Positions 1 through 64,000 of a stretch of DNA of 64,000 bases are shown here, piece after piece. Location: contig CAJYXJ010000041.1 of the NCBI GenBank assembly GCA_913778085.1, positions 24,560-88,559 on the forward strand. The letters run 5' to 3'. A program made the position numbers and the translations under genes. The stretch is from an uncultured Chryseobacterium sp. (GTDB taxonomy: Bacteria > Bacteroidota > Bacteroidia > Flavobacteriales > Weeksellaceae). A model generated the notes under the pieces. The model worked only from the letters and a program-made list of their open reading frames with translations. It ran no database searches and was not told where the DNA came from. Position 1 is the first letter of the stretch; every line of letters begins with the position of its first letter.

Positions 1-2187
1 TTCGGATTCAACGCATTCGGACAAAAAAATATCGATCAGAAAGTGGCTGATATATTGTCGAAAATGACGTTGGAAGAAAAAGTCGGGCAGCTTGTTCAGT
101 ATAGTGGTTTTGAATATGCCACAGGACCTCAGAATTCCAATTCTGCCAATGTCTTAAATGAAATAAAACAAGGAAAGGTCGGATCTATGCTTAACGTATC
201 GGGAGCAGCGGAAACCCGGAAGTTCCAGGAACTGGCTTTACGGTCGAGGCTGAAAATTCCTTTGCTGTTCGGGCAGGATGTCATTCACGGCTACAGGACG
301 ACCTTTCCGGTAAATCTTGGACAGGCCGCAAGCTGGGATCTGAAACTGATAGAAAAGTCCGAAAGAATTGCAGCTACCGAAGCTTCGGCTTACGGTATCC
401 ACTGGACGTTTGCACCGATGGTGGATATCGCCCGCGATCCGAGGTGGGGAAGGGTAATGGAAGGTTCAGGCGAAGATACGTATCTGGGAACGCAGATCGG
501 TCTGGCAAGGATCAGGGGATTTCAGGGAAAAGGCCTTGGGAATCTTGACGCGATTATGGCTTGCGCCAAGCATTTTGCAGCGTATGGGGCAGCGGTTGGC
601 GGAAGAGACTACAATTCCGTAGACATGAGTCTGCGGCAACTGAATGAAACCTATCTTCCCCCTTTCAAAGCAGCTGCAGAGGCCGGAGTAGCTACTTTCA
701 TGAATTCTTTTAACGACATCAACGGGATTCCGGCAACAGCCAATAAGTATATCTTAAGGGATTTGCTGAAAGGGAAATGGAACTACAAAGGTTTTGTAGT
801 TTCAGACTGGGGAAGTATCGGCGAAATGGTTCCTCACGGCTACGCAAAAGACAACAGGGAAGCAGCGGAAAAAGCCATCAATGCCGGAAGCGATATGGAT
901 ATGGAAAGCCGTGCCTATATGGCTGAACTCCCAAAACTTGTAAAGGAGGGAAAAGTAGATCCGAAACTGATTGATGATGCAGCCCGAAGGATTCTGGTTA
1001 AAAAATTTGAAATGGGACTATTTGATGATCCTTACCGGTTTAGCAGCGAGAAAAGGCAGCAGGAGCAAACGGACAATCAGGAAAACAGAAAATTCGGAAG
1101 GGAGTTCGGATCCAAAAGTATTGTTCTGCTTAAAAACCAGAAAAACATTCTCCCCCTTTCAAAATCAATAAAAACAGTTGCTCTGATCGGGCCTTTCGGA
1201 AAAGAGACTTCTGCCAACCACGGATTTTGGTCGGTTGCTTTTAAAGATGACAACCAAAGAATCGTAACGCAGTTTGACGGGATTAAAAATCAGTTGGATA
1301 AAAACTCTGCTCTATTATACGCCAAAGGCTGTAATGTTGATGATCAGGATAAATCTATGTTCGCCGAAGCGGTGGAAACTGCCAGGAAAGCAGATGTGGT
1401 TATTATGACCCTGGGCGAAGGCCATGCCATGAGCGGTGAAGCGAAAAGCCGGAGTAATCTTCATTTTTCAGGCGTTCAGGAAGAGCTGTTAAAAGAGATT
1501 TCAAAAACGGGAAAACCAATCGTGTTGATGATCAATGCAGGAAGACCATTGGTTTTCGACTGGGCGGCAGATCATATCCCGGCGATTCTTTACACCTGGT
1601 GGCTGGGAACGGAAGCGGGCAACTCCATAGCTGATGTTCTTTTCGGAACCGTTAATCCGGCAGGAAAACTGCCGATGACCTTCCCGAGAACCGAAGGCCA
1701 GATTCCGGTATATTACAACCATTATAATACAGGAAGGCCGGCAAAAAACAATACCGACAGGAATTATGTTTCAGCCTATATCGATCTTGATAACGATCCT
1801 AAATTCCCGTTCGGCTATGGTTTGAGCTATACGCAGTTTAAATATGCCGATATGAATCTCAGTTCGACGAACCTTAAAGGAAACCAGACTCTAAAAATCA
1901 GCGTCAGTGTTTCCAATACCGGAAATTACGATGGGGAAGAGGTCGTTCAGCTTTATATACGGGATCTTTTCGGAAAAGTGGTACGACCGCTAAAGGAATT
2001 GAAAGGCTTTGAGAAAATTTTCATTAAAAAAGGGGAAACCAAAACCGTTATTTTCACTTTAACCCCTGAAAACCTGAAATTTTATGACGATCAGCTGAAC
2101 TATGACTGGGAAGCAGGAGAGTTCGACATTATGATCGGAACCGATTCTCAGAACGTTCAGACAAAAAGAATTAACTGGTTAAAATAA
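1..2187 (+). CDS. bglX: Beta-glucosidase, glycoside hydrolase family 3 (5' end outside window)
   Basis: Family 3 beta-glucosidase that would release glucose from the non-reducing ends of beta-glucan oligosaccharides in the periplasm. The frame is open from base 1, and its first residues (…AFGQ) look like the end of an export signal, so the GTG at 43 is not the true start and the gene begins upstream. The visible part has the GH3 TIM-barrel with the KH motif near 568-573, the nucleophile Asp in the SDW motif (codon 805-807), the alpha/beta sandwich domain, and a C-terminal fibronectin-III-like domain from about 1840. It is followed by GH16 and GH30 genes on the same strand, which points to a laminarin-like beta-1,3/1,6-glucan as substrate. 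The family is sure; the substrate is inferred. Confidence 0.93.
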   Translation, partial: FGFNAFGQKNIDQKVADILSKMTLEEKVGQLVQYSGFEYATGPQNSNSANVLNEIKQGKVGSMLNVSGAAETRKFQELALRSRLKIPLLFGQDVIHGYRTTFPVNLGQAASWDLKLIEKSERIAATEASAYGIHWTFAPMVDIARDPRWGRVMEGSGEDTYLGTQIGLARIRGFQGKGLGNLDAIMACAKHFAAYGAAVGGRDYNSVDMSLRQLNETYLPPFKAAAEAGVATFMNSFNDINGIPATANKYILRDLLKGKWNYKGFVVSDWGSIGEMVPHGYAKDNREAAEKAINAGSDMDMESRAYMAELPKLVKEGKVDPKLIDDAARRILVKKFEMGLFDDPYRFSSEKRQQEQTDNQENRKFGREFGSKSIVLLKNQKNILPLSKSIKTVALIGPFGKETSANHGFWSVAFKDDNQRIVTQFDGIKNQLDKNSALLYAKGCNVDDQDKSMFAEAVETARKADVVIMTLGEGHAMSGEAKSRSNLHFSGVQEELLKEISKTGKPIVLMINAGRPLVFDWAADHIPAILYTWWLGTEAGNSIADVLFGTVNPAGKLPMTFPRTEGQIPVYYNHYNTGRPAKNNTDRNYVSAYIDLDNDPKFPFGYGLSYTQFKYADMNLSSTNLKGNQTLKISVSVSNTGNYDGEEVVQLYIRDLFGKVVRPLKELKGFEKIFIKKGETKTVIFTLTPENLKFYDDQLNYDWEAGEFDIMIGTDSQNVQTKRINWLK

Positions 2188-2206
2188 ATACAGATTTTAC
2201 TTACTG

Positions 2207-2229
2207 AAAGCGGGATAAAACCCGCTTTT
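2207..2229 (+). terminator. Weak hairpin between GH3 and GH16 genes
   Basis: An 8-bp perfect stem (AAAGCGGG / CCCGCTTT) with a 6-base loop is followed by only four Ts. It could be a weak terminator or an RNA-stabilising hairpin that lowers downstream expression inside the glycosidase operon. Confidence 0.45.
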
Positions 2230-2271
2230 GGCGGCAGAAGACCCAATTTTTGAATTTTAAATCCTGAACGT

Positions 2272-3078
2272 ATGATGAAACTTCAACCAGCGATCCATTT
2301 GGTTATAGGCGGAATGCTACTGTTTTCCGGTGTGGGCTGTGCTTCAAACAGACCGGATAAAAACAGAACACTGATCTGGAGCGATGAGTTTAGTACTGAA
2401 GGATTACCCGATGCATCCAGATGGAATTATGATACCGGCGGCAGCGGATTCGGAAACGAAGAAGACCAGTTTTACACCAAAGACCGCCTGGAAAACGCAC
2501 GCATTGAAAAGGGTAAACTCGTGATTGAAGCCAAAAAGGAAGACTGGGAAAAAAGTAAATACACGTCCGCCAGATTATTGACCAAAGGAAAATTTTCTTT
2601 CCGGTACGGAACGGTGGAAGTAAGGGCAAAACTTCCGAAAGGACGGGGAACCTGGCCTGCGATCTGGATGATGAGCGAGGATATGAAAAAATGGCCGGAT
2701 GACGGTGAGCTGGACATTATGGAACATGTGGGCTATCATCAGGGATACATTCATGCATCGGTACATACCCAAAAGTACAACCATATAATGCAAACCCAGA
2801 AAACCGACACCCTCTTTGTAAAAGATGCCAGCGAAAAGTTTCATATTTATAAAGCGGACTGGTCACCGGAAAAAATTGAAGTCTATGTAGATGACAAAAA
2901 GTTTTTTACCTACGAAAATAAAGAGAAGACCCCGGGAGCCTGGCCCTTTGATAAGCCTTATTTTATTATCTTAAATCTTGCCATAGGAGGATTTTGGGGC
3001 GGGAAAGAAGGCATTGACAATACCATTTTTCCCCAGAGATTTGAAATCGATTACGTAAGGGTCTATCAGAATAAATAA
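2272..3078 (+). CDS. Endo-beta-glucanase lipoprotein, glycoside hydrolase family 16
   Basis: Probable surface or periplasmic laminarinase-type endo-beta-1,3(4)-glucanase. The N-terminus is a hydrophobic signal ending in a lipobox-like …SGVGC, so it is likely a lipoprotein. The GH16 active-site pattern ExDxxE is present as E146, D148 and E151 (nucleophile, helper Asp, acid/base), in the usual context after a Trp-Pro-Ala-Ile-Trp strand. The length (268 aa) is a single catalytic domain with no carbohydrate-binding module. Two adjacent ATGs (2272, 2275) could serve as start. It lies between GH3 and GH30 genes and probably cuts long chains into oligosaccharides for the GH3 enzyme. Exact linkage specificity cannot be read from the sequence. 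Confidence 0.92.
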   Translation: MMKLQPAIHLVIGGMLLFSGVGCASNRPDKNRTLIWSDEFSTEGLPDASRWNYDTGGSGFGNEEDQFYTKDRLENARIEKGKLVIEAKKEDWEKSKYTSARLLTKGKFSFRYGTVEVRAKLPKGRGTWPAIWMMSEDMKKWPDDGELDIMEHVGYHQGYIHASVHTQKYNHIMQTQKTDTLFVKDASEKFHIYKADWSPEKIEVYVDDKKFFTYENKEKTPGAWPFDKPYFIILNLAIGGFWGGKEGIDNTIFPQRFEIDYVRVYQNK

Positions 3079-3142
3079 TAAAATACTACAGAGTGATCTT
3101 CCTTTTCAGGATGGTCAAATTATAAAAATAAGAGATGATATA

Positions 3143-4582
3143 ATGAAGAGATTAGTCGTAAGCTGCCTGGTGATTGGCATGACTGCCCATGTTCAGGCAC
3201 AGAATTATTGGAAAAAGAATGCCGGAAAAACGGCAAAACTCATTGTTACCAATTCCAAAACCAATGAAAAAATGGTGGATAAAGGCATGGTTAAGTTTGA
3301 AAAAATGGATCAGCCGAAAGAAACCGATGCCTGTATTTTTGTAGATCCGGATTTTAAGTACCAGAAACTGATCGGAATCGGAGGTGCAATCACCGATGCG
3401 TCGGCAGAAACGTTTTATAAGATGCCAAAAGCAAAACAGAAAGAAATTATCGAAGCCTATTACGGCAAAAATGGTCTGGGATATACGGTAGTCCGTACCA
3501 ATATGAATTCCTGTGATTTTTCAAGTGATTCCTATACTTATGTACAGGATAACGATCGATCCCTAAAATCTTTTAATCTGGCACACGACGAGAAATATAA
3601 GATCCCGATGATTAAAGAGGCGAAACAATTAATCGGGAAAGATTTTACCTTTTATTTTTCACCCTGGAGCCCGCCGGCCTGGATGAAATCCAACAAAAGC
3701 ATGCTGAAAGGGGGAAGGCTGGAAAATGCCTTCTACCAGACCTGGGCAGATTACTATATCAGATTCATTAAAGAATATGAAAAAAGAGGAATTAATGTCT
3801 GGGGACTGACGGTTCAGAACGAGCCGATGGCCACCCAGACCTGGGAATCCTGTATCTATACGGCGCAGGAAGAAGGCGAGTTCCTGAAAAATAACCTAGG
3901 CCCGACTTTATGGCAAAACGGTTTTAAAGATAAAAAAGTAATGATTTGGGATCATAACCGCGACCTGATTTATCAAAGAGCAACCACCACCTTAAGTGAT
4001 CCTGAAACTTCCAAGTATGCTGCCGGAATAGGCTACCACTGGTACGAAACCTGGAATAACAAAACCCAGCTTTTCGACAATCTTGCCGAAACCCAGAGGG
4101 CTTTTCCGGATAAGTTCCTGGCCTTTACCGAAGGCTGCAAAGAGCAGTTTGACCTGTCTAAAATTTACGACGTCAAACTGGGAGAACTGTACGGAAAGAA
4201 TATGCTGAACGACTTCAATAAAGGAACCGCTTTATGGACCGACTGGAATGTTCTTCTTGATGAAACCGGCGGACCGAACCACGTTGGGAATTTCTGCTTT
4301 GCACCGATTATCGCAAATACAAAAACCGGCGAAGTACATTATACCTACGAATATTATTATGTAGGCCATGTTTCCAGATTCATTAAACCCAATGCAGTAC
4401 GGATCGGAAGCTCATCAAACAGAGCAGCCCTAACCTCTACCACTTTTATGAACAAGAACGGACAATTGGTCACCGTGATTATGAATGATTCTGACAATGA
4501 TATTGATACTCACCTGTGGATCGAAGGGATGGCAGCCAAGTTGAATGCGCCGGCCCACTCGATACAGACGGTGATTTTATAA
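3143..4582 (+). CDS. Glycoside hydrolase family 30 enzyme (glucosylceramidase / beta-1,6-glucanase type)
   Basis: Exported family 30 glycosidase of 479 aa with a Sec signal (cleavage likely after …HVQA). The catalytic acid/base is E227 in the QNEP motif and the nucleophile is E330 in FTEG; the SPWSPPAWMK motif at 173-182 is also typical. The C-terminal part from about 400 forms the beta-sandwich that accompanies the barrel in this family. Bacteroidota GH30 enzymes beside GH16 and GH3 often act on beta-1,6 branches of laminarin, so debranching is the likely role; this is inference. It is the last gene of the cluster, 64 bp after the GH16 gene, and ends at a strong terminator. Confidence 0.92.
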   Translation: MKRLVVSCLVIGMTAHVQAQNYWKKNAGKTAKLIVTNSKTNEKMVDKGMVKFEKMDQPKETDACIFVDPDFKYQKLIGIGGAITDASAETFYKMPKAKQKEIIEAYYGKNGLGYTVVRTNMNSCDFSSDSYTYVQDNDRSLKSFNLAHDEKYKIPMIKEAKQLIGKDFTFYFSPWSPPAWMKSNKSMLKGGRLENAFYQTWADYYIRFIKEYEKRGINVWGLTVQNEPMATQTWESCIYTAQEEGEFLKNNLGPTLWQNGFKDKKVMIWDHNRDLIYQRATTTLSDPETSKYAAGIGYHWYETWNNKTQLFDNLAETQRAFPDKFLAFTEGCKEQFDLSKIYDVKLGELYGKNMLNDFNKGTALWTDWNVLLDETGGPNHVGNFCFAPIIANTKTGEVHYTYEYYYVGHVSRFIKPNAVRIGSSSNRAALTSTTFMNKNGQLVTVIMNDSDNDIDTHLWIEGMAAKLNAPAHSIQTVIL

Positions 4583-4614
4583 AGAGCACTTCATGTTAAC
4601 ATTTATTTTTTATG

Positions 4615-4649
4615 AATCTGCGGCATCAATAATGCCGCAGATTTTTTTT
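4615..4649 (+). terminator. Rho-independent terminator of the glycosidase cluster
   Basis: A perfect 12-bp stem (AATCTGCGGCAT with its complement) and 5-base loop are followed by a run of eight Ts. It lies just past the GH30 stop codon and before the convergent gene end at 4654. Confidence 0.9.
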
Positions 4650-4653
4650 AAAG

Positions 4654-5730
4654 TTATTCTCTATGTAATTCCATCCATTCTTTTATGGTGCCTTCACCCC
4701 CAACTCCCTTTATATAATATTTGTCCTTTTCTTTTTTTATATTAAATTTACTGGAATCGGATTTGCAATGTTCTTCGGCATCATTATAATAGAGCTGAAA
4801 AATGGTATTATGTTCTTTTAAAAGGTATTTCCCATTACAGGTTATGGGTTCATGATAGGTAGTGGTCTCTAATAGGGCTTCATTCCCTCTGATTTTGAAT
4901 GAATAACTGATTGAGGCCATTCCCGTCGTTGTAGGCTCCGTTTCTACACTGATAGAATAATTACCGTCGATACCTGAAAAATCTTTATGACCACTAACCG
5001 ATAAATTTGCTTTATAGTATCTGAAAGTTTTTAAATCATCATTGGTTACTTTTATTCCAATATGATCATCACCGAACCAAGCTGTTTCCATGATCTTAAA
5101 ATTACTTGATGAATAGCTTCTGTATTCCATAAATGTTTTTTTATCAGATCCGATTTTTAATATACCGATGAAACTTTTATTTTGATCATAAATATAATTG
5201 TAGTGATATACCAGATACTTTGTCATAGGAGAGACCACCGGATTTTCTACCTTATCATCTCCAGGTGATATGATGCTGTAATAAAAAGAATCGGACGCAT
5301 TAATCAGGTTAAGTTCGCTGAATCCCAAATTATCATTTAAACTGTTTACGGAAAAGGCGTACATATTTAAGGCAGGATAAAATCCCAAATAATCATATTG
5401 GTTTTCCCCTTCTTTTACGGTGGGTGTCACTTCTTTTAATTGAAGGGTTTTGTTTTCAACATCCAATAAATAATTATGATTTCTTTTCTTTACAGGAAGA
5501 TCTGTAATAGAATTAGCTGCAATTTTCAAATTATCATATTCATCCTTAGAAATTTCTACAAAATCCAATACGGGAAGCGAATCGAATTTTTCGGACGATC
5601 CAACTTCGAGATGTTTTAAATCTTTAATATCAATAACTGATTTCTGAAACGGAAATTCGGATTTTGTTTCTTTTTTATTACAGTTAATCAAAATAGCTGT
5701 TAATACAATAATTTGTGCAATATTTTTCAT
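4654..5730 (-). CDS. Hypothetical lipoprotein
   Basis: No family recognised. The 358-aa product starts with a short charged N-terminus, a hydrophobic stretch and a lipobox-like ILINC (C17), so it is probably a lipoprotein of the inner or outer membrane. The rest is soluble and rich in Asp, Lys, Asn and Tyr, with repeated short beta-type stretches; no catalytic motif is visible. It is transcribed on the minus strand downstream of fabI but is separated from it by the fabI terminator, so it is likely its own unit. It converges on the GH30 gene. Confidence 0.75.
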   Translation of the reverse strand: MKNIAQIIVLTAILINCNKKETKSEFPFQKSVIDIKDLKHLEVGSSEKFDSLPVLDFVEISKDEYDNLKIAANSITDLPVKKRNHNYLLDVENKTLQLKEVTPTVKEGENQYDYLGFYPALNMYAFSVNSLNDNLGFSELNLINASDSFYYSIISPGDDKVENPVVSPMTKYLVYHYNYIYDQNKSFIGILKIGSDKKTFMEYRSYSSSNFKIMETAWFGDDHIGIKVTNDDLKTFRYYKANLSVSGHKDFSGIDGNYSISVETEPTTTGMASISYSFKIRGNEALLETTTYHEPITCNGKYLLKEHNTIFQLYYNDAEEHCKSDSSKFNIKKEKDKYYIKGVGGEGTIKEWMELHRE

Positions 5731-5743
5731 TTAGTTTACAATA

Positions 5744-5774
5744 ATAAAAAAACCAAAGTAAAATTTACTTTGGC
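5744..5774 (-). terminator. Terminator downstream of fabI
   Basis: On the minus strand the complementary arms CCAAAGTA…TACTTTGG form a tight hairpin followed by seven Ts, just past the fabI stop codon. Confidence 0.8.
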
Positions 5775-5798
5775 TTATAGTATATAAGTAATTATCAA

Positions 5799-6608
5799 TT
5801 ATTCAGTATCATATTTGCTGATCACTTTCTGCGTAACTCCCGAACTGCTGAAACCTCCGTCATGGAAAAGATTCTGCATGGTTACTTTTTTGGTAAGGTC
5901 GGAGAATAAAGTCACACAGTAATCGGCACACTCAAGAGCTGTAGCATTTCCGAGCGGAGACATATCTTCAGCATAGCCCAGGAAACCTCCGAAACCTTTC
6001 ACACCGCTCCCTGCGGTTGTAGGGGTAGGAGATTGAGAAACCGTATTTACCCGTACTTTTCTTTCTCCCCAATAGCTTCCGAAAGTTCTGGCAATACTTT
6101 CCAGATAGGCTTTATTATCTGACATATCATTATAATCCGGGAATGTTCTCTGAGCGGCAATATAAGTAAGCGCCAGGATGCTTCCCCATTCGTTCATGCA
6201 GTCTTTTTCATAAGCTACCCTCATTACTTTATGGAAAGAAACTGCGGAAATATCCCAGCCTTTTTCCAACCAGTCGTAGTTCATTTCTGTATAATGTTTT
6301 CCTTTTCTCACATTTACGGACATCCCGATAGAGTGGAGGATAAAATCGATTTTACCGAATTTGGCAACAGCAGCATCAAAAAGCTTTTCCAGATCTTCAA
6401 GAGAAGTAGCATCTGCCCCGATTACTTCAGAACCCGTTTTTTCCGCTAAGCCGTTAAGTTCTCCCATTCGCAGCGCGATAGGAGCGTTAGACAAGATAAA
6501 TTCAGCACCTTCTTCATGACACCTTTCCGCAACTTTCCATGCGATCGATTGTTCATTAAGGGCTCCAAAAATAATTCCCTTTTTGCCTTTAAGTAAACCG
6601 TATGACAT
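5799..6608 (-). CDS. fabI: Enoyl-[acyl-carrier-protein] reductase (NADH), FabI type
   Basis: Catalyses the last reduction of each fatty-acid elongation cycle (trans-2-enoyl-ACP to acyl-ACP) in the cytosol. It is a short-chain dehydrogenase-like fold with the FabI-type N-terminal nucleotide-binding segment (GIIFGALNEQSIAW, residues 11-24) and the FabI catalytic pair Tyr-x6-Lys at Y159 and K166. The substrate-loop region (SPTPTTAGSGVKGF) is also characteristic. Length 269 aa is close to the usual 260-270. It appears monocistronic, with a TAnnTTTG promoter element upstream and a terminator downstream. Confidence 0.96.
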   Translation of the reverse strand: MSYGLLKGKKGIIFGALNEQSIAWKVAERCHEEGAEFILSNAPIALRMGELNGLAEKTGSEVIGADATSLEDLEKLFDAAVAKFGKIDFILHSIGMSVNVRKGKHYTEMNYDWLEKGWDISAVSFHKVMRVAYEKDCMNEWGSILALTYIAAQRTFPDYNDMSDNKAYLESIARTFGSYWGERKVRVNTVSQSPTPTTAGSGVKGFGGFLGYAEDMSPLGNATALECADYCVTLFSDLTKKVTMQNLFHDGGFSSSGVTQKVISKYDTE

Positions 6609-6633
6609 AATTTTTTAATGTTTATTTAAGATA

Positions 6634-6641
6634 CAAATGTA
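6634..6641 (-). promoter_or_regulatory. fabI promoter, -7 element
   Basis: The minus strand reads TACATTTG, a perfect match to the Bacteroidota -7 consensus TAnnTTTG, 26 bp upstream of the fabI ATG. No clear -33 TTG was found. Confidence 0.55.
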
Positions 6642-6668
6642 GCAATAATTTGTATTCAGAGCATCATA

Positions 6669-6703
6669 AAAAACGGAGCCCTTTATAAAAAGGCTCCGTT
6701 TTT
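6669..6703 (-). terminator. Terminator of the small helical protein gene
   Basis: An 11-bp GC-rich stem (ACGGAGCC core) with an 11-base loop is followed on the minus strand by a T run. It lies 30 bp past the stop of the gene at 6731. Confidence 0.85.
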
Positions 6704-6730
6704 CTTGAAAATATTTATATGACTGAAATT

Positions 6731-7030
6731 TTAGTTCGTTTTCTTGTTCCATTCTGCTTTCACATCTTCTGCTGCATCTTTGGTTTTTTCCCATGCATCG
6801 TTTGCTTTGTCTTTGATGTTATCCCATGCGTCGGAAGCATTATTTTTTACTCTGTCCAACCAATCCTCATGAGTTGCTTCTTCATCATTCGCTCTTTTTT
6901 CATTGATATATTCCTTCGCTCTGTCAGACAGTTCTTCAATTTTCCACTTTGCATTGTCTGCAGCATTTTTTAAAGAATTTTCTGTGTTGTCTACTGCATT
7001 TTCTGCCTTGTTGTATTCTGAATTGTTCAT
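6731..7030 (-). CDS. Small charged alpha-helical protein, stress (CsbD/YtxH/LEA)-like
   Basis: A 99-aa hydrophilic protein with no signal or membrane segment, made of repeated amphipathic helices with Asp/Lys/Glu/Ala and regularly spaced Trp (…DWLDR, …AWDNIKDK, …AWEKTKD). This resembles small general-stress proteins of the CsbD or LEA type, but no defined family motif was recognised. The start was placed at the ATG at 7030; a longer frame starts 39 bp earlier but adds an unlikely N-terminus. It has its own terminator and faces a long AT-rich region upstream. Confidence 0.65.
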   Translation of the reverse strand: MNNSEYNKAENAVDNTENSLKNAADNAKWKIEELSDRAKEYINEKRANDEEATHEDWLDRVKNNASDAWDNIKDKANDAWEKTKDAAEDVKAEWNKKTN

Positions 7031-7559
7031 AATGTTGATATTTTGTTTGTGTTGTAGTATATAAAACAATAACTATTCCTAAAATTTCGTGGTATTGTTA
7101 AAATTTTCATAAATCTTGAAATAGGGGTTTTATCAAATCTACAATTATTCATCTTTCTGTCTTTTTGAGACAATATTCGGCATTAAGAATAGATAAATGG
7201 TAATTCTGTATGTATAATAAATTAATTATAAGAATTATTAGTCAATAAATAATTATGGTTACGTATTGCTTATGATTATTAACAGAACTACATCTAGTAG
7301 AGATTTCATTTTATAAAAATCAATTAAATATTTAATTTAGTTATATTTATTAAAATGATTAAATTTTTATTAATAATACAAATTAAATATATTTAAAAAA
7401 GCGTTTTTTAATTTGTTTAAAATGGGTTTTAGGTTAGAATTAATTCTATTTAAAATTAATTAAGTTATTGTAAAACAGTATTTTTATTTACTTTTTCACC
7501 GGTTTGCACATTCCTTGTATTGATTATTTAATAAAATTAGGTTTTTATTAAATAATTTA
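7031..7559. other. AT-rich intergenic region
   Basis: About 530 bp with almost no G or C and no supported coding frame. It holds an 11-bp perfect inverted repeat (ATATTTAATTT at 7328-7338 with its complement at 7380-7390) and many A/T tracts. It lies between two divergent genes and may contain curved DNA or regulatory sites for the surface protein at 7601. Confidence 0.6.
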
Positions 7560-7567
7560 TATATTTG
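7560..7567 (+). promoter_or_regulatory. Promoter -7 element for the YadA-head-like gene
   Basis: TATATTTG matches TAnnTTTG exactly. With the transcript starting about 6 bases later, translation must begin at the ATG at 7601, not at the upstream TTG at 7565. Confidence 0.7.
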
Positions 7568-7600
7568 CAGTCGGAAACTATAACCATAAAATATATAAAC

Positions 7601-8974
7601 ATGTACACAACATCCAGATCAAAGATCGCAGTGACGATCTTGCTGCTGCTTTATTTTAATTTTTCATTTTGCCAGGTCGGAATAGGAACCACTACGCCGG
7701 ATCCCTCATCCATTCTGGATGTTAAATCCACAAATAAAGGAATACTGCTGCCCAGCATCGCTATCACATCCCTTACCGATAATAGTACAGTCCTTTCCCC
7801 GGCCAACGGACTTATTATCTGGAACAACGGATTAGGAGGACTTGCCGATACCGGGCTGTATTACTGGAACAATCAGAAATGGAATAAAATTTCTATTGCC
7901 GGTACGCCCGGTACAATCGCTTCTGGTATCTCCGGAAATGCGTGGAATAATTCCGCCACCAACGGCGGAAACAATGCAGGAGGCAATACCCATCTCTCAT
8001 TGGGAACCAATACTTATGATGATCTGATCTTTAAAGTAAATTCGGTAAAATCAGGCAGATTGGGAACCGATAACTCGGTAAGCCTGGGAGCAGGAGCCAA
8101 TGCCGGACAGAACGGTATCGCTATCGGAATGTCGGGTTCCGCCTATCAGGGTGTTTCTATAGGAAACGAAGCTTCAGTAAATGCAAACGATGGTCTGGCT
8201 GTGGGAAATAAAGCCATGGCGGCGGCTTATAAGTCGAATGCCATCGGATATAATGCAAAAACCAATAAAAATGAATCCACTGCCATAGGTAATAATTCCT
8301 TTGCCGACGGATTCCAGTCTACTGCGATCGGCTATAATGCGAAAACCTCAGCCAACGAATCTTCTGCACTGGGGAATAATTCCGAAGCTGCGGGCTTTCA
8401 GTCGGTAGCCTTGGGATACAGCGCCAAAACAAATACAAATAGTGAAACAGCTGTTGGATATTATGCTGCAACCGGCGGACAGCATTCAACGGCTGTCGGT
8501 TCGGGAGCCTCGGCAACAGGTCAATATTCCACGGCAATAGGATATAATGCCTCTGCTTTACAGGCTAATGCGATTGTTATAGGAAGTAGCAACGCTAATG
8601 TCGGGATTGGAACCTCTACACCCAATACCACCACAAAACTGGATGTAAGCGGACAGTATAAGCTGGGAAACCAGGGTACAGTCCATAAAAACCAGATCAG
8701 TTTTGAAGTCTGGCCGGTGGTCTCTATCCATAACCTGCCATGCGGCAAATCCACGACGATGAATATTGCGGTTCCTGCAGCGATGATTCCTTCTTCAACA
8801 AAAGCGACGATTACCGTAACACCGGCATCAGATTTTCCGGGAAATTCAACATTTTCCATTTCAAACCCGAGAATGACTTCCACTTCCAACATCACCATAA
8901 ACCTTACAAATATATCTGCAAATGCTGAAAGCCTGTATTCTGCGCATTTTTACGTAATGATTAATGAATTTTAA
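7601..8974 (+). CDS. Secreted protein with YadA-head-like repeats
   Basis: A 457-aa exported protein. It has a Sec signal ending …NFSFC|Q and the flavobacterial VGIGTTTP motif right after it, which recurs as NVGIGTSTP near residue 340. In between lie about 13 copies of a roughly 14-residue unit centred on (A/S)(I/V/L)G-x-x-A, the left-handed beta-roll repeat of trimeric autotransporter (YadA) heads; at DNA level a period of 84 bp is visible at about 8237, 8321 and 8405. There is no YadA membrane anchor and no clear type IX sorting domain; the last 100 residues form an unknown beta-rich domain. It may be a surface fibre or adhesin, but how it is retained is unknown. Confidence 0.8.
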   Translation: MYTTSRSKIAVTILLLLYFNFSFCQVGIGTTTPDPSSILDVKSTNKGILLPSIAITSLTDNSTVLSPANGLIIWNNGLGGLADTGLYYWNNQKWNKISIAGTPGTIASGISGNAWNNSATNGGNNAGGNTHLSLGTNTYDDLIFKVNSVKSGRLGTDNSVSLGAGANAGQNGIAIGMSGSAYQGVSIGNEASVNANDGLAVGNKAMAAAYKSNAIGYNAKTNKNESTAIGNNSFADGFQSTAIGYNAKTSANESSALGNNSEAAGFQSVALGYSAKTNTNSETAVGYYAATGGQHSTAVGSGASATGQYSTAIGYNASALQANAIVIGSSNANVGIGTSTPNTTTKLDVSGQYKLGNQGTVHKNQISFEVWPVVSIHNLPCGKSTTMNIAVPAAMIPSSTKATITVTPASDFPGNSTFSISNPRMTSTSNITINLTNISANAESLYSAHFYVMINEF

Positions 8975-9033
8975 AAAGTATCCGGGCCGTTTTGCTTTTG
9001 TATAGAACAGAGTCTTTTAAAATAGATCATGAT

Positions 9034-9065
9034 AAAAAGGATTTCACAAAATTGAAATCCTTTTT
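9034..9065 (+). terminator. Terminator of the YadA-head-like gene
   Basis: A perfect 13-bp stem (AAAAAGGATTTCA with its complement), a 6-base loop and a terminal run of five Ts. Confidence 0.88.
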
Positions 9066-9341
9066 ATTAATTAATATAGGAATTATCTGCCCATATTTAC
9101 TTTGTAATCTAGTGATCAATCACTAAAGATTTTATACTTATTTGTGACTTTTTCCAATGCAAAATTAGCTTATTATGCAGAAAATAAGCATGTAAAAGTG
9201 AATCCGCAAGCTAATCTTATCCAACTGTACGTGTCTATTGCGTGCTTCATCAGCGGTTTTGCGTAGACGCTAGAGTAAACCTGCTTTGGAGTACCAGTAA
9301 TTTTCAAACCTGAAAGCTTTATGGATAAAGCTTACATGGAT
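9066..9341. other. Intergenic region with palindrome and duplicated gene tail
   Basis: It holds a 7+2+7 palindrome (TAGTGAT-CA-ATCACTA, 9110-9125) that looks like an operator, a hairpin of GCTTATT/AATAAGC near 9169-9190, and at 9295-9318 a second copy of the 3' end of the next gene (see findings). No open gene of its own is supported. Confidence 0.5.
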
Positions 9342-9788
9342 TCAAATGAATTTGGAAAACCAGTAATTTTCAAGCCCGAAAGTTTTCTTGTATTGATGCA
9401 TCTCGGCAGAATTTTTCTCAAAGGACTCGTCATCTTCATCAAAAACAAGAGAATCGTGGATAATATTTCCACCAGAAACCATCATGAAAAAGTGATCAGC
9501 AGGAACATCCCCAAACTCAGAATAATGTTCGAGGATAAAATCCTTTATTTGATGATCCTCAATTATATTAATGAGTTTAGCAAGCGGAGACTGCTTTTCA
9601 AAGTCATCTCGTGATTTGATATAGTCAAAGTATATTGCAGTGCTTTCAAAGTCTCTTGCATTTTTGATCAGCCAGCAAAAATCGTCATCGAAGCGGAAAA
9701 ATAAGAATCCATCTGATTGTTTATAATCAATAGGGTCATCAATTTCAATGGTATCCTCTATGACAAGATAGGTGATATAACAGCTCAT
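9342..9788 (-). CDS. Hypothetical protein
   Basis: A 148-aa soluble acidic protein; no family recognised. The ATG at 9788 begins one base after the stop codon of the nucleoside phosphorylase gene, a spacing that suggests translational coupling. The sequence is rich in Asp, Glu and Phe, and the C-terminus …GLENYW-FSKFI is basic-aromatic. Just past the TGA stop the same frame continues for 17 codons with a near copy of this tail before another stop, so the gene end has been duplicated. It could be a small immunity- or SMI1/KNR4-like protein on composition, but this is a guess. Confidence 0.65.
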   Translation of the reverse strand: MSCYITYLVIEDTIEIDDPIDYKQSDGFLFFRFDDDFCWLIKNARDFESTAIYFDYIKSRDDFEKQSPLAKLINIIEDHQIKDFILEHYSEFGDVPADHFFMMVSGGNIIHDSLVFDEDDESFEKNSAEMHQYKKTFGLENYWFSKFI

Positions 9789-9789
9789 T

Positions 9790-10644
9790 TTAACTGATAA
9801 TTCTCTCCAATACCCATTCAATAAGGTTCTTTTCGGAAGCGTGATGATCAGAAGAGAATTCCCCGCGCCTCCTGTTGGCTATTACATTATTCACCGTAAT
9901 GGCTTTATGGCCTAAGAGTTTTGATAAAGCATAAATTGCAGAAGTTTCCATCTCAAAATTCGTCACGCCCAGATCATTTAATGTTTCAAGGAATTTATCG
10001 TCAACCGCCTTCAAGCGGAGTTGTCTTCCCTGTGGTGCATAAAAGCCCGGAAAAGTAGCCGTGTTGCCATGGTATTTTGCATCCTTATAGAGCTTACCCA
10101 GTTCCTCTGCCCAATCAGCGAAATACAGCATTGGTTTGATTTTAGCGTACGGGAACTTCTCTAAAAAGTTTTTAGAGAATTCGTTTTCAAACTCGTAATC
10201 CTGATAAAAATGCATCAGGCCGTCCAATCCTACAACATTTTGGGTAACCAGCATATTGTCTACCTGAACTTCAGGATTTACACTACCGCAGGTTCCCATT
10301 CTGAAAAGCTGCAATGCCGTGTGCTCGGATTTAAATTCCTTCTGCTGAAGGTCGATATTAACCAGTGCATCCAGCTCATTCATCACAATGTCGATATTTT
10401 CCGTACCGATTCCCGTTGACATTACGGTGATTCTTTCACCGCGAAGCATACCGGTATGTGTGTAAAACTCTCTTTTGTTTTTTCTGATCTCTACAGTATC
10501 AAAATACCTGGAAACCTTTGCTACACGATCCGGATCTCCCACAAGAATAATCTTTTCAGCGATATCTTCAGGTAAAAGGTTGAGATGGTAAACGCTTCCG
10601 TCTTCGTTCAGTACCAGTTCCGAAGCTGCAAGTTTATTGAGCAT
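9790..10644 (-). CDS. Nucleoside phosphorylase (uridine phosphorylase type)
   Basis: A 284-aa member of the PNP/UDP phosphorylase family, which splits nucleosides with phosphate into base and ribose-1-phosphate in salvage. Motifs visible are the phosphate-binding GDPDR (about 36-40), STGIGTENI (about 76-84), the GTCGS strand near 116, and the nucleobase/ribose motif FEMETSAIYAL near 230, which includes the conserved Met-Glu. These fit the uridine-phosphorylase branch better than hexameric DeoD. It is the first gene of a pair with the unknown gene downstream. Confidence 0.88.
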   Translation of the reverse strand: MLNKLAASELVLNEDGSVYHLNLLPEDIAEKIILVGDPDRVAKVSRYFDTVEIRKNKREFYTHTGMLRGERITVMSTGIGTENIDIVMNELDALVNIDLQQKEFKSEHTALQLFRMGTCGSVNPEVQVDNMLVTQNVVGLDGLMHFYQDYEFENEFSKNFLEKFPYAKIKPMLYFADWAEELGKLYKDAKYHGNTATFPGFYAPQGRQLRLKAVDDKFLETLNDLGVTNFEMETSAIYALSKLLGHKAITVNNVIANRRRGEFSSDHHASEKNLIEWVLERIIS

Positions 10645-11298
10645 AATATTTTTATAGTTTAAAATGAAAATTGTGATTTAATAAATCCTCCCCAAATATC
10701 CTTCCTCATTATTCAAAAGAAAAGCCTGTGCAGAATAGGCCGTTTTTAGTAATGAATGTGATTTCGGGGTCTAAAATTAATAAAAAAGTTTAAAAGGATA
10801 TTTAAATTATTCAATAATTTCTATGAACCCTGACTTGGCGGATATCCGAAGAAATAAAGTTATTCTCTTTATATAAAAAATCTTAGGTTGAACACCAGTC
10901 AGCTCGGGGCCATTAAATTGAAAAATAGGAAATCGGCAAATCGATTCAAATTAACCTTATTAAGAATCCGTGACAAAGCTTATTTAAGACTACGATGCCT
11001 AATACCACCGGTGCCGCTCAAAGAATGGCAAAGATTAAAATTGGTATCAGTTTATTTACAGTCGGTTAAAAGTTTAAGATTTTAATTTTAACGGAAGGCT
11101 AAAAGAAACTTCATTCTGAAAAGCTTAAAATACGGATACCGGAAACACGGATTTCTTTTTAAAACGAATTAATTGGCAGAACTTAAATTACAGGTCGCAG
11201 CTTTTTCATTCACTATGACAACCTATCGGTTGAAAATCAGAGGGTGTATCTTAAGCTTTTAAAATTCATCTGTAAAACAAAATTCACCATTCTCCTCA
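10645..11298. other. Intergenic region without a recognised gene
   Basis: About 650 bp. An imperfect GCCT…AGGC hairpin with T run lies near 10720-10747. A 65-codon TTG-start frame (10888-11085) has no start signal or protein-like composition. Nothing else is supported. Confidence 0.5.
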
Positions 11299-11622
11299 TT
11301 ATCCGCCGACCCTCTTAGTTTTAAAGCCCATATCTTTAAGGATTTCCATGATCTTATCACGGTTGTCTCCCTGAATAATTATGGTGCCGTCTTTTTCAGA
11401 ACCGCCGATACCCAGTGTGGTTTTTATCTTTTTTGATATCTTCTTTAATTCTTCCTCGCTACCTTCCCAGCCCTCAATAATCGTTACGGGTTTTCCGTTT
11501 CTGCCTTTCTTTTCAAACTTACACACCAATGGCTCTTTCTGCTTAAATTGTTCTTCAGGCATTTCAAAATCCTGCTCGTCATGATCAGGAAAAAGGTTTT
11601 TCAGTTGGTCTCTCAAATCCAT
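11299..11622 (-). CDS. Translation initiation factor SUI1/YciH family protein
   Basis: A 107-aa protein whose second half is a complete SUI1 (eIF1-like) domain, with KKIKTTLGIGGSEKDGTIIIQG at about 65-86 as its hallmark and a basic GFKTKR tail. In bacteria such proteins (E. coli YciH) bind the small ribosomal subunit and influence start-site fidelity under stress. The first 30 residues are an acidic, helical extension. It stands alone on the minus strand, divergent from the pyrophosphatase gene. Confidence 0.9.
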   Translation of the reverse strand: MDLRDQLKNLFPDHDEQDFEMPEEQFKQKEPLVCKFEKKGRNGKPVTIIEGWEGSEEELKKISKKIKTTLGIGGSEKDGTIIIQGDNRDKIMEILKDMGFKTKRVGG

Positions 11623-11763
11623 AAGGCAAAATTAATAATTATTTGGAGTAAAGAAAAATTATATATGAATTATAGCAAGGCTTGATCCGGCATAATATTT
11701 TAATGGAATCATAACAATAAAATGATTATATTTAGTAATCTATTACCAAAAAAATATTAAACT

Positions 11764-14505
11764 ATGGATCTATTTGTATTAGTACCCATTTTTGGGGTTA
11801 TTGCCTTGGTGTATACTTACCTTCAGAGCAATTGGGTTAATAAGCAGGATGCCGGAAATGAAAAAATGAAACTTATCAGCGGCCATATCGCTGACGGTGC
11901 GATGGCCTTTCTGAAGGCCGAGTACAGAATTTTAACTTATTTCGTCATCGTCGTAGCCATTCTCCTGGCGGTAATGGGCATGAGCAATGCCAATTCGCAC
12001 TGGACCATCGGAATTGCTTTTATCTTTGGAGCGATGTTCTCTGCATCGGCCGGCTTTATCGGGATGAAAATTGCCACCAAAGCCAACGTGCGGACGGCAG
12101 AGGCTGCCAGGACTTCTCTTTCAAAGGCCTTAAAGGTTTCTTTTACCGGAGGTTCCGTGATGGGAATGGGGGTTGCCGGATTGGCCGTGTTAGGATTGGG
12201 GGCCTTGTTTTTAATTATCAGACAGATATTTGCTCCAAATTCCCCGGTGGACTCTCATGAAATGGAAAGAACCATCGAAATTCTTACCGGTTTTTCATTG
12301 GGTGCCGAATCCATTGCGCTGTTTGCAAGAGTAGGCGGAGGGATTTATACCAAAGCTGCTGATGTAGGAGCGGATCTTGTAGGAAAAGTAGAAGCGGGAA
12401 TTCCTGAGGATGATCCACGAAATCCGGCCACAATTGCCGACAATGTAGGGGATAATGTAGGTGATGTTGCCGGAATGGGAGCAGATCTGTTCGGTTCTTA
12501 TGTAGCGACTGTCCTGGCAACCATGGTGCTGGGAAGAGAAACCGTTTCCCAGGATTCTTTCGGAGGTTTTGCTCCAATCCTTTTACCGATGCTGATTGCC
12601 GGGACAGGGATTATTTTTTCAATTGTAGGGACTTTATTTGTAAGAATTAATGATAATGAAGATTCATCCACCTCCAGTGTTCAGAATGCCCTGAATCTGG
12701 GGAACTGGGGAAGTATTGTCATCACGGCTATCGCTTCTTATTTCCTGGTAACCTATATTCTGCCGGATAAAATGATACTGAGGGGACATGAGTTTTCCAA
12801 AATGGGCGTTTTCGGAGCCATTATGGTAGGGCTGGTGGTTGGAACTCTAATGAGCATTATTACGGAATATTATACGGCAATGGGTAAAAGGCCGGTTTCC
12901 AGCATCGTACGGCAGTCTTCAACCGGGCATGCTACGAATATTATCGGCGGTCTTTCCGTAGGAATGGAATCAACTTTGCTGCCGATTATTGTGCTGGCAG
13001 GCGGAATTTATGGTTCCTATCTGTGTGCCGGACTGTACGGTGTAGCTATTGCCGCGGCTGGAATGATGGCAACAACAGCCATGCAGCTGGCCATTGATGC
13101 ATTCGGGCCCATTGCAGATAACGCAGGCGGAATCGCTGAAATGAGCGAATTGCCGAAAGAAGTTCGTGAGAAAACGGATATTCTGGATGCCGTAGGTAAT
13201 ACAACCGCCGCTACCGGAAAAGGATTTGCCATTGCTTCCGCAGCACTGACGGCTTTAGCTCTTTTTGCAGCGTTTGTAGGTATTGCAGGAATCGATGGGA
13301 TCGATATTTACCGGGCGGATGTATTAGCCGGATTATTTATCGGAGGAATGATTCCTTTTATCTTTTCATCTTTAGCTATTACAGCTGTCGGGCAGGCAGC
13401 TATGGCCATGGTGGAAGAGGTAAGGAGACAGTTCCGTGAAATTCCGGGAATCCTGGAAGGAAAAGCACAGCCTGAATATGAAAAATGTGTAGCTATTTCT
13501 ACCGATGCCTCCATTAGAAAAATGATGCTGCCTGGAGCTATTGCTATTATTTCACCATTATTGATCGGATTTATTTTCGGTCCCGAAGTATTGGGCGGAT
13601 TTTTAGCCGGAGCTACTGTAAGCGGGGTGTTGATGGGAATGTTTCAGAACAATGCAGGCGGTGCATGGGACAATGCCAAAAAATCATTCGAGAAAGGTGT
13701 AAATATAAGCGGAGAAACCTATTATAAGGGTTCGGAACCTCATAAAGCTTCAGTAACCGGCGACACCGTTGGTGATCCTTTCAAAGATACCTCCGGGCCT
13801 TCGATGAATATTCTGATCAAATTAATGTCAATAGTATCACTGGTTATAGCACCAACCTTAGCGGTTATGCATAAAGATAAAATAGAGGCCAACCGGAAAG
13901 CGAAACTGGAAGCTTTAACGGGAACTGCCGGTATTGCTACCGTTAATCCGGCTGCTGCAGCGGCTAACGGGACCGGAGCCGTAGTGCTGCCTGAGGTGAA
14001 AGGTTATCTGAATGAAAACGGAGACTTCGTATATGATACTGGAGCGGTAAAAGAAGTAGAGCTGAAAGACGGTAAAAAAATAAAAATTGGGGAAGGCAGC
14101 CAGATGTATCAGCTGTACGATGCCGTTAAAAACAAAGATCAGGCAGTTTTGGATCCGAACAGGTGGTATACCATCGAGAACCTTTATTTTGAAACAGGAT
14201 CCAGCGATCTGAGACCGGGTTCCGATGCGCAGCTCCTCAATCTGGTAGAGCTCTTGAATGCTTATCCGACAATGAAAATAAAACTGGGGGGATACACCGA
14301 TAACAGCGGAAACGAAGAAAGCAACCAGAAACTATCCAACTTGAGGGCCCAGACTGCGAAGCTTAAATTATTGGAGCTTGGTGTAGGCGGCGACAGGGTG
14401 GAAGCGGAAGGTTACGGTTCCCAACACCCGGTATGCGAAGCCAATGATACTGAAGAATGTATGGCGAAAAACAGAAGGATTGACGTGAGAGTGCTGTCTC
14501 TATGA
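11764..14505 (+). CDS. hppA: Membrane-bound ion-pumping pyrophosphatase fused to an OmpA-like domain
   Basis: The core (about residues 1-700) is a membrane pyrophosphatase that couples PPi hydrolysis to Na+ and/or H+ export. The PPi-site motif [11 protein letters not shown] (D200-E210), the [26 protein letters not shown] segment after it, and many membrane helices are present. [10 protein letters not shown] has Ala482, the residue found in K+-dependent members, where K+-independent ones carry Lys. After an Ala-rich linker (about 700-800), residues 801-913 are an OmpA-like peptidoglycan-binding domain with the two ligand residues Asp846 and Arg861 spaced 15 apart, as in OmpA. Family members usually stop near 700 aa, so this is a true C-terminal fusion in one uninterrupted frame. 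It has its own terminator. Confidence 0.95.
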
Positions 14506-14525
14506 TCCGGATCAAAATAGTATTG

Positions 14526-14555
14526 AAAGCACTGCCGAACGCAGTGCTTTTTTTT
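14526..14555 (+). terminator. hppA terminator
   Basis: A perfect 10-bp stem (AAAGCACTGC with complement), a 5-base loop and a long T run, just after the stop codon. Confidence 0.9.
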
Positions 14556-15001
14556 AGTAACAAATTTATTTAAATGTTGAGCTTTTTGGATTTAGCTTTA
14601 TCTTTATTATTGAGAGATCAGGTCTTCAGCCAAAAATAATTATTGAATGTTTCAGCAATATTACTCTATTTTTGAGAGTGATTGTTTTTAAGTGAAGAAT
14701 AAACGAAGTTTATTTTTAACCAAAAAATTAAAAGAGATAATGGAAAATTCCTGAATTAAAGTTTAGACGTGCTTTCAATGAATGAATTCCTCTTATTGCT
14801 ATATTTATTTTAAATTTTTACTCAAATTCGTCAATGGCCTTTTCTCCGGGTTCATGTTGATATCAAATAATAACGCAGCGGTTATCTATTGAAAAATGCC
14901 TTTACGACCGGAAAAATATGTACTAAAAATGCAACTTCCTTTTGCGTCGGTAGCGTTAAAATCTACGCCTCTGATTATTCCTTTTTGTGGCCTAAAAAAA
15001 A
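14556..15001. other. Intergenic region without a recognised gene
   Basis: About 445 AT-rich bases between convergent genes. No coding frame, clear hairpin or promoter was recognised. Confidence 0.4.
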
Positions 15002-16141
15002 TCAAAGCACCTTTTTCAAATGCTTCAGCGCATCAGTAATCAGATCATCATTTTTTGCAAAACTAAACCGGATATAATCGGAATTCTGTCTCGAATTGTA
15101 GAACGCGGAAAGTGGTAAACAGGCAACCTTTTTTTCAATCGTCAGCCATTTTGCAAATTCTACATCAGTCATGGTCTGGGATACGGATCGGAAATTGGCG
15201 ATCTGGAAGACCGCGCCTTCAGCTTTCTGTTCAACCGTCAATGCCGTCTGATTGATCAACTCATAAAAAAGATCACGTTTTCCCTGCATGAGCACCTGAT
15301 TGCCCGAAGGATCAAAAACTTCAAGATATCTCGCAATGGCATACTGGCAGGGCGCGTTGGCACCGTAAGAAATATATTGCTGATGACAACGGAATTTCGC
15401 GGTCAGGTCTTCGGCAGCAAGGAGATAGCCCACTTTCCAACCTGTAGAATGGAACATTTTCCCGAAAGAAAAAATACCGAATGACCTTTTTCTCAGCTCC
15501 GGATGCAGAAAAGCGCTGTAATGGTCCTTTCCATCAAAACAGTAAGTGTCGTAGATTTCTTCGGAGATGAGGTAGATCTCCTGATTTTCAATCAAAGTAT
15601 ACAGCTGATTCCAGTCTTCCCGGGACCAGACTTTTCCGGTAGGATTCTGGGGAGAGTTGACGATAATAGCTTTGGTTTTTCCGGTAATGCAGTTTTGCAG
15701 CTTTTCCCAGTTTATTGAAAAATCATTGTCAAGATCGTAATAGACGGGAATGCCACCGTTCAGAAAAACAGAAGGGCCGTAGGTGTAATAGGATGGCTGG
15801 ATAACCACAACTTCATCACCCGGATTCAAAATACAGCGGAGGGAAGTGTATAATGCAAAAGTAGCGCAGGGAACAATGGTTACTTCATTTTCTTTCAGGT
15901 TGATGCTGTGCTTTCTGTTCATATTAAAACCGATAACATTACTTACCAGCAGCGGATTTCCCGCAAGCGGCTCATAATTATGGTTGTTGAGATCGGCTGC
16001 TTCTTTCAGGTATTCCCGCAGACGGATATCAATGTCGAAATCCGGTAATCCCAGCGAAAGATCGAAGCTGTTATTTTTAACAGCCATCTCAGACATTTCC
16101 GTAAAAAAAGAGTAATGATTGAATCCGTAAATATTTCCCAT
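15002..16141 (-). CDS. Pyridoxal-phosphate aminotransferase, class I/II
   Basis: A 379-aa fold-type I aminotransferase. The PLP lysine lies in FSFGKMFHSTGWKVGYL (K about 229), the Asn-Pro motif in NSPQNPTGKVW, and the phosphate-site and substrate Arg regions are in place. The overall pattern (LSLGLPDF at the start, YEPLAGNPLL) matches methionine/kynurenine-type aminotransferases (YbdL/MtnE-like), which use methionine or aromatic amino acids and 2-oxo acids. Substrate choice cannot be settled from the sequence. The gene stands alone and is divergent from the M28 peptidase. Confidence 0.88.
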   Translation of the reverse strand: MGNIYGFNHYSFFTEMSEMAVKNNSFDLSLGLPDFDIDIRLREYLKEAADLNNHNYEPLAGNPLLVSNVIGFNMNRKHSINLKENEVTIVPCATFALYTSLRCILNPGDEVVVIQPSYYTYGPSVFLNGGIPVYYDLDNDFSINWEKLQNCITGKTKAIIVNSPQNPTGKVWSREDWNQLYTLIENQEIYLISEEIYDTYCFDGKDHYSAFLHPELRKRSFGIFSFGKMFHSTGWKVGYLLAAEDLTAKFRCHQQYISYGANAPCQYAIARYLEVFDPSGNQVLMQGKRDLFYELINQTALTVEQKAEGAVFQIANFRSVSQTMTDVEFAKWLTIEKKVACLPLSAFYNSRQNSDYIRFSFAKNDDLITDALKHLKKVL

Positions 16142-16229
16142 ACTTTTTGCATTTCATTCAAATATATGAAAAATACCATTCCGTCCGGGATTAAATAAAT
16201 TTTGTTATTTTTAAACAAATTATTCATCA

Positions 16230-17276
16230 ATGAGAAAACTATTCATTCCATTATTTTCAGTTGCCGTGCTGGTTGGCTGCGGTGCCGCAAAAAATACTTC
16301 CGGGCCGGCAGCTGCCCAGTCTCCGTCTGGCATGAAGGCCGACAAAGCTTTTCTCTCTGCCTACAAAGAGATTAAGGCAGAAGATTTAAAGAAAAATTTA
16401 TACGTTATTGCTTCTGATGAAATGGAAGGTAGGGACACGGGAAGTCCCGGACAAAAAAAAGCAGGGGAATATATGGTAAACTATTATAAAAGCCTTGGGA
16501 TCTCTTATCCGAAAACACTAGGCTCTTACTACCAGAAGGTTCCTGCAGATTTTATGAAGAAAAGAGGCGGCGGAAATCTTCCCGACTCCGAAAATATTTT
16601 AGCTTTTATCGAAGGTTCAGAAAAACCTCAGGAAATTGTGGTGGTTTCAGGGCATTATGATCATGTCGGAACAAGAAACGGAGTGGTTTACAACGGTGCG
16701 GATGATGACGGAAGCGGAACCGTTGCCGTGATGGAAATCGCAAAGGCCTTCCAGGCCGCCAAAAAAGCAGGAAACGGACCGAAAAGATCCATACTTTTCC
16801 TTCATGTGACCGGGGAAGAGCATGGTTTATTCGGATCAGAGTATTACACTGATCATCCGGTTTTTCCACTGTCCAATACTGTGGTTGATTTAAACATTGA
16901 CATGATCGGCCGTGATGATCCTGAAAACAGAGGAAAGCAGTATGTGTATGTCATCGGTTCTGAAATGCTGAGTTCTCAGCTGAAAGTCATCAACGAATCT
17001 GCTAATAAAATGACGAACAATCTTGAACTGAACTATAAATATGATGATCCGAACGATACGGAAAGATTATATTACAGATCGGATCATTATAATTTTGCCA
17101 AAAACAATGTTCCGGTAGCATTTTTCTTTGATGGGATCCATGAAGATTACCATAAGCCGACCGATGATGTGGAGAAAATAGATTATAATCTGCTGGCGAA
17201 AAGAACACAGCTGGTTTTTACCACTGCCTGGGAACTGGCCAACCGACCGGAAAGAATTACCGTAGACAAAAAATAA
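16230..17276 (+). CDS. M28 family zinc aminopeptidase lipoprotein
   Basis: A 348-aa lipoprotein (lipobox VLVGC, C17) with a complete M28 peptidase domain. The co-catalytic zinc ligands are visible: His in SGHYDHVG, bridging Asp in GADDDGSGT, the catalytic Glu-Glu in VTGEEHG, Asp in IDMIGRDD, and the last His in HEDYHKPTDD. Members release N-terminal amino acids from peptides; periplasmic or outer-membrane forms feed peptide uptake. No PA domain insert is seen. A hairpin follows the stop codon. Confidence 0.92.
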   Translation: MRKLFIPLFSVAVLVGCGAAKNTSGPAAAQSPSGMKADKAFLSAYKEIKAEDLKKNLYVIASDEMEGRDTGSPGQKKAGEYMVNYYKSLGISYPKTLGSYYQKVPADFMKKRGGGNLPDSENILAFIEGSEKPQEIVVVSGHYDHVGTRNGVVYNGADDDGSGTVAVMEIAKAFQAAKKAGNGPKRSILFLHVTGEEHGLFGSEYYTDHPVFPLSNTVVDLNIDMIGRDDPENRGKQYVYVIGSEMLSSQLKVINESANKMTNNLELNYKYDDPNDTERLYYRSDHYNFAKNNVPVAFFFDGIHEDYHKPTDDVEKIDYNLLAKRTQLVFTTAWELANRPERITVDKK

Positions 17277-17290
17277 TCTGCACGTCATAA

Positions 17291-17330
17291 AATGAAAGGC
17301 AAATCTGCTGTAGCAGTGTGCCTTTCATTT
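17291..17330 (+). terminator. Terminator after the M28 gene
   Basis: An 11-bp stem (AATGAAAGGCA with complement) encloses a second short stem (CTGC/GCAG). The T run after it is short, so it may be leaky towards the VOC gene. Confidence 0.65.
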
Positions 17331-17370
17331 AATCAGGATTAACAAATGAAGTAATTAAAAATCAACCAAT

Positions 17371-17733
17371 ATGAAACAAACTGTTAAATCGATCCGCTCT
17401 TTCATAGGTTCCGAAAATTTTGAAACCAGCAGGAGCTTTTACAGAGATCTCGGTTTTGAAGAAATAGTAATCGATCCGAAAATGTCCCTGTTCAGATGGA
17501 ATGACGCCGGATTCTATCTTCAGGATGCTTACGTTAAAGACTGGATCGACAATACAATGGTTTTCATCGAAGTAGACAATACGGATGAATTTTTCCAACA
17601 GCTTTTAAGTTTAAATCTTACCGAAAAATATAATACCGCAAAAATATCTCCAGTGAGAACAATGCCTTGGGGAAAAGAATGTTTTGTGCATGATCCAAGT
17701 GGGGTTCTGTGGCATTTCGGGGAGTTTTTTTAA
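17371..17733 (+). CDS. VOC family (glyoxalase/bleomycin-resistance-like) protein
   Basis: A 120-aa protein with the two beta-alpha-beta-beta-beta modules of the vicinal-oxygen-chelate fold: FIGSENFETSRSFYRDLGF near the start and the C-terminal CFVHDPSGVLWHFGEFF strand. Single-domain members act as dimers, often metal-dependent lyases, dioxygenases or drug-binding proteins. The residues do not allow a substrate to be named. Confidence 0.82.
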   Translation: MKQTVKSIRSFIGSENFETSRSFYRDLGFEEIVIDPKMSLFRWNDAGFYLQDAYVKDWIDNTMVFIEVDNTDEFFQQLLSLNLTEKYNTAKISPVRTMPWGKECFVHDPSGVLWHFGEFF

Positions 17734-18123
17734 TATAAATCAAAATCAACCGGTCTAAGCAAAACTTGTTATCATTATTGATAGAAAAATTATAATATCG
17801 ATTGGTTTTCTTTTATATTGCTGCAAGGAGGACTATAGGTTCGGATGAATTTGATATGATTACCACCCGGCTTGATCTGGTAAGTAAAAATATAATGACT
17901 GAGGAAGTCCGCAAATTCCAGGAAAACGGTAAGTTAAAATTAAAAGGCGATAAATACTTGACAGATCATTGTCAAAATATTCATCAATTGGATATGGATC
18001 CGTGCAGGAAAAATAAGGCTAGCGAATGGCTTATATTATTGAAACAGGAAAATCATTCATGTTATTTTTCACAGAACATTTATATTACTAATTTCGTACT
18101 TTTAAAGTATGCACTGTAAGACC
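17734..18123. other. Intergenic region, possible gene remnant
   Basis: A plus-strand frame runs from about 17802 to 18119 and reads partly protein-like (ATG at 17856), but has no recognised family and overlaps the next gene's start. A TAATTTCG sequence at 18089-18096 is a one-mismatch -7 box for the endonuclease gene. Confidence 0.3.
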
Positions 18124-18624
18124 ATGATCTACGCTTTTGATACCTATTATTACGACAATTACGCCAATACGATCTGTCTGGCATTTCCGGATTGGACCTC
18201 CGAACACGAAGCTGAAATTTTCAGAGAAAGAACAGCTATTTCTTCAGATTATGAAAGCGGTGCCTTTTATAAGCGTGAATTGCCCTGTATCTTAAGCCTC
18301 TTAAACAAAATAAACTTGAACCCAAATGATCTCATCATTGTAGACGGCTATGTCACTTTAGATGAAAACGGAAAAAATGGCCTCGGCGGTTATCTTTATG
18401 AAGCCCTGAACCAAAAAATTCCCGTTGTAGGAATTGCTAAAAACGGTTTCAACAGCAATGATCCTGAAAGAAGAACGGTTTATCGCGGCGAGAGCAAAAC
18501 CCCGCTTTTCCTGACATCAAAAGGAGTAGATGTAGATGAAATAAAAGCGAAGCTTAAACAAATGCACGGCAGTTTCAGAATTCCGACACTGCTGAAAAAG
18601 CTGGACCACTTGACAAGAAGCTGA
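18124..18624 (+). CDS. nfi: Endonuclease V-like protein (deoxyinosine 3'-endonuclease family)
   Basis: A short (166 aa), divergent member of the endonuclease V family, which nicks nucleic acids next to deaminated adenine (inosine). The three acidic catalytic positions can be aligned: D6 in FDTYY, E52 in RELPCIL and D74 in IIVDGYV; the later KNGFNSND and PLFLTSKG segments also match. It lacks the N-terminal 30 or so residues of E. coli Nfi. An upstream ATG at 18109 would add five residues; 18124 was preferred because a -7-like box places the transcript start near 18102. Function is likely repair but could be RNA-directed. Confidence 0.78.
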   Translation: MIYAFDTYYYDNYANTICLAFPDWTSEHEAEIFRERTAISSDYESGAFYKRELPCILSLLNKINLNPNDLIIVDGYVTLDENGKNGLGGYLYEALNQKIPVVGIAKNGFNSNDPERRTVYRGESKTPLFLTSKGVDVDEIKAKLKQMHGSFRIPTLLKKLDHLTRS

Positions 18625-18838
18625 ATTGGAATCAGGCCAATAAGAAAAAAATTGTCTGAAAGTATCGGTCCACATTACAGATGATGTCCTCATTTATAAA
18701 CTTATTGAAGACAGTCCAAACAATTCTTCAACAAGTGATAAATATCAGGCCGATATTATTTTTATTGATTCTAAATAGATATAAATTTGCTGTAATAAAA
18801 ACACAACAATCATATCCATATCAATTTTTGTTTTTTCG
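18625..18838. other. Short intergenic region
   Basis: AT-rich sequence between the endonuclease gene and the terminator hairpin; no gene or motif recognised. Confidence 0.35.
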
Positions 18839-18866
18839 AACCGGCAGCTTAAAGCCGGTTTTTTAT
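18839..18866 (+). terminator. Terminator after the endonuclease V gene
   Basis: A 7-bp GC-rich stem (AACCGGC/GCCGGTT) with an 8-base loop and T run on the plus strand. Confidence 0.75.
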
Positions 18867-19222
18867 TTTTGATACAGGGATTTTCTGTATTCAATGCCCC
18901 ATTTTGCGATTTCATCGATAATAGGCTCGATGGTTTTTCCGTATTCCGAGACTTCATATTGCACCGTTATTGGTTTTGTATCCAGAACAGTACGTTTGAT
19001 AAGATGATTGATCTCCATATCCTGTAGCTCTTTGGAAAGCATCTTGGCTGCAATGCCGTCGATTTCCCTGAGGAGATCCATAAACCGCATTGTACCGCCT
19101 TGCATAAGAGTACCTAAAATATGAAATTTCCATTTACCGGATAAAATCTCCATCGAATCTCTGATGGCGTTCATTCTATTTTTACATATCGGGGAAGTAT
19201 TGAAATTGGCCTCCTTTTTCAT
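18863..19222 (-). CDS. HxlR-family transcriptional regulator
   Basis: A 119-aa winged-helix regulator with the HxlR core: CKNRMNAIRDSMEILSGKWKFHILGTL at about 13-39, RFMDLLREIDGIAAKMLSKELQDME for recognition helix and linker, and the YEVSEYGKTIEPII wing. A Cys at position 13 sits where several family members carry a redox- or aldehyde-sensing cysteine. It is divergent from a gene for a DsbA-like thiol protein 150 bp away, which suggests it controls that gene and itself in response to thiol stress; this link is inferred from layout. Confidence 0.88.
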   Translation of the reverse strand: MKKEANFNTSPICKNRMNAIRDSMEILSGKWKFHILGTLMQGGTMRFMDLLREIDGIAAKMLSKELQDMEINHLIKRTVLDTKPITVQYEVSEYGKTIEPIIDEIAKWGIEYRKSLYQK

Positions 19223-19373
19223 AGCTGATTTATTTAAAAGGTAAAGATAAGAAATTCCGGTGAGTTAGTTTCATCGAGGAAACTGGTTTCCAAAAGGAAA
19301 TCAATTACTGAAATACAGTGATTAAATCTTAGTTTTGTGTAAAGCAAAAAGACATTAAATCTTAACACCATAC

Positions 19374-20378
19374 ATGCTGAATTGCAAGATATTGACATTT
19401 TTGTTCATTACGGCTGCGGTGAGTGGCTGTAACGGACAAAGTGATAAAAGTAAGAAAATGAATAATAAATCGACGAATCCGCTGTTATGCGATCCTGCTG
19501 CAGGAATTTGTGAAGTTCCCGGAGAGAGAATGGAAACCGGGAACATTAATGTAAAAGCTGATGAGAAGCCTGTAAAAGTTATTTATTTCACAGATCCGAT
19601 CTGTTCTTCATGCTGGGGAATCGAGCCGCAGCTGAGAAAACTTAAAATGGAATACGGAAAGAATGTAGATATAGAATACAGAATGGGTGGTCTTCTTCCG
19701 GACTGGAGCTACAACAGCGGTGGCATTAGCAAGCCGTCCGATGTGGCGCACCACTGGGATGAAGCGAGCAGATATTACGATATGCCGATCGACGGAGATG
19801 TATGGCTTCAGGATCCGCTGGATTCTTCCTATCCGCCGTCTATTGCCTTTAAAGCTGCCCAGATGCAGGATAAAAACAAGGCCGTTGATTTTATGAGAGA
19901 GCTTCGTGAGATGGTTTTCTTAAAGAAAAAGAATATCACGAAATGGGAGCACATTGCTGAAGCCGCTGAAAAAGCAGGCCTCGATACGGAACAGCTGAAA
20001 AAAGACTTCGATGGAAAAGGAAAAGAGCTCTTCCAGGAAGATCTTAAGCTTGCCAGAGAAATGGGCGTACGCGGATTTCCAACGATGTTCTTTGCCAATG
20101 ATGCGGGAAGCCGAGAGATTGTATACGGATCTAAGCCTTATGCATTCTATGAAACAGCTATTCTCAAAATAAACCCGGAGACCAGAAAATCAGAATATTC
20201 CAAAAACTGGGAAAACCTTTTTGCGAAATACCATTCGCTGACGGCAAAAGAATATTCCGAGTTATCCGGAACACCTCGCAGAGAGAGCGAGCAGTTACTC
20301 AATGATCTTTCCGCAAAGGGAAATCTTGAAAAGCTCACCACCAAAAACGGTTCGATCTGGACTTTGAAAATGAATTAG
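19374..20378 (+). CDS. DsbA-like (FrnE/SpxH-type) thiol oxidoreductase lipoprotein
   Basis: A 334-aa protein with lipobox AAVSGC (C19) and a thioredoxin-fold DsbA domain containing the active-site CSSC (C77-C80) in DPICSSCWG and a cis-proline in RGFPTMFF. The WG after the second Cys and the long helical insert are typical of the FrnE/YjbH-SpxH branch. The last 60 residues (SELSGTPRRESEQLLNDL onwards) look like a small winged-helix extension. Two more cysteines (39 and 46) lie between the lipid anchor and the domain. It is probably a periplasmic disulfide exchanger; the divergent HxlR gene may regulate it. Confidence 0.87.
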   Translation: MLNCKILTFLFITAAVSGCNGQSDKSKKMNNKSTNPLLCDPAAGICEVPGERMETGNINVKADEKPVKVIYFTDPICSSCWGIEPQLRKLKMEYGKNVDIEYRMGGLLPDWSYNSGGISKPSDVAHHWDEASRYYDMPIDGDVWLQDPLDSSYPPSIAFKAAQMQDKNKAVDFMRELREMVFLKKKNITKWEHIAEAAEKAGLDTEQLKKDFDGKGKELFQEDLKLAREMGVRGFPTMFFANDAGSREIVYGSKPYAFYETAILKINPETRKSEYSKNWENLFAKYHSLTAKEYSELSGTPRRESEQLLNDLSAKGNLEKLTTKNGSIWTLKMN

Positions 20379-20406
20379 TTTCAATTAATATTTAGCAAAT
20401 TTTTTT

Positions 20407-20437
20407 CCGGAAATTCGTAAGAATTTCCGGTTTTTTT
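20407..20437 (+). terminator. Terminator of the DsbA-like gene
   Basis: A perfect 10-bp stem (CCGGAAATTC with complement), a GTAA loop and seven Ts. Confidence 0.92.
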
Positions 20438-20457
20438 GTTGAAAATTAAGAGCAAAA

Positions 20458-20488
20458 TTTAAACTTATCCTTATATTACATATTTTTG
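20458..20488 (+). promoter_or_regulatory. Promoter of the small secreted protein gene
   Basis: TTTA at 20458-20461, a 19-bp spacer and TATTTTTG at 20481-20488 fit the Bacteroidota TTTG-N19-TAnnTTTG pattern. The transcript would start about 10 bases before the ATG. Confidence 0.65.
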
Positions 20489-20504
20489 TCTTCTCAATAA
20501 TACA

Positions 20505-20966
20505 ATGATGAAAAAATTATTTCTTCCGGTACTTGTCTGCCTGTCGTTTTCAGGCTTTGCACAGAAACTTTATACAAAAGTCAATGATTCAAAAGTAAAC
20601 AGCGAAAGATTGGAGACAGCAAAGCGTTTTATCAGCCGGTATATCGAAAAGTGCAAGAATAAAGATTATTCCGAATTTAAAGATTTTACCATTTCCAAAA
20701 GGATAGAAAAGGACCTCAATACAGATAGGGAAAAGGGATGTGTAAGCGCTGAAAAGGTTACTGTTTTGGAATTTAATTCCGCTTATATACTTAAAGATAC
20801 AAAATATGATGATCCTGTCGAATTATTTATTTTTGATATAAACCATTCCGGAAGTTCATCCCTGAAGTATATCAGCACTTGGGTATATCAGGATCAGAAC
20901 GTTATTGATGGAATCTGGATTTCTAAAGAAAAACCGTTATATAGAAATAAGAAAAATACCAGATAA
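20505..20966 (+). CDS. Hypothetical secreted protein
   Basis: A 153-aa protein with a clear Sec signal (cleavage after …SGFA) and a mature part rich in Lys, Asp and Ser. No family was recognised; the RFISRYIEKCKNKDYSEFKDF segment resembles small NTF2-like secreted domains only loosely. It has its own promoter, and ATGs at 20505 and 20508 are both possible. It is probably periplasmic. Confidence 0.7.
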   Translation: MMKKLFLPVLVCLSFSGFAQKLYTKVNDSKVNSERLETAKRFISRYIEKCKNKDYSEFKDFTISKRIEKDLNTDREKGCVSAEKVTVLEFNSAYILKDTKYDDPVELFIFDINHSGSSSLKYISTWVYQDQNVIDGIWISKEKPLYRNKKNTR

Positions 20967-21234
20967 TATTATTCTGGTTATCCTAACTGTATCTTTGAGA
21001 GATTTATTTAACTTAAAATATCTCTGATATTCAATGTTAAAAATGGTGTAAATTTCAATGACTGCCTGAAATAGGACATTAAAGAATTCAGCAACCTATC
21101 AACATGGAAAAGGCTTTTCCTTATCCTTAAATTTTATTTTAAGCAAATATCTATTGAAACTTGTTTTAGATAAGTGGCAAATTTAACATTTAGTTCATTG
21201 TTTGGCATAGAATTTATTCCTACATTTACTAAGA
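20967..21234. other. Intergenic region upstream of a candidate small RNA
   Basis: No gene recognised. Near its end, ATTG at 21197-21200 and TACATTTA at 21221-21228 (one mismatch to TAnnTTTG, 20-bp spacing) could form a promoter. Confidence 0.4.
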
Positions 21235-21335
21235 AATACAACTGAAGTGGAAACATATTTTGCTTTTTTCAGCTCTGAAATCGCAATTAAATTTATAAAA
21301 ATTTAAGCACAGCATCGTCGGCTGTGCTTTTTTAT
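21235..21335 (+). ncRNA. Candidate small RNA or microprotein transcript
   Basis: About 100 bases between a plausible -33/-7 promoter and a strong terminator (9-bp stem AAGCACAGC/GCTGTGCTT at 21305-21329 followed by Ts), with no long gene. A GTG-started frame of 19 codons (21247-21306, reading METYFAFF…) ends exactly at the terminator stem. It may be a regulatory RNA, a microprotein mRNA, or both. No known RNA family was recognised. Confidence 0.35.
21305..21333 (+). terminator. Terminator of the candidate small transcript
   Basis: A 9-bp perfect stem with a 7-base loop (ATCGTCG) and a T run. There is no long gene upstream to explain it. Confidence 0.85.
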
Positions 21336-21444
21336 TGTTGTCTAATTAAAAAAATGAGATGTTTTTATCTACTGAATTCGCTCCTAAAGAGCGGATTCTT
21401 TTATTTTAAATCATAAAAAAATTAGTATCTTTGGCGCACCAAAA

Positions 21445-21516
21445 GGTCCCATAGTTCAACGGATAGAATAGAAGTTTCCTAAACTTTAGATCCAAGTTCG
21501 ATTCTTGGTGGGACTA
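21445..21516 (+). tRNA. tRNA-Arg (anticodon CCT)
   Basis: A complete cloverleaf without encoded CCA. The acceptor stem GGTCCCA pairs with TGGGACT (first pair G-T), the anticodon stem GAAGT/ACTTT encloses the loop TTCCTAA with anticodon CCT at 21478-21480, and the T arm CCAAG-TTCGATT-CTTGG is perfect. It decodes AGG. Confidence 0.95.
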
Positions 21517-21538
21517 CATGACAGAAGTGTTTCACATA

Positions 21539-21574
21539 AAACATCACAGGTTTTCAAAACCTGTGATGTTTTTA
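21539..21574 (+). terminator. tRNA-Arg terminator
   Basis: A long near-perfect stem (AACATCACAGG with complement plus A/T pairs) and a T run 22 bp after the tRNA. Confidence 0.9.
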
Positions 21575-21609
21575 TTTTCAGCCAGAATCTCCGGTTACTC
21601 GAATGATGT

Positions 21610-21641
21610 AAAAAGGCTGTCCGGAAAAGGACAGCCTTTTT
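21610..21641 (-). terminator. Terminator of uvrA, symmetric
   Basis: A perfect 13-bp stem (AAAAAGGCTGTCC with complement) with a 6-base loop. Both sides carry A/T runs, so it can stop transcription from either strand; it lies 4 bp past the uvrA stop codon. Confidence 0.9.
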
Positions 21642-21644
21642 GTT

Positions 21645-24437
21645 TTAATTTTCCAGCTTTTCTTTGATGTATTTTGCGGTATGGGATTTTTTGTTTTTGG
21701 CAAGTTCCTCCGGTGTCCCGGTGAAAACCACTTCACCGCCGTGCTTTCCTGCTTCCGGGCCGATGTCGATAATATAATCGGCGGATTTGATAATGTCCGG
21801 CTGGTGCTCGATCACAATCACAGAATGCCCCAGGTCGATCAGAGCCTGTAAAGACTTCAGCAGTTTCTGGATATCATGGAAATGAAGCCCCGTAGACGGC
21901 TCATCGAAAATAAACAGTGTTTTGTCCGTTGTTACTCCTTTTACCAGGAAAGAAGCCAGTTTTACGCGTTGTGCTTCACCGCCAGAAAGGGTAGAAGAAC
22001 TCTGCCCTAGCTGTAAATATCCCAAACCGACATCCTGCAGTGGCTTCAGTTTGGTTACGATTTTCTCTTCTTTATTATCGGTAAAGAATTCCAGTGCTTC
22101 ATCCACGGTCATATGAAGGATATCCGAAATGTTTTTTTCGTCGTATTTTACTTCCAGGATTTCGTTTTTGAAACGGGTTCCTTTACAGACTTCGCATTCC
22201 AGCTCAATATCGGCCATAAACTGCATGGAAACATTGATGACGCCTTCACCTTTACATTCGTCGCATCGTCCGCCGTCTACGTTGAAAGAAAAATGCTTTG
22301 GCTTGTAGCCCATCATTTTTGCCATTTTCTGCTTGGCAAACAGATCCCGGATGTCGTCGTAAGCTTTAAGGTAGGTTACGGGATTTGATCTTGAAGATTT
22401 TCCGATTGGGTTCTGGTCGATCAGTTCAATATTTTTAATGAGCTTTGTTGGAAAATCCACGGAATCATAATCACCTTTTTTACCGCCCATACCCAGCTGA
22501 ATCTGGACGTCGTTGGTCAGGATTTCTTTCATCAGGGTAGATTTCCCGCTTCCCGAAATCCCTGAAATTACAGCGAGACTCTCAAGAGGAATGTCTACAT
22601 TTATATTTTTCAGGTTATTCTGGCGGGCACCTTTAATTTGGATCCACTCTTTCGGTTTTCTGCGTTTTTTCGGAACTTCGATTTCCAGCCTTCCGGTCAG
22701 GTATTTCGAGGTCAGCGTATCTGCATTTTTAAGTTTCTTATAATCGCCAGCAAATACCAGTTCACCGCCCAGATATCCGGCTTCAGGCCCTATATCGATA
22801 ATGTAGTCTGCTGCCTTCATGACATCTTCATCGTGTTCCACCACAATAACGGTATTGCCAAGATCACGCAGGTTATGTAAGACTTCAATTAGATTTTCTG
22901 TGTCTCTTGAATGTAACCCGATCGACGGTTCGTCGAGAATATAAATGGAACCCACCAGGGAACTTCCTAAACTGGTGGCCAGGTTGATCCTCTGGCTTTC
23001 ACCACCGGAAAGGGTGTTGGAAGTCCTGTTCAGAGTCAGATAACCTAATCCGACTTTTAGTAAAAATTCCAGACGGGTTGTAATTTCGTATAAGAGCCTT
23101 TTGGCAATTTCCTGGTCATGTCCGGATAATTTCAATCCCTGAATCAGCGGGAAGAGTTCGTCCAACGGCAGCTCGATCATCGACTGGATGTTGTAGCCGT
23201 CGATTTTCACCCAACTGGTCTCTTCACGCAGCCTCAAACCTTCACAGGTCGGGCAAAGCGTTTTTCCACGGTAACGGGAAAGCATCACCCGGTATTGGAT
23301 TTTGTATAAATTTTCCTCCAGCATCCGGAAGAAATTATCAATGGAAGGGAAGGTGCTTTTTCCGTCGCCTTTCCAAAGATATTTTTTCTGTTCTTTGGTT
23401 AATTGGTGATAGGGCTTATGGATCGGGAAATCTTTTGCTTTTTTAATGAAATCCTTCTTCCATTCGCTCATGCTGTCTCCTCTCCAGGATGCCACTGCAT
23501 CTTCAAAAACAGACAGGGTTTTATTCGGGATCACAAGGTCTTCATCAATACCGATTACTTTCCCATATCCTTCACAGGTCGGGCAGGCACCGTAAGGATT
23601 GTTGAAGCTGAAAAAATGAACGTTGGGTTCCAGGAATTCGATGCCGTCAAGCTCAAATTTATTGGAGAATTCTTTGATTTTTCCGGTATCGGTATTTTTC
23701 AGCGAACAGTAGCCACGGCCTTCATAAAAAGCCATCTGAATGGAATCTGCCAGACGCTGAAGAAAACTTTCATCTTCTTCGTAAGCAAAACGGTCAATGA
23801 CCAGATTGATTTCCATTCCTTTTTCGGGAATGAAGCCGAAACTTTCCAGGTCTTCGATGCCCGCAACATTACCGTTGATTTCAAGCCTGGTAAATCCTGC
23901 CAGCTTTAAGACATTCAGGTTTTCACCGAAATTTGCCGCATCATAATCATAAGGTGCCGTAAGTAAAAATGAGGTATCTTTCTCGGAAGCTTTGATAAAA
24001 TCAATAACATCAGAAACGGAATCTTTCTTTACTTCTTCGCCCGAAACCGGGGAAAATGTTTTCCCGATCCTTGCAAAAAGCAGCTTCATATAATCATAAA
24101 TTTCCGTAGAAGTTCCTACCGTAGATCTTGGATTGGACGAAATTACTTTCTGCTGAATGGCGATCGAAGGTGCAAGGCCTTTTATATCATCCACTTTCGG
24201 TTTTTCAAGTTTTCCTAAAAACTGCCGTGCATAGGAGCTTAGACTCTCTACGTATCTTCTCTGTCCTTCCGCATAAATCGTATCAAAAGCCAGTGAAGAT
24301 TTTCCGCTGCCGGAAACTCCCGTAATGACGATCAGTTTGTTTTTCGGGATAAGAACATCAATGTGTTTCAGATTGTTAAGGTGTGCATTCTTAACGAAAA
24401 TCTGTTTTTTAATATCTATATCTGTTTTAGTAGCCAT
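21645..24437 (-). CDS. uvrA: Excinuclease ABC subunit A
   Basis: A 930-aa UvrA, the damage-sensing ATPase of nucleotide excision repair, which loads UvrB on DNA. Two ABC modules are visible with Walker A motifs GVSGSGKSS and GISGSGKST, signatures LSGGESQ and LSGGEAQ, and Walker B/D-loops ending in DEPSIGLH and DEPSTGLH. Zinc-finger cysteine pairs lie in GACPTCEGYG, LCPTCEGL and, in module II, CDECKGEG…CEVCKGTRF. The start was set at the ATG at 24437 (MATKTDID…) because a perfect -7 box at 24455-24462 would exclude the longer frame from 24500. It is the only gene of its unit. Confidence 0.97.
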   Translation of the reverse strand: MATKTDIDIKKQIFVKNAHLNNLKHIDVLIPKNKLIVITGVSGSGKSSLAFDTIYAEGQRRYVESLSSYARQFLGKLEKPKVDDIKGLAPSIAIQQKVISSNPRSTVGTSTEIYDYMKLLFARIGKTFSPVSGEEVKKDSVSDVIDFIKASEKDTSFLLTAPYDYDAANFGENLNVLKLAGFTRLEINGNVAGIEDLESFGFIPEKGMEINLVIDRFAYEEDESFLQRLADSIQMAFYEGRGYCSLKNTDTGKIKEFSNKFELDGIEFLEPNVHFFSFNNPYGACPTCEGYGKVIGIDEDLVIPNKTLSVFEDAVASWRGDSMSEWKKDFIKKAKDFPIHKPYHQLTKEQKKYLWKGDGKSTFPSIDNFFRMLEENLYKIQYRVMLSRYRGKTLCPTCEGLRLREETSWVKIDGYNIQSMIELPLDELFPLIQGLKLSGHDQEIAKRLLYEITTRLEFLLKVGLGYLTLNRTSNTLSGGESQRINLATSLGSSLVGSIYILDEPSIGLHSRDTENLIEVLHNLRDLGNTVIVVEHDEDVMKAADYIIDIGPEAGYLGGELVFAGDYKKLKNADTLTSKYLTGRLEIEVPKKRRKPKEWIQIKGARQNNLKNINVDIPLESLAVISGISGSGKSTLMKEILTNDVQIQLGMGGKKGDYDSVDFPTKLIKNIELIDQNPIGKSSRSNPVTYLKAYDDIRDLFAKQKMAKMMGYKPKHFSFNVDGGRCDECKGEGVINVSMQFMADIELECEVCKGTRFKNEILEVKYDEKNISDILHMTVDEALEFFTDNKEEKIVTKLKPLQDVGLGYLQLGQSSSTLSGGEAQRVKLASFLVKGVTTDKTLFIFDEPSTGLHFHDIQKLLKSLQALIDLGHSVIVIEHQPDIIKSADYIIDIGPEAGKHGGEVVFTGTPEELAKNKKSHTAKYIKEKLEN

Positions 24438-24454
24438 AGTAAAATTAAGACTAA

Positions 24455-24462
24455 CAAAATTA
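24455..24462 (-). promoter_or_regulatory. uvrA promoter, -7 element
   Basis: The minus strand reads TAATTTTG, a perfect TAnnTTTG, 17 bp before the chosen uvrA ATG. No good -33 element was found. Confidence 0.5.
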
Positions 24463-24495
24463 CGAATTTTTGACGGAAGTTCAGGTATATGTTTT

Positions 24496-24644
24496 GGCAA
24501 CTATTTACAAATCTACACTGCTGAAAAACTCATTTTTAAATGATACCCGGGTGTGGTTTTTTTTCCAGCTGTTTTTTCTTTCGGTAAAATATATGAAATC
24601 TTTCAAAGCATGGCTATATGGCAGTTATTTACATTTCTACACTG
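24496..24644. repeat. Imperfect 25-bp direct repeat upstream of uvrA
   Basis: GGCAACTATTTAC… at 24496-24520 and GGCAGTTATTTAC… at 24620-24644 agree in about 21 of 25 bases and both end in TCTACACTG. The rest of 24463-24807 is AT-rich without a recognised gene. The copies may be a duplicated upstream region of uvrA or scars of insertion-sequence activity. Confidence 0.6.
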
Positions 24645-24807
24645 TGTGAGAATATTTAGAACAAGACTTTTTATTCATAGATTTTTAAATAAATTAACCC
24701 TGATCTTCACTAAGTCACGATTTTTAGAAAAATATAGAAACTTTAACTAAAATTTAATAATATGTACCAAAACTATACGTTCAGATAATTGCTAATATTG
24801 CACTACC

Positions 24808-25734
24808 ATGATTAACACAAATTTCAAGTCTGTACTGGAATTGATCCAGACTTTCTCCTCCGAGCAGGTTTGTATCGACTACTTAGAGCAAATGAGATGG
24901 GGCGGAGTCGTTGAAAGCCCGTTCGATCCGGAATCAAAAATATATAAATGCAGCAATAACCGCTACCGATGTAAGAATACCGGAAAGTATTTTAACGTAA
25001 AAACCGGTACTATGTTTGAGAATACAAAGATCAGCCTTCAGAAATGGTTTCTGGCGATCTGGCTGCTTACCTGTGGCAAAAAAGGAATAAGTTCCGTACA
25101 GCTGGCAAAAGATATCGGTGTTACCCAGAAAACCGCCTGGTTTTTATCCCACCGCATCCGCGAATGTTTCGGAATTGAAAATAACCATGTCCTCGAAGGC
25201 GATGTTGAATGTGATGAAACTTTTATCGGCGGCAAAAATAAAAACAGGCATGCCGATAAGAAAGCCAAATATTCGGGAGGCCGCAATTTTCCGGATAAGA
25301 TTCCTGTAATAGGCATGCTTCAGCGAAAAGGTAAAATGAATGCTTTCGTGATAGACAATACCGGTAAAAAAAACATCCATCCTCTGATACATCGGTATAT
25401 CGCCGCGAAGAATACCAGGCTGATCACTGACGAATGGTCAGGTTATAAAGGTCTGCACACCTTCTACCGTCATGCTGCCGTAGACCATTCAAGAAAAGAA
25501 TACGTCAACACCACAGATAAAACGATACACACCAACAGCATTGAAGGCTGCTGGAAAATACTTAAAAATTCAATTTACGGAATATATAATGCTGTATCCC
25601 GAAAACACCTCCAGAAGTATGTGAACGAATTCCTTTACAGATTCAACCTGCGAAGTATTCCGGATAATACGAGATTTACCTACCTGCTGAGAAAAAGTAA
25701 AGTCAGAACCAAATATAAAAGCCTGATTCTGTAA
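24808..25734 (+). CDS. IS1595-family (ISXO2-like) transposase
   Basis: A 308-aa transposase. The N-terminal part has a reduced zinc-ribbon-like region (KCSNNRYRCKNTGKYFNVKTGTMF) and a helix-turn-helix around 90-125. The ISXO2 catalytic domain has Asp in VECDETFIGG, Asp in ITDEWSGY, and the HTNSIEGCW segment with the third acidic/Asn region, so the active site looks intact. It is the full family length and without frameshift. Terminal inverted repeats could not be identified in the flanks, so the element's limits are unknown. Confidence 0.9.
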   Translation: MINTNFKSVLELIQTFSSEQVCIDYLEQMRWGGVVESPFDPESKIYKCSNNRYRCKNTGKYFNVKTGTMFENTKISLQKWFLAIWLLTCGKKGISSVQLAKDIGVTQKTAWFLSHRIRECFGIENNHVLEGDVECDETFIGGKNKNRHADKKAKYSGGRNFPDKIPVIGMLQRKGKMNAFVIDNTGKKNIHPLIHRYIAAKNTRLITDEWSGYKGLHTFYRHAAVDHSRKEYVNTTDKTIHTNSIEGCWKILKNSIYGIYNAVSRKHLQKYVNEFLYRFNLRSIPDNTRFTYLLRKSKVRTKYKSLIL

Positions 25735-25953
25735 AAGAGCAGATTAAACCGGCATTTTCGAAATTAATATTATTTCAGTTTTTGTGATATGCAGAACTGG
25801 TGGATATAATAACAATACAATTCCTTATTTATAAATTTATTATCGGAAATTGCATCATTTATGATCGGTTGTTTTTATGGGATATAAAAATCTGAAAAAG
25901 AAATAATTATTTCTTTCAGTTTAGCGTAAATATGACTACTTTAACAGTTGAAA
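25735..25953. other. Flank of the transposase gene
   Basis: About 220 AT-rich bases. No match to the left flank in inverted orientation was seen, so no right end of the element could be assigned. Confidence 0.35.
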
Positions 25954-26175
25954 ATGTTACCTGATATATTAAGAGAAAAAAAGATAAAAAGTATTTTTAT
26001 AAGGAAAGAAGAATACTTTGATGTAACTGATATCGAAAAAAATCATCCCGATTTGAATATTGATAGCAGCAAAGCTGTTATTGTAAAAAAAGCGAAATAT
26101 ATAAAAGCGGAATATGTAAATCCCTTGTCTGATTTTGATCATATGATAAAGAATATTTTTAAACCAAAAAAATGA
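25954..26175 (+). CDS. Small hypothetical protein
   Basis: A 73-aa charged protein (MLPDILREKKIKSIFIRKEE…) with alternating Lys/Ile-rich strands; no family recognised. The composition looks like a real protein, but no good promoter or terminator was seen. It lies between an insertion sequence and a TonB receptor and could be accessory DNA. Confidence 0.4.
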   Translation: MLPDILREKKIKSIFIRKEEYFDVTDIEKNHPDLNIDSSKAVIVKKAKYIKAEYVNPLSDFDHMIKNIFKPKK

Positions 26176-26403
26176 TTTTTAACCAAGAACTGCAGACGAT
26201 AAAAACTTAAAGCTGGATGAGTTTCATCAATTTTATCATCTTCGGACTTTTCAGATCATAAAAAAATTAGTACTTAAAATCTGATTTTTAATTATTTATG
26301 CCAAAAAGTAGACAATTCAATAGATTTCGGTGAATTTTAACAATAAATATTGTTTCATAATGTAAAATTTATTAAATTGTACTAATAAATAGGTAATTTA
26401 GAA

Positions 26404-26497
26404 ATGAGAAAACTATTCAGAGATCTGGTTACACATTTAATGAGAAAAAGATAAAAACCATAATTCCCGGGATGCGCTTTTGCCGCATCCTTTTTTT
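26404..26497 (+). ncRNA. Candidate short transcript with 16-codon frame
   Basis: A 16-codon frame (MRKLFRDLVTHLMRKR, 26404-26454) is followed by a terminator with a 7-bp stem GGATGCG/CGCATCC (26470-26490) and seven Ts. A TAATTTAG sequence at 26394-26401 is only a weak -7 match. The short basic amphipathic peptide plus a private terminator suggests a small mRNA or leader, with low certainty. Confidence 0.3.
26470..26497 (+). terminator. Terminator upstream of the TonB receptor gene
   Basis: Stem GGATGCG/CGCATCC, 7-base loop and seven Ts. It isolates the receptor gene from upstream transcription. Confidence 0.82.
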
Positions 26498-26510
26498 ATG
26501 ACAACAATCA

Positions 26511-26542
26511 TTTGCCTGTCTTCAGGAACTCCACTACTTTTG
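26511..26542 (+). promoter_or_regulatory. Promoter of the TonB-dependent receptor gene
   Basis: TTTG at 26511-26514, a 20-bp spacer and TACTTTTG at 26535-26542 match the Bacteroidota promoter on both elements. The implied transcript start near 26548 fixes the start codon at 26578. Confidence 0.8.
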
Positions 26543-26577
26543 GGATCGCAAAACTAACTGAGAATAAACCCGAAATT

Positions 26578-28389
26578 ATGATTAAAAAAGCTGGAAGTAT
26601 TTTTTTCCTTGGAGTCTTCTTTTTTGTGCAGGCGCAGGAAAAATCAACGGATATTGAAACCATTGAAGTCCAGGGAAAGCTTTTTTCCACTCCTTACAAA
26701 GCAGCAAACCAAAATATTACCATCATTACAAGAGAGGAAATCTTACATTCTCCTGCAAAAAGCATTGATGAAATCCTTCAGCTGGTTCCGGGAATGGATA
26801 TCAGGAGGAGAGGTGCGAACGGGGTGCAGAGCGATCTTGGCTTCAGAGGCAGTTCTTTCGAGCAGGTGCTTTTGCTGCTGAATGGGATCAGGATGAACGA
26901 TTCGCAGACGGGGCACAATTCGATGAATCTTCCGGTTGATCTCGATGATGTCGAAAGGATTGAAATCATCAAAGGTCCTGCAGCAAGACGTTTCGGGCAG
27001 AATGCCTATGCCGGCGTAATTAATGTCATCACAAAAACGTATTCCGGGAAAAGGGTAAAGGTAAGCGCAGAAGGCGGCGATTTCAAAACATATGGCTTCG
27101 GGCTGAATGCTCAGTTGGGAAATGAGAAATTTTCCAACTCGTTACAGGCTAATTCTTCAGGCTCTCAGGGATATATTTACAATACGGACTATGAGATCCG
27201 GAATATCTTTTACCAGAGTAAACTGAATATCAAAGAGGGAGACCTCAGGCTGCAGGCCGGCTTTTCAGAGAAAAAATTTGGTGCGAACGGTTTCTATGCG
27301 TCCAAAGCAGCCACCGAACAGTATGAAGAAACCCAGGCTTCGGTGGTAAGTCTGGCACATCAGCAAAAATTTGGAAGACTGAAGCTGAACTCAAATGTTT
27401 ATTGGAGAAGAGGACAGGATATGTACCTTTATAATAGGGAAAAACCTGAGATTTACAGAAATATGCACATTGGGAACAATGTAGGAGGGGAAGTAAATTC
27501 GGCTTATGAATGGGGACTGGGAACAACTGGAATCGGTGTTGAATTAAGGAAGGAATTTCTGGTAAGCAACAACCTGGGCAACAGAAACCGCTTTGTTTCG
27601 CAGGTATTTTTTGAACATCATTTTTCATTACTGGATAAAAAATTAAACGTCAGTCCGGGAATTTCCTGGGCCAATTATTCCCAGGAAGGCAACTTTTTCT
27701 ACCCGGGCTTAGACGTAGGATTTACCTTTAACCAAAACCATAAAATCTACGGAAACATTGCAAAAGTACACCGTGTACCTACTTTTACCGATCTTTATTA
27801 TACCAGCAAAACCGAGCGCGGAAATCCCGATCTTCAGCCTGAAAATGCAGTATATACGGAAATAGGATACCAATACCAGACGAAAAGTATCCTGGCTAAA
27901 ATAAGCGGATTCGTCAGAGATACCCATAATGCCATCGACTGGACCAAAGTAAATGAAAATGACACTTTCTGGTCCGCCCGCAATATAGGGAATGCTGCCA
28001 TCAAAGGAATCGAAGCAGAATGGAACCACCGCCTGAACGACTGGCTGAAATATACTGTCGGATATACGTACCTGGATAATAAGTTGAACCAGCCCGCTGA
28101 TTTTTTAGCCCGATATGCACTTGATAATTTAAAGCATCAGTTTGTCGCCAGGCTGGAAACGAGATTCCTGAAAAATTTCACAAATGAAATTTCGTATCGA
28201 TACAATCAACGGCTAAATAACGGAAGTTATAATCTAGTAGATGAAAAATTAAGTTTCGTTAAAAAAGACTTTTCCGTATATCTTTTGATTAATAATCTTA
28301 CAAATACTTATTATACAGAAACTTTCGGTGTTCAGATGCCGCAAAGATGGTTTCATTTAGGTTTTTCATACACTATCAATATTAAGTAA
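26578..28389 (+). CDS. TonB-dependent outer-membrane receptor
   Basis: A 603-aa outer-membrane receptor with Sec signal (…FFFVQAQ), a plug domain from about 30 to 160 (ITREEILHSPAKSIDEILQL, GFRGSSFEQVLLLLNGIRM, VERIEIIKGPAARRFGQNAYAGVINVITK) and a beta-barrel ending in an aromatic strand. It lacks the N-terminal carboxypeptidase-like domain of SusC proteins, so it is more like siderophore, heme or vitamin B12 receptors. The ligand cannot be named. The next gene (DUF2490) has its own promoter but may belong to the same function. Confidence 0.92.
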   Translation: MIKKAGSIFFLGVFFFVQAQEKSTDIETIEVQGKLFSTPYKAANQNITIITREEILHSPAKSIDEILQLVPGMDIRRRGANGVQSDLGFRGSSFEQVLLLLNGIRMNDSQTGHNSMNLPVDLDDVERIEIIKGPAARRFGQNAYAGVINVITKTYSGKRVKVSAEGGDFKTYGFGLNAQLGNEKFSNSLQANSSGSQGYIYNTDYEIRNIFYQSKLNIKEGDLRLQAGFSEKKFGANGFYASKAATEQYEETQASVVSLAHQQKFGRLKLNSNVYWRRGQDMYLYNREKPEIYRNMHIGNNVGGEVNSAYEWGLGTTGIGVELRKEFLVSNNLGNRNRFVSQVFFEHHFSLLDKKLNVSPGISWANYSQEGNFFYPGLDVGFTFNQNHKIYGNIAKVHRVPTFTDLYYTSKTERGNPDLQPENAVYTEIGYQYQTKSILAKISGFVRDTHNAIDWTKVNENDTFWSARNIGNAAIKGIEAEWNHRLNDWLKYTVGYTYLDNKLNQPADFLARYALDNLKHQFVARLETRFLKNFTNEISYRYNQRLNNGSYNLVDEKLSFVKKDFSVYLLINNLTNTYYTETFGVQMPQRWFHLGFSYTINIK

Positions 28390-28440
28390 ATGTTAATTAA
28401 TAATGAATTAAAGTTAATATTACGAAATTGTTAATTCGTC

Positions 28441-28448
28441 TACATTTG
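28441..28448 (+). promoter_or_regulatory. Promoter -7 element of the DUF2490 gene
   Basis: TACATTTG is a perfect TAnnTTTG, 13 bp before the ATG at 28462; the -33 element is weak. Confidence 0.6.
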
Positions 28449-28461
28449 CAAAAATTTTTTA

Positions 28462-29178
28462 ATGAAAGTATTTATAAGTTTAAGCCTGCTTTTAAGCATT
28501 ACATTTTTTAAGGCACAAGAACATATTTCCAGCTTCAATGCCCTTACCATAACTTATAAGTTTCATCCGAAATTTTTCCTGTATCTGGAAGGCCAGTCCA
28601 GAGGAATCGAAGAATATACGTATCCCGATTATTATGAGATAAAAGGAGGATTGGGATATAACCTGACGAAAAATCACAAACCCTTTATCGGAATGGGGAG
28701 GTATGCAACATATAAAGAACATACCATCAACAGAGAAGAATTCAGGGTCTGGCTTCAGGATGTGATCGATTTTAAAAAAGGGATCGTGAAATTTGAAAAC
28801 CGTTTACGTGCTGAAAAGTCATGGTTTTATGAACCTCAGGCAGATAAAAGTTCTGAAAGGATGCGGTACCGTTACCGTCTAAATATCTCTGTTCCGCTGA
28901 ATGCAAAGAAAATCGGACCGAAGACCTTGTTTGCCAATGTATATGACGAAATCTTTATTGTTTCCCCTAATAAACCTGCATTTGCAAGAAACCGAATCTA
29001 CGGCGGTCTGGGTTATCAGATTGATGAACATTTCGGAGTAGTAGGGGGTTACCTGCTGCAAAGGGAATTTGAAGCAAAAGGAAATAAAAATTTCCACTTT
29101 GTATATCTTGCTTTAAACATCAATATCGACGATACCAACCCGCCGGCAAGGACATACCATTTCCCGGGTGCGGATTAA
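28462..29178 (+). CDS. DUF2490 domain-containing protein
   Basis: A 238-aa exported protein (signal …ITFFKAQ) that is almost wholly beta-strand, with alternating aromatic residues, and matches the DUF2490 pattern (RLRAEKSWFYEP…ERMRYRYRLN, NVYDEIFI, NRIYGGLGYQ). Such proteins are predicted small outer-membrane barrels of unknown role. Its last bases overlap the stop of the convergent M48 gene (shared TTAA at 29175-29178). Confidence 0.85.
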   Translation: MKVFISLSLLLSITFFKAQEHISSFNALTITYKFHPKFFLYLEGQSRGIEEYTYPDYYEIKGGLGYNLTKNHKPFIGMGRYATYKEHTINREEFRVWLQDVIDFKKGIVKFENRLRAEKSWFYEPQADKSSERMRYRYRLNISVPLNAKKIGPKTLFANVYDEIFIVSPNKPAFARNRIYGGLGYQIDEHFGVVGGYLLQREFEAKGNKNFHFVYLALNINIDDTNPPARTYHFPGAD

Positions 29179-31225
29179 GGTATTTTCTCCAGTTTTTTCT
29201 GGTATTGAAGAAGTTCTTCTTTGAAATCAATGTAGATTCTGTGGATTATTGCCTGATATTCATTCACAACATGAAAAACAGAGTCTATTTCCTTCTGAAT
29301 GTACCTGTCGTTGTTAAAGTAGATATATTCGGAATTGATAAAATCGTTGAGAAGCTGATGATCTTCGACTTTTAATAAGCTTTGATATGACGATTCTTCT
29401 ATGAAACGTTTAAGAATATCTTTGAAGGGCTTTTCATTTCTAAGTAAAACAGCCCGGTATTTACGAATTTCTTCCAGAGGTAGGGTAACCATGATAAACT
29501 GAAGGTGGGGAATGAAATTATTGATGGAGTTCTGAAAGAGATCAAACTCCTGATCCAGTAAAGCAAACTTTCTATATTTACCTGCAAGAATTCCTTTTTC
29601 ATAGTGATCGGCCAGGCTGTAGTAATATCTGAAAATCCTGATGTCATTTTCCATCAGTTGTTTTTTCAGATTTTCATATTCACTTTTAATTTTTGGGAGT
29701 AAAAGCCCGGCGTCTTTTGATTGATATAATCTGCCGTTGTAGGTAAAGGTTTTGACTGTTTTCGGATGTGCAATTAGATGATTCAATGTCAACAGATCGC
29801 TTTCACTGCCTGCTTTTTCATATACCAGACAAACATTTTTATCACCGAATACATCTTGTTTTTCCGTAATTTCTGCATCAGATACCTGGGCATCAATATC
29901 TTCCAGGACAGGATTATGATGTTCATAATATCCGTTAAACTCGGAACTGATCAGGCGATAAGGATATTTTTCATTGTACAGCTGGAGGAATCGGTCATTG
30001 TCAGTGAGGGTTTCACCAATATTTTTAATATCATATGACGTTAGGTATTTGCTTGTCAAAGTCCTGCATATTTCCGTATATCCACGGATTATATTTTTGG
30101 CAGGATCATTATTTTCCGGATTATTCTTTGTTTTATTTTTTAAAATCATTTCAATTCTTTTATCCATTTCGGGATGAAAAGACCACTGATCCTCGATTTG
30201 TATTTTGCTTCTGTTATATCGGTTTATCACTTCAAGATCAACTTTTGGAAGATCATTTTCAAAAAAATAGTTATTCCTTTCACTAAAAACTTTCAGAAGC
30301 AGCGTCTGGTTTTCAAATAAATTTTCGGGCAAAAACTGATTATTGCTTTCGGCATAAAACATAAATGAACTGTTGAATGCTTTACTGCTCAATTCCATTC
30401 TCAATAATGCAGAAGCCTGCTCTCCGGGATTTGTGACGTAGGTAGCCACAGCATCGGCATGAAATTCCATTTCCCTCCTTAAAGAAGCATTGTTCTCAAA
30501 AAAAAATCTGAAAAGATCTTTAAAATATATTGAAAAGCACTGATAAATCCCACTGAAATAATTCCCGACATCTGAAACGCCCAATGTCCTGAACCATGTT
30601 TTATAGAATTTTCAAAATCTTTATTATTATATACCGTATCGAAAATTATCTTTTCAGCCTGATTGACGTATCCTCCGATTTTCATGCTTCGCTGTGAAAA
30701 ATGTCCGAATTCATGGGCTAAAACGGTTTTAAGCTCGCCTACGGTTACCGTGTTCACCAAACCGATCCCGATCGTAAGATTTTTTTTAACGGGCAAAAAC
30801 ATACTCCAGAAAGGAGAGCTGTAACTTACACTTGCATTAACTTCCGGTGATAAAAAAACTTTTCCGGGTCTGCTTACTTTCATTTCCAGGATAATTTCAT
30901 CGATGAGCATGAAAAGTTCAGGCTGGTTCTGTCTGTCTACCTCTATTAAATGTCTTGTGCCGTAAGCATTCTTTATGAAAATAAATTTAATCAGGAAATA
31001 AAAGACGATGAGTCCGATACTGATCAGCCCCAAAGCGATAACCGCCGTAAAATAATTTGCATGCAGCATTACAAGTTTTATTGCGCCGTATCCCAGCAGG
31101 AAAATCATGAACAGGGATATGAGGATTAATGCGAGATAAACGATAAAGAATACCGTTATCGAAATTATTGCAGTAATCAACTTAGAACGGTACGCTGAAG
31201 AAATAGGAGGCAGGTTATTAGTCAT
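29175..31225 (-). pseudogene. M48 family metallopeptidase, split by a -1 frameshift
   Basis: A membrane zinc peptidase of about 683 aa if read through. The first frame (31225 to 30479) has two membrane segments (about 14-45 and 57-83) and the zinc motif HEFGH (171-175). The second frame (29175 upward) carries the third zinc ligand in EMEFHADAVA and a long C-terminal soluble region. They meet in a run of nine As (30498-30506; T9 on the coding strand). With ten Ts the frames join smoothly as …SDFFFENNASL. It may be a sequencing error, a true mutation, or a slippage site. The gene follows an HD-hydrolase gene by 15 bp. Confidence 0.85.
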
Positions 31226-31240
31226 TCAGATCTGTGTTTT

Positions 31241-31687
31241 TTAGTATTTATCAGTCAGATAATGATAAGCTTTGAGATATTTGTTGAATCTTTTGATATC
31301 TTTCGGTGTCAATTCCCGGTTTACCCTTCTCAGGTCCATATTGTCGCGCAGGTCGTTCAGTTTTACAGCCACGGCAAGGGGTGATCTTTCCGTCCTTTTC
31401 ACAAAGTCGTCATACTCTTCTTCAGGATCGAATTTGGTAAGACAACTGATGGCAAAAATGATATATTCCGGAAAACCTTCGCCTCTGAGATAATCCAGGC
31501 TGAATTCCTGTGGATGATCTTCCACTACATCATGTAAAACACCTACGATTTTTTCATCCATGGTCTTGCCGTAATCCATCACCCGCATGACGTGGGCAAT
31601 ATAGGGAGCATGGTATTTATCGGTCTGTCCTTTATGCGCCTTATCAGCTATTTTTATGGCTCTGTTGAGCAGTTCTTCTTTTGTCAT
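31241..31687 (-). CDS. HD-domain phosphohydrolase (SpoT-hydrolase-like)
   Basis: A 148-aa single-domain protein resembling the hydrolase half of SpoT/MESH1-type enzymes: the metal His in KGQTDKYHAPYIAHVMRV and the HD pair in VGVLHDVVEDHP. Such enzymes hydrolyse (p)ppGpp or other nucleotides. The start was placed at the ATG at 31687; an upstream frame adds a non-conserved stretch. It may be co-transcribed with the M48 gene. Confidence 0.82.
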   Translation of the reverse strand: MTKEELLNRAIKIADKAHKGQTDKYHAPYIAHVMRVMDYGKTMDEKIVGVLHDVVEDHPQEFSLDYLRGEGFPEYIIFAISCLTKFDPEEEYDDFVKRTERSPLAVAVKLNDLRDNMDLRRVNRELTPKDIKRFNKYLKAYHYLTDKY

Positions 31688-31847
31688 TATCTTTACAGTA
31701 GACTGCAAAAATAAAAAATGCTCCAAAATTTAAGAGCATTTTTATTTATTATTTTAATCGGTTGTTAATCTTTATTTCAGCCCATTCATTTTGTGCTGCT
31801 TTTTAGCCACACAATTACTCTTTTATTAAATCAAAAGCGATATAGCC

Positions 31848-32165
31848 TTATCTGCCTTCCTGCTTGGGAAGATTATCCGCTTTTTCTTTTTGACGTTCTT
31901 CCGGTTTTATGGAATTAAGCATCCTGTAATCCGTCCGGTCGGTTCTGGTATCTTTTAGGCTGGAATATTCGCTGCCCTTTGAAGGTTTCATGGTAGGCAT
32001 TTTATAAAAGTTTTTCTGCTGACCCAATGGTCTGACGGTATCTCTGATAAACCCGTCTTCTTTGTGAAGGGTATCTATTTGTACAACAAACGGTTCCAAT
32101 TTTTTTCTCTGAGCAGAAACGGAAAAAGAAATGAACAAGGTAATAGGAAACAGTAATTTTTTCAT
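31848..32165 (-). CDS. Hypothetical secreted protein
   Basis: A 105-aa protein with a standard Sec signal (…SFSVSA|Q) and a short, polar, proline- and lysine-rich mature part without cysteines. No family recognised. Its stop is followed by about 160 bp before the HD gene. Confidence 0.65.
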   Translation of the reverse strand: MKKLLFPITLFISFSVSAQRKKLEPFVVQIDTLHKEDGFIRDTVRPLGQQKNFYKMPTMKPSKGSEYSSLKDTRTDRTDYRMLNSIKPEERQKEKADNLPKQEGR

Positions 32166-32579
32166 TTTTATTTTATTGAATTAAGCTACCAGTTAAGACA
32201 AATAAGAAACAGGTTTTATTACATGGAAATTATAATTAACAGACGAAAATCACGTGAATTGAAAACATTTGATTTATTTTCAGTCAGTTAAAAAAATTAT
32301 AAAAATATAGATAGGAAACTAAAAATAATCTAAATAAAATTAAATATTACATTGAGTAAACAGGCCTAATGCTTGGCTTATCTTATTTTTGTTATATATT
32401 ACTAAATATTAATAATGTTTAAGAGACATCCGAAAGAGTTGGCTGGAAATTAAAAATCATATTGTGTGGATCCTGATAATTTTTTTTAAGAATAAGCATT
32501 AATACGATTTGATGGTCAGAATATTTAATGGAAATTTCCAATTTACTGCTAAATAATCTGATTTGTATTTCGATCACAT
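32166..32579. other. AT-rich intergenic region
   Basis: About 415 bp with no supported gene. It separates the secreted protein gene from the end of the beta-oxidation operon. Confidence 0.4.
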
Positions 32580-32620
32580 TTTAAAACAAAAAACGCCTCA
32601 AATAATTGAGACGCTTTGAA
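32580..32620 (-). terminator. Terminator of the beta-oxidation operon
   Basis: On the minus strand an imperfect stem (GCGTCTCAA with TTGAGGCGT) is followed by a T-rich run (TTTTTTGTTTT), just past the acyl-CoA dehydrogenase stop. Confidence 0.78.
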
Positions 32621-32641
32621 ATCAAATTTATATATAAAAGA

Positions 32642-34420
32642 CTAATAATTTCCTTTATTGATGTAGTGAGCGGCAATTTTTTCTGTAAGTGACACTACGT
32701 TCGGATGGTTGGTATACTTGGTAAATCTTCTCAATCCGGAAAGCATCATCCGTTGCTCGTCACCCTCTGCGAAAGAAACAATTCCTTCTTTTGCCGCAAT
32801 GATGATCTTTTCAACGGCTTTGTAAAGGTTCAGCTGGGCCATGGCTGCTTCCACAGATTCCGGAGCGAAATGTTTTTCAGCTCTCAAAATGGCTGATTCC
32901 GCCATGTAAATCTGGTTAAGAATTTCCGAAGCATTCAGTAACAGATGCTGTTGTTTTTCAATATCCATCATGAATTTCTGAAGGGCTGCTCCGGAAACCA
33001 TCAGGAATACTTTTTTCAGATTGGCAATAATAGCTTTTTCCTCACTCATGAAAGCTGAATAATCCGGAACATCGAAGGAAGGAATTCCCATCAGTTCTTT
33101 ACCGATGGCCATTGCCGGAGATAACAAATCCAGCTCTCCTTTCATTGCTCTCTTGATAAGCATTCCTACCGCTAAAAGCCTGTTAATTTCATTGGTCCCT
33201 TCATAGATTCTTGAAATTCTTGAATCTCTCCAGGCTGCTTCCATCGGAGTATCTTCAGAGAACCCCATTCCGCCGTACACCTGGATTCCTTCATCCGCTG
33301 TATGCTGCGCCAAATCTGAAACAAAAACTTTCAGAATAGAACATTCCACTGCGAATTCTTCCACTCCTTTCAGCTCTGCCGCCTGATGATCCATTCCGCC
33401 GGCTACCAGCTCATCGATTTTATCCTGGATATTTTTTGCAGCCCTGTAAGAACCGGCTTCGCTGACATACACCCCGGTCGCCATTTCAGCAATTTTCTTT
33501 CTGATTGCTCCGAAAGTAGAAATGGAAACCCCGAACTGTTTTCTCTCATTTGAATACTGAATGGAGTGGTTTAAAATTCTTCTCTGCGCATCCAGACAGG
33601 CAGCTGCCAATTTGATACGGCCGACATTCAGTGCATTCAATGCGATTTTGAAACCATTGTTTCTTTCGCCCAAAAGGTTTTCAACAGGAACTTTCATGTC
33701 GTTGAAGAAAACCTGTCGGGTAGAGGAGGCCCGGATTCCCAGTTTGTGCTCTTCCTCACCAAATGTCAGGCTTTCCGGATTTTCCAGTTCGGAACGGTTG
33801 ATCACAAAACCCGTGATGTTTTTATCGTCGTCAATTTTAGCGAATAAAGTAAAAGTATCGGCAAATCCCGCATTGGAAATCCACATTTTCTGACCGTTAA
33901 TGATGTAATTTTTTCCATCTTCAGAAAGTTTGGCTCTTGTCTTTCCGGAATTGGCATCAGAACCTGCATCCGGCTCCGTCAAGCAATACGCTCCGAATTT
34001 TGTTCCGGCAGCCAGATCCGGAAGGTATTTCTGTTTCTGTTCTTCTGTTCCGTAAAGTACGATCGGCAGGGTTCCGATTCCGGTATGCGCGCCGTAAGCT
34101 GTTGCCAGAGACCCGGTAACCCCCGAAATATAATCGCAGGCCAGCATGGTCGTTACAAATCCCATTCCTAATCCTCCGTATTCTTCAGGAACGGCGATTC
34201 CCAACATTCCCATTTCACCAAGCTTACGCATCACTTCTTCGGTGAAGGCATAATCTTTTTTCTCGAAACGTTCTTTTTGCGGGACCACTTCCCGGTCTAT
34301 AAATTCTTTCGCCGAATCGCGAAGCATTTTCTGTTCTTCGTTCAGTTCTTCAAGGCTGAAGATGTCGTTTGCAGGAATTTCCTTAATCAGGAATTCACCA
34401 CCTTTTACTATATTTCCCAT
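32642..34420 (-). CDS. Acyl-CoA dehydrogenase
   Basis: A 592-aa FAD enzyme that carries out the first step of beta-oxidation (acyl-CoA to trans-2-enoyl-CoA). The acyl-CoA dehydrogenase core (about 25-420) shows LTEPDAGSDA, the IISNAG substrate region and the catalytic Glu in RIYEGTNEINR. The C-terminal 160 residues are the extra helical domain found in long-chain (VLCAD-like) members. It is the last gene of the operon, with 117 bp to the thiolase gene. Confidence 0.94.
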   Translation of the reverse strand: MGNIVKGGEFLIKEIPANDIFSLEELNEEQKMLRDSAKEFIDREVVPQKERFEKKDYAFTEEVMRKLGEMGMLGIAVPEEYGGLGMGFVTTMLACDYISGVTGSLATAYGAHTGIGTLPIVLYGTEEQKQKYLPDLAAGTKFGAYCLTEPDAGSDANSGKTRAKLSEDGKNYIINGQKMWISNAGFADTFTLFAKIDDDKNITGFVINRSELENPESLTFGEEEHKLGIRASSTRQVFFNDMKVPVENLLGERNNGFKIALNALNVGRIKLAAACLDAQRRILNHSIQYSNERKQFGVSISTFGAIRKKIAEMATGVYVSEAGSYRAAKNIQDKIDELVAGGMDHQAAELKGVEEFAVECSILKVFVSDLAQHTADEGIQVYGGMGFSEDTPMEAAWRDSRISRIYEGTNEINRLLAVGMLIKRAMKGELDLLSPAMAIGKELMGIPSFDVPDYSAFMSEEKAIIANLKKVFLMVSGAALQKFMMDIEKQQHLLLNASEILNQIYMAESAILRAEKHFAPESVEAAMAQLNLYKAVEKIIIAAKEGIVSFAEGDEQRMMLSGLRRFTKYTNHPNVVSLTEKIAAHYINKGNY

Positions 34421-34537
34421 TTAATACTGTTTTTTATTTTTAATTTTAGATTATAAATGCAGAGGCAATCGACTTTTAATCCACAATAAAAGCTGTATGA
34501 TTATAACTGCGCTTCATCTGTTTGTTTCTTTTTCTTA

Positions 34538-35716
34538 TTAAAGCAATTCAAAAACACTGGCTGCTCCCTGTCCTGTTCCTACACACATTGTCACCAGACC
34601 GTATTTATTTCCGCGCTTTCTCATCTCATCCAGCAGCTGAACCGTCAGTTTGGTTCCGGTACATCCCAGCGGGTGGCCTAAAGCGATGGCCCCTCCATTA
34701 ACATTTAAAATGTCAGGATTAAGATCCAGTTCCTTCTTAATGGCCACGGACTGAGAGGCGAAAGCTTCATTCATTTCAATCAGTTCGATGTCCTTCAGTT
34801 CCAGTCCGGCCTGTTTTAAAGCTTTCGGAATCGCGTAAAGCGGACCCATTCCCATGATTCTCGGTTCCAAACCGGCAGCAGCGTAAGAAACCAATCTGGC
34901 TTCCGGCTGTAATCCCAATTCTTTTACCATTTCTTCACTCATCACTACCACAAAGGCCGCTCCGTCACTCATCTGCGAAGAGTTTCCGGCCGTTACGCTT
35001 CCGCCATTGGCAAAAACAGGTTTTAGCTTTGCAAGACCCTCCAGGGAAGTATCTGCTCTCGGGCCTTCATCTACAGCAAAGTCAAACTTTTTAGACTGTA
35101 TTTTCTGGTTTTCATCCAAAAAATTATATTCTACCGGGATCGGAACAATCTGGCTGGCAAAACGGCCTTCCTGGTTTGCTTTTAAAGCTTTTCTGTGAGA
35201 TTCAAATGCAAACGCGTCCTGCTCTTCTCTTGTAATATTGTATTGTTTGGCCACCTCTTCTGCCGTATAGCCCATTCCCCAGTAATAATCAGGGTTTGTT
35301 TTGGCAATATCCGTTTCAGGAACCGGTTTGTAACCGCCCATGGGAATATAAGACATAGACTCCGTACCGCCGGCGATGATGCAGTCGGCCATTCCGGCCT
35401 GAATTTTTGCGGAAGCAATGGCAATCGCTTCACTTCCGGAGGCGCAGTACCGGTTAACGGTTACTCCCGGAACTTTATCAGTGTTCAGACCCATCAGGGA
35501 AATCAGACGGGCCACGTTCAGCCCCTGTTCTGCTTCCGGCATCGCATTTCCTACGATCAGGTCATCAATTCTGTTTTTATCCAGCTGCGGAAGCTCGGCC
35601 ATTAATTTTTCAATTACCGTGGCAGCCATCACGTCCGGACGAGTAAATCGTAAACTTCCTTTTGGCGCTTTTCCAACGGCGGTTCTGAATCCTTTTACTA
35701 TATATGCTGTTTTCAT
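34538..35716 (-). CDS. fadA: Acetyl-CoA acyltransferase (thiolase)
   Basis: A 392-aa degradative thiolase that cleaves 3-ketoacyl-CoA. The acylated cysteine is C91 (NRYCASGS), the catalytic His is H348 (GHPLGCTG) and the second Cys is C378 (CVGTGQG), with the NEAFA motif before them. It is separated from fadB by a RAYT element. Confidence 0.95.
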   Translation of the reverse strand: MKTAYIVKGFRTAVGKAPKGSLRFTRPDVMAATVIEKLMAELPQLDKNRIDDLIVGNAMPEAEQGLNVARLISLMGLNTDKVPGVTVNRYCASGSEAIAIASAKIQAGMADCIIAGGTESMSYIPMGGYKPVPETDIAKTNPDYYWGMGYTAEEVAKQYNITREEQDAFAFESHRKALKANQEGRFASQIVPIPVEYNFLDENQKIQSKKFDFAVDEGPRADTSLEGLAKLKPVFANGGSVTAGNSSQMSDGAAFVVVMSEEMVKELGLQPEARLVSYAAAGLEPRIMGMGPLYAIPKALKQAGLELKDIELIEMNEAFASQSVAIKKELDLNPDILNVNGGAIALGHPLGCTGTKLTVQLLDEMRKRGNKYGLVTMCVGTGQGAASVFELL

Positions 35717-35801
35717 ATTTTATTTAATTAAAATTGTTTTTGAGAATTAATTGCCTCAGCGAGGCAAACTGTTAATAGCTTTTATCATTTATCATTTGCA
35801 G

Positions 35802-35826
35802 AGCTCCGTAGGAGTGACCTGTTAAT
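35802..35826 (-). repeat. REP-like hairpin, distal copy
   Basis: Inverted copy of the repeat at 36290. On the minus strand it reads ACAGGTCACTCC-TAC-GGAGC, forming a short stem around TAC, and overlaps the stop codon of the RAYT gene. Confidence 0.75.
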
Positions 35827-36286
35827 CATCAATCCAGTTAAACAAATACTGTGGATCATATTGAATTTCAAATTTTTGTAAGAATTCCAAATATTCTTCT
35901 TTAAATGTCTTCTTTTTATGATGTTCTTCCTGGTTTAAAATGTATTTTACCACGGCATCTAAACTGCTTTTTGAATAGGAAAATGCGCCGTATCCTTCCT
36001 GCCAGCTAAACCTTCCGGTAGTCCATCCTTTTTCGTTAATAAACTTGGACGAGCCTGCTTTTATATCTCTTACCAGATCAGATACAGAAATGGTGGGGCC
36101 TATACTTACTAGCAAATGAACGTGATCCGGCATCGCAAACACTGCCAATACCTTTTGATTTCTATTACTAACAATACCTGTTATAAATTTGTGCAATTCT
36201 TCTCTGTTTTCTTTCAGAATCACATTTTGTCTTCCTTTAACAGTAAAAACAATCTGAATATAAATCTGAGTGTACGTATTAGCCAT
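35822..36286 (-). CDS. REP-associated tyrosine transposase (IS200-like, RAYT)
   Basis: A 154-aa Y1 single-strand transposase. The HUH motif is HVH at 55-57 (AMPDHVHLLVS) and the catalytic tyrosine is Y115 in VVKYILNQ. The start was set at the ATG at 36286, because the longer frame runs through the flanking repeat. It is bordered on both sides by inverted REP-like hairpins, and it interrupts the fadB-fadA order of the beta-oxidation operon without breaking a gene. RAYTs typically process REP hairpins; the protein appears intact. Confidence 0.9.
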   Translation of the reverse strand: MANTYTQIYIQIVFTVKGRQNVILKENREELHKFITGIVSNRNQKVLAVFAMPDHVHLLVSIGPTISVSDLVRDIKAGSSKFINEKGWTTGRFSWQEGYGAFSYSKSSLDAVVKYILNQEEHHKKKTFKEEYLEFLQKFEIQYDPQYLFNWIDD

Positions 36287-36289
36287 GAA

Positions 36290-36312
36290 TAACAGGTCGC
36301 CCCTACGGGGCT
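36290..36312 (+). repeat. REP-like hairpin, proximal copy
   Basis: Plus-strand copy: AACAGGTCGCCCC then TAC then GGGGC; the 5-bp stem GCCCC/GGGGC around TAC is perfect. It starts 3 bp upstream of the RAYT ATG. Confidence 0.8.
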
Positions 36313-36362
36313 TATTAAAATCCAAAAATCTTAACTACTAACAGATAGCTTCTCCGGAGCTT

Positions 36363-38756
36363 TTAGTTTCTCAACGGTTTTCCATTCTGTAACATGTACT
36401 GGATTCTTTCCAGGGTTTTTCTTTCACCACAAAGCTGTAGGAAAGTTTCTCTTTCAAGATTCAGTAAATACTGTTCAGTCACTACGGTTTCTTCAGAAAG
36501 ATTTCCGCCGACCATAACATTCGCCAGTTTATCGGCAATTTTCTTGTCGTGTTCAGAAATGTAGTTTCCGGTAAGCATTTGGTCGGTTCCCACGTAGAAC
36601 ATTCCCAGTGCATCTTTACCCAATACTTTTACTTTCTGTTCGATAGGCTGGGTATAGCCGTGTTCGGCAAGGCTTTTTGCCAGCATTTTAGCGGTCATGA
36701 TCTGGCTTCTCTTGTCTACGGAGACAATATCTTTTCCATGCTCAAGAATTCCCATATCATAAGCTTCGTAAGCTGAAGTGGCCACCTTACCCATGGCGAT
36801 GTTCATGAAAGCTTCGCGAAGACGGTTGTTTTTTACGTCATCTTTATGGAATTCTCTGGAAGTTCTCAAAGTAAGTTCTTTGGTGCCGCCACCTCCCGGA
36901 ATAACGCCGACTCCGGTTTCCACCAGTCCGATATAAGTTTCTGCTGCGGCAACAACGCGGTCGGCGTGCATTGTCATTTCACAACCTCCGCCCAGGGTCA
37001 TTCCGTGAGGAGCAACTACAACCGGAATGGAAGAGTAGCGTACCCTCATCATGGATTTCTGGAAATAAGCAATTGCCATATTCAGATCGTCCCAGTCCTG
37101 TTCGATGGCCATCATTAAAATCATCGCTAAATTGGCACCTACGGAGAAGTTGGTTCCCTGATTTCCGATCACCAGGCCGTCGTATTCTTTTTCAGCCAGA
37201 TCGATGGCTCTGTTTAATCCGTCGAGCACTTCGCCGCCCAAAGAATTCATCTTCGACCGAATTTCAAAATTGATGATTCCGTCGCCCAGATCCTCAATTG
37301 CAGCTCCGGAATTACTCCAAAGGGTTTTGTTTTTACGGATGTTATCTAAAATAATAAAAGAATCTTGTCCAGGAATCTTGCTGTATTGGCCTGAGTTTTT
37401 ATCGACATAAATACTTTGTCCGTCTTCATTCACTTTATAGAATGTTTCAACATTCTTCACCCAGTCGGACACTTCATAACCGGCATCCTGAGCCAGCTCG
37501 ATACCTTTCTGAACGCCAACGGCATCCCAGATTTCAAACGGCCCGTTTTCCCATCCGAAACCGGCCTTCATGGCATCGTCGATTTTGTAAACCTCATCCG
37601 AGATCTCAGGAACTTTATGCGAAACGTAAGCGAAAAGCGCACCCAGCGATTTTCTGTAAAGTTCTCCGGCTTTATCTTTTCCACCGATCAAAACTTTAAA
37701 ACGGTCAATCGGTTTATCGATATTTTTGGTCAGTTCCAGGGTTGGGAAAGAAGATTTACCCTGAAGTTCATATTCCAGGGTATCCAGATTCAACCCATGG
37801 ATTTCAGATTTCCCGTCTGCATTTTTCACTTTTTTATAGAAGCCCTGCTGTGTTTTGGAACCCAGCCATTTGTTATCCACCATTTTCTGGATATAACCTG
37901 GAAGGGCAAACACATCGTTAAAATTGTTTGCTTCTGCACCGCTCTGGCGAACACCGTTGGCCACCATCACCAAGGTATCGAGACCAACAACATCGGCTGT
38001 TCTGAATGTAGCCGATTTCGGCCGGCCGATCACAGGACCGGTTAATTTATCAACTTCAGAAACAGTTAATCCCAGTTTCTGTACATTGTGAAGCAGATCC
38101 ATCATTGAAAATACCCCGATTCTATTGGCAATGAACGCAGGTGTATCTTTCGCCAGAACGGTTGTTTTTCCAAGGAATTTTGCTCCGTAATTCATGTAGA
38201 AATCAATCACTTCCGGAAGGGTATCACGGGTAGGGATCACCTCCAGTAATGGCAGATAACGCACCGGGTTAAAGAAGTGGGTACCTGCAAAATACTGCTT
38301 GAAATCTTCACTTCTTCCTTCCGTTAAAAGATGGATCGGAATTCCTGAAGTGTTTGAAGAAATCAGGGTTCCCGGTTTTCTGAACTGTTCTATTTTTTCA
38401 TATACGGATTTCTTGATGTCCAGTTTTTCAACCACTACCTCAATAATCCAGTCTGTATTTTTTATTTTAGGCAAATCATCGTCAAAGTTCCCTACAGCTA
38501 TTCTTTCCGCAAATTTCGGAGAATAGAGCAGGGCCGGACTTGCTTTTTTTAGTTTCTCAAAATTTTCGGAAGCAATTCTGTTTCTTACCGCCTTATCATC
38601 TTTGGTCAGACCTTTTTTCTGTTCTGCGTCAGTCAGTTCAAAAGGAACGATGTCCAATAGCGCAACCTGGACGCCGATATTGGCAAAGTGTGCCGCAATA
38701 CCGCTGCCCATAATCCCTGAACCAAGAACGGTTACGTGTTTGATTCTTCTTTTCAT
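36363..38756 (-). CDS. fadB: 3-hydroxyacyl-CoA dehydrogenase / enoyl-CoA hydratase
   Basis: A 797-aa bifunctional beta-oxidation enzyme. The NAD-binding dehydrogenase comes first (GSGIMGSGIAAHFANIG near the N-terminus, SNTSGIPIHLL, GTHFFNPVRYLPLLE) and the hydratase/isomerase domain is C-terminal (about 500-700; NFSVGANLAM and GGGCEMTMHADRVVAA). This order is reversed relative to E. coli FadB and is usual in Bacteroidota. It lies 69 bp after marR. Confidence 0.94.
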   Translation of the reverse strand: MKRRIKHVTVLGSGIMGSGIAAHFANIGVQVALLDIVPFELTDAEQKKGLTKDDKAVRNRIASENFEKLKKASPALLYSPKFAERIAVGNFDDDLPKIKNTDWIIEVVVEKLDIKKSVYEKIEQFRKPGTLISSNTSGIPIHLLTEGRSEDFKQYFAGTHFFNPVRYLPLLEVIPTRDTLPEVIDFYMNYGAKFLGKTTVLAKDTPAFIANRIGVFSMMDLLHNVQKLGLTVSEVDKLTGPVIGRPKSATFRTADVVGLDTLVMVANGVRQSGAEANNFNDVFALPGYIQKMVDNKWLGSKTQQGFYKKVKNADGKSEIHGLNLDTLEYELQGKSSFPTLELTKNIDKPIDRFKVLIGGKDKAGELYRKSLGALFAYVSHKVPEISDEVYKIDDAMKAGFGWENGPFEIWDAVGVQKGIELAQDAGYEVSDWVKNVETFYKVNEDGQSIYVDKNSGQYSKIPGQDSFIILDNIRKNKTLWSNSGAAIEDLGDGIINFEIRSKMNSLGGEVLDGLNRAIDLAEKEYDGLVIGNQGTNFSVGANLAMILMMAIEQDWDDLNMAIAYFQKSMMRVRYSSIPVVVAPHGMTLGGGCEMTMHADRVVAAAETYIGLVETGVGVIPGGGGTKELTLRTSREFHKDDVKNNRLREAFMNIAMGKVATSAYEAYDMGILEHGKDIVSVDKRSQIMTAKMLAKSLAEHGYTQPIEQKVKVLGKDALGMFYVGTDQMLTGNYISEHDKKIADKLANVMVGGNLSEETVVTEQYLLNLERETFLQLCGERKTLERIQYMLQNGKPLRN

Positions 38757-38825
38757 TAATATTTATTTTTAGTTATTATCTGTCAATGTAATGGCTCTTA
38801 TTATCTAAGCTGATTAATTCAAAGC

Positions 38826-39278
38826 TTATTTCCTGTGGTTGAGATCCGTGGCAATTTTCATGATCTCACTCATTACCTCCTTGAAAGTTTCCAGTTTCTC
38901 TGGAGAAATTTTTTCCATCACTCTTTTATTGAAATTCACCACAACTTCTTTAGACATATTTCTGGAATTCAATCCCTTATCTGTAAGTTTGATAATTACC
39001 TCACGTTTATCGGTGGTTGTCTTTTCTTTATAAATATATCCGTTGTCTTCCAGAAGCTTAATGATTCTGGTGAGGGAAGTAGGCTCTATCGCCATTTTCG
39101 GACCGAGATTTGTACTTCTTGTTCCTTCCTTCGGATCTATTTTTAAGAGCGTAAGGGCCTGAACTGCCGTAGAATCGTGCTCCTGAGCCAATTCGGTGTA
39201 CATTTTCGAGACTGCCAGCCAGGTTTGCTTTAAAATTAAATCTACGTTTTCTATTTTTTCTTTATTGTTATCCATCAT
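38826..39278 (-). CDS. MarR-family transcriptional regulator
   Basis: A 150-aa MarR winged-helix regulator (recognition helix region PTSLTRIIKLLEDNGYIYKEKTTTDKREVIIKLTDKG). It is the first gene of the beta-oxidation operon, so it probably represses the operon and itself and is released by an acyl-CoA, as FadR-type controllers do; the ligand is inferred. Two inverted copies of a 22-bp palindrome lie upstream, one over its promoter. Two ATGs (39278, 39275) are possible. Confidence 0.9.
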   Translation of the reverse strand: MMDNNKEKIENVDLILKQTWLAVSKMYTELAQEHDSTAVQALTLLKIDPKEGTRSTNLGPKMAIEPTSLTRIIKLLEDNGYIYKEKTTTDKREVIIKLTDKGLNSRNMSKEVVVNFNKRVMEKISPEKLETFKEVMSEIMKIATDLNHRK

Positions 39279-39297
39279 TCTACTGAAAGGTTTTACC

Positions 39298-39305
39298 CAA
39301 ATTTA
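39298..39305 (-). promoter_or_regulatory. marR promoter, -7 element
   Basis: The minus strand reads TAAATTTG, a perfect TAnnTTTG, about 20 bp before the marR ATG. The operator copy at 39309 lies immediately upstream, where the -33 region should be. Confidence 0.65.
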
Positions 39306-39308
39306 GTA

Positions 39309-39330
39309 AATATTATGCATGCATAGTATT
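39309..39330. promoter_or_regulatory. MarR operator copy 1
   Basis: A 22-bp palindrome with core TATGCATGCATA. It overlaps the spacer and -33 region of the marR promoter, so binding there would block transcription. Confidence 0.75.
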
Positions 39331-39391
39331 TATTTCTGTTAAAATTTGTTAATTAAATGAGAATGAGGTGGTTAAATTATATGATGTGCAT

Positions 39392-39413
39392 AATACTATG
39401 CATGCATAATATA
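39392..39413. promoter_or_regulatory. MarR operator copy 2
   Basis: The reverse complement of copy 1 apart from the last base, 83 bp away (about eight helical turns), next to the end of the ABC transporter operon. Confidence 0.7.
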
Positions 39414-39438
39414 TGACTTATTTAAATGGAAGCCCGTA

Positions 39439-40362
39439 TTAATGAATGGTTTTCACGAATTTGATGATTTCTTCAAAAGATTCGCATTGCTGCGTTTTAG
39501 AATCAGCAGTAATTAACCACGAGTTGTGCTGAAAATTGAAGTAGAGAGAGGAAAGGTCTTTTTGAAAGTTTTTCTGTAGCAGGGAATACAACATTTCTTT
39601 GTAGGTATCGGGTGCCGTAATTTTAGGAGCGACAAATTTTCCATTGATTTCAAAAAGGGTAGGATTTAGAAGTTCATCATGCTGCAGCAGGACATCTTCT
39701 ACGATTCCCGAAAATAATGCTCTGTCTTTAATATACCAGATTTTGTCGGCAAACTCTTTTGCTAACCTCCAGTCGTGGGACGAAAAAAGGATCAGCTTGT
39801 TTTGTTCTTTGGCTAATTTCCGAAGCGTTTTAAGGATAATGATCTTATTTTTTTCATCCAAATGGGTTGTCGGTTCATCCAGGATGATGATCGGGGAGTT
39901 TTGTGTAATAGCTCTTCCTATAAACGCTTTCTGCAGGTTTCCGTCTGAAAGATTTTTAAGAAGGGTATGCCGGTACTGCAATAGATCCAGTTCTTCGATG
40001 ATGTGGAAAACTTCCTCCTTATCTTGTTTTTTCAACTCGAAATAGAAAGGATAATAAATGTACTTTCCCAGAGAGATAAGGTCTTCTGCAGTATGGTTTT
40101 TCGGAACCACTGCATTGGAAAATACCACGGCGATCTGTTCCGCCATTTCTTTTACGGAAAATTGCCGGATGTTTTTGCCATTGATGAAAATATCTCCGCT
40201 CAGCAAAGGGATCTGATGCAGGATGGATTTAATCAGGGTGGTTTTCCCTACACCGTTATTTCCAATCAGTAGACATACTTCTCCCAGATTCAGATGGGTA
40301 TCCGCATCTGAAATTAAGGTTGTATTGTAGCCTATGTCTGCTTGTTGGATTTTTAAATGCAT
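39439..40362 (-). CDS. ABC transporter ATP-binding protein, iron-siderophore/heme type
   Basis: A 307-aa FecE/FhuC-type ATPase. Walker A is GNNGVGKT (34-41), the signature is LSDGN (137-141; LSDG instead of LSGG is common in Bacteroidota members), and Walker B is IIILDEP with D161 and E162. A C-terminal extension of about 80 residues is unusual and has no recognised domain. It should power the FecCD permease encoded 485 bp upstream. Confidence 0.9.
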   Translation of the reverse strand: MHLKIQQADIGYNTTLISDADTHLNLGEVCLLIGNNGVGKTTLIKSILHQIPLLSGDIFINGKNIRQFSVKEMAEQIAVVFSNAVVPKNHTAEDLISLGKYIYYPFYFELKKQDKEEVFHIIEELDLLQYRHTLLKNLSDGNLQKAFIGRAITQNSPIIILDEPTTHLDEKNKIIILKTLRKLAKEQNKLILFSSHDWRLAKEFADKIWYIKDRALFSGIVEDVLLQHDELLNPTLFEINGKFVAPKITAPDTYKEMLYSLLQKNFQKDLSSLYFNFQHNSWLITADSKTQQCESFEEIIKFVKTIH

Positions 40363-40364
40363 AT

Positions 40365-40658
40365 TTAAATAGAAACGATTAGGATAAAAATGATAAAAGG
40401 AAGCATACTAAAAATAAAATACAAAAACTTGTACTTCGTGACTTTCCATAAACTGTAAGCTCCTAAGATTAAAGACCCCCAAAATACTGAGGGTATTGCT
40501 ACCATAAACCACCAATTATGACCGGATGAATATACCCAATGTCTTTCCGTATCCATTCTGAATATTTTTGAATACTCTAAAAACAAAAAACTTGCTACAA
40601 ACAAAATAATGTTTGCAGTAATTAGTTTTTCATGTATTGCTTTTATATTCATTCTCAC
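40365..40658 (-). CDS. Small hypothetical membrane protein
   Basis: A 97-aa protein with three predicted membrane segments (about 17-33, 50-68 and 76-96). No family recognised. It sits 2 bp before the ABC ATPase gene, so it is almost surely co-transcribed with it. A -7-like CAAAAATA (minus TATTTTTG) at 40663-40670 is so close that translation may start at the second ATG (40652) on a nearly leaderless mRNA. Confidence 0.7.
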   Translation of the reverse strand: MRMNIKAIHEKLITANIILFVASFLFLEYSKIFRMDTERHWVYSSGHNWWFMVAIPSVFWGSLILGAYSLWKVTKYKFLYFIFSMLPFIIFILIVSI

Positions 40659-40846
40659 TCTTCAAAAATATACTTTCCATTTAATTTGTACTGTCGAAGG
40701 CCTTTCTAAGAACAGGTCCTGATCCCTGGAGGGTAACAAACTAATTTATCTACTTTATTATTTAGATTAAAATATGCTCAAACATCTGTGCCATTTGCAA
40801 TCTGCTAATGATAAAATCCTTTCGTACCTCTGGAAAATCCGACCTA

Positions 40847-41818
40847 TTAAACTTTATTCTGTTTTAAAAGCATAACAAGAATCACCGGAATTCCAAAAAC
40901 GGAACTTATTACATTTAACGGAATCTGTGTTTTTTCTGCGATCACGGAAAACAAAAGCATCATCAGCATTCCCAGGAACATATTCAGGACCCACTGCTGC
41001 CACAGCCGGGAAGGATTATAAATAAGCCGGCAGAAATGCGGGACAATAATACCGATAAACAGGATAGGGCCTAAAAAAGCAGTAACGGATGCCGACAGGA
41101 GGGAAGAAGCGGCAATAATGTATATTTTAAGGCGGTTCATGTTCACTCCTAAACTTTGGGCATATGAGGTCCCCAAAGAATTGCCGATCAGAGGTTTTAT
41201 AGTGGTAAAACAGATTATCAGTCCGCCTGTTATCAAAGCGGATAATACGTAAATCTGATTTCGTGAAACCATATTGTTTGCTCCAAACGACCACAAAATG
41301 TAATTCTTAAGACTTTGATTTTCGGCATAGAACTGAAGCAGGGAAACAATGGCTCCTGCAAACGCTGAAACCAGAAATCCAAAAATAATGAGATACGATT
41401 TATCCTGGAATTTTTTAGACAAGGAAAGCAGGCTAAGCATCAGCAATAAACTTCCTGCAATGGCAGCTAAGCTTAAAAAACTATTCTGCAGGAATTCCGG
41501 CAGAAGGATGTTGTGGGAGAAGAAAATATAAAATGCCACGCATAAACTTGCTACCGACGTAATTCCGAGGATATCGGGTCCGGCCAGAGGATTCTGGAAA
41601 TATTCCTGCATCAGGAAACCGGAGGTCGGGATGGATATTCCTGCCAGAAGCATGACCAGAACACGGTTAACACGTATCTCTGCGATCTGACTGTCTGTGG
41701 ATTTACCTAAAAAGTCGGTAAGTTGTAAGCTTAAAAATCCTGTGTTCAGATTAATGACTGCCATTACAATTACCGCAATTACTAAAAATAAACACAGGAC
41801 CTTGAATTTATCTGACAT
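40847..41818 (-). CDS. ABC transporter permease, FecCD family
   Basis: A 323-aa permease of the BtuC/FecCD type with about ten membrane helices. It imports iron-siderophore, heme or cobalamin together with the FecE-type ATPase encoded downstream. Conserved features include GISIPTSGFLMQEYFQNPLAGPDILG and GIIVPHFCRLI. One gene is enough because these permeases act as homodimers. It starts 17 bp after the TlpA-like gene. No substrate-binding protein gene is adjacent. Confidence 0.9.
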   Translation of the reverse strand: MSDKFKVLCLFLVIAVIVMAVINLNTGFLSLQLTDFLGKSTDSQIAEIRVNRVLVMLLAGISIPTSGFLMQEYFQNPLAGPDILGITSVASLCVAFYIFFSHNILLPEFLQNSFLSLAAIAGSLLLMLSLLSLSKKFQDKSYLIIFGFLVSAFAGAIVSLLQFYAENQSLKNYILWSFGANNMVSRNQIYVLSALITGGLIICFTTIKPLIGNSLGTSYAQSLGVNMNRLKIYIIAASSLLSASVTAFLGPILFIGIIVPHFCRLIYNPSRLWQQWVLNMFLGMLMMLLFSVIAEKTQIPLNVISSVFGIPVILVMLLKQNKV

Positions 41819-41835
41819 TTCCTGAGATACGCGGA

Positions 41836-42390
41836 TTATTTTAAGAATGAATCAATTTTTTCATTCAGCATTTCTTCAGACATGGAACCTTCGATTTCAC
41901 CGGTTTTATCTCCTTTTCTAAAGTATGTAAAAGGAATTCCGTTGCCTTTCCAGGTTTCAAAATTGGAAAAGAAGGTATTGTCAAATTTAGATTCATCTAC
42001 CAGCACGATATAGTTTTCCAATCCGTTCTCTCTGGCAAAAGCCGGAACTTTGTCTTTCCAGGCGGCTTTATCAAGTATGTCGACAAAAGTAAATTTCACC
42101 GGCTTGCCATTCAGTTCCCCGATTTTTTTCTTAAAATGAGGAATTTCCATCATACAGGGGCCACACCAGGTGGCAAAGAAATTGGTAACATATAGTGTGT
42201 CGTCCTTTTTAGATAAATGGCTGACCAGTTCCTGCTGTGAAATTTCTTTCAGTTCAACATGGGGCACTTGGGCTTTCTGAGAAACTGCCGTAGAATCTGT
42301 TGATCCCGAATTTTTTTCTGCTGTCTGGTTTTCTTTTTTGCAGCTTGCCAGAGCAAAAAGAACCAGTGTGGACAAAATTATCTTCTTCAT
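41836..42390 (-). CDS. TlpA-like thioredoxin-fold lipoprotein
   Basis: A 184-aa lipoprotein (lipobox ALASC, C17) with a thioredoxin-fold domain and active-site CGPC (C76-C79) in TNFFATWCGPCMMEIPHF, typical of TlpA/ResA reductases in the periplasm. A Ser/Thr/Lys-rich linker separates the anchor from the domain. It is the first gene of the iron-transport operon, where it may reduce a disulfide in the transport chain or help heme handling; this is inferred from position. It is divergent from the reductase gene with only 33 bp between starts. Confidence 0.88.
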   Translation of the reverse strand: MKKIILSTLVLFALASCKKENQTAEKNSGSTDSTAVSQKAQVPHVELKEISQQELVSHLSKKDDTLYVTNFFATWCGPCMMEIPHFKKKIGELNGKPVKFTFVDILDKAAWKDKVPAFARENGLENYIVLVDESKFDNTFFSNFETWKGNGIPFTYFRKGDKTGEIEGSMSEEMLNEKIDSFLK

Positions 42391-42405
42391 AATTATTTTT
42401 TTATC

Positions 42406-42413
42406 TATTTTTG
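42406..42413 (+). promoter_or_regulatory. Promoter -7 element of the 2Fe-2S reductase gene
   Basis: TATTTTTG matches TAnnTTTG exactly, 10 bp before the ATG, giving a nearly leaderless mRNA. It shares a 33-bp spacer with the divergent TlpA gene. Confidence 0.55.
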
Positions 42414-42423
42414 AGTTGAAGTT

Positions 42424-43548
42424 ATGGAACAACACATCTATAAAGGGAAACTCACATCGTTTCATCGGTTAAAAATAGCGAAAAAGGAAGAACTTACCAA
42501 AAATACTTTTTCTCTGCAATTTGAAATTCCGGAGCATCTGAAGAAGGTCTATGAGTTTGAAGCGGGACAATTCGTCAGTATAAAATTTGAGGCTAAAAAT
42601 AGGGAGGTAATTAATGATTACTCAATGACGTCCGCTCCGTACGAGCAGAAAATATCTTTGGGTATAAAAATAAATTCATCAGAAGGCGCAACGGCACAAC
42701 TGTTTCAAAATTATCAGGAAGGCGACGAACTTTGGGTAAGCGAACCTGCCGGGCGGTTTACACTGATCTCCAAGCCAAGCGAATTCAGGACTATTGTAGG
42801 TTTTGCCGCAGGAATCGGAATCACTCCGATCTTAAGTCATTTTAAAAATATTCTTCACAACGAGCCCAGGACAAGACTGTTCCTGTTTTTCGGAAACAAA
42901 AGTTCGGATGAGCTGATCTTCAGAGATGAGCTGGATCAGCTTGCCAAAAAATATAATGACCGGCTGCAGATATTTTATTTTTATTCTCAGGAAAAAATAT
43001 CCAACAGTTTTTTTCACGGCAGGCTGGATGATAGAAAACTCAGTCTCATCATTAATCAGATCCTTCACCTGGATGATACCGATGAAGAGTCCACGATCTG
43101 GGATGCGGTGGATGAAGTGCTGATCTGCGGAAAAGGGGAGATGATCAAGACGTTGGCGAATGCCTGCTACCATCATGGGATTACCAAGAAAAATATTCAT
43201 TTCGAATTGTTTGAAGAATTTAACGATGACATTTATCCTGTAGAAAGAGAATTCCCACTTATCGAAAATGTGAAAGTGGAATTCAATTTGCTAGGTAAGG
43301 CTTACGATACCACATTGCCGGACAATAAAGAAAAAATTCTCCAGCAGCTGTTAATCCAAAAATTTCCTGTACCTTATTCCTGCAAATCCGGGATCTGCGG
43401 AAGCTGTGAATGTATTCTGGAAGAAGGCGAAGTAGAATTGCTGGAAAATGAGTATTTAACCGAAAAAGAAGAGCAGAAAGGACATATTTTAGCTTGCATG
43501 TCCATTGCAAAAAGCAGGAAAATAAAGCTTAACTTTGATCTCAGTTGA
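42424..43548 (+). CDS. Flavin/2Fe-2S ferredoxin reductase (PaaE/HmpX type)
   Basis: A 374-aa electron-transfer protein. An FNR-type FAD domain comes first (INDYSMTSAP, where the usual RxYS Arg is replaced by Asn), then the NAD(P) domain (GFAAGIGITPILSHF, and VLICGKGEMIKTL), and a C-terminal plant-type 2Fe-2S domain with ligands C320, C325, C328 and C358. It transfers electrons from NAD(P)H to a monooxygenase or other partner. The next gene overlaps its stop codon, so they form an operon. Confidence 0.92.
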   Translation: MEQHIYKGKLTSFHRLKIAKKEELTKNTFSLQFEIPEHLKKVYEFEAGQFVSIKFEAKNREVINDYSMTSAPYEQKISLGIKINSSEGATAQLFQNYQEGDELWVSEPAGRFTLISKPSEFRTIVGFAAGIGITPILSHFKNILHNEPRTRLFLFFGNKSSDELIFRDELDQLAKKYNDRLQIFYFYSQEKISNSFFHGRLDDRKLSLIINQILHLDDTDEESTIWDAVDEVLICGKGEMIKTLANACYHHGITKKNIHFELFEEFNDDIYPVEREFPLIENVKVEFNLLGKAYDTTLPDNKEKILQQLLIQKFPVPYSCKSGICGSCECILEEGEVELLENEYLTEKEEQKGHILACMSIAKSRKIKLNFDLS

Positions 43549-44162
43549 GGATAATAAAAAACATATTCAATCTTATATTCATATCAATAGAAATGGGAGT
43601 TCTGTTGATATGCCTGGCCAATGCCTGGGTTTTCGCCCTTACTGACGGCAGAACGTATACGAAAATCTCTAAAATCCCTCCCCGCGAAGTTGCTCTTGTA
43701 CTGGGAACTTCTCCTAAAATGAGATCCGGAGTCTCCAATCCTTATTTTACAAAAAGAATGGATGCCGCAGCTTTGTTATATCATCATGGAAAAATCCGTA
43801 AGATCCTGGTAAGCGGTGAGAAAAGCAAAGGGTATGATGAACCAGCTGCCATGAAGAGATACCTCATCTACCAGGAAGGTGTTCCTGAAGAAATTATTAT
43901 GGAAGATCCACGAGGTTTCAACACCTACCAAAGCATTCTTCGCTGCAAGGATGTTTACCATAAAGACAATGTGATTATTGTTTCCCAGGGATTTCATAAT
44001 CTTCGGGCACTTTTATTTGCAAGAAACAACAATATGAATGCGTTAGGTTTTGATGCTCAGGATGTTACAAAGCCTGAGAGCTACTACCGGAATCAATTCA
44101 GGGAGATCCTTGCAAGAACGGTAGCAGTGGTATATTTTGCTCTGGGGATTTCTCCGGACTAA
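43545..44162 (+). CDS. SanA/YdcF-like DUF218 protein
   Basis: A 205-aa protein with one N-terminal membrane anchor (about 5-30) and a DUF218 domain (VALVLGTSPKMRSGVSNPYF, KILVSGEK, FNTYQSI, IIVSQGFHNLRAL). SanA in enterobacteria is an inner-membrane protein linked to envelope barrier function and vancomycin exclusion. The start is a TTG at 43545 that overlaps the TGA of the previous gene (TTGA); the next ATG at 43593 would cut the membrane anchor, so TTG was kept. Confidence 0.83.
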   Translation: MRIIKNIFNLIFISIEMGVLLICLANAWVFALTDGRTYTKISKIPPREVALVLGTSPKMRSGVSNPYFTKRMDAAALLYHHGKIRKILVSGEKSKGYDEPAAMKRYLIYQEGVPEEIIMEDPRGFNTYQSILRCKDVYHKDNVIIVSQGFHNLRALLFARNNNMNALGFDAQDVTKPESYYRNQFREILARTVAVVYFALGISPD

Positions 44163-44567
44163 TTGCCTTCTTTAATCATTTTCATATCTTCTAAACTTTT
44201 ATTAATCAGTTTTGATATAAGAAAAGGATTCAGATTTTAATATTTATAATTTATCTCTAAAGTCGGTTTTAAGACATCATAGAACAGATAGTGTTTCTTA
44301 GATGGGCTGATGATGTCAGTGCCCATTTCTATTCATACTGTACGAACTTTTGCATCAAATCTGTTTCATTGAAGTTTGCCTAAAAGATCAATATTTTAAA
44401 AGGTATCGCCAGCCTTATTTTGTTTCTTAATGTACTGACGCCGGTTTAACAGATCTTTTAGAATTTATTTTTAAACTTAAATTTAATTGGGGTTTCTCCA
44501 TGCAAAGCTGTTCCATAAGCATAACAAAGCCGGAATTGTGATTTATCCGTCAAATTGGTTTACGCGA
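44163..44567. other. Intergenic region between convergent genes
   Basis: About 400 bp AT-rich sequence. No coding frame or strong terminator was recognised for either flanking gene. Confidence 0.4.
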
Positions 44568-47171
44568 CTAGAAAGGATATCCAAAAGCGATATTAAGGGT
44601 CGGTTTAAACGGCTGGAAATATTTAAATCGCCATCTTTCGCCGTCAGGACGGTTCGGCTCGTACATTTTATAGGCAAAATCCAGTCTTACTTTAATATAG
44701 GCAATATTCAGTCTTAGTCCCACGCCGCTTCCGACTCCTACCTGTTTTAAAAATCTGTTAAATTTAAATTCGTCACCGTCACCGTAGCCATTGTTATAGT
44801 TTTTTAGGCTCCAGATGTTACCGATGTCTGTAAAAACAGCACCTTCATATGTATCGTTGAAAGGAACCCTGAATTCAATATTAGTCGTCAGTTTTAAATT
44901 ATCCGTCATATAAGTGCGGACTCTTTCGTCAACCTGGGAATCGGCAGGCCCCAATCCGCCGAAAGGGACCCATGCCCTGATGTCATTTGGTCCACCGTTG
45001 AAATAAGACCGGATTACCGGCATATTGGAAGAGTTTCCATATGGAATCCCGATACCGATAAACTGGCGCAATGCCAGTGTATTGTCTCCGAATTTGAAGT
45101 ATTTTCTGATATCAAAATCAAATTTTACAAATTGGGCATAGGGAATATTAAAGATTGTACGTTCCGGGCTTGTGGTAATTCCTCCCTCATTTCTTTTCTG
45201 GTTAAAAATACTGAAGATATTTCCGGCCAGTTCTACTTTACCGCTAAAATAGAAAGCATTCGGATAATCTTTTTTTCCGATTTCATTATAGATAAAATTA
45301 TAAATCATAGAAGAAATCAGGACATCCTGCGTCTGCCGGTCTTTGTTGACAAGCGTTCCTACAAATGCCGTATATCGGTCTACTCCCTGCTGATTAAGCC
45401 CCTGAAGATAAGCCGTGTCGTTGATGATCTGCTGGGAAACCTGGTCAATGCTGAGCTGTCCGGAAGTAAATTTCTGAGCAATATCAGGATGAGAGACAAA
45501 ATAATCATTGAAAAATTCTTCCCGGATGGCATTGTCGCTGGTAAAGTAACTATAATACGCATCTTTATTCTTTGTTAAACTGAGCTGTGTATTGAATAGG
45601 GTCAGCCTGTGGGTAACTTTTTCATTTACCGTAGCCAGATAATTCAGTCCGGTATTGAAATTCAGTCTTCCCAGACCGATATTGTTCTGGTCGGAAACCC
45701 CTAAAACAATAGAGGAAGTCGGGCTGTACCGTTTGGGGATCAGCTTATAATAGTTAAATGGCAACAGCAGTCTTGGGAAGCTCAGGGAAGCCTGGGCTGC
45801 TATTTCGTAGGCCAGAATCCTCCGGTTGATATCTTTAGGATCAACAATACGTCCAAACGTTCCGGATACGCTGGTGGAAAGGTTTTCCGCACCACCGAAT
45901 ACATTTCTCGTAATAAGATCTACGGACGGCGAAACCCCGAAGTTGAGTACTTCAGAATAATTCAAATCCAATCCTACTTTCAGATCATATTTAGGGAGCG
46001 GTTTTAAGATATAAGTTACATCTACGATGCTGTCATTAGGACTGGTACCGCCGCCCCGTCTTAAAGAATCCCTGGCCTTCAGGATGCTGAAGTTATTCAT
46101 GGACAGGATATTTCTTTTGGTAAGATCAAGCTTTTTCTGGTCGTAAACCTGCTTATTTCCTACGATAATAGCCCTCCATATGGCACGGGAATCATAGGTA
46201 TTGTCTGTTTTATGAAAACGAATGCCTCTTAAACTGTCTTTTTTTGTGTTGGAGGGAAAATCTTTGATATCGTCTACAATAGCCACATCGATATTTCCAA
46301 TAGTGGACTTTTTATACGGATTATCAAGAGAATCTTTATGGACTTCCATTACCAGAGGAACCTGCTTGGTGCTTTTCAAAGAATCCGCTACAAAACCTAC
46401 CTCGTCGCCAAGCGCATTAAATCGATAGTAGCCATACTCTCTCATAAGATCATTGATCCGGTTTACTTCTTTTTCAAGTACGGTCTGGTCCAGGACCTGG
46501 CCTTTTCTGATGAGACTTTCTGTCAAATGCTGCTGATAAATACTTTTGACTTCGTTATCCGTAATATTGTAGTAATAATCCTTAATGTAAGTAGGATCTT
46601 TGTGGGTAATAAAATAGGTAACGGCGGCTTTTTTAGCTGCAGAATCAAGTTCATGTTTATATTTTACCTCAGCATCCCAATACCCTCTGTACGTCAGTCT
46701 TTTCTGGATGGATTCCGCACTCTTTTCGGTTCTGGTCTGGTCGAGAATAACCGGGGCAGAGCCCCAGTTGTGATACAGCCTGTCGAAGAAAAGACTTTTG
46801 CCAATATCATTGTTCATATTATATTTAATGAAAAGAGAATCCCTGAGTTTCTGATTCCTCATTTCATTGGGGTACGTCATGTATTCATTAAGCAGCGTAT
46901 CATATTTGGGATTGGCTGCATTGTACAGCCACAAACTCAGCGGCATGAAGAGAAACTGCCTTTTGTTGGGCTTTTGCTGTACGTAACCTTTCAACTCGCC
47001 GTCAAAAGGTTCTTTTTTATCTTCAAACTCAAAATTGTTTTTTACCAGCAGGTATTCGCCGTCCGGAACTTTTTTAGTAGTGCTACAGGCATACAAGAGA
47101 CCAACAAATGTTGCAAATGAGATAATTTTATAATACTTTTGAGGAGAATTCTTATAATGCTTACAGCTCAT
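44568..47171 (-). CDS. tamL: TamL: BamA/TamA-like outer-membrane lipoprotein
   Basis: An 867-aa Omp85-family protein that also carries a lipobox (LLYAC, C29), the mark of the Bacteroidota TamL. POTRA-like domains occupy roughly 40-430 and the 16-strand Omp85 barrel the C-terminal half. The loop motif that is VRGF in BamA appears as IRAW in NGGPNDIRAWVPFGG, and the last strand ends in Phe. It is thought to work with inner-membrane TamB in outer-membrane assembly. Its ATG overlaps the start of the divergent methyltransferase gene. Confidence 0.9.
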   Translation of the reverse strand: MSCKHYKNSPQKYYKIISFATFVGLLYACSTTKKVPDGEYLLVKNNFEFEDKKEPFDGELKGYVQQKPNKRQFLFMPLSLWLYNAANPKYDTLLNEYMTYPNEMRNQKLRDSLFIKYNMNNDIGKSLFFDRLYHNWGSAPVILDQTRTEKSAESIQKRLTYRGYWDAEVKYKHELDSAAKKAAVTYFITHKDPTYIKDYYYNITDNEVKSIYQQHLTESLIRKGQVLDQTVLEKEVNRINDLMREYGYYRFNALGDEVGFVADSLKSTKQVPLVMEVHKDSLDNPYKKSTIGNIDVAIVDDIKDFPSNTKKDSLRGIRFHKTDNTYDSRAIWRAIIVGNKQVYDQKKLDLTKRNILSMNNFSILKARDSLRRGGGTSPNDSIVDVTYILKPLPKYDLKVGLDLNYSEVLNFGVSPSVDLITRNVFGGAENLSTSVSGTFGRIVDPKDINRRILAYEIAAQASLSFPRLLLPFNYYKLIPKRYSPTSSIVLGVSDQNNIGLGRLNFNTGLNYLATVNEKVTHRLTLFNTQLSLTKNKDAYYSYFTSDNAIREEFFNDYFVSHPDIAQKFTSGQLSIDQVSQQIINDTAYLQGLNQQGVDRYTAFVGTLVNKDRQTQDVLISSMIYNFIYNEIGKKDYPNAFYFSGKVELAGNIFSIFNQKRNEGGITTSPERTIFNIPYAQFVKFDFDIRKYFKFGDNTLALRQFIGIGIPYGNSSNMPVIRSYFNGGPNDIRAWVPFGGLGPADSQVDERVRTYMTDNLKLTTNIEFRVPFNDTYEGAVFTDIGNIWSLKNYNNGYGDGDEFKFNRFLKQVGVGSGVGLRLNIAYIKVRLDFAYKMYEPNRPDGERWRFKYFQPFKPTLNIAFGYPF

Positions 47172-47888
47172 ACAATAAAAGTTTTACAGTCTTTGGATAA
47201 AAAGAAGTTCAGACAAAAATACAATTTGTTTTTGGTTGAAGGTAATAAAATCATCTGTGAACTTTTCAATTCTAAGTTTAAAATTAAAGAAATATTTTCT
47301 ACCGATCCGCAAAAACTGGACCGTCCGGATGCGCCCGTCACTCATATCTCTGAAAATGAGCTGAAAAAAATAAGTATGTTGCAGCATCCGAAAGATTCTG
47401 TAGCATTATGTTACCTCAATCCTCAGGAAAAATTTGAAGATCAGAACATCCAGCTGGTACTCGACGGCATCCAGGATCCGGGAAATCTTGGGACCATCAT
47501 TCGACTTGCGGACTGGTTCGGGATTGAGCAGATTATCTGCAGCGAGGATACGGTAGATGTTTACAATCCGAAGGTCATTATGGCCACAATGGGTTCTTTT
47601 ACAAGGGTAAATGTAGTTTATACAAATCTTAAGGAATATTTATCTGAAACACAGAATATCAATATCGGAACCGATATGGAAGGAGAAAATATCTACAGTT
47701 TCGAAAGGCCTGAGAAAATAAATCTCATTTTGGGAAACGAAGGGAATGGTATGCGTCAGGAAACGGAGGAACTGATTCAGAAAAGTGTTATGATTCCCAG
47801 ATTCGGAAAATCTCAGTCTACCGAAAGTCTCAATGTTTCAATGGCAGCCGGGATTATTCTGGGTCAGCTTTTTAATGAGAAAATTTAG
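47157..47888 (+). CDS. TrmH/SpoU-family RNA 2'-O-methyltransferase
   Basis: A 243-aa SPOUT methyltransferase with the N-terminal substrate-binding module (FRQKYNLFLVEGNKII) and the knotted SAM domain: motif 1 QDPGNLGTIIRLADWFG, motif 2 NLILGNEGNGMRQE, motif 3 IPRFGKSQSTESLNVSMAAGI. It methylates the 2'-OH of rRNA or tRNA; the target cannot be told. The ATG at 47157 was chosen as the family N-terminus starts there; it overlaps tamL by 15 bp head to head. Confidence 0.92.
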   Translation: MLTAHTIKVLQSLDKKKFRQKYNLFLVEGNKIICELFNSKFKIKEIFSTDPQKLDRPDAPVTHISENELKKISMLQHPKDSVALCYLNPQEKFEDQNIQLVLDGIQDPGNLGTIIRLADWFGIEQIICSEDTVDVYNPKVIMATMGSFTRVNVVYTNLKEYLSETQNINIGTDMEGENIYSFERPEKINLILGNEGNGMRQETEELIQKSVMIPRFGKSQSTESLNVSMAAGIILGQLFNEKI

Positions 47889-47973
47889 AATAATAGGGCA
47901 TGAGCGTGGGAGAGTTATCGGAAATCAAATTCAAAATATTTGATAAAACGCTTAAACACTCCCACTCTCAAAC
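47889..47973. other. Intergenic region with G-rich inverted motif
   Basis: Contains GTGGGAG and, 50 bp later, its complement CTCCCAC, each within similar G/A-rich or C/T-rich context. It may be a weak bidirectional terminator between convergent genes. Confidence 0.4.
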
Positions 47974-48471
47974 TCATATAAGTTGTTCCATGCTGGATAC
48001 GCTTTTGTTTTTCTGATAGGTCTCCAGCTTTTTTCTGATAAAGCGTAAAGCCATCGGAGCCAGATAAATCATAGCCGTGCCAATCAGCTTTTTCTTCCAG
48101 TTAGAACTCTTGAAGTTCTTACGGGCATAATTTCCGACGATGGTGGTTACTGCAAGGTTTATCATGATATCCATTGCATCACCCTTAATGGCGGAGCCGG
48201 CAATTCCCAATGCAGAGTTTTTGCTGATAAAGGCATCTTTTATTTCACTCGTAATTTGTTTGGCGATAACATCTTTACGGAGCACCACTTTTTCATCGCC
48301 GTCCTCATCAATCTTTTCCTGCAGGTACTGGTCCGTAAGACCATTGGTGAAAGCGCTGAGGCTTTCCTTTGTATTTTTAAAAGTAAGAAGATCTTCAATA
48401 CCTTCAATTTCCTGCTTCAGCAATTTTTTCTTTCTTCTCAGTTCCTCAAGGTTTTCATATTTTCTGCCCAT
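47974..48471 (-). CDS. Hypothetical protein of the YtxH/holin-like cluster
   Basis: A 165-aa protein with a coiled-coil, Lys/Glu-rich N-terminal half (LEELRRKKKLLKQEIEGIEDLL) and a C-terminal hydrophobic segment near 130-150. No family recognised. It is 3 bp after the holin-like gene, so the three minus-strand genes here probably form one envelope-stress unit. Confidence 0.72.
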   Translation of the reverse strand: MGRKYENLEELRRKKKLLKQEIEGIEDLLTFKNTKESLSAFTNGLTDQYLQEKIDEDGDEKVVLRKDVIAKQITSEIKDAFISKNSALGIAGSAIKGDAMDIMINLAVTTIVGNYARKNFKSSNWKKKLIGTAMIYLAPMALRFIRKKLETYQKNKSVSSMEQLI

Positions 48472-48474
48472 AGC

Positions 48475-48783
48475 TTAATGATTTAAGAATTTAATGACCT
48501 GATCCGCCACAGAATTTACGATTTTCTTTTTAAAAACCATCACTAAAATCATCGCCAGCAGATAAAATCCGGCTACGATCAGAAATCCGTAGGACTGGTT
48601 TCCTAATGCTTCCCCAATGAGAAAAGCAATTCCGAAATTGAACAGGATAATGAAAAAACCAAAAGCAACAAGCATAATCACAAAATAAGTGATCACTCCT
48701 GCCGAAAGGGAAGATTTCTCGGTTGCTTCTATTTTCAGCAGATCGATCCTTTTAGACGCATATTCTTTAATAGTTTCTATCAT
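48475..48783 (-). CDS. Phage-holin-superfamily-III-like membrane protein
   Basis: A 102-aa protein with an N-terminal amphipathic helix (IKEYASKRIDLLKIEATEKSS) and two membrane segments, the pattern of the Phage_holin_3_6 family. Such genes are chromosomal in many Bacteroidota next to ytxH and are not evidence of a prophage. Confidence 0.8.
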   Translation of the reverse strand: MIETIKEYASKRIDLLKIEATEKSSLSAGVITYFVIMLVAFGFFIILFNFGIAFLIGEALGNQSYGFLIVAGFYLLAMILVMVFKKKIVNSVADQVIKFLNH

Positions 48784-48865
48784 TGTTTTTTTATTTAAAG
48801 TTATAAAAAAAGGAACCTTCTTTTGTAAAGTTCCTTTTCATAATTTACCTAAAAAAATAAATCAT

Positions 48866-49213
48866 TTAGTTTTTTAGATCATTAAGTTCCGATTCTACGT
48901 TTTTTACAACATCCGCAGTTTTTGAAACAATCTGATCTTTATATTTATCATATCCGTCTTTTACGGTATGTGCAACACTGTTGGCTGTTTCTTTGAAAGT
49001 AGACGAAATATTGCTATACTGGTCTTTTACTTTTTCAGACACTTCGTCATATTTATTTTTAGCCTGATCTTTAATATCATTAGCTTTTGTTTTGATCTTT
49101 TTTCTTGTTTCTTTTCCTTCCTCAGGAGCATAAAGCATTCCTAAGATAACACCTGCTGCAGCACCTGCAAGAAGCCCTGCCAAAATACCCGCTGTATTGT
49201 TCTTTTTAGACAT
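48866..49213 (-). CDS. YtxH domain protein
   Basis: A 115-aa protein with a Gly/Ala-rich membrane helix (GILAGLLAGAAAGVILGMLY, about 9-28) followed by the YtxH pattern APEEGKETRKKIKTK and a long coiled coil. It is the first gene of the three-gene minus-strand cluster and is likely a general-stress envelope protein. Confidence 0.85.
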   Translation of the reverse strand: MSKKNNTAGILAGLLAGAAAGVILGMLYAPEEGKETRKKIKTKANDIKDQAKNKYDEVSEKVKDQYSNISSTFKETANSVAHTVKDGYDKYKDQIVSKTADVVKNVESELNDLKN

Positions 49214-49310
49214 TTTCGTTTTTTTTAATAGTTAATAAAATACTAGCTTTTTACTTGGTTTAATTTGTACAATTTATATACCAAAAGAGGGAAGGATCTA
49301 TTAAAAAATG

Positions 49311-49985
49311 TTAAATCTTTCTGATGTGAGATAGAATTGCATCAATGGTTTCCTGCTTATTCAGAAAGGTATTGTCTATAACAATAGCATCTTCAGCCTG
49401 CTTCAACGGGGCAATTTCGCGTTCGCTGTCTATTTTGTCGCGCTCGATCAGATTTTCTTTCACCTGCCTTTCATCTGCCCGGATGCCTAAAGTGATCAAT
49501 TCCTGATATCTTCTTCTCGTGCGCTCGTCGATGCTTGCGGTAAGGAAAAATTTATAGTCTGCATCCGGCAGAACTACCGTTCCGATATCGCGGCCGTCCA
49601 TAATGATGCCGCCTTTTTCTGCCTGTGAACGTTGGGACTGCAGGAGAAAGTCCCGGACTTCTTTTTGTTTGGCCACAAAGCTTACGTTATCCGAAACTTC
49701 GTTGGTCCGAATGGCTTTTGAGATATCGATGTGGTTTAGAAAAAGGATCAGCTCGCCTTCAGAATTTTTAAACTCAAGCTCAATTTCATTAAAAGATGAA
49801 AACAGCCTGTCCAGGTCAATAGAACCGTTTTCCCCGATACAGTTCTGAAGGGCAAACCAGGTTACGCCGCGGTAAAGGGCCCCGGTGTCGAGGTGAATAA
49901 TCCCCAATGTTTGGGCAATGATTTTAGAGATGGAACTTTTTCCGGTAGACGAGTACCCGTCGATCGCAATTACAGGTTTTTTCAT
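49311..49985 (-). CDS. cmk: Cytidylate kinase
   Basis: A 224-aa CMP/dCMP kinase with P-loop GYSSTGKSS (10-18), the substrate region LDTGALYRGVTW and MDGRDIGTVVLPDADYKFFLTAS near the middle. It lies beside porQ as in many Bacteroidota, 92 bp after its stop. Confidence 0.95.
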   Translation of the reverse strand: MKKPVIAIDGYSSTGKSSISKIIAQTLGIIHLDTGALYRGVTWFALQNCIGENGSIDLDRLFSSFNEIELEFKNSEGELILFLNHIDISKAIRTNEVSDNVSFVAKQKEVRDFLLQSQRSQAEKGGIIMDGRDIGTVVLPDADYKFFLTASIDERTRRRYQELITLGIRADERQVKENLIERDKIDSEREIAPLKQAEDAIVIDNTFLNKQETIDAILSHIRKI

Positions 49986-50077
49986 AGCGCAAATTTCCAG
50001 ATTTTTTCTTAAAAATCAAGAAACCTTAAGAGAATTTCTTAAGGTTTCTTTTATTTTATCGGTCTTTTTTATCTTAT

Positions 50078-51070
50078 TTAATAGCCTGCACGGCTTGTAA
50101 GATCTACGGAAATACCTATCTGGTTGACATTAGATGCATTATGGTACCTCACATGAGCATAATCGATCCTGAACCTCGATAACTTTACTCCGAAGCCGGC
50201 AGAAAGTCCTGAAAAATTTCTCTGGTCTACAACGGCAAGCTCACTTCCCCGTTTCACATTGTACCCTAGCCGGATATTGAAACTCTTCTCCGGAAAAAGC
50301 TCGGCACCCAAAGAAAAGTGATCGGCTATTTTTCTTCCCACATTTACTTCCTGTCCGTTTACATTATAGGGTGACGAAATATCAAACTGCTGAACATCGT
50401 GTGCGGTAATGGTAATTGCCAGCGGAACAGCTTTTAAAATTCTTGTGTACCCAATATCTACCCGGAAAGGAAGATTTTCCCTTGTCCCGTTGAATGACTT
50501 GAACTGGTACCCGAAGTTTCTGAAAACCACAGAAGCTGTTTCCTTGTTCTTTTTATTATGATAGGTAACCCCGGCATTCCCTGAAATCGCGGAAGCCGAA
50601 TAGCTGTCGATTTTTGATGTGATGAAATTCAGTCCTCCTCCAATGGTCCAGTCTTCTTCAAACTGATAGGCGTACCCGGCCCCGACAGCAACATCGGAAG
50701 CTGTAAAGGTCCCATTTTCAAAACCGCTGTCATCTGTTCTCGGGATACTTCCGTAGCTCATGTACCGGGCATTGATGGTTGCCATGTGGCCGTTATCAAA
50801 ATCTTTGGCATAAGCAATGGTTCCATACTTGGAATCTGCCAGATAAGCCGTGGCATTTACGGAAAGCTGATTATCCGAATCTTTATTCAGCAAAGAAGGG
50901 TTTGCAATAGCAAAGGAAACATCATGATCTCGTACGGATATCGCATCACCGCCCAGGGCCGCCTGCCTAGCAGACACCGGAAGGTTCAAGAACGGAAAAA
51001 CATTTGTTCCTGTTTGTGCATAAGAAACAATTCCTGAGAGAAATGATGAAAGAATGACAATTTTCTTCAA
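50078..51070 (-). CDS. porQ: Type IX secretion system protein PorQ
   Basis: A 330-aa outer-membrane beta-barrel protein (signal …SGIVSYA) with the PorQ pattern FPFLNLPVSARQAALGG, NPSLL near 58 and the C-terminal FGVKLSRFRIDYAH strand. PorQ is a component of the attachment complex of the type IX secretion system, which exports proteins with C-terminal sorting domains. Its presence, and the neighbour cmk, supports Bacteroidota. Confidence 0.93.
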   Translation of the reverse strand: MKKIVILSSFLSGIVSYAQTGTNVFPFLNLPVSARQAALGGDAISVRDHDVSFAIANPSLLNKDSDNQLSVNATAYLADSKYGTIAYAKDFDNGHMATINARYMSYGSIPRTDDSGFENGTFTASDVAVGAGYAYQFEEDWTIGGGLNFITSKIDSYSASAISGNAGVTYHNKKNKETASVVFRNFGYQFKSFNGTRENLPFRVDIGYTRILKAVPLAITITAHDVQQFDISSPYNVNGQEVNVGRKIADHFSLGAELFPEKSFNIRLGYNVKRGSELAVVDQRNFSGLSAGFGVKLSRFRIDYAHVRYHNASNVNQIGISVDLTSRAGY

Positions 51071-51218
51071 TTCAGTTTATTAGTAATGCAAAAATAATCC
51101 TTTTTCGTACTTTTCAAAATATTTCGCCCATTATTTATAGGTAAATATGTATTTTTTGCAAAACAGGAGTTTATTTCAGAATACAGTGATTTTTGTCGGG
51201 CTGAAAAATGGATACCGG

Positions 51219-51408
51219 ATGGGTAAGTTTTTAGGTTATCGGATTCCCGTTGTCACCAGTCCTGATTGCAGCGACCTCCTTTTTTGCGCAGGAAAAAAGC
51301 CCGGAAAAAAAGATACAGCGGAAAACAGGAAACAGCTTCGGATACAACTCCTGCTATTTCAATAAAAGTCTCAGGAAACGGCGCGGAACGGAAGATTTAA
51401 AAATTTAA
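51219..51408 (+). pseudogene. Possible frameshifted small secreted protein
   Basis: An ATG at 51219 (MGKFL…) followed by a shift near 51233 opens a frame to a stop at 51406-51408 that reads like a signal peptide end and mature start (…LIAATSFFAQEKSPEKK). Only one base separates the two frames. It may be a decayed small exported protein or chance. Confidence 0.25.
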
Positions 51409-51415
51409 TGCAGAA

Positions 51416-51447
51416 TTGAAAACCAACCTTATTAATGATTATATTTG
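51416..51447 (+). promoter_or_regulatory. pyrH promoter
   Basis: TTG at 51416-51418, a 21-bp spacer and TATATTTG at 51440-51447 match the Bacteroidota promoter. It decides the pyrH start at 51503, since upstream in-frame codons lie before the transcript start. Confidence 0.7.
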
Positions 51448-51502
51448 CAAAGTCAAATTTCAGACAATCAACCTAACGGAAAAAAGTTATTTATACAAAA
51501 AA

Positions 51503-52210
51503 ATGAAATATAAAAGAATCCTTCTGAAACTGAGTGGTGAAGCCCTAATGGGGAACAGACAATACGGTATCGACAACGAAAGGCTACAGGAATATGCAGC
51601 GGAAATAAAAAAAGTAGTGGAGAAAGGCTGTGAAGTTGCCATCGTAATCGGAGGAGGAAACATTTTCCGCGGGTTAGCCGGTGCGGCCAAAGGAATGGAC
51701 CGGGTGCAGGGCGATTATATGGGAATGCTGGCTACCGTGATCAACGGAATGGCTTTACAGGGTGCACTGGAAGATGCAGGAATTAAAACCAGGCTTCAGT
51801 CTGCAATAGAAATGGACAAAGTGGCCGAACCTTTTATCAAAAGAAGAGCCGTAAGACATCTTGAAAAGGGAAGGGTGGTGATCTTCGGCGCCGGAACCGG
51901 AAACCCGTATTTTACAACCGATACGGCGGCTACATTAAGAGCCATTGAAATTGACGCGGATGTTATTTTAAAAGGAACAAGGGTAGACGGAATTTATGAC
52001 AGCGATCCGGAAAAAAATGTAGACGCGGTAAAATATAATTCATTATCTTTCGACGAAGTTTATGCCAAGAATCTGAAAGTAATGGATATGACGGCATTTA
52101 CTTTAAGCCACGAGAACAAGCTGCCGATTATCGTATTCGATATGAATAAAGACGGCAACCTGGAAAAAATCGTGGACGGCGAAAATGTTGGTACTTTAGT
52201 TGATTTGTAA
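51503..52210 (+). CDS. pyrH: UMP kinase
   Basis: A 235-aa bacterial UMP kinase of the amino-acid-kinase fold: KLSGEALMG near the start, [10 protein letters not shown] for the phosphate-binding Gly loop, and [13 protein letters not shown]-type region ([20 protein letters not shown]). It phosphorylates UMP in pyrimidine synthesis. frr follows 97 bp later, the usual bacterial neighbour. Confidence 0.96.
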
Positions 52211-52307
52211 CAGGTAATTCGGGGGTAAAGATTTTTTGAATCATTCGCCCATTACTCATTACTAATCGATTATAAAAATGTGTAACTTATCAAATTTTTA
52301 TTATATA

Positions 52308-52862
52308 ATGGAAGAAATAGATCTTATAGTAGAGTCTGTACAACATGACATGGAAGCAGCTATTAAGCACCTGGATCATGCATTTCAGAGAATCAGAGCG
52401 GGGCGTGCGTCCACAACGATGGTTCAGGATGTCATGGTGGAATATTACGGGGCATTGACTCCGATCAACCAGGTAGCGAATGTTTCTATTCCTGATGCGA
52501 TGACAATTTCTATTCAACCCTGGGATGCTAAAGCGATCAACGATATTGAAAAGGCGATCATCAATTCAAATTTAGGTTTTGCGCCTTCTAATAACGGGAT
52601 CAACATTATTCTCAACGTTCCGCCATTAACGGAGGAAAGAAGAAGAGAACTGGCCAAGCAGGCTAAAAGTGAGACTGAAGATACGAAAGTGGTGGTAAGA
52701 AACGCCAGACAAAACGGTCTGAAAGAGCTTAAAAGACTGGACGGTGTTTCCGAAGATATTGTAAAAGGTGTGGAAGCCGATATTCAGGCACTTACCGATA
52801 AGTATGTAAAAGCTTGTGACGAACATCTTAAAGTGAAGGAAGCTGAAATTATGAAGGTCTAA
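52308..52862 (+). CDS. frr: Ribosome recycling factor
   Basis: A 184-aa protein with the full RRF pattern: RAGRASTTMVQDVMVEYYGALTPINQVANVSIPDAMTISIQPWD in domain I/II, and the C-terminal helix VRNARQNGLKELKRL…DKYVKACDEHLKVKEAEIM. It splits post-termination ribosomes with EF-G. The start is the ATG at 52308, as the upstream extension is not part of the family. Confidence 0.96.
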   Translation: MEEIDLIVESVQHDMEAAIKHLDHAFQRIRAGRASTTMVQDVMVEYYGALTPINQVANVSIPDAMTISIQPWDAKAINDIEKAIINSNLGFAPSNNGINIILNVPPLTEERRRELAKQAKSETEDTKVVVRNARQNGLKELKRLDGVSEDIVKGVEADIQALTDKYVKACDEHLKVKEAEIMKV

Positions 52863-52883
52863 TTTTCAGTATCAAAATAGAAA

Positions 52884-52917
52884 AAGCGGTTTCATCCTGA
52901 TGAAGCCGCTTCTTTTT
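52884..52917 (+). terminator. Terminator of frr
   Basis: A 12-bp stem (AAGCGGTTTCAT with complement, one G-T pair), CCTG loop and T run; it ends just at the convergent gene. Confidence 0.88.
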
Positions 52918-53567
52918 TACAGACACTGTATTTTCTCTTTCCGGTCTTTGTTTTCCAATAGGATCTTCAGGGTCTTTTTTAATTCTGTATCCGTGCAGTT
53001 TTTGCTTTCTCCGTCAGAAACATTTTCAGGCTTTAAATGATTTTTGGTTCTGAGCGTATACTCTTTGTCTCTGCAATATTCTAACCGATCATTAATATAA
53101 TATAGCCTTTGTTCTTTAATATCATCCTTTGTTTCGGGTTTTTCTGCTGTTCCGCCATCATCGAAGTTCCAAACCGTTTCTTCATTAAGAATAAAAAAAA
53201 CCTGATTATCTTTAATGAAATATTTCGTCGATGAGGAGAAATGGCTGTTTTCCGAATAAAAATTTTTTACCATCTTAAGCTGTTTGTCGAAATAGTAGAA
53301 AACGGCTTCTCCTTCTCTTCCTGTTTTTTCACAATGATAGGTAAACGATGAGGAATCGAGCTTTTTTGAGATTAAAAGAGTATTCAGGACAGCATATTCT
53401 TTTTTTATATCATCAATGGTTTTAATGCGAGCATACGAAACGGTATCGGAAGGTTTTTGGTTCACCATACGCTCTTTTAAAGAATGGTTCTGATTGGTTC
53501 TGGAATCTTCTTTTTTTTGACAGGAAACGATCAGGGTAAGGCAAAGGGCCGTGATTATATTTTTCAT
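52917..53567 (-). CDS. Hypothetical lipoprotein
   Basis: A 216-aa protein with lipobox LIVSC (C16) and a soluble Lys/Asp/Glu-rich part; no family recognised. Its end contains the sequence ESKNCTDTELKKTLKILLE. It lies in its own minus-strand unit after frr. Confidence 0.68.
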   Translation of the reverse strand: MKNIITALCLTLIVSCQKKEDSRTNQNHSLKERMVNQKPSDTVSYARIKTIDDIKKEYAVLNTLLISKKLDSSSFTYHCEKTGREGEAVFYYFDKQLKMVKNFYSENSHFSSSTKYFIKDNQVFFILNEETVWNFDDGGTAEKPETKDDIKEQRLYYINDRLEYCRDKEYTLRTKNHLKPENVSDGESKNCTDTELKKTLKILLENKDRKEKIQCL

Positions 53568-53665
53568 AGGGTGAATTTGGTTGATTCAATAATACAAAAA
53601 AAATTAACTCAAACAAAAAAGCAGTCTCAAATCCGAAACTGCTTTTCATTTGTTTTTAAAACTGA

Positions 53666-54454
53666 CTATTTGCAATTTTCATTATAATCAGCAATTACTT
53701 CATCTACGATGGCCTTATTGTCTGCCATTGCATTTCCAATTTCATTTCTGATGAATTTCCCCAAACCGGACCGCTGCTTTGTATCGTTTTTCAAAGAAGC
53801 ATATTCGCCTTTTGAAGCCTTGGTTCTTACAACAGGACAGTCGGCAATAATCATTTTAGCTTTTACGGCAGTAAGTTCTTCCGGCTTTCCTCCTTTCTTG
53901 GAATAAACATAAGACGGGTTTTCCCTCATTCTTTTATTTTCTGCCTCGGCAACGGCAATCTGACTTCCTGCTGAAAAAGTAGTCGGAAAGCCGTAGACCT
54001 TATACACTTTAATTTTACCGTCCGTTACCAGTTCTGCAAACTGATTGCTTTTCGTAAGGTTGTTAAGTGCTTTCAGATTACCGCTAAGTCCTCCGTTCTG
54101 GGTGTTGTAAGCCTCTTTTACATTGGTATATTTGATGTTTTCAAAGACCCTTTCCGAATCATGATCAACGGCCATGTATCCTTTCAGGTCATCCACATCA
54201 TAGGTTTTAAACTTCTGCCTTTTTTTAGAAGCATCGATATCCGTTAAGGCAATAAATTTCACCTTTTTCTGATTGGTCCACGGGTTCATATCGTTTCCGG
54301 CCAGCCTGACAATACCTTCAGTTTTCTTCCCGTTTTTATCGATAATATAGCCGGGCTTTTCACCGTTTCTCATTTCATATTCGGTTGTGTCGTCCTGTGC
54401 ATAAGCATGGAAAGAGGCCAGACTTAACAAACTCATGAATAATAATTTTTTCAT
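53666..54454 (-). CDS. Hypothetical secreted protein
   Basis: A 262-aa exported protein (signal …ASFHAYA|Q). The sequence begins like a small lipid- or polymer-binding exported protein (GYIIDKNGKKTEGIVRL…) and contains no cysteine pair or catalytic motif I recognise. One Cys lies near residue 210 (DCPVVR) and one at the C-terminus (ENCK). Function unknown. Confidence 0.68.
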   Translation of the reverse strand: MKKLLFMSLLSLASFHAYAQDDTTEYEMRNGEKPGYIIDKNGKKTEGIVRLAGNDMNPWTNQKKVKFIALTDIDASKKRQKFKTYDVDDLKGYMAVDHDSERVFENIKYTNVKEAYNTQNGGLSGNLKALNNLTKSNQFAELVTDGKIKVYKVYGFPTTFSAGSQIAVAEAENKRMRENPSYVYSKKGGKPEELTAVKAKMIIADCPVVRTKASKGEYASLKNDTKQRSGLGKFIRNEIGNAMADNKAIVDEVIADYNENCK

Positions 54455-54675
54455 AGTTAAAAACTTTTAATTCCGGCAAAGATAATTTTTTATTGGTAAA
54501 CTGAATTTAAATTTAATGTAAAAACAGAGAGAAATCGTTAAAGGCTGGAAGCTAGGAGTTTTGTTTTAATGATTAAACTAAACTGTATTTCGATTTGTTG
54601 AATTCAATTTTTGCTTAATTAAATAAAAAAGACCCGGAAAATCTCCGGATCTTATGTATTTTAAAATGGTTTTAA

Positions 54676-56136
54676 TTACTGATAACGCTGGTGCTCTTTA
54701 TTTTTCACAAACAGTTTTGTAATCGGCTTAAAGGCGGCTTTGTATTTTTCCGCATCAAAGAGCTGAGAGTCCGTTAAAGCTTTATACGTCATCCATACTC
54801 CGAAAGGGAAGAGGACAATATTGGGAATCCATGCAGCAAGATAAGGATTAATTTTACCAGACCATGCCATATTCTCAAAACCTACGTTGATGACATAGAA
54901 TATAATGAAAATGACAATCGCAATAATTACCGGAAGACCCATTCCCCCTTTTCTGATAATCGATCCGAGACTGGCGCCGATCAGGAAAAAGATAATACAG
55001 GTAAAAGAGTAAGTAACGATTCTTTGCTGGTAAATAACTACTTTATTGTAATATTTTATTCCCGGATCAAGCTCATTGTTTTTTGCTTCGAGCGTACTTT
55101 TCAGACTTTCCAGCCGGTCATAGGCATTTTTTATGATTTCCAGTTTCTTTTCTTTCTTTACCGTATCTAATTTGATGAGCTGTTTCGGTTTTGCCTTGGC
55201 CCGGTTTTGCTTGGAATCCATATAGCTGATCACGGAGTTGGTTTGGTTCAGGACATCATTATTAACGTTCGTAAAAAAACGATCATTGTCTGTTTTTGCT
55301 TTGTTAATGGTGGTATTAAGCTCATTAAAGGTTTGGAAACGGTAGTCATCCGTAATCTTTTCCTCTTCAATTGCTTTATTAATTATTTCACTAACGTCGA
55401 AATGGGATGTCAGGGAATCAAATTTAATCGCCTGATCCGGTTGTTTCAGTCTTACATTTTCCCCTTTTCCGGCAAAATTATCTTCATACACATATCCATC
55501 ATACAGTACCAATTTCAGGTAATTCTTATTGGCTGCCGGTACAAACTTTCCTTTTTTAGCAACAATCGTCTGCTGGTTGTCATAAGAGCTGGCTTTTTTA
55601 TGAACGAAGACCCCTTCTATATTTTCATCATTTTCACCGGTAATCTTATCAAACTTCACCATATTCCCCGGGATCTGGTCGATGAACTGGCCGGGTGTGA
55701 AATTCAGGGCCGGTTTGGTCTGCGCGATATTGAAAAGCATATTTTTGGCTTTCCTCTGAAAATCGGGAATGATATTGTTCGAGAAAAAGTAAAGAATAAC
55801 AGACAGTACAACCGTCACTCCCAAAAGCGGCATCATTACCCGCGTAAGAGATATTCCCGCAGCTTTCATGGCGGCAAGTTCGTACCGTTCCCCAAATTCA
55901 CCGAAAGACATAATGCTGGCCAGCAGGATCGTCAGCGGAAGTACCATACTGATAACGCTTACCCCGAGGTAGAAAAGCAGCTTCATGATCTGCCAGTAGC
56001 TTAGACCTTTACCCATAAACTGCCCGAGCTGGATCCAGATAATGTTTACGATAAAGATAAAAAACAATACGCTGAATATAAAGAAAAACGGTCCGAAGAA
56101 AGTTTTTATAATATAGCGGTCTAGTATTTTTAACAT
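54676..56136 (-). CDS. lptF: LptF/LptG-family LPS export permease
   Basis: A 486-aa permease with three membrane helices at the N-terminus (IIKTFFGPFFFIFSVLFFIF…), a large periplasmic beta-jellyroll domain (about 110-380) and three C-terminal helices. It is a partner of the LptB2FG ABC exporter that moves lipopolysaccharide to the outer membrane. The ftsK-lolA-lptF order upstream matches a common Bacteroidota arrangement. Confidence 0.9.
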   Translation of the reverse strand: MLKILDRYIIKTFFGPFFFIFSVLFFIFIVNIIWIQLGQFMGKGLSYWQIMKLLFYLGVSVISMVLPLTILLASIMSFGEFGERYELAAMKAAGISLTRVMMPLLGVTVVLSVILYFFSNNIIPDFQRKAKNMLFNIAQTKPALNFTPGQFIDQIPGNMVKFDKITGENDENIEGVFVHKKASSYDNQQTIVAKKGKFVPAANKNYLKLVLYDGYVYEDNFAGKGENVRLKQPDQAIKFDSLTSHFDVSEIINKAIEEEKITDDYRFQTFNELNTTINKAKTDNDRFFTNVNNDVLNQTNSVISYMDSKQNRAKAKPKQLIKLDTVKKEKKLEIIKNAYDRLESLKSTLEAKNNELDPGIKYYNKVVIYQQRIVTYSFTCIIFFLIGASLGSIIRKGGMGLPVIIAIVIFIIFYVINVGFENMAWSGKINPYLAAWIPNIVLFPFGVWMTYKALTDSQLFDAEKYKAAFKPITKLFVKNKEHQRYQ

Positions 56137-56213
56137 GCGCCAAAATTAATCAAAAAGCCGCAAAGTTTCCTTTGCAGCCCTTATATTTTATGAAATTTTT
56201 ATAACAGTGACGA

Positions 56214-56861
56214 TTATAGTTCCGTAACCAGGTAATTTTTGTATTTGCTCTTATCAAATACGAACATCCCCGGATCCAGGGTCTGGTTTTCTTTGTACTG
56301 GGTTATGGCGATCACCGCCAGGTCTTTGTTGTTTCCGTGCTGTTCAAGCTTTATCATCTGCTTTTTGGCAGCATCCACAAAAAGATAAACCGATTGGATA
56401 CCGTTGGATTTTACCGGAGTTAGTTTGATAAAGTCTGCATTTACACCATTTACGTTTTTCTTTCCTTCATACGTCACATTATAGTCATTCCTGTATGATG
56501 TAAGATAATTGATAGGGGAGAACATCGAGCTGCTTCCGTTCGGTTTGGCTACCGTAACTTCCATATCTTCCGTGTTGATGTTGTAGATTTTACTTCCGTC
56601 GAAGATCTGTTCCGTTTCCATGATCTTCAATTTATATTTATCCCCTGCCGCGTAATAAATTCCCGGTTCGTTCTTATCCACTTTTCCGTTGGTCCCACTG
56701 CCGAATGAGAATTTAAAATAAGTATTTTTCTTTGATTTATAGTTGGCGGTGATGTCATCAAGGATCTTTTTTGCCTTAGCATCGATTTTCTGGGCGTTTG
56801 TAAATCCTACGGCTCCGATAACCAGACTACTGATCACAACTTTTGAAATAATATTTTTCAT
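56214..56861 (-). CDS. lolA: LolA-like outer-membrane lipoprotein carrier protein
   Basis: A 215-aa periplasmic protein (signal …VGFTNAQ) with the LolA-fold beta-sheet pattern (YFKFSFGSGTNGK, GIYYAAGDKYKLKIMETEQIFDGSKIYNIN). It carries lipoproteins to the outer membrane. It is 77 bp upstream of lptF on the same strand and 277 bp downstream of ftsK. Confidence 0.88.
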   Translation of the reverse strand: MKNIISKVVISSLVIGAVGFTNAQKIDAKAKKILDDITANYKSKKNTYFKFSFGSGTNGKVDKNEPGIYYAAGDKYKLKIMETEQIFDGSKIYNINTEDMEVTVAKPNGSSSMFSPINYLTSYRNDYNVTYEGKKNVNGVNADFIKLTPVKSNGIQSVYLFVDAAKKQMIKLEQHGNNKDLAVIAITQYKENQTLDPGMFVFDKSKYKNYLVTEL

Positions 56862-57138
56862 TTTTTAAATCTTACTTAAATTTTAGACTTTCTTTTTGGC
56901 TAAAAGTTAAAACTTGAATTTTTGCTTTTAACTGCGCAGGTCTTTCAAAAACTGTTCCAATTAATATATTCTAATTTTTGGTAAATCAGCAGGAAATTAT
57001 AAATAGAGTTTTTAAAAGACTTTTTCAGATTATTACGGGTGGAGCATTCGAAATTTTATATAGTTCTGCACCGATCCGCAACTCATTGCCGAAAATAATA
57101 ACAGCCTGTCAATATTTTTTTTCATCAATAAAATATAA
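56862..57138. other. Intergenic region ftsK-lolA
   Basis: About 275 AT-rich bases; no gene or clear hairpin seen. Confidence 0.35.
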
Positions 57139-59712
57139 CTAGCTTTTTAAATCTTCTAAAAACTGCTCCAGAGAATGCAGGTCGCCAATGAGAACTTCTC
57201 TTGCTTTTGCCCCGTTGAACCCGCCTACTATACCACTGGCTTCCAACTGATCCATGATTCTTCCGGCCCTGTTGTAGCCCAGCTTTAATTGCCGCTGAAG
57301 CATTGATGTAGAGCCCTGCTGAGTGGAGACGATAATTCTTGCTGCCTCTTCAAAAAGTGCATCTTTTTCATTGGGATCAAATGCTCCGACGGTACTTGTG
57401 GAATCTTCCGAAACATATTCGGGAAGGATAAATGCCGAAGCATAACCTTTCTGCTCACCGATAAATTCAGCCAGCCGTTCCACTTCCGGCGTATCGACGA
57501 AAGCGCACTGCAGTCTCAAAATCTCATTTCCGTTAAAATAAAGCATGTCTCCTTTACCAATAAGCTGGTCGGCACCCGGAGAATCCAGAATCGTTCTTGA
57601 ATCCACACTGGAAATCACCCGGAAGGCTGCCCTTGCCGGAAAATTCGCTTTGATCATCCCGGTAATTACATTTACCGACGGTCTCTGTGTAGCAACAATT
57701 AAGTGGATTCCTACAGCACGGGCAAGCTGCGCAAGACGGGCAATCGGTAATTCTACTTCTTTACCGGCCGTCATGATCAGATCCGCAAATTCGTCCACTA
57801 CCAAAACGATGTACGGCAGGTAACGGTGTCCGTTTTCAGGATTCAGTTTCCGTTCCGTGAATTTCTTGTTGTATTCCTTTAGATTTTTGCAGAACGCGTT
57901 TTTAAGCAGGTCGTATCTTGTGTCCATTTCGATACACAGGGAATTCAGTGTATTGATCACCTTGTTGGTGTCTGTGATGATCGCCTCTTCTGCATCAGGC
58001 AATTTTGCCAGATAATGTCTTTCAATTTTTGAGTATAAGGAAAGTTCTACTTTTTTAGGATCCACCATCACGAATTTCAGTTCGCTCGGATGTTTCTTGT
58101 AGAGTAGGGAAGTAAGAATCGCATTGATCCCAACCGATTTCCCCTGTCCCGTAGCACCTGCCATAAGCAAGTGAGGCATTTTGGATAAATCTGCCATAAA
58201 AATTTCGTTGGAGATCGTTTTCCCGAATACCACCGGGAGATCCATATCCGTATTCTGGAATTTCTGTGACGCGATCACCGAACGCATCGAGACCATGGTA
58301 GGGTTCTTTCGCGGAACTTCAATCCCGATAGTTCCTTTTCCAGGCATCGGTGCAATAATCCGGATTCCTAATGCTGAAAGATTAAGCGCAATATCATCCT
58401 GCAGTTTTTTAATAGCTGCAACTCTGATTCCGGCTTCAGGAACAATCTCATATAAAGTTACCGTGGGTCCGATGGTAGCTTTAATTTCGGCGATACCAAC
58501 ATTAAAGTTCTTCAGCAATCCTACGATTTTATTTTTGTTTTCTTCTAATTCTTCTTTATTAATGGAAATTTCTTCATTTCCGTAATCCTTTAAAAGTTCT
58601 ACCGGCGGCATCTGGAATTTAGCCAGATCCAGCTTATGATCATATAAGCCGTGCTTGTCAACCAATTCCTGAGACTTAATGTCTGCATCGTCCAGAATAT
58701 CGATTACCGGAGCAACTTCTACGTTGAATTTGATATCCTCTACAGGAGCAGCGGCAGTCGCTGTATTTGTTACAGGAACGGAAGGTTTAAAGTCGAATGC
58801 CTGTTCAGGAGTAGGAGTCGGCATCTTCGGCTTCGTATCAATAGGAAGGTTGATGGATGACGAAAAATCCGTTTTCGCTTCTTCATCAAAAGAAGTATTG
58901 TTCGGGGTCACAATCGGATCCAGATCGGTGAAAACAGGAACTTCCGGAAATCCTTTCGGAATGCTTGCCGGCTCAGGCACTTTTGCTTTGGCGGCAGGTT
59001 TTTGTAAGACCTCGGTTACTTTTACTTTTTCCACCGTATCTTCCTTATGCGATTCAAGTTCTTCAATCAGTTCTTCATCCGCTTCGAAATTTTCATCGGA
59101 ACTCGGCATCATGGATTTTACTTTTCCGATGGTGTTTTCGTTAATATCGTTCAGTTTTGATTTGATCGAACTTGGACGAAGGTTGAATTCTAAAATAAAA
59201 TATAAGGCAATACTTGATACCAATACCAGCCAAAGACCTACCGTACCAATGATCGCATTCAGCGAATCCATGATCTGGTAGCCGTAAACTCCGCTTAAAA
59301 CACCCTGTCCTTTGGTAACCGCTCCGAATAGGATCGGCAGCCAGCAGATAAAGAACAGTGAATGCCCGACGGTTTTCCACGGTTTAAACATTTTCTTTTT
59401 CAGGATCACCGTCCCGAAAACCAGGAATAAAAAAGCTATAATGAATGAGGCAACCCCAATGCTTTCAAAAATAAAAATATTGCCCAGCCAGTCGCCCAGT
59501 TTTCCGAAAAGGTTAGAAGATTTGATGCTCTTGTCCAGCATAGTTCCCGCCTGGCTCTGGTCCGCTTTCCAGTTCATCAGGTATGAAACGAATGAAAAAG
59601 TAAGCACAACGGAAAAAAGGATAAACGTAAGCCCGAAAAATACTCTCGGCTTCGATAAAAATTTGCCTTTATCAGGCGATTCTGTCGGTTTGTTCTGTGT
59701 GTTTTTATTCAT
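57139..59712 (-). CDS. ftsK: DNA translocase FtsK/SpoIIIE
   Basis: An 857-aa translocase with four N-terminal membrane helices (to about 180), a Pro/Glu-rich linker, the RecA-like motor with Walker A GATGQGKSVG and Walker B VDEFADL, and the C-terminal gamma domain (LFEEAARIIVSTQQGSTSMLQRQLKLGYNRAGRIMDQLE) that reads KOPS sites. It moves chromosome ends to the septum. The ATG at 59712 was chosen instead of an upstream TTG (59727). Confidence 0.95.
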   Translation of the reverse strand: MNKNTQNKPTESPDKGKFLSKPRVFFGLTFILFSVVLTFSFVSYLMNWKADQSQAGTMLDKSIKSSNLFGKLGDWLGNIFIFESIGVASFIIAFLFLVFGTVILKKKMFKPWKTVGHSLFFICWLPILFGAVTKGQGVLSGVYGYQIMDSLNAIIGTVGLWLVLVSSIALYFILEFNLRPSSIKSKLNDINENTIGKVKSMMPSSDENFEADEELIEELESHKEDTVEKVKVTEVLQKPAAKAKVPEPASIPKGFPEVPVFTDLDPIVTPNNTSFDEEAKTDFSSSINLPIDTKPKMPTPTPEQAFDFKPSVPVTNTATAAAPVEDIKFNVEVAPVIDILDDADIKSQELVDKHGLYDHKLDLAKFQMPPVELLKDYGNEEISINKEELEENKNKIVGLLKNFNVGIAEIKATIGPTVTLYEIVPEAGIRVAAIKKLQDDIALNLSALGIRIIAPMPGKGTIGIEVPRKNPTMVSMRSVIASQKFQNTDMDLPVVFGKTISNEIFMADLSKMPHLLMAGATGQGKSVGINAILTSLLYKKHPSELKFVMVDPKKVELSLYSKIERHYLAKLPDAEEAIITDTNKVINTLNSLCIEMDTRYDLLKNAFCKNLKEYNKKFTERKLNPENGHRYLPYIVLVVDEFADLIMTAGKEVELPIARLAQLARAVGIHLIVATQRPSVNVITGMIKANFPARAAFRVISSVDSRTILDSPGADQLIGKGDMLYFNGNEILRLQCAFVDTPEVERLAEFIGEQKGYASAFILPEYVSEDSTSTVGAFDPNEKDALFEEAARIIVSTQQGSTSMLQRQLKLGYNRAGRIMDQLEASGIVGGFNGAKAREVLIGDLHSLEQFLEDLKS

Positions 59713-60062
59713 AATGTCAATTGGCAAATTTAATATTTTTCAACATTAAACGTTATGCTTTTTTTACGAAAAGAAATTTAATTTTTCTCCGTCCGGAAAA
59801 AGACATTTTTCCGGCTGGTTCTGTTTTCTGATCACTAAAAATATTTAAAATAAAACGAATTAAAAAAGATTCGCAGACTAAATTTTTCTTAATGTAAAAA
59901 AGAAATTATTTTCGTGCCATTTATTGAATTTTTCCCAATTCATTTTAGATTTATTAAGAATGATTCAAAATAGCGTTTTGGTCTTTCAAAATGATAAAAA
60001 ACAGCTTTTTTTAACGGCTTTATGGTTTATCCTGCTTATTTTTGCATGTCAAGTATATACAT
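59713..60062. other. Divergent promoter region ftsK / ccsBA
   Basis: About 350 bp between divergent genes. It holds the ccsBA -7 element; a plus-strand open frame from 59924 runs past it but reads unlike protein and is a shadow. Confidence 0.5.
60037..60044 (+). promoter_or_regulatory. ccsBA promoter, -7 element
   Basis: TATTTTTG, a perfect TAnnTTTG, places the transcript start near 60050, so translation must start at the ATG at 60063 rather than the TTG at 60042. Confidence 0.65.
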
Positions 60063-63000
60063 ATGAAGAAGATCCAGGATATTTTGATCTCAACCAGAAC
60101 AATGGCTGTGTTGTTATTGGGGTATGCATTCGCGATGGCCTATGCAACGTTCTTAGAAAATGATTACGGAACCCCCACAGCAAAAGCACTAATCTACGAA
60201 GCATGGTGGTTTGAACTCATCATGCTCCTTTTAATCTTTAATTTTATAGGCAATATCGGAAGATACAGGCTTTGGAGGAGAGAGAAATGGCCGGTGCTGG
60301 TCTTCCACCTGGCGTTTGTGCTGATCTTTATCGGCGGTGCCATTACCCGGTACATCAGTTTTGAAGGAATGATGCACATCAGGGAAGGCGAAACGACCAA
60401 CGAGATCGTTACGGATAAGAATTTCCTTAAGATCCAGATTGAGGAAAAAGGAGATGTTCTTAATTACCAGGATATTCCTTACCTGATGTCGCCGCTGCAC
60501 AAAGATCTGGAGGCTACTTATGATTTCCGAGGAAAACAGGTAAAAGTGGTGGCTAAAGAATACGTCCAGCGGAAAAAAGACAGCCTGGTAGCAGATCCGA
60601 ACGGTGCCGAATACCTGCATCTGGTATCTACCGGGCAGACCGGAAGACAGAACATCTTCATCAAGCCGGGAGAAACCAAATCCATCAACGGAACGCTTGT
60701 TACTTTCAACAGGGCTATCGACGGTGCGGTGGAATTTAAAAATGAAGGCGGGCAATTGTTTATCAAAACGCCAGTGGATGCCAATTATATGACCATGGCC
60801 ACTCAGGCAACCGGAACCACCAAAAAAGATGAGTTCCAGCCGTTGGCCCTGAGAAGTTTATACTCAATCAACGAATTAAAACTGGTAGTTCCTGAAGGTT
60901 TAAGAAAAGGAAAATTACTATCCATTGAAGGCGACCGTAAGAAAGATCAAAACATTCCCGATATGTTGACGGTAGAGCTTCAGGGACCGAAAACAAAGCA
61001 GTTGGTTGATCTTTCCGTAGAAAAAGGAAACCCTAATGCTTACAAGCAGGTAACCATGGACGGGCTGAACATCATGGTCGGTTTCGGACCGAAGATTTAC
61101 AATACACCGTTTTCCTTAAAGCTGGATGACTTCGTAATGGAAACTTATCCGGGAAGTTCCTCCCCAAGTGCTTACGAAAGCCACATTAAAATCATCGATG
61201 AAGGAAAACAGACGCCTTTTAAAATTTATATGAACCACGTACTGAACCACAAAGGATACCGTTTTTTCCAGTCGAGCTTCGATCCGGACCGGATGGGAAC
61301 CGTGCTTTCCGTAAACCACGATTTCTGGGGAACGCTGATTTCCTATATCGGCTATACTTTCCTGTTCGGGGGAATGTTCTTCATGTTCTTCTGGAAAGGA
61401 ACCCACTTCTGGAAATTAAATAAAATGTTGAAAGACGTTAATAAGAAAAAAACGGCAGCCGTTCTCTTATTGTTGTTAAGCTTCGGCCTGAATGCCCAGA
61501 AAATTGAAACGCACGGAAATACCGACGGCAGCAGGGAGCATATGCATGTGGAAGGAGAAGGACACAATCACGCTCCGGCACCTGAAACAGCTCAGCCGCA
61601 GGGACCGAGACCGTTTACAAAAATGAAGGTGGTAACGGCAGACGAAATTATTGCCAGAAATAAAATCAGTGAAGAGCATGCCGATAAATTCGGATACCTG
61701 CTGGTACAGAATTTTGAAGGCCGTATTGTTCCGATCAATACCCAGGCATTGGATGTTTTAAGAAAACTGTACAAAAAAGACGAGTTCAAAGGAACGGACG
61801 GCAATTCCCTTACTGCAGACCAATGGTTTTTATCAGTGAATATCGATACGCCGAGCTGGACGATGGTTCCGATGATCAAAGTAGGAACAAAAGGTGGGGA
61901 TGAATTAAAAAATAAAACCAAAGCGGATGAAGACGGATACACTTCCTTGATGAACCTGTTTCCTGCGGATGCCAACGGGAACCTGAATTATATCCTTGAA
62001 AGCGATTATAATACGGCATTCCGTAAAAAACCTTCTGAGCAAACCAATTATGACAAAGAAGTAATTGCCGTAAATGAAAGGGTACAGATCTTCAACGAGT
62101 TCTTCAGCGGTCAGTTTATGCGAATTGTTCCGGTAAAGAACGATGCTAACCACACCTGGCATTCCTGGCTGGATCAGAAAATGGAACCGGATATGGAATC
62201 CCAGAAAGTAATGGGCCCTTATTTTGCCGAAGTTTTAAAAGCACAGCAGACCGGCAACTGGAGCACAGCCGATGCAGAACTGGCAAAACTTTCAGAATAC
62301 CAGCAGAAATGGGGAAAAGCGGTAGTGCCTTCAAAATCAAAAGTGGATATTGAAGTGTTTATGAATAAACTGAATATCAATTTTAAACTGTTGATTTTCT
62401 ATACGCTGATCGGAGGATTATTATTGGTCCTGGGCTTCGTTGAGTTATTTAAGCCTAAAAAAGTTTTAAATAAAGCAATTAGAGTCATCATTTCTATTGC
62501 TGTAATAGGATATGTCTTCCATTTTCTTGGTTTGGTGGCAAGATGGTATATTTCAGGCCACGCTCCCTGGAGTAATGGCTATGAAGCAATTATTTTTATT
62601 TCATGGGTGGGGATTACTGCCGGACTGATGTTCTATTTTGGATTTGGTCAAAGTTCTGTTGTACAGCTGCCCAATCGTACTCTTGCTACAACACTGAAAT
62701 TTTTTAGGAAAAGTCATTCCAATGCATTAATTCCTGCGGCAGGATTTATGGTGGCCGTTATTATGATGGGATTTGCCCACGGAGGTTCTGCACTGGAGCC
62801 GCAGATCACACCGCTGGTACCGGTATTGAAATCCTACTGGCTGATCGTTCACGTTGCAATTATCACTTCAAGTTACGGGTTCTTTGCCTTATCCATGATT
62901 ATAGCCGTTATCAGCTTAATATTCTATATCATTTCGCAAAAAGAAACCTATAAAATCCATCATGATACGACGCTGAAGGAACTGGCGATTGTTTCTGAAA

Positions 63001-63383
63001 TGTCTCTCACAATCGGTTTGTTTGCCTTAACTGTAGGAAACTTCTTAGGAGGAATCTGGGCAAATGAGTCCTGGGGAAGATACTGGAGCTGGGACCCAAA
63101 GGAAACCTGGGCTTTTATTTCCATCATGGTGTACGCTTTTGTATTGCACATGAGATTGGTTCCCGGCCTACGAAGCAGATGGGCCTTCCATGTCGCTGCA
63201 ATGTTTGCTTTCTGCTCGATGGTGATGACGTATTTCGGGGTAAACTACTACCTTAGCGGGCTTCACTCGTATGCCGCTGGAGACCCGGTTCCGGTTCCGG
63301 CTTGGGTTTACATCGGACTAGGAACAATGCTTGCTTTAGCCATTGCCTCTTACATAAAGTTTAGAATTTTAACGAAGAAATAA
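60063..63383 (+). CDS. ccsBA: Fused cytochrome c biogenesis protein CcsBA (ResB-ResC)
   Basis: A 1106-aa system II heme lyase. The N-terminal ResB/CcsB module has several helices and a periplasmic domain (…YMNHVLNHKGYRFFQSSFDPD). It continues into an exported loop with a signal-like helix (AAVLLLLLSFGLNAQ) and a His-rich stretch (EHMHVEGEGHNH, nt about 61537-61572). The C-terminal CcsA module has the WWD motif (GGIWANESWGRYWSWDPKETWAF) and the His in IVHVAIITSSYGFF. It exports heme and attaches it to CxxCH apocytochromes. Fusion is known in Bacteroidota and Epsilonproteobacteria. Confidence 0.95.
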   Translation: MKKIQDILISTRTMAVLLLGYAFAMAYATFLENDYGTPTAKALIYEAWWFELIMLLLIFNFIGNIGRYRLWRREKWPVLVFHLAFVLIFIGGAITRYISFEGMMHIREGETTNEIVTDKNFLKIQIEEKGDVLNYQDIPYLMSPLHKDLEATYDFRGKQVKVVAKEYVQRKKDSLVADPNGAEYLHLVSTGQTGRQNIFIKPGETKSINGTLVTFNRAIDGAVEFKNEGGQLFIKTPVDANYMTMATQATGTTKKDEFQPLALRSLYSINELKLVVPEGLRKGKLLSIEGDRKKDQNIPDMLTVELQGPKTKQLVDLSVEKGNPNAYKQVTMDGLNIMVGFGPKIYNTPFSLKLDDFVMETYPGSSSPSAYESHIKIIDEGKQTPFKIYMNHVLNHKGYRFFQSSFDPDRMGTVLSVNHDFWGTLISYIGYTFLFGGMFFMFFWKGTHFWKLNKMLKDVNKKKTAAVLLLLLSFGLNAQKIETHGNTDGSREHMHVEGEGHNHAPAPETAQPQGPRPFTKMKVVTADEIIARNKISEEHADKFGYLLVQNFEGRIVPINTQALDVLRKLYKKDEFKGTDGNSLTADQWFLSVNIDTPSWTMVPMIKVGTKGGDELKNKTKADEDGYTSLMNLFPADANGNLNYILESDYNTAFRKKPSEQTNYDKEVIAVNERVQIFNEFFSGQFMRIVPVKNDANHTWHSWLDQKMEPDMESQKVMGPYFAEVLKAQQTGNWSTADAELAKLSEYQQKWGKAVVPSKSKVDIEVFMNKLNINFKLLIFYTLIGGLLLVLGFVELFKPKKVLNKAIRVIISIAVIGYVFHFLGLVARWYISGHAPWSNGYEAIIFISWVGITAGLMFYFGFGQSSVVQLPNRTLATTLKFFRKSHSNALIPAAGFMVAVIMMGFAHGGSALEPQITPLVPVLKSYWLIVHVAIITSSYGFFALSMIIAVISLIFYIISQKETYKIHHDTTLKELAIVSEMSLTIGLFALTVGNFLGGIWANESWGRYWSWDPKETWAFISIMVYAFVLHMRLVPGLRSRWAFHVAAMFAFCSMVMTYFGVNYYLSGLHSYAAGDPVPVPAWVYIGLGTMLALAIASYIKFRILTKK

Positions 63384-63407
63384 GATTTTACCTTATTATA
63401 AATAGTA

Positions 63408-63434
63408 TCCCGGAAGCTGCTTCCGGGATTTTTC
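63408..63434 (+). terminator. ccsBA terminator
   Basis: A perfect 10-bp stem (ATCCCGGAAG with complement), CTG loop and a short T run, just past the stop codon. Confidence 0.85.
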
Positions 63435-63762
63435 GTTCATGGAATTACCTTTTTCAATTTTTACGATTTCCTCTAAACGATCCACATCAAATGTGGTTTA
63501 AACCATTAAGATTGATGAAGATTTAGGGTTTAATTAAGCAAAATCAAAAATTTGATTTATCATAAGCTTAAAGCGAAGCTCAACTTAACTTTTTCTAGAT
63601 GAATTATCAGACCTTAATGGTTTTCATTGGAGTGAGCCAAGTAAAGATGCCGTTTGAAATATAAGAATTATAAAGAATTTAAGCTGTAATGAAGGAAAAA
63701 TCACAGATTTTATTTAGCGTAACGCTTATCTTATTTTTTTCTAAATACCTTATTTAATCTTA
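63435..63762. other. Intergenic region beside the IS element
   Basis: About 325 bp with no gene. It holds a small hairpin CCACAT-CAA-ATGTGG (63482-63496) and an 11-bp inverted repeat (AAACCATTAAG at 63500, complement at 63613). Confidence 0.4.
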
Positions 63763-64000
63763 GAGCCTGTTTAAATTTTTTTCAGTAATAATCTTATGGC
63801 AGATAATTTCACCATGTTTTCAGCAGATTCCATGAGCAGCTCATAGTTTCTGCAAAGTCTTCTGTCATTATCAAACCAGGAGAAAGTGCGTTCAATGATC
63901 CATCTTTTCGGTACGGGCTTAAACTCTTTCTTCCTGCTGTCACTACGCATAACGATCTCGATAGCATAATTAAAATTAGTCTTTATTTCTTCAATAATAT
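63763..64000 (-). mobile_element. End of an IS5-family insertion sequence (cut by window edge)
   Basis: The end starts at GAGCCTGTTTAAA (about 63763), the typical terminal inverted repeat of ISL2/IS427-like elements, preceded by TTA, a possible target duplication. The transposase gene begins outside the window. Confidence 0.75.
63771..64000 (-). CDS. IS5-family transposase, C-terminal part (5' end outside window)
   Basis: About 75 residues of the C-terminal DDE domain on the minus strand. RWIIERTFSWFDNDRRLCRNYE carries the catalytic Glu (ERTF) in the standard IS5 context. The rest of the gene is beyond the right edge, so intactness cannot be judged. Confidence 0.85.
   Translation of the reverse strand, partial: IIEEIKTNFNYAIEIVMRSDSRKKEFKPVPKRWIIERTFSWFDNDRRLCRNYELLMESAENMVKLSAIRLLLKKI

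What the first reader, a model, noticed from the sequence alone, without database searches (positions are those of the whole stretch)
11764..14505. Membrane pyrophosphatase fused to a peptidoglycan-binding OmpA domain
Residues 1-700 are an ion-pumping PPase; 801-913 are an OmpA-like domain with intact ligand residues D846 and R861. PPase C-termini face the periplasm in family structures, so this domain could tie an energy-coupling pump to the cell wall. Fusions like this may be lineage-specific and their purpose is not known to me. Seen: the fused frame. Known: topology and ligand residues. Inferred: wall anchoring.
Basis: partly seen in the sequence, partly recalled or inferred. Interest (0 to 1): 0.75.

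Follow-up and report, generated by a model that had tools for sequence, protein, structure and literature searches.

The report
Pyrophosphate pump with wall-binding tail
A bacterial membrane pump that runs on pyrophosphate carries, on its outer end, a domain of the kind that grips the cell wall; related pumps carry other outer domains at the same spot, so this end looks like an exchangeable attachment site.

Summary
The fusion is real. ORF 11764-14505 (+, 913 aa) joins a complete membrane pyrophosphatase (Pfam H_PPase 12-695) to an OmpA domain (808-897). It is not an assembly join: 142 of 150 same-genus genomes list it end to end, 2 more in two frames, and 6 show only OmpA-level matches. OmpA is under purifying selection (dN/dS 0.05); D846 is kept in 50 of 51 and R861 in 51 of 51 sequences. 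Stand-alone homologues of the tail have lipobox-like starts or are DUF937-OmpA proteins, which supports a periplasmic place. Best reading: a K+-dependent H+ pump whose dimer carries two peptidoglycan anchors. Wall binding is inferred, not shown. mPPase-OmpA fusions are already in print for Burkholderiales, role open (PMC11210485, passages), so the kind is known. What I did not find in print: Bacteroidota mPPases gained or lost OmpA repeatedly (at least 7 changes forced), and the same C-terminus also carries YceI, FKBP or Cys-rich tails. Two cores 97% identical bear unrelated tails.

The parts
11764..14505 (+). whole CDS, mPPase-linker-OmpA, 913 aa plus stop
11797..13848 (+). H_PPase domain (residues 12-695)
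   Evidence: model matches VrPPase 4a01 with TM 0.87 of target
12307..12309 (+). E182, taken as position 5.43 (inference: aligned to a Ser of the Vigna helix-5 stretch); marks the F. johnsoniae type of H+-PPase
   Evidence: 38 of 38 in A3, 51 of 51 in the family set; meaning of E5.43 from PMC10897367 (passages)
13870..13992 (+). linker: helix about 704-718, then disordered 718-743 (pLDDT under 50)
   Evidence: dN/dS of 701-790 is 0.167
13993..14163 (+). small pre-OmpA beta subdomain (residues 744-800, ..GDFVYDTG..), shared with stand-alone OmpA lipoproteins
14164..14502 (+). OmpA C-like domain (residues 801-913)
   Evidence: model matches 5wtp, OprF 5u1h, Pal 1oap/4g4w
14299..14301 (+). D846, ligand residue
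   Evidence: 50 of 51 family sequences, 43 of 43 named fused loci
14344..14346 (+). R861, ligand residue
   Evidence: 51 of 51 family sequences, 43 of 43 named fused loci
14525..14551 (+). terminator-like hairpin with T run just after the stop; gene appears monocistronic
   Evidence: 5 such sites found in 3.1 kb, 3.3 expected from shuffles; this one has 11 pairs

Best explanation
This is a K+-dependent, proton-pumping membrane pyrophosphatase of the inner membrane. Its C-terminus leaves the last transmembrane helix into the periplasm and carries a flexible linker, a small beta subdomain and an OmpA C-like domain. Since mPPases work as homodimers, each pump would present two such domains. The domain binds the diaminopimelate of peptidoglycan through D846 and R861 and so tethers the pump to the wall, holding it in place rather than driving the cycle. 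The tail was taken from a stand-alone OmpA protein of Bacteroidota (lipoprotein or DUF937-TM-OmpA type). It is one of several periplasmic tails that Bacteroidota mPPases acquire and exchange at this end. Shown: fused frame, conservation, domain identity, recurrence, tail variety. Inferred: periplasmic side, peptidoglycan binding, tethering, H+ specificity, donor.
For: Domains and ligand pair. Both halves fold as expected: mean pLDDT 83.1 for the whole model, 86.4 for the tail alone. mPPases act as dimers (PMC6882861, passages). OmpA under purifying selection, median dN/dS 0.051 against 0.167 for the linker and 0.020 for the core. 7 of 7 short stand-alone OmpA homologues taken from this family have a lipobox-like N-terminus. 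The own paralogue L032 is DUF937 plus OmpA with, by reading, a hydrophobic segment between them. YceI, FKBP and BON domains sit in the same C-terminal tail in relatives. OmpA tails have long linkers: 65-135 aa in 55 of 56 fused proteins measured, one reading of -5 being a failed parse. E182 is 38 of 38 in A3, and F. johnsoniae H+-PPase has its glutamate at 5.43. Core and OmpA trees both reject a single clade of fused proteins.
Against: No binding, localisation or pumping data. One of 51 relatives (L041) has G at the D846 position, so the pair is not strictly required. Six of 150 genus genomes show no mPPase-level match. Within the family, G403, G404 and G420 keep an mPPase without OmpA, and G397 seems to, from a partial hit at a contig start. 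The best NCBIfam model calls the core sodium-translocating, though the V-type H+ model also passes its cut-off. The structure alignments were shallow (38 and 26 rows).
Confidence: 0.6

Rival explanations
1. The fusion serves the envelope, not the pump: an abundant inner-membrane protein is used as a base for an inner-membrane-to-wall tether, replacing the lipoprotein or DUF937-TM base of the stand-alone OmpA proteins. The pump is a carrier and the tail could sit on another protein.
For: Stand-alone homologues have other membrane bases. OmpA is also found on a Methylocystis P-type ATPase.
Against: The tail stays on mPPase across a whole genus. The same site also carries domains not known to bind wall (YceI, FKBP, Cys-rich), which a wall-tether role would not explain.
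Confidence: 0.2
2. The tail is a periplasmic regulator or ligand sensor of the pump. Binding of peptidoglycan or another ligand alters the last helix, which holds ion-gate residues.
For: The tail hangs directly on the last helix; D/N16.46 and K16.50 of that helix belong to the ion gate (PMC10897367, PMC6882861, passages). Tails of several kinds recur at this spot.
Against: 26 residues of predicted disorder between helix and domains would blunt mechanical or allosteric coupling. Identity in residues 701-790 is low (median 61%).
Confidence: 0.13
3. Assembly or frame artefact joining two neighbouring genes.
For: None. G644 and G677 show frame breaks, but inside the PPase part.
Against: Same frame in 142 of 150 same-genus genomes and fusions in 43 of 80 named loci from a separate collection.
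Confidence: 0.01

Closest known systems
mPPase with C-terminal OmpA-like domain of Paucibacter sp. KCTC 42545 and other Burkholderiales (PMC11210485; passages read)
   Same: mPPase followed by an OmpA-like domain; role stated there as still to be elucidated
   Different: Predicted K+-insensitive, 810 aa with a domain of about 110 residues; here Ala (not Lys) at the K+ site, 913 aa, with a longer linker and an extra beta subdomain; Bacteroidota. The terms chryseobacterium and flavobacteri occur 0 times in its main text; its supplements were not seen
H+-PPase of Flavobacterium johnsoniae (E5.43 type; PMC10897367, PMC6882861, passages)
   Same: Glutamate at helix 5, here E182
   Different: mPPases of the g4 genomes in the neighbouring family f2 are about 66% identical and match only to about residue 700-718 of the query; the three g4 tails I read (L115, L120, L126) show no OmpA
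OmpA C-like peptidoglycan-binding domains: PA0833, OprF, Pal, C. gingivalis OmpA, MotB
   Same: Fold (TM about 0.7-0.9 of target for most single-domain entries, 0.57 for MotB 3s0h), ligand pair, dimer habit (PA0833); MotB likewise puts such a domain on an inner-membrane energy-converting protein (recalled)
   Different: Not attached to a primary ion pump (recalled)
DUF937-TM-OmpA proteins and OmpA lipoproteins of Bacteroidota
   Same: Homologous tail, in the lipoproteins including the pre-OmpA subdomain; one DUF937-OmpA protein in this genome (L032)
   Different: Membrane base is one helix or a lipid, not a pump

Membership tests
Membrane-bound pyrophosphatase (PF03030) | Whole-length family profile | tested here: met
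   12-695 matches profile 1-645 of 645, 907.5 bits
Membrane-bound pyrophosphatase (PF03030) | Fold of solved mPPases | tested here: met
   Model against 4a01 and 5lzq, TM 0.87-0.88 of target
K+-dependent, E5.43-type H+-PPase | Glu at 5.43 and no Glu at 6.53 or 6.57 | tested here: met
   E182 38 of 38; G244 and A248, aligned to G and E301 of the Vigna enzyme, 38 of 38. That E182 is 5.43 is my alignment, not a numbering tool
K+-dependent, E5.43-type H+-PPase | Ala, not Lys, at the K+ site of helix 12 | tested here: met
   A482 38 of 38; which residue is diagnostic is partly recalled, partly Table 1 of PMC10897367 as shown
K+-dependent, E5.43-type H+-PPase | Pumps H+, activated by K+ | not testable with these tools
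   Needs vesicle assay; the best NCBIfam name says sodium, the V-type H+ model also passes
OmpA C-like peptidoglycan-binding domain (PF00691) | Profile over the curated cut-off | tested here: met
   56.5 against 27.2 bits
OmpA C-like peptidoglycan-binding domain (PF00691) | Asp and Arg that hold diaminopimelate | tested here: met
   D846 in 50 of 51, R861 in 51 of 51; both in 43 of 43 named fused loci
OmpA C-like peptidoglycan-binding domain (PF00691) | Binds peptidoglycan | not testable with these tools
   Needs pull-down
K+-insensitive Burkholderiales mPPase-OmpA (PMC11210485) | K+-insensitive core | tested here: not met
   A482 at the site, [10 protein letters not shown]
MotB/PomB-type stator | Single TM helix with partner channel (recalled) | tested here: not met
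   Base is a whole mPPase; only the tail resembles it

The most novel reading that the evidence does not exclude
The C-terminus of Bacteroidota mPPases is a general, exchangeable docking site for periplasmic modules (wall anchor, YceI lipid-binding type, FKBP chaperone, Cys-rich tails). In the OmpA form, wall load or wall contact passed to the last helix, which holds ion-gate residues, tunes pumping, so that pyrophosphate-driven proton export is coupled to the state of the cell wall.
Probability: 0.08. Interest if true: 0.85.

Novelty: new variant of a known kind. Interest (0 to 1): 0.52.

Why it matters
Primary ion pumps are usually drawn as free in the membrane. A pump that evolution has repeatedly joined to a wall-binding type of domain, and elsewhere to other periplasmic domains, makes it testable whether pumps are placed or regulated from the periplasm. 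The role of mPPase-OmpA fusions is stated as open in print (PMC11210485, passages). Named Chryseobacterium, Kaistella, Spirosoma, Runella and Dyadobacter species with the fusion are given here, and Bacteroidota relatives without it give natural controls.

Tried and rejected
Assembly join or neighbour genes: rejected by the family census and a separate named collection. Single origin of the fusion: rejected on the PPase core tree (29 rows held together, p 5e-5) and the OmpA tree (37 rows, p 0.00038; Weeksellaceae plus Spirosomataceae alone p 0.0029). Caveats: the core tree is a quick one, the OmpA alignment is short (177 columns), its bootstrap had not settled, and counts of changes cannot tell gain from loss.

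Rows dropped. Core tree: 25 of the 43 named fused loci were used. OmpA tree: 61 of the 80 named loci were used, 13 near-copies and 6 others left out. L088, L217 and L221 dropped as long branches. L002, L112 and L092 dropped, and L088 kept out of the tested group; 24 rows dropped (distant, long-branch or redundant). Own OmpA paralogues were meant to be but the script added none; L032 was added.

Selection: the dS medians are 1.5-1.7, near saturation, and only 594 of 1275 pairs were usable for OmpA, so the ratios are rough.

Tail census: loci were picked mostly for long frames, so the counts (of 57 tails) are biased. The fairer sample is every third row of the 150 listed: 50 rows, of which G1086 was dropped as cut by a contig end, leaving 49. 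Those 150 rows are the best-scoring of 395 genomes, so they lean to cores like this one; two same-class mPPases outside it, L030 and L106, have short ends of 17 and 23 aa.

YceI linker lengths by pattern failed for most rows and are not used. Plasmid collection: of 377 matching records none covers 80% of the query in one place. Literature: beyond PMC11210485 the listings showed no paper on such tails (listings only, 20 of 41 shown).

Full report
Observation. The 913-aa frame at 11764-14505 is intact and holds a complete H_PPase (12-695) and an OmpA domain (808-897), both over Pfam's cut-offs. The own genome has one mPPase match. The gene stands alone: flanking genes are SUI1 and a class I/II aminotransferase on the other strand, and a terminator-like hairpin lies at 14525-14551. 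One soluble pyrophosphatase (PF00719) was found in each of 10 genus genomes tested, including this one and the six without an mPPase match.

Not an artefact. Of 297 family genomes searched, 150 belong to the window's genus. 142 of these list a match spanning query 1-912 or 1-913 in one open frame of 902-922 aa. Six (G516, G540, G580, G591, G625, G642) have only OmpA-level best matches; 3 candidates were scored per genome. Two (G644, G677) were not in the capped list of 150; one search shows their gene in two frames, with OmpA in frame with the C-terminal piece. Of 32 other genera of the family, one genome each: 12 fused (10 in one match; G405 and G411 in two matches within one frame, seen), 4 with an unfused mPPase (G403, G404, G420, and G397 from a partial hit), 1 undetermined at a contig end (G406), 15 without an mPPase-level match at 1e-20.

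Wider searches. In the order (296 genomes) 35 listed rows reach residue 912 or 913, all in this family; other families' rows stop near 695-773. In the class (395 genomes) 8 listed rows reach 911 or beyond: 3 of this genus, 4 of f10, 1 of f70. Both lists are capped and would show a fusion with a divergent tail as a short match.

Named relatives. A scan with an alignment of tails kept 80 loci; 43 are mPPase-OmpA fusions (L154 and L163 are cut at the 5' side): Chryseobacterium, Kaistella, Spirosoma, Runella, Dyadobacter, Lacihabitans, Emticicia, Jiulongibacter, Taibaiella, a Ferruginibacter MAG, MAGs labelled Chitinophagaceae, Cytophagia, Cytophagaceae, Spirosomataceae, Flavobacteriaceae and Bacteroidetes UBA2364, and a MAG labelled Phycisphaerales whose core groups with Taibaiella (97) and may be misbinned (inference). 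The window's core is nearest to Chryseobacterium sp. JUb7 (96%).

Tail and function. D846 and R861 keep the 15-residue spacing of Asp271/Arg286, which bind diaminopimelate in A. baumannii OmpA (PMC5974059, passages). Across 51 fused genes of the family D846 is kept in 50 and R861 in 51; across the 43 named fusions both are kept in 43. Median dN/dS is 0.020 for the core, 0.167 for residues 701-790 and 0.051 for OmpA; dS is near saturation. C891 and C899 are invariant in those 51 and could form a disulfide (inference); in A3 only 20 and 18 of 38 rows have them. The full model (pLDDT 83.1) shows disorder at 718-743, then a small beta subdomain and OmpA; the tail alone gives 86.4. Foldseek matches the core to plant and Thermotoga mPPases and the tail to OmpA, OprF, Pal, PA0833, YfiB and MotB domains.

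Side of the membrane. mPPase C-termini lie on the side away from the catalytic site (recalled). Independent support here: short stand-alone homologues from this family start with lipobox-like signals (7 of 7), and others are DUF937-OmpA proteins (6 of 10 proteins scanned had both). Relatives carry YceI, FKBP or BON domains in the same tail.

Which ion. E182 sits where, by my alignment, F. johnsoniae H+-PPase has its glutamate (E5.43; PMC10897367, PMC6882861, passages). It is 38 of 38 in A3, and the positions aligned to 6.53 and 6.57 hold G and A. The best NCBIfam model says sodium; the V-type H+ model TIGR01104 also passes its cut-off. I lean to H+.

Recurrent origin. On a tree of 73 PPase cores the OmpA label needs 9 changes, at least 7 forced by starred branches; holding 29 fused cores together is rejected (p 5e-5). 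On OmpA trees the label needs 7-8 changes, 3 forced; one clade is rejected (p 0.00038). In one search the main fused group of this family, 18 rows, is one clade (100/100), while L282 and L283 of this family and the MAG L212, whose proteins are only 60-65% identical to the window's over the matched stretch, have tails inside a clade of stand-alone OmpA proteins (100/99); L283 is a long branch. This points to at least two captures in this family alone.

Exchangeable tails. In a long-frame sample of 57 tails Pfam found OmpA in 12, YceI in 11, FKBP in 2 and BON in 1 (the BON row is L088 by my reading, and one of the 12 OmpA rows is probably the degenerate tail of L131). In the fairer sample of 49, 11 have YceI, 2 OmpA and 1 FKBP; 18 have eight or more Cys, and all 49 have at least 49 residues after the [16 protein letters not shown] stretch, against 17-25 in many other mPPases, mostly of other classes. 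L139 (YceI) and L140 (Cys-rich) have cores 97% identical; their DNA matches at 87.5% over 2104 bases and the match stops about 20 codons past that stretch.

Literature. mPPase with an OmpA-like C-terminal domain is reported for Paucibacter and other Burkholderiales, with the role left open (PMC11210485, passages only). Listings of searches naming OmpA, YceI, FKBP or Chryseobacterium with pyrophosphatase showed nothing closer; the library lacks most subscription papers.

Verdict. A real, conserved, repeatedly evolved fusion; a new variant of a kind already noted in another phylum. Wall tethering is the likeliest role but untested. The wider result, an mPPase end that takes up different periplasmic modules, is the more surprising part.

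Noticed in passing
L228:1286-4435 (Methylocystis rosea plasmid NZ_CP044329.1): A heavy-metal P-type ATPase of 1049 aa ends in an OmpA domain (946-1039): a second kind of pump fused to OmpA.
   Followed up: partly
L112:3036-3731, L134:2855-3568, L250:34-750: mPPases whose C-terminal tail is an FKBP-type peptidyl-prolyl isomerase (FKBP_N plus FKBP_C; 2 of 57 and 1 of 49 tails; the loci are named by my reading).
   Followed up: partly
L132, L133, L135, L136, L138, L139, L141-L144, L147, L235, L245, L254, L260, L266, L267: mPPases with a YceI-like tail. Pfam counted 11 YceI tails in each of two overlapping samples; the loci named here are by my reading of the sequences.
   Followed up: partly
L137, L140, L246, L252, L263 and others: Cys-rich mPPase tails, many with repeats like CDMxKCxxMTKEECAxxCD; 18 of 49 sampled tails have 8 or more Cys, 10 of 49 the repeat. 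Pfam listed no family for such tails in that sample.
   Followed up: partly
L088:3099-3971: mPPase with a BON plus OmpA tail (998-aa frame), a pairing that recalls mycobacterial ArfA (Rv0899) (recalled).
   Followed up: no
L131:799-1413: mPPase tail that looks like a decayed OmpA domain without the NRR end (my reading, not tested).
   Followed up: no
G012 and G095: In these two relatives the soluble pyrophosphatase gene lies directly beside the mPPase gene on the same strand; in the window's genome it lies on another contig.
   Followed up: no
window 9345-9821 (-) and 17371-17730 (+): Two neighbouring ORFs (159 and 120 aa) with no Pfam match at E 0.001.
   Followed up: no
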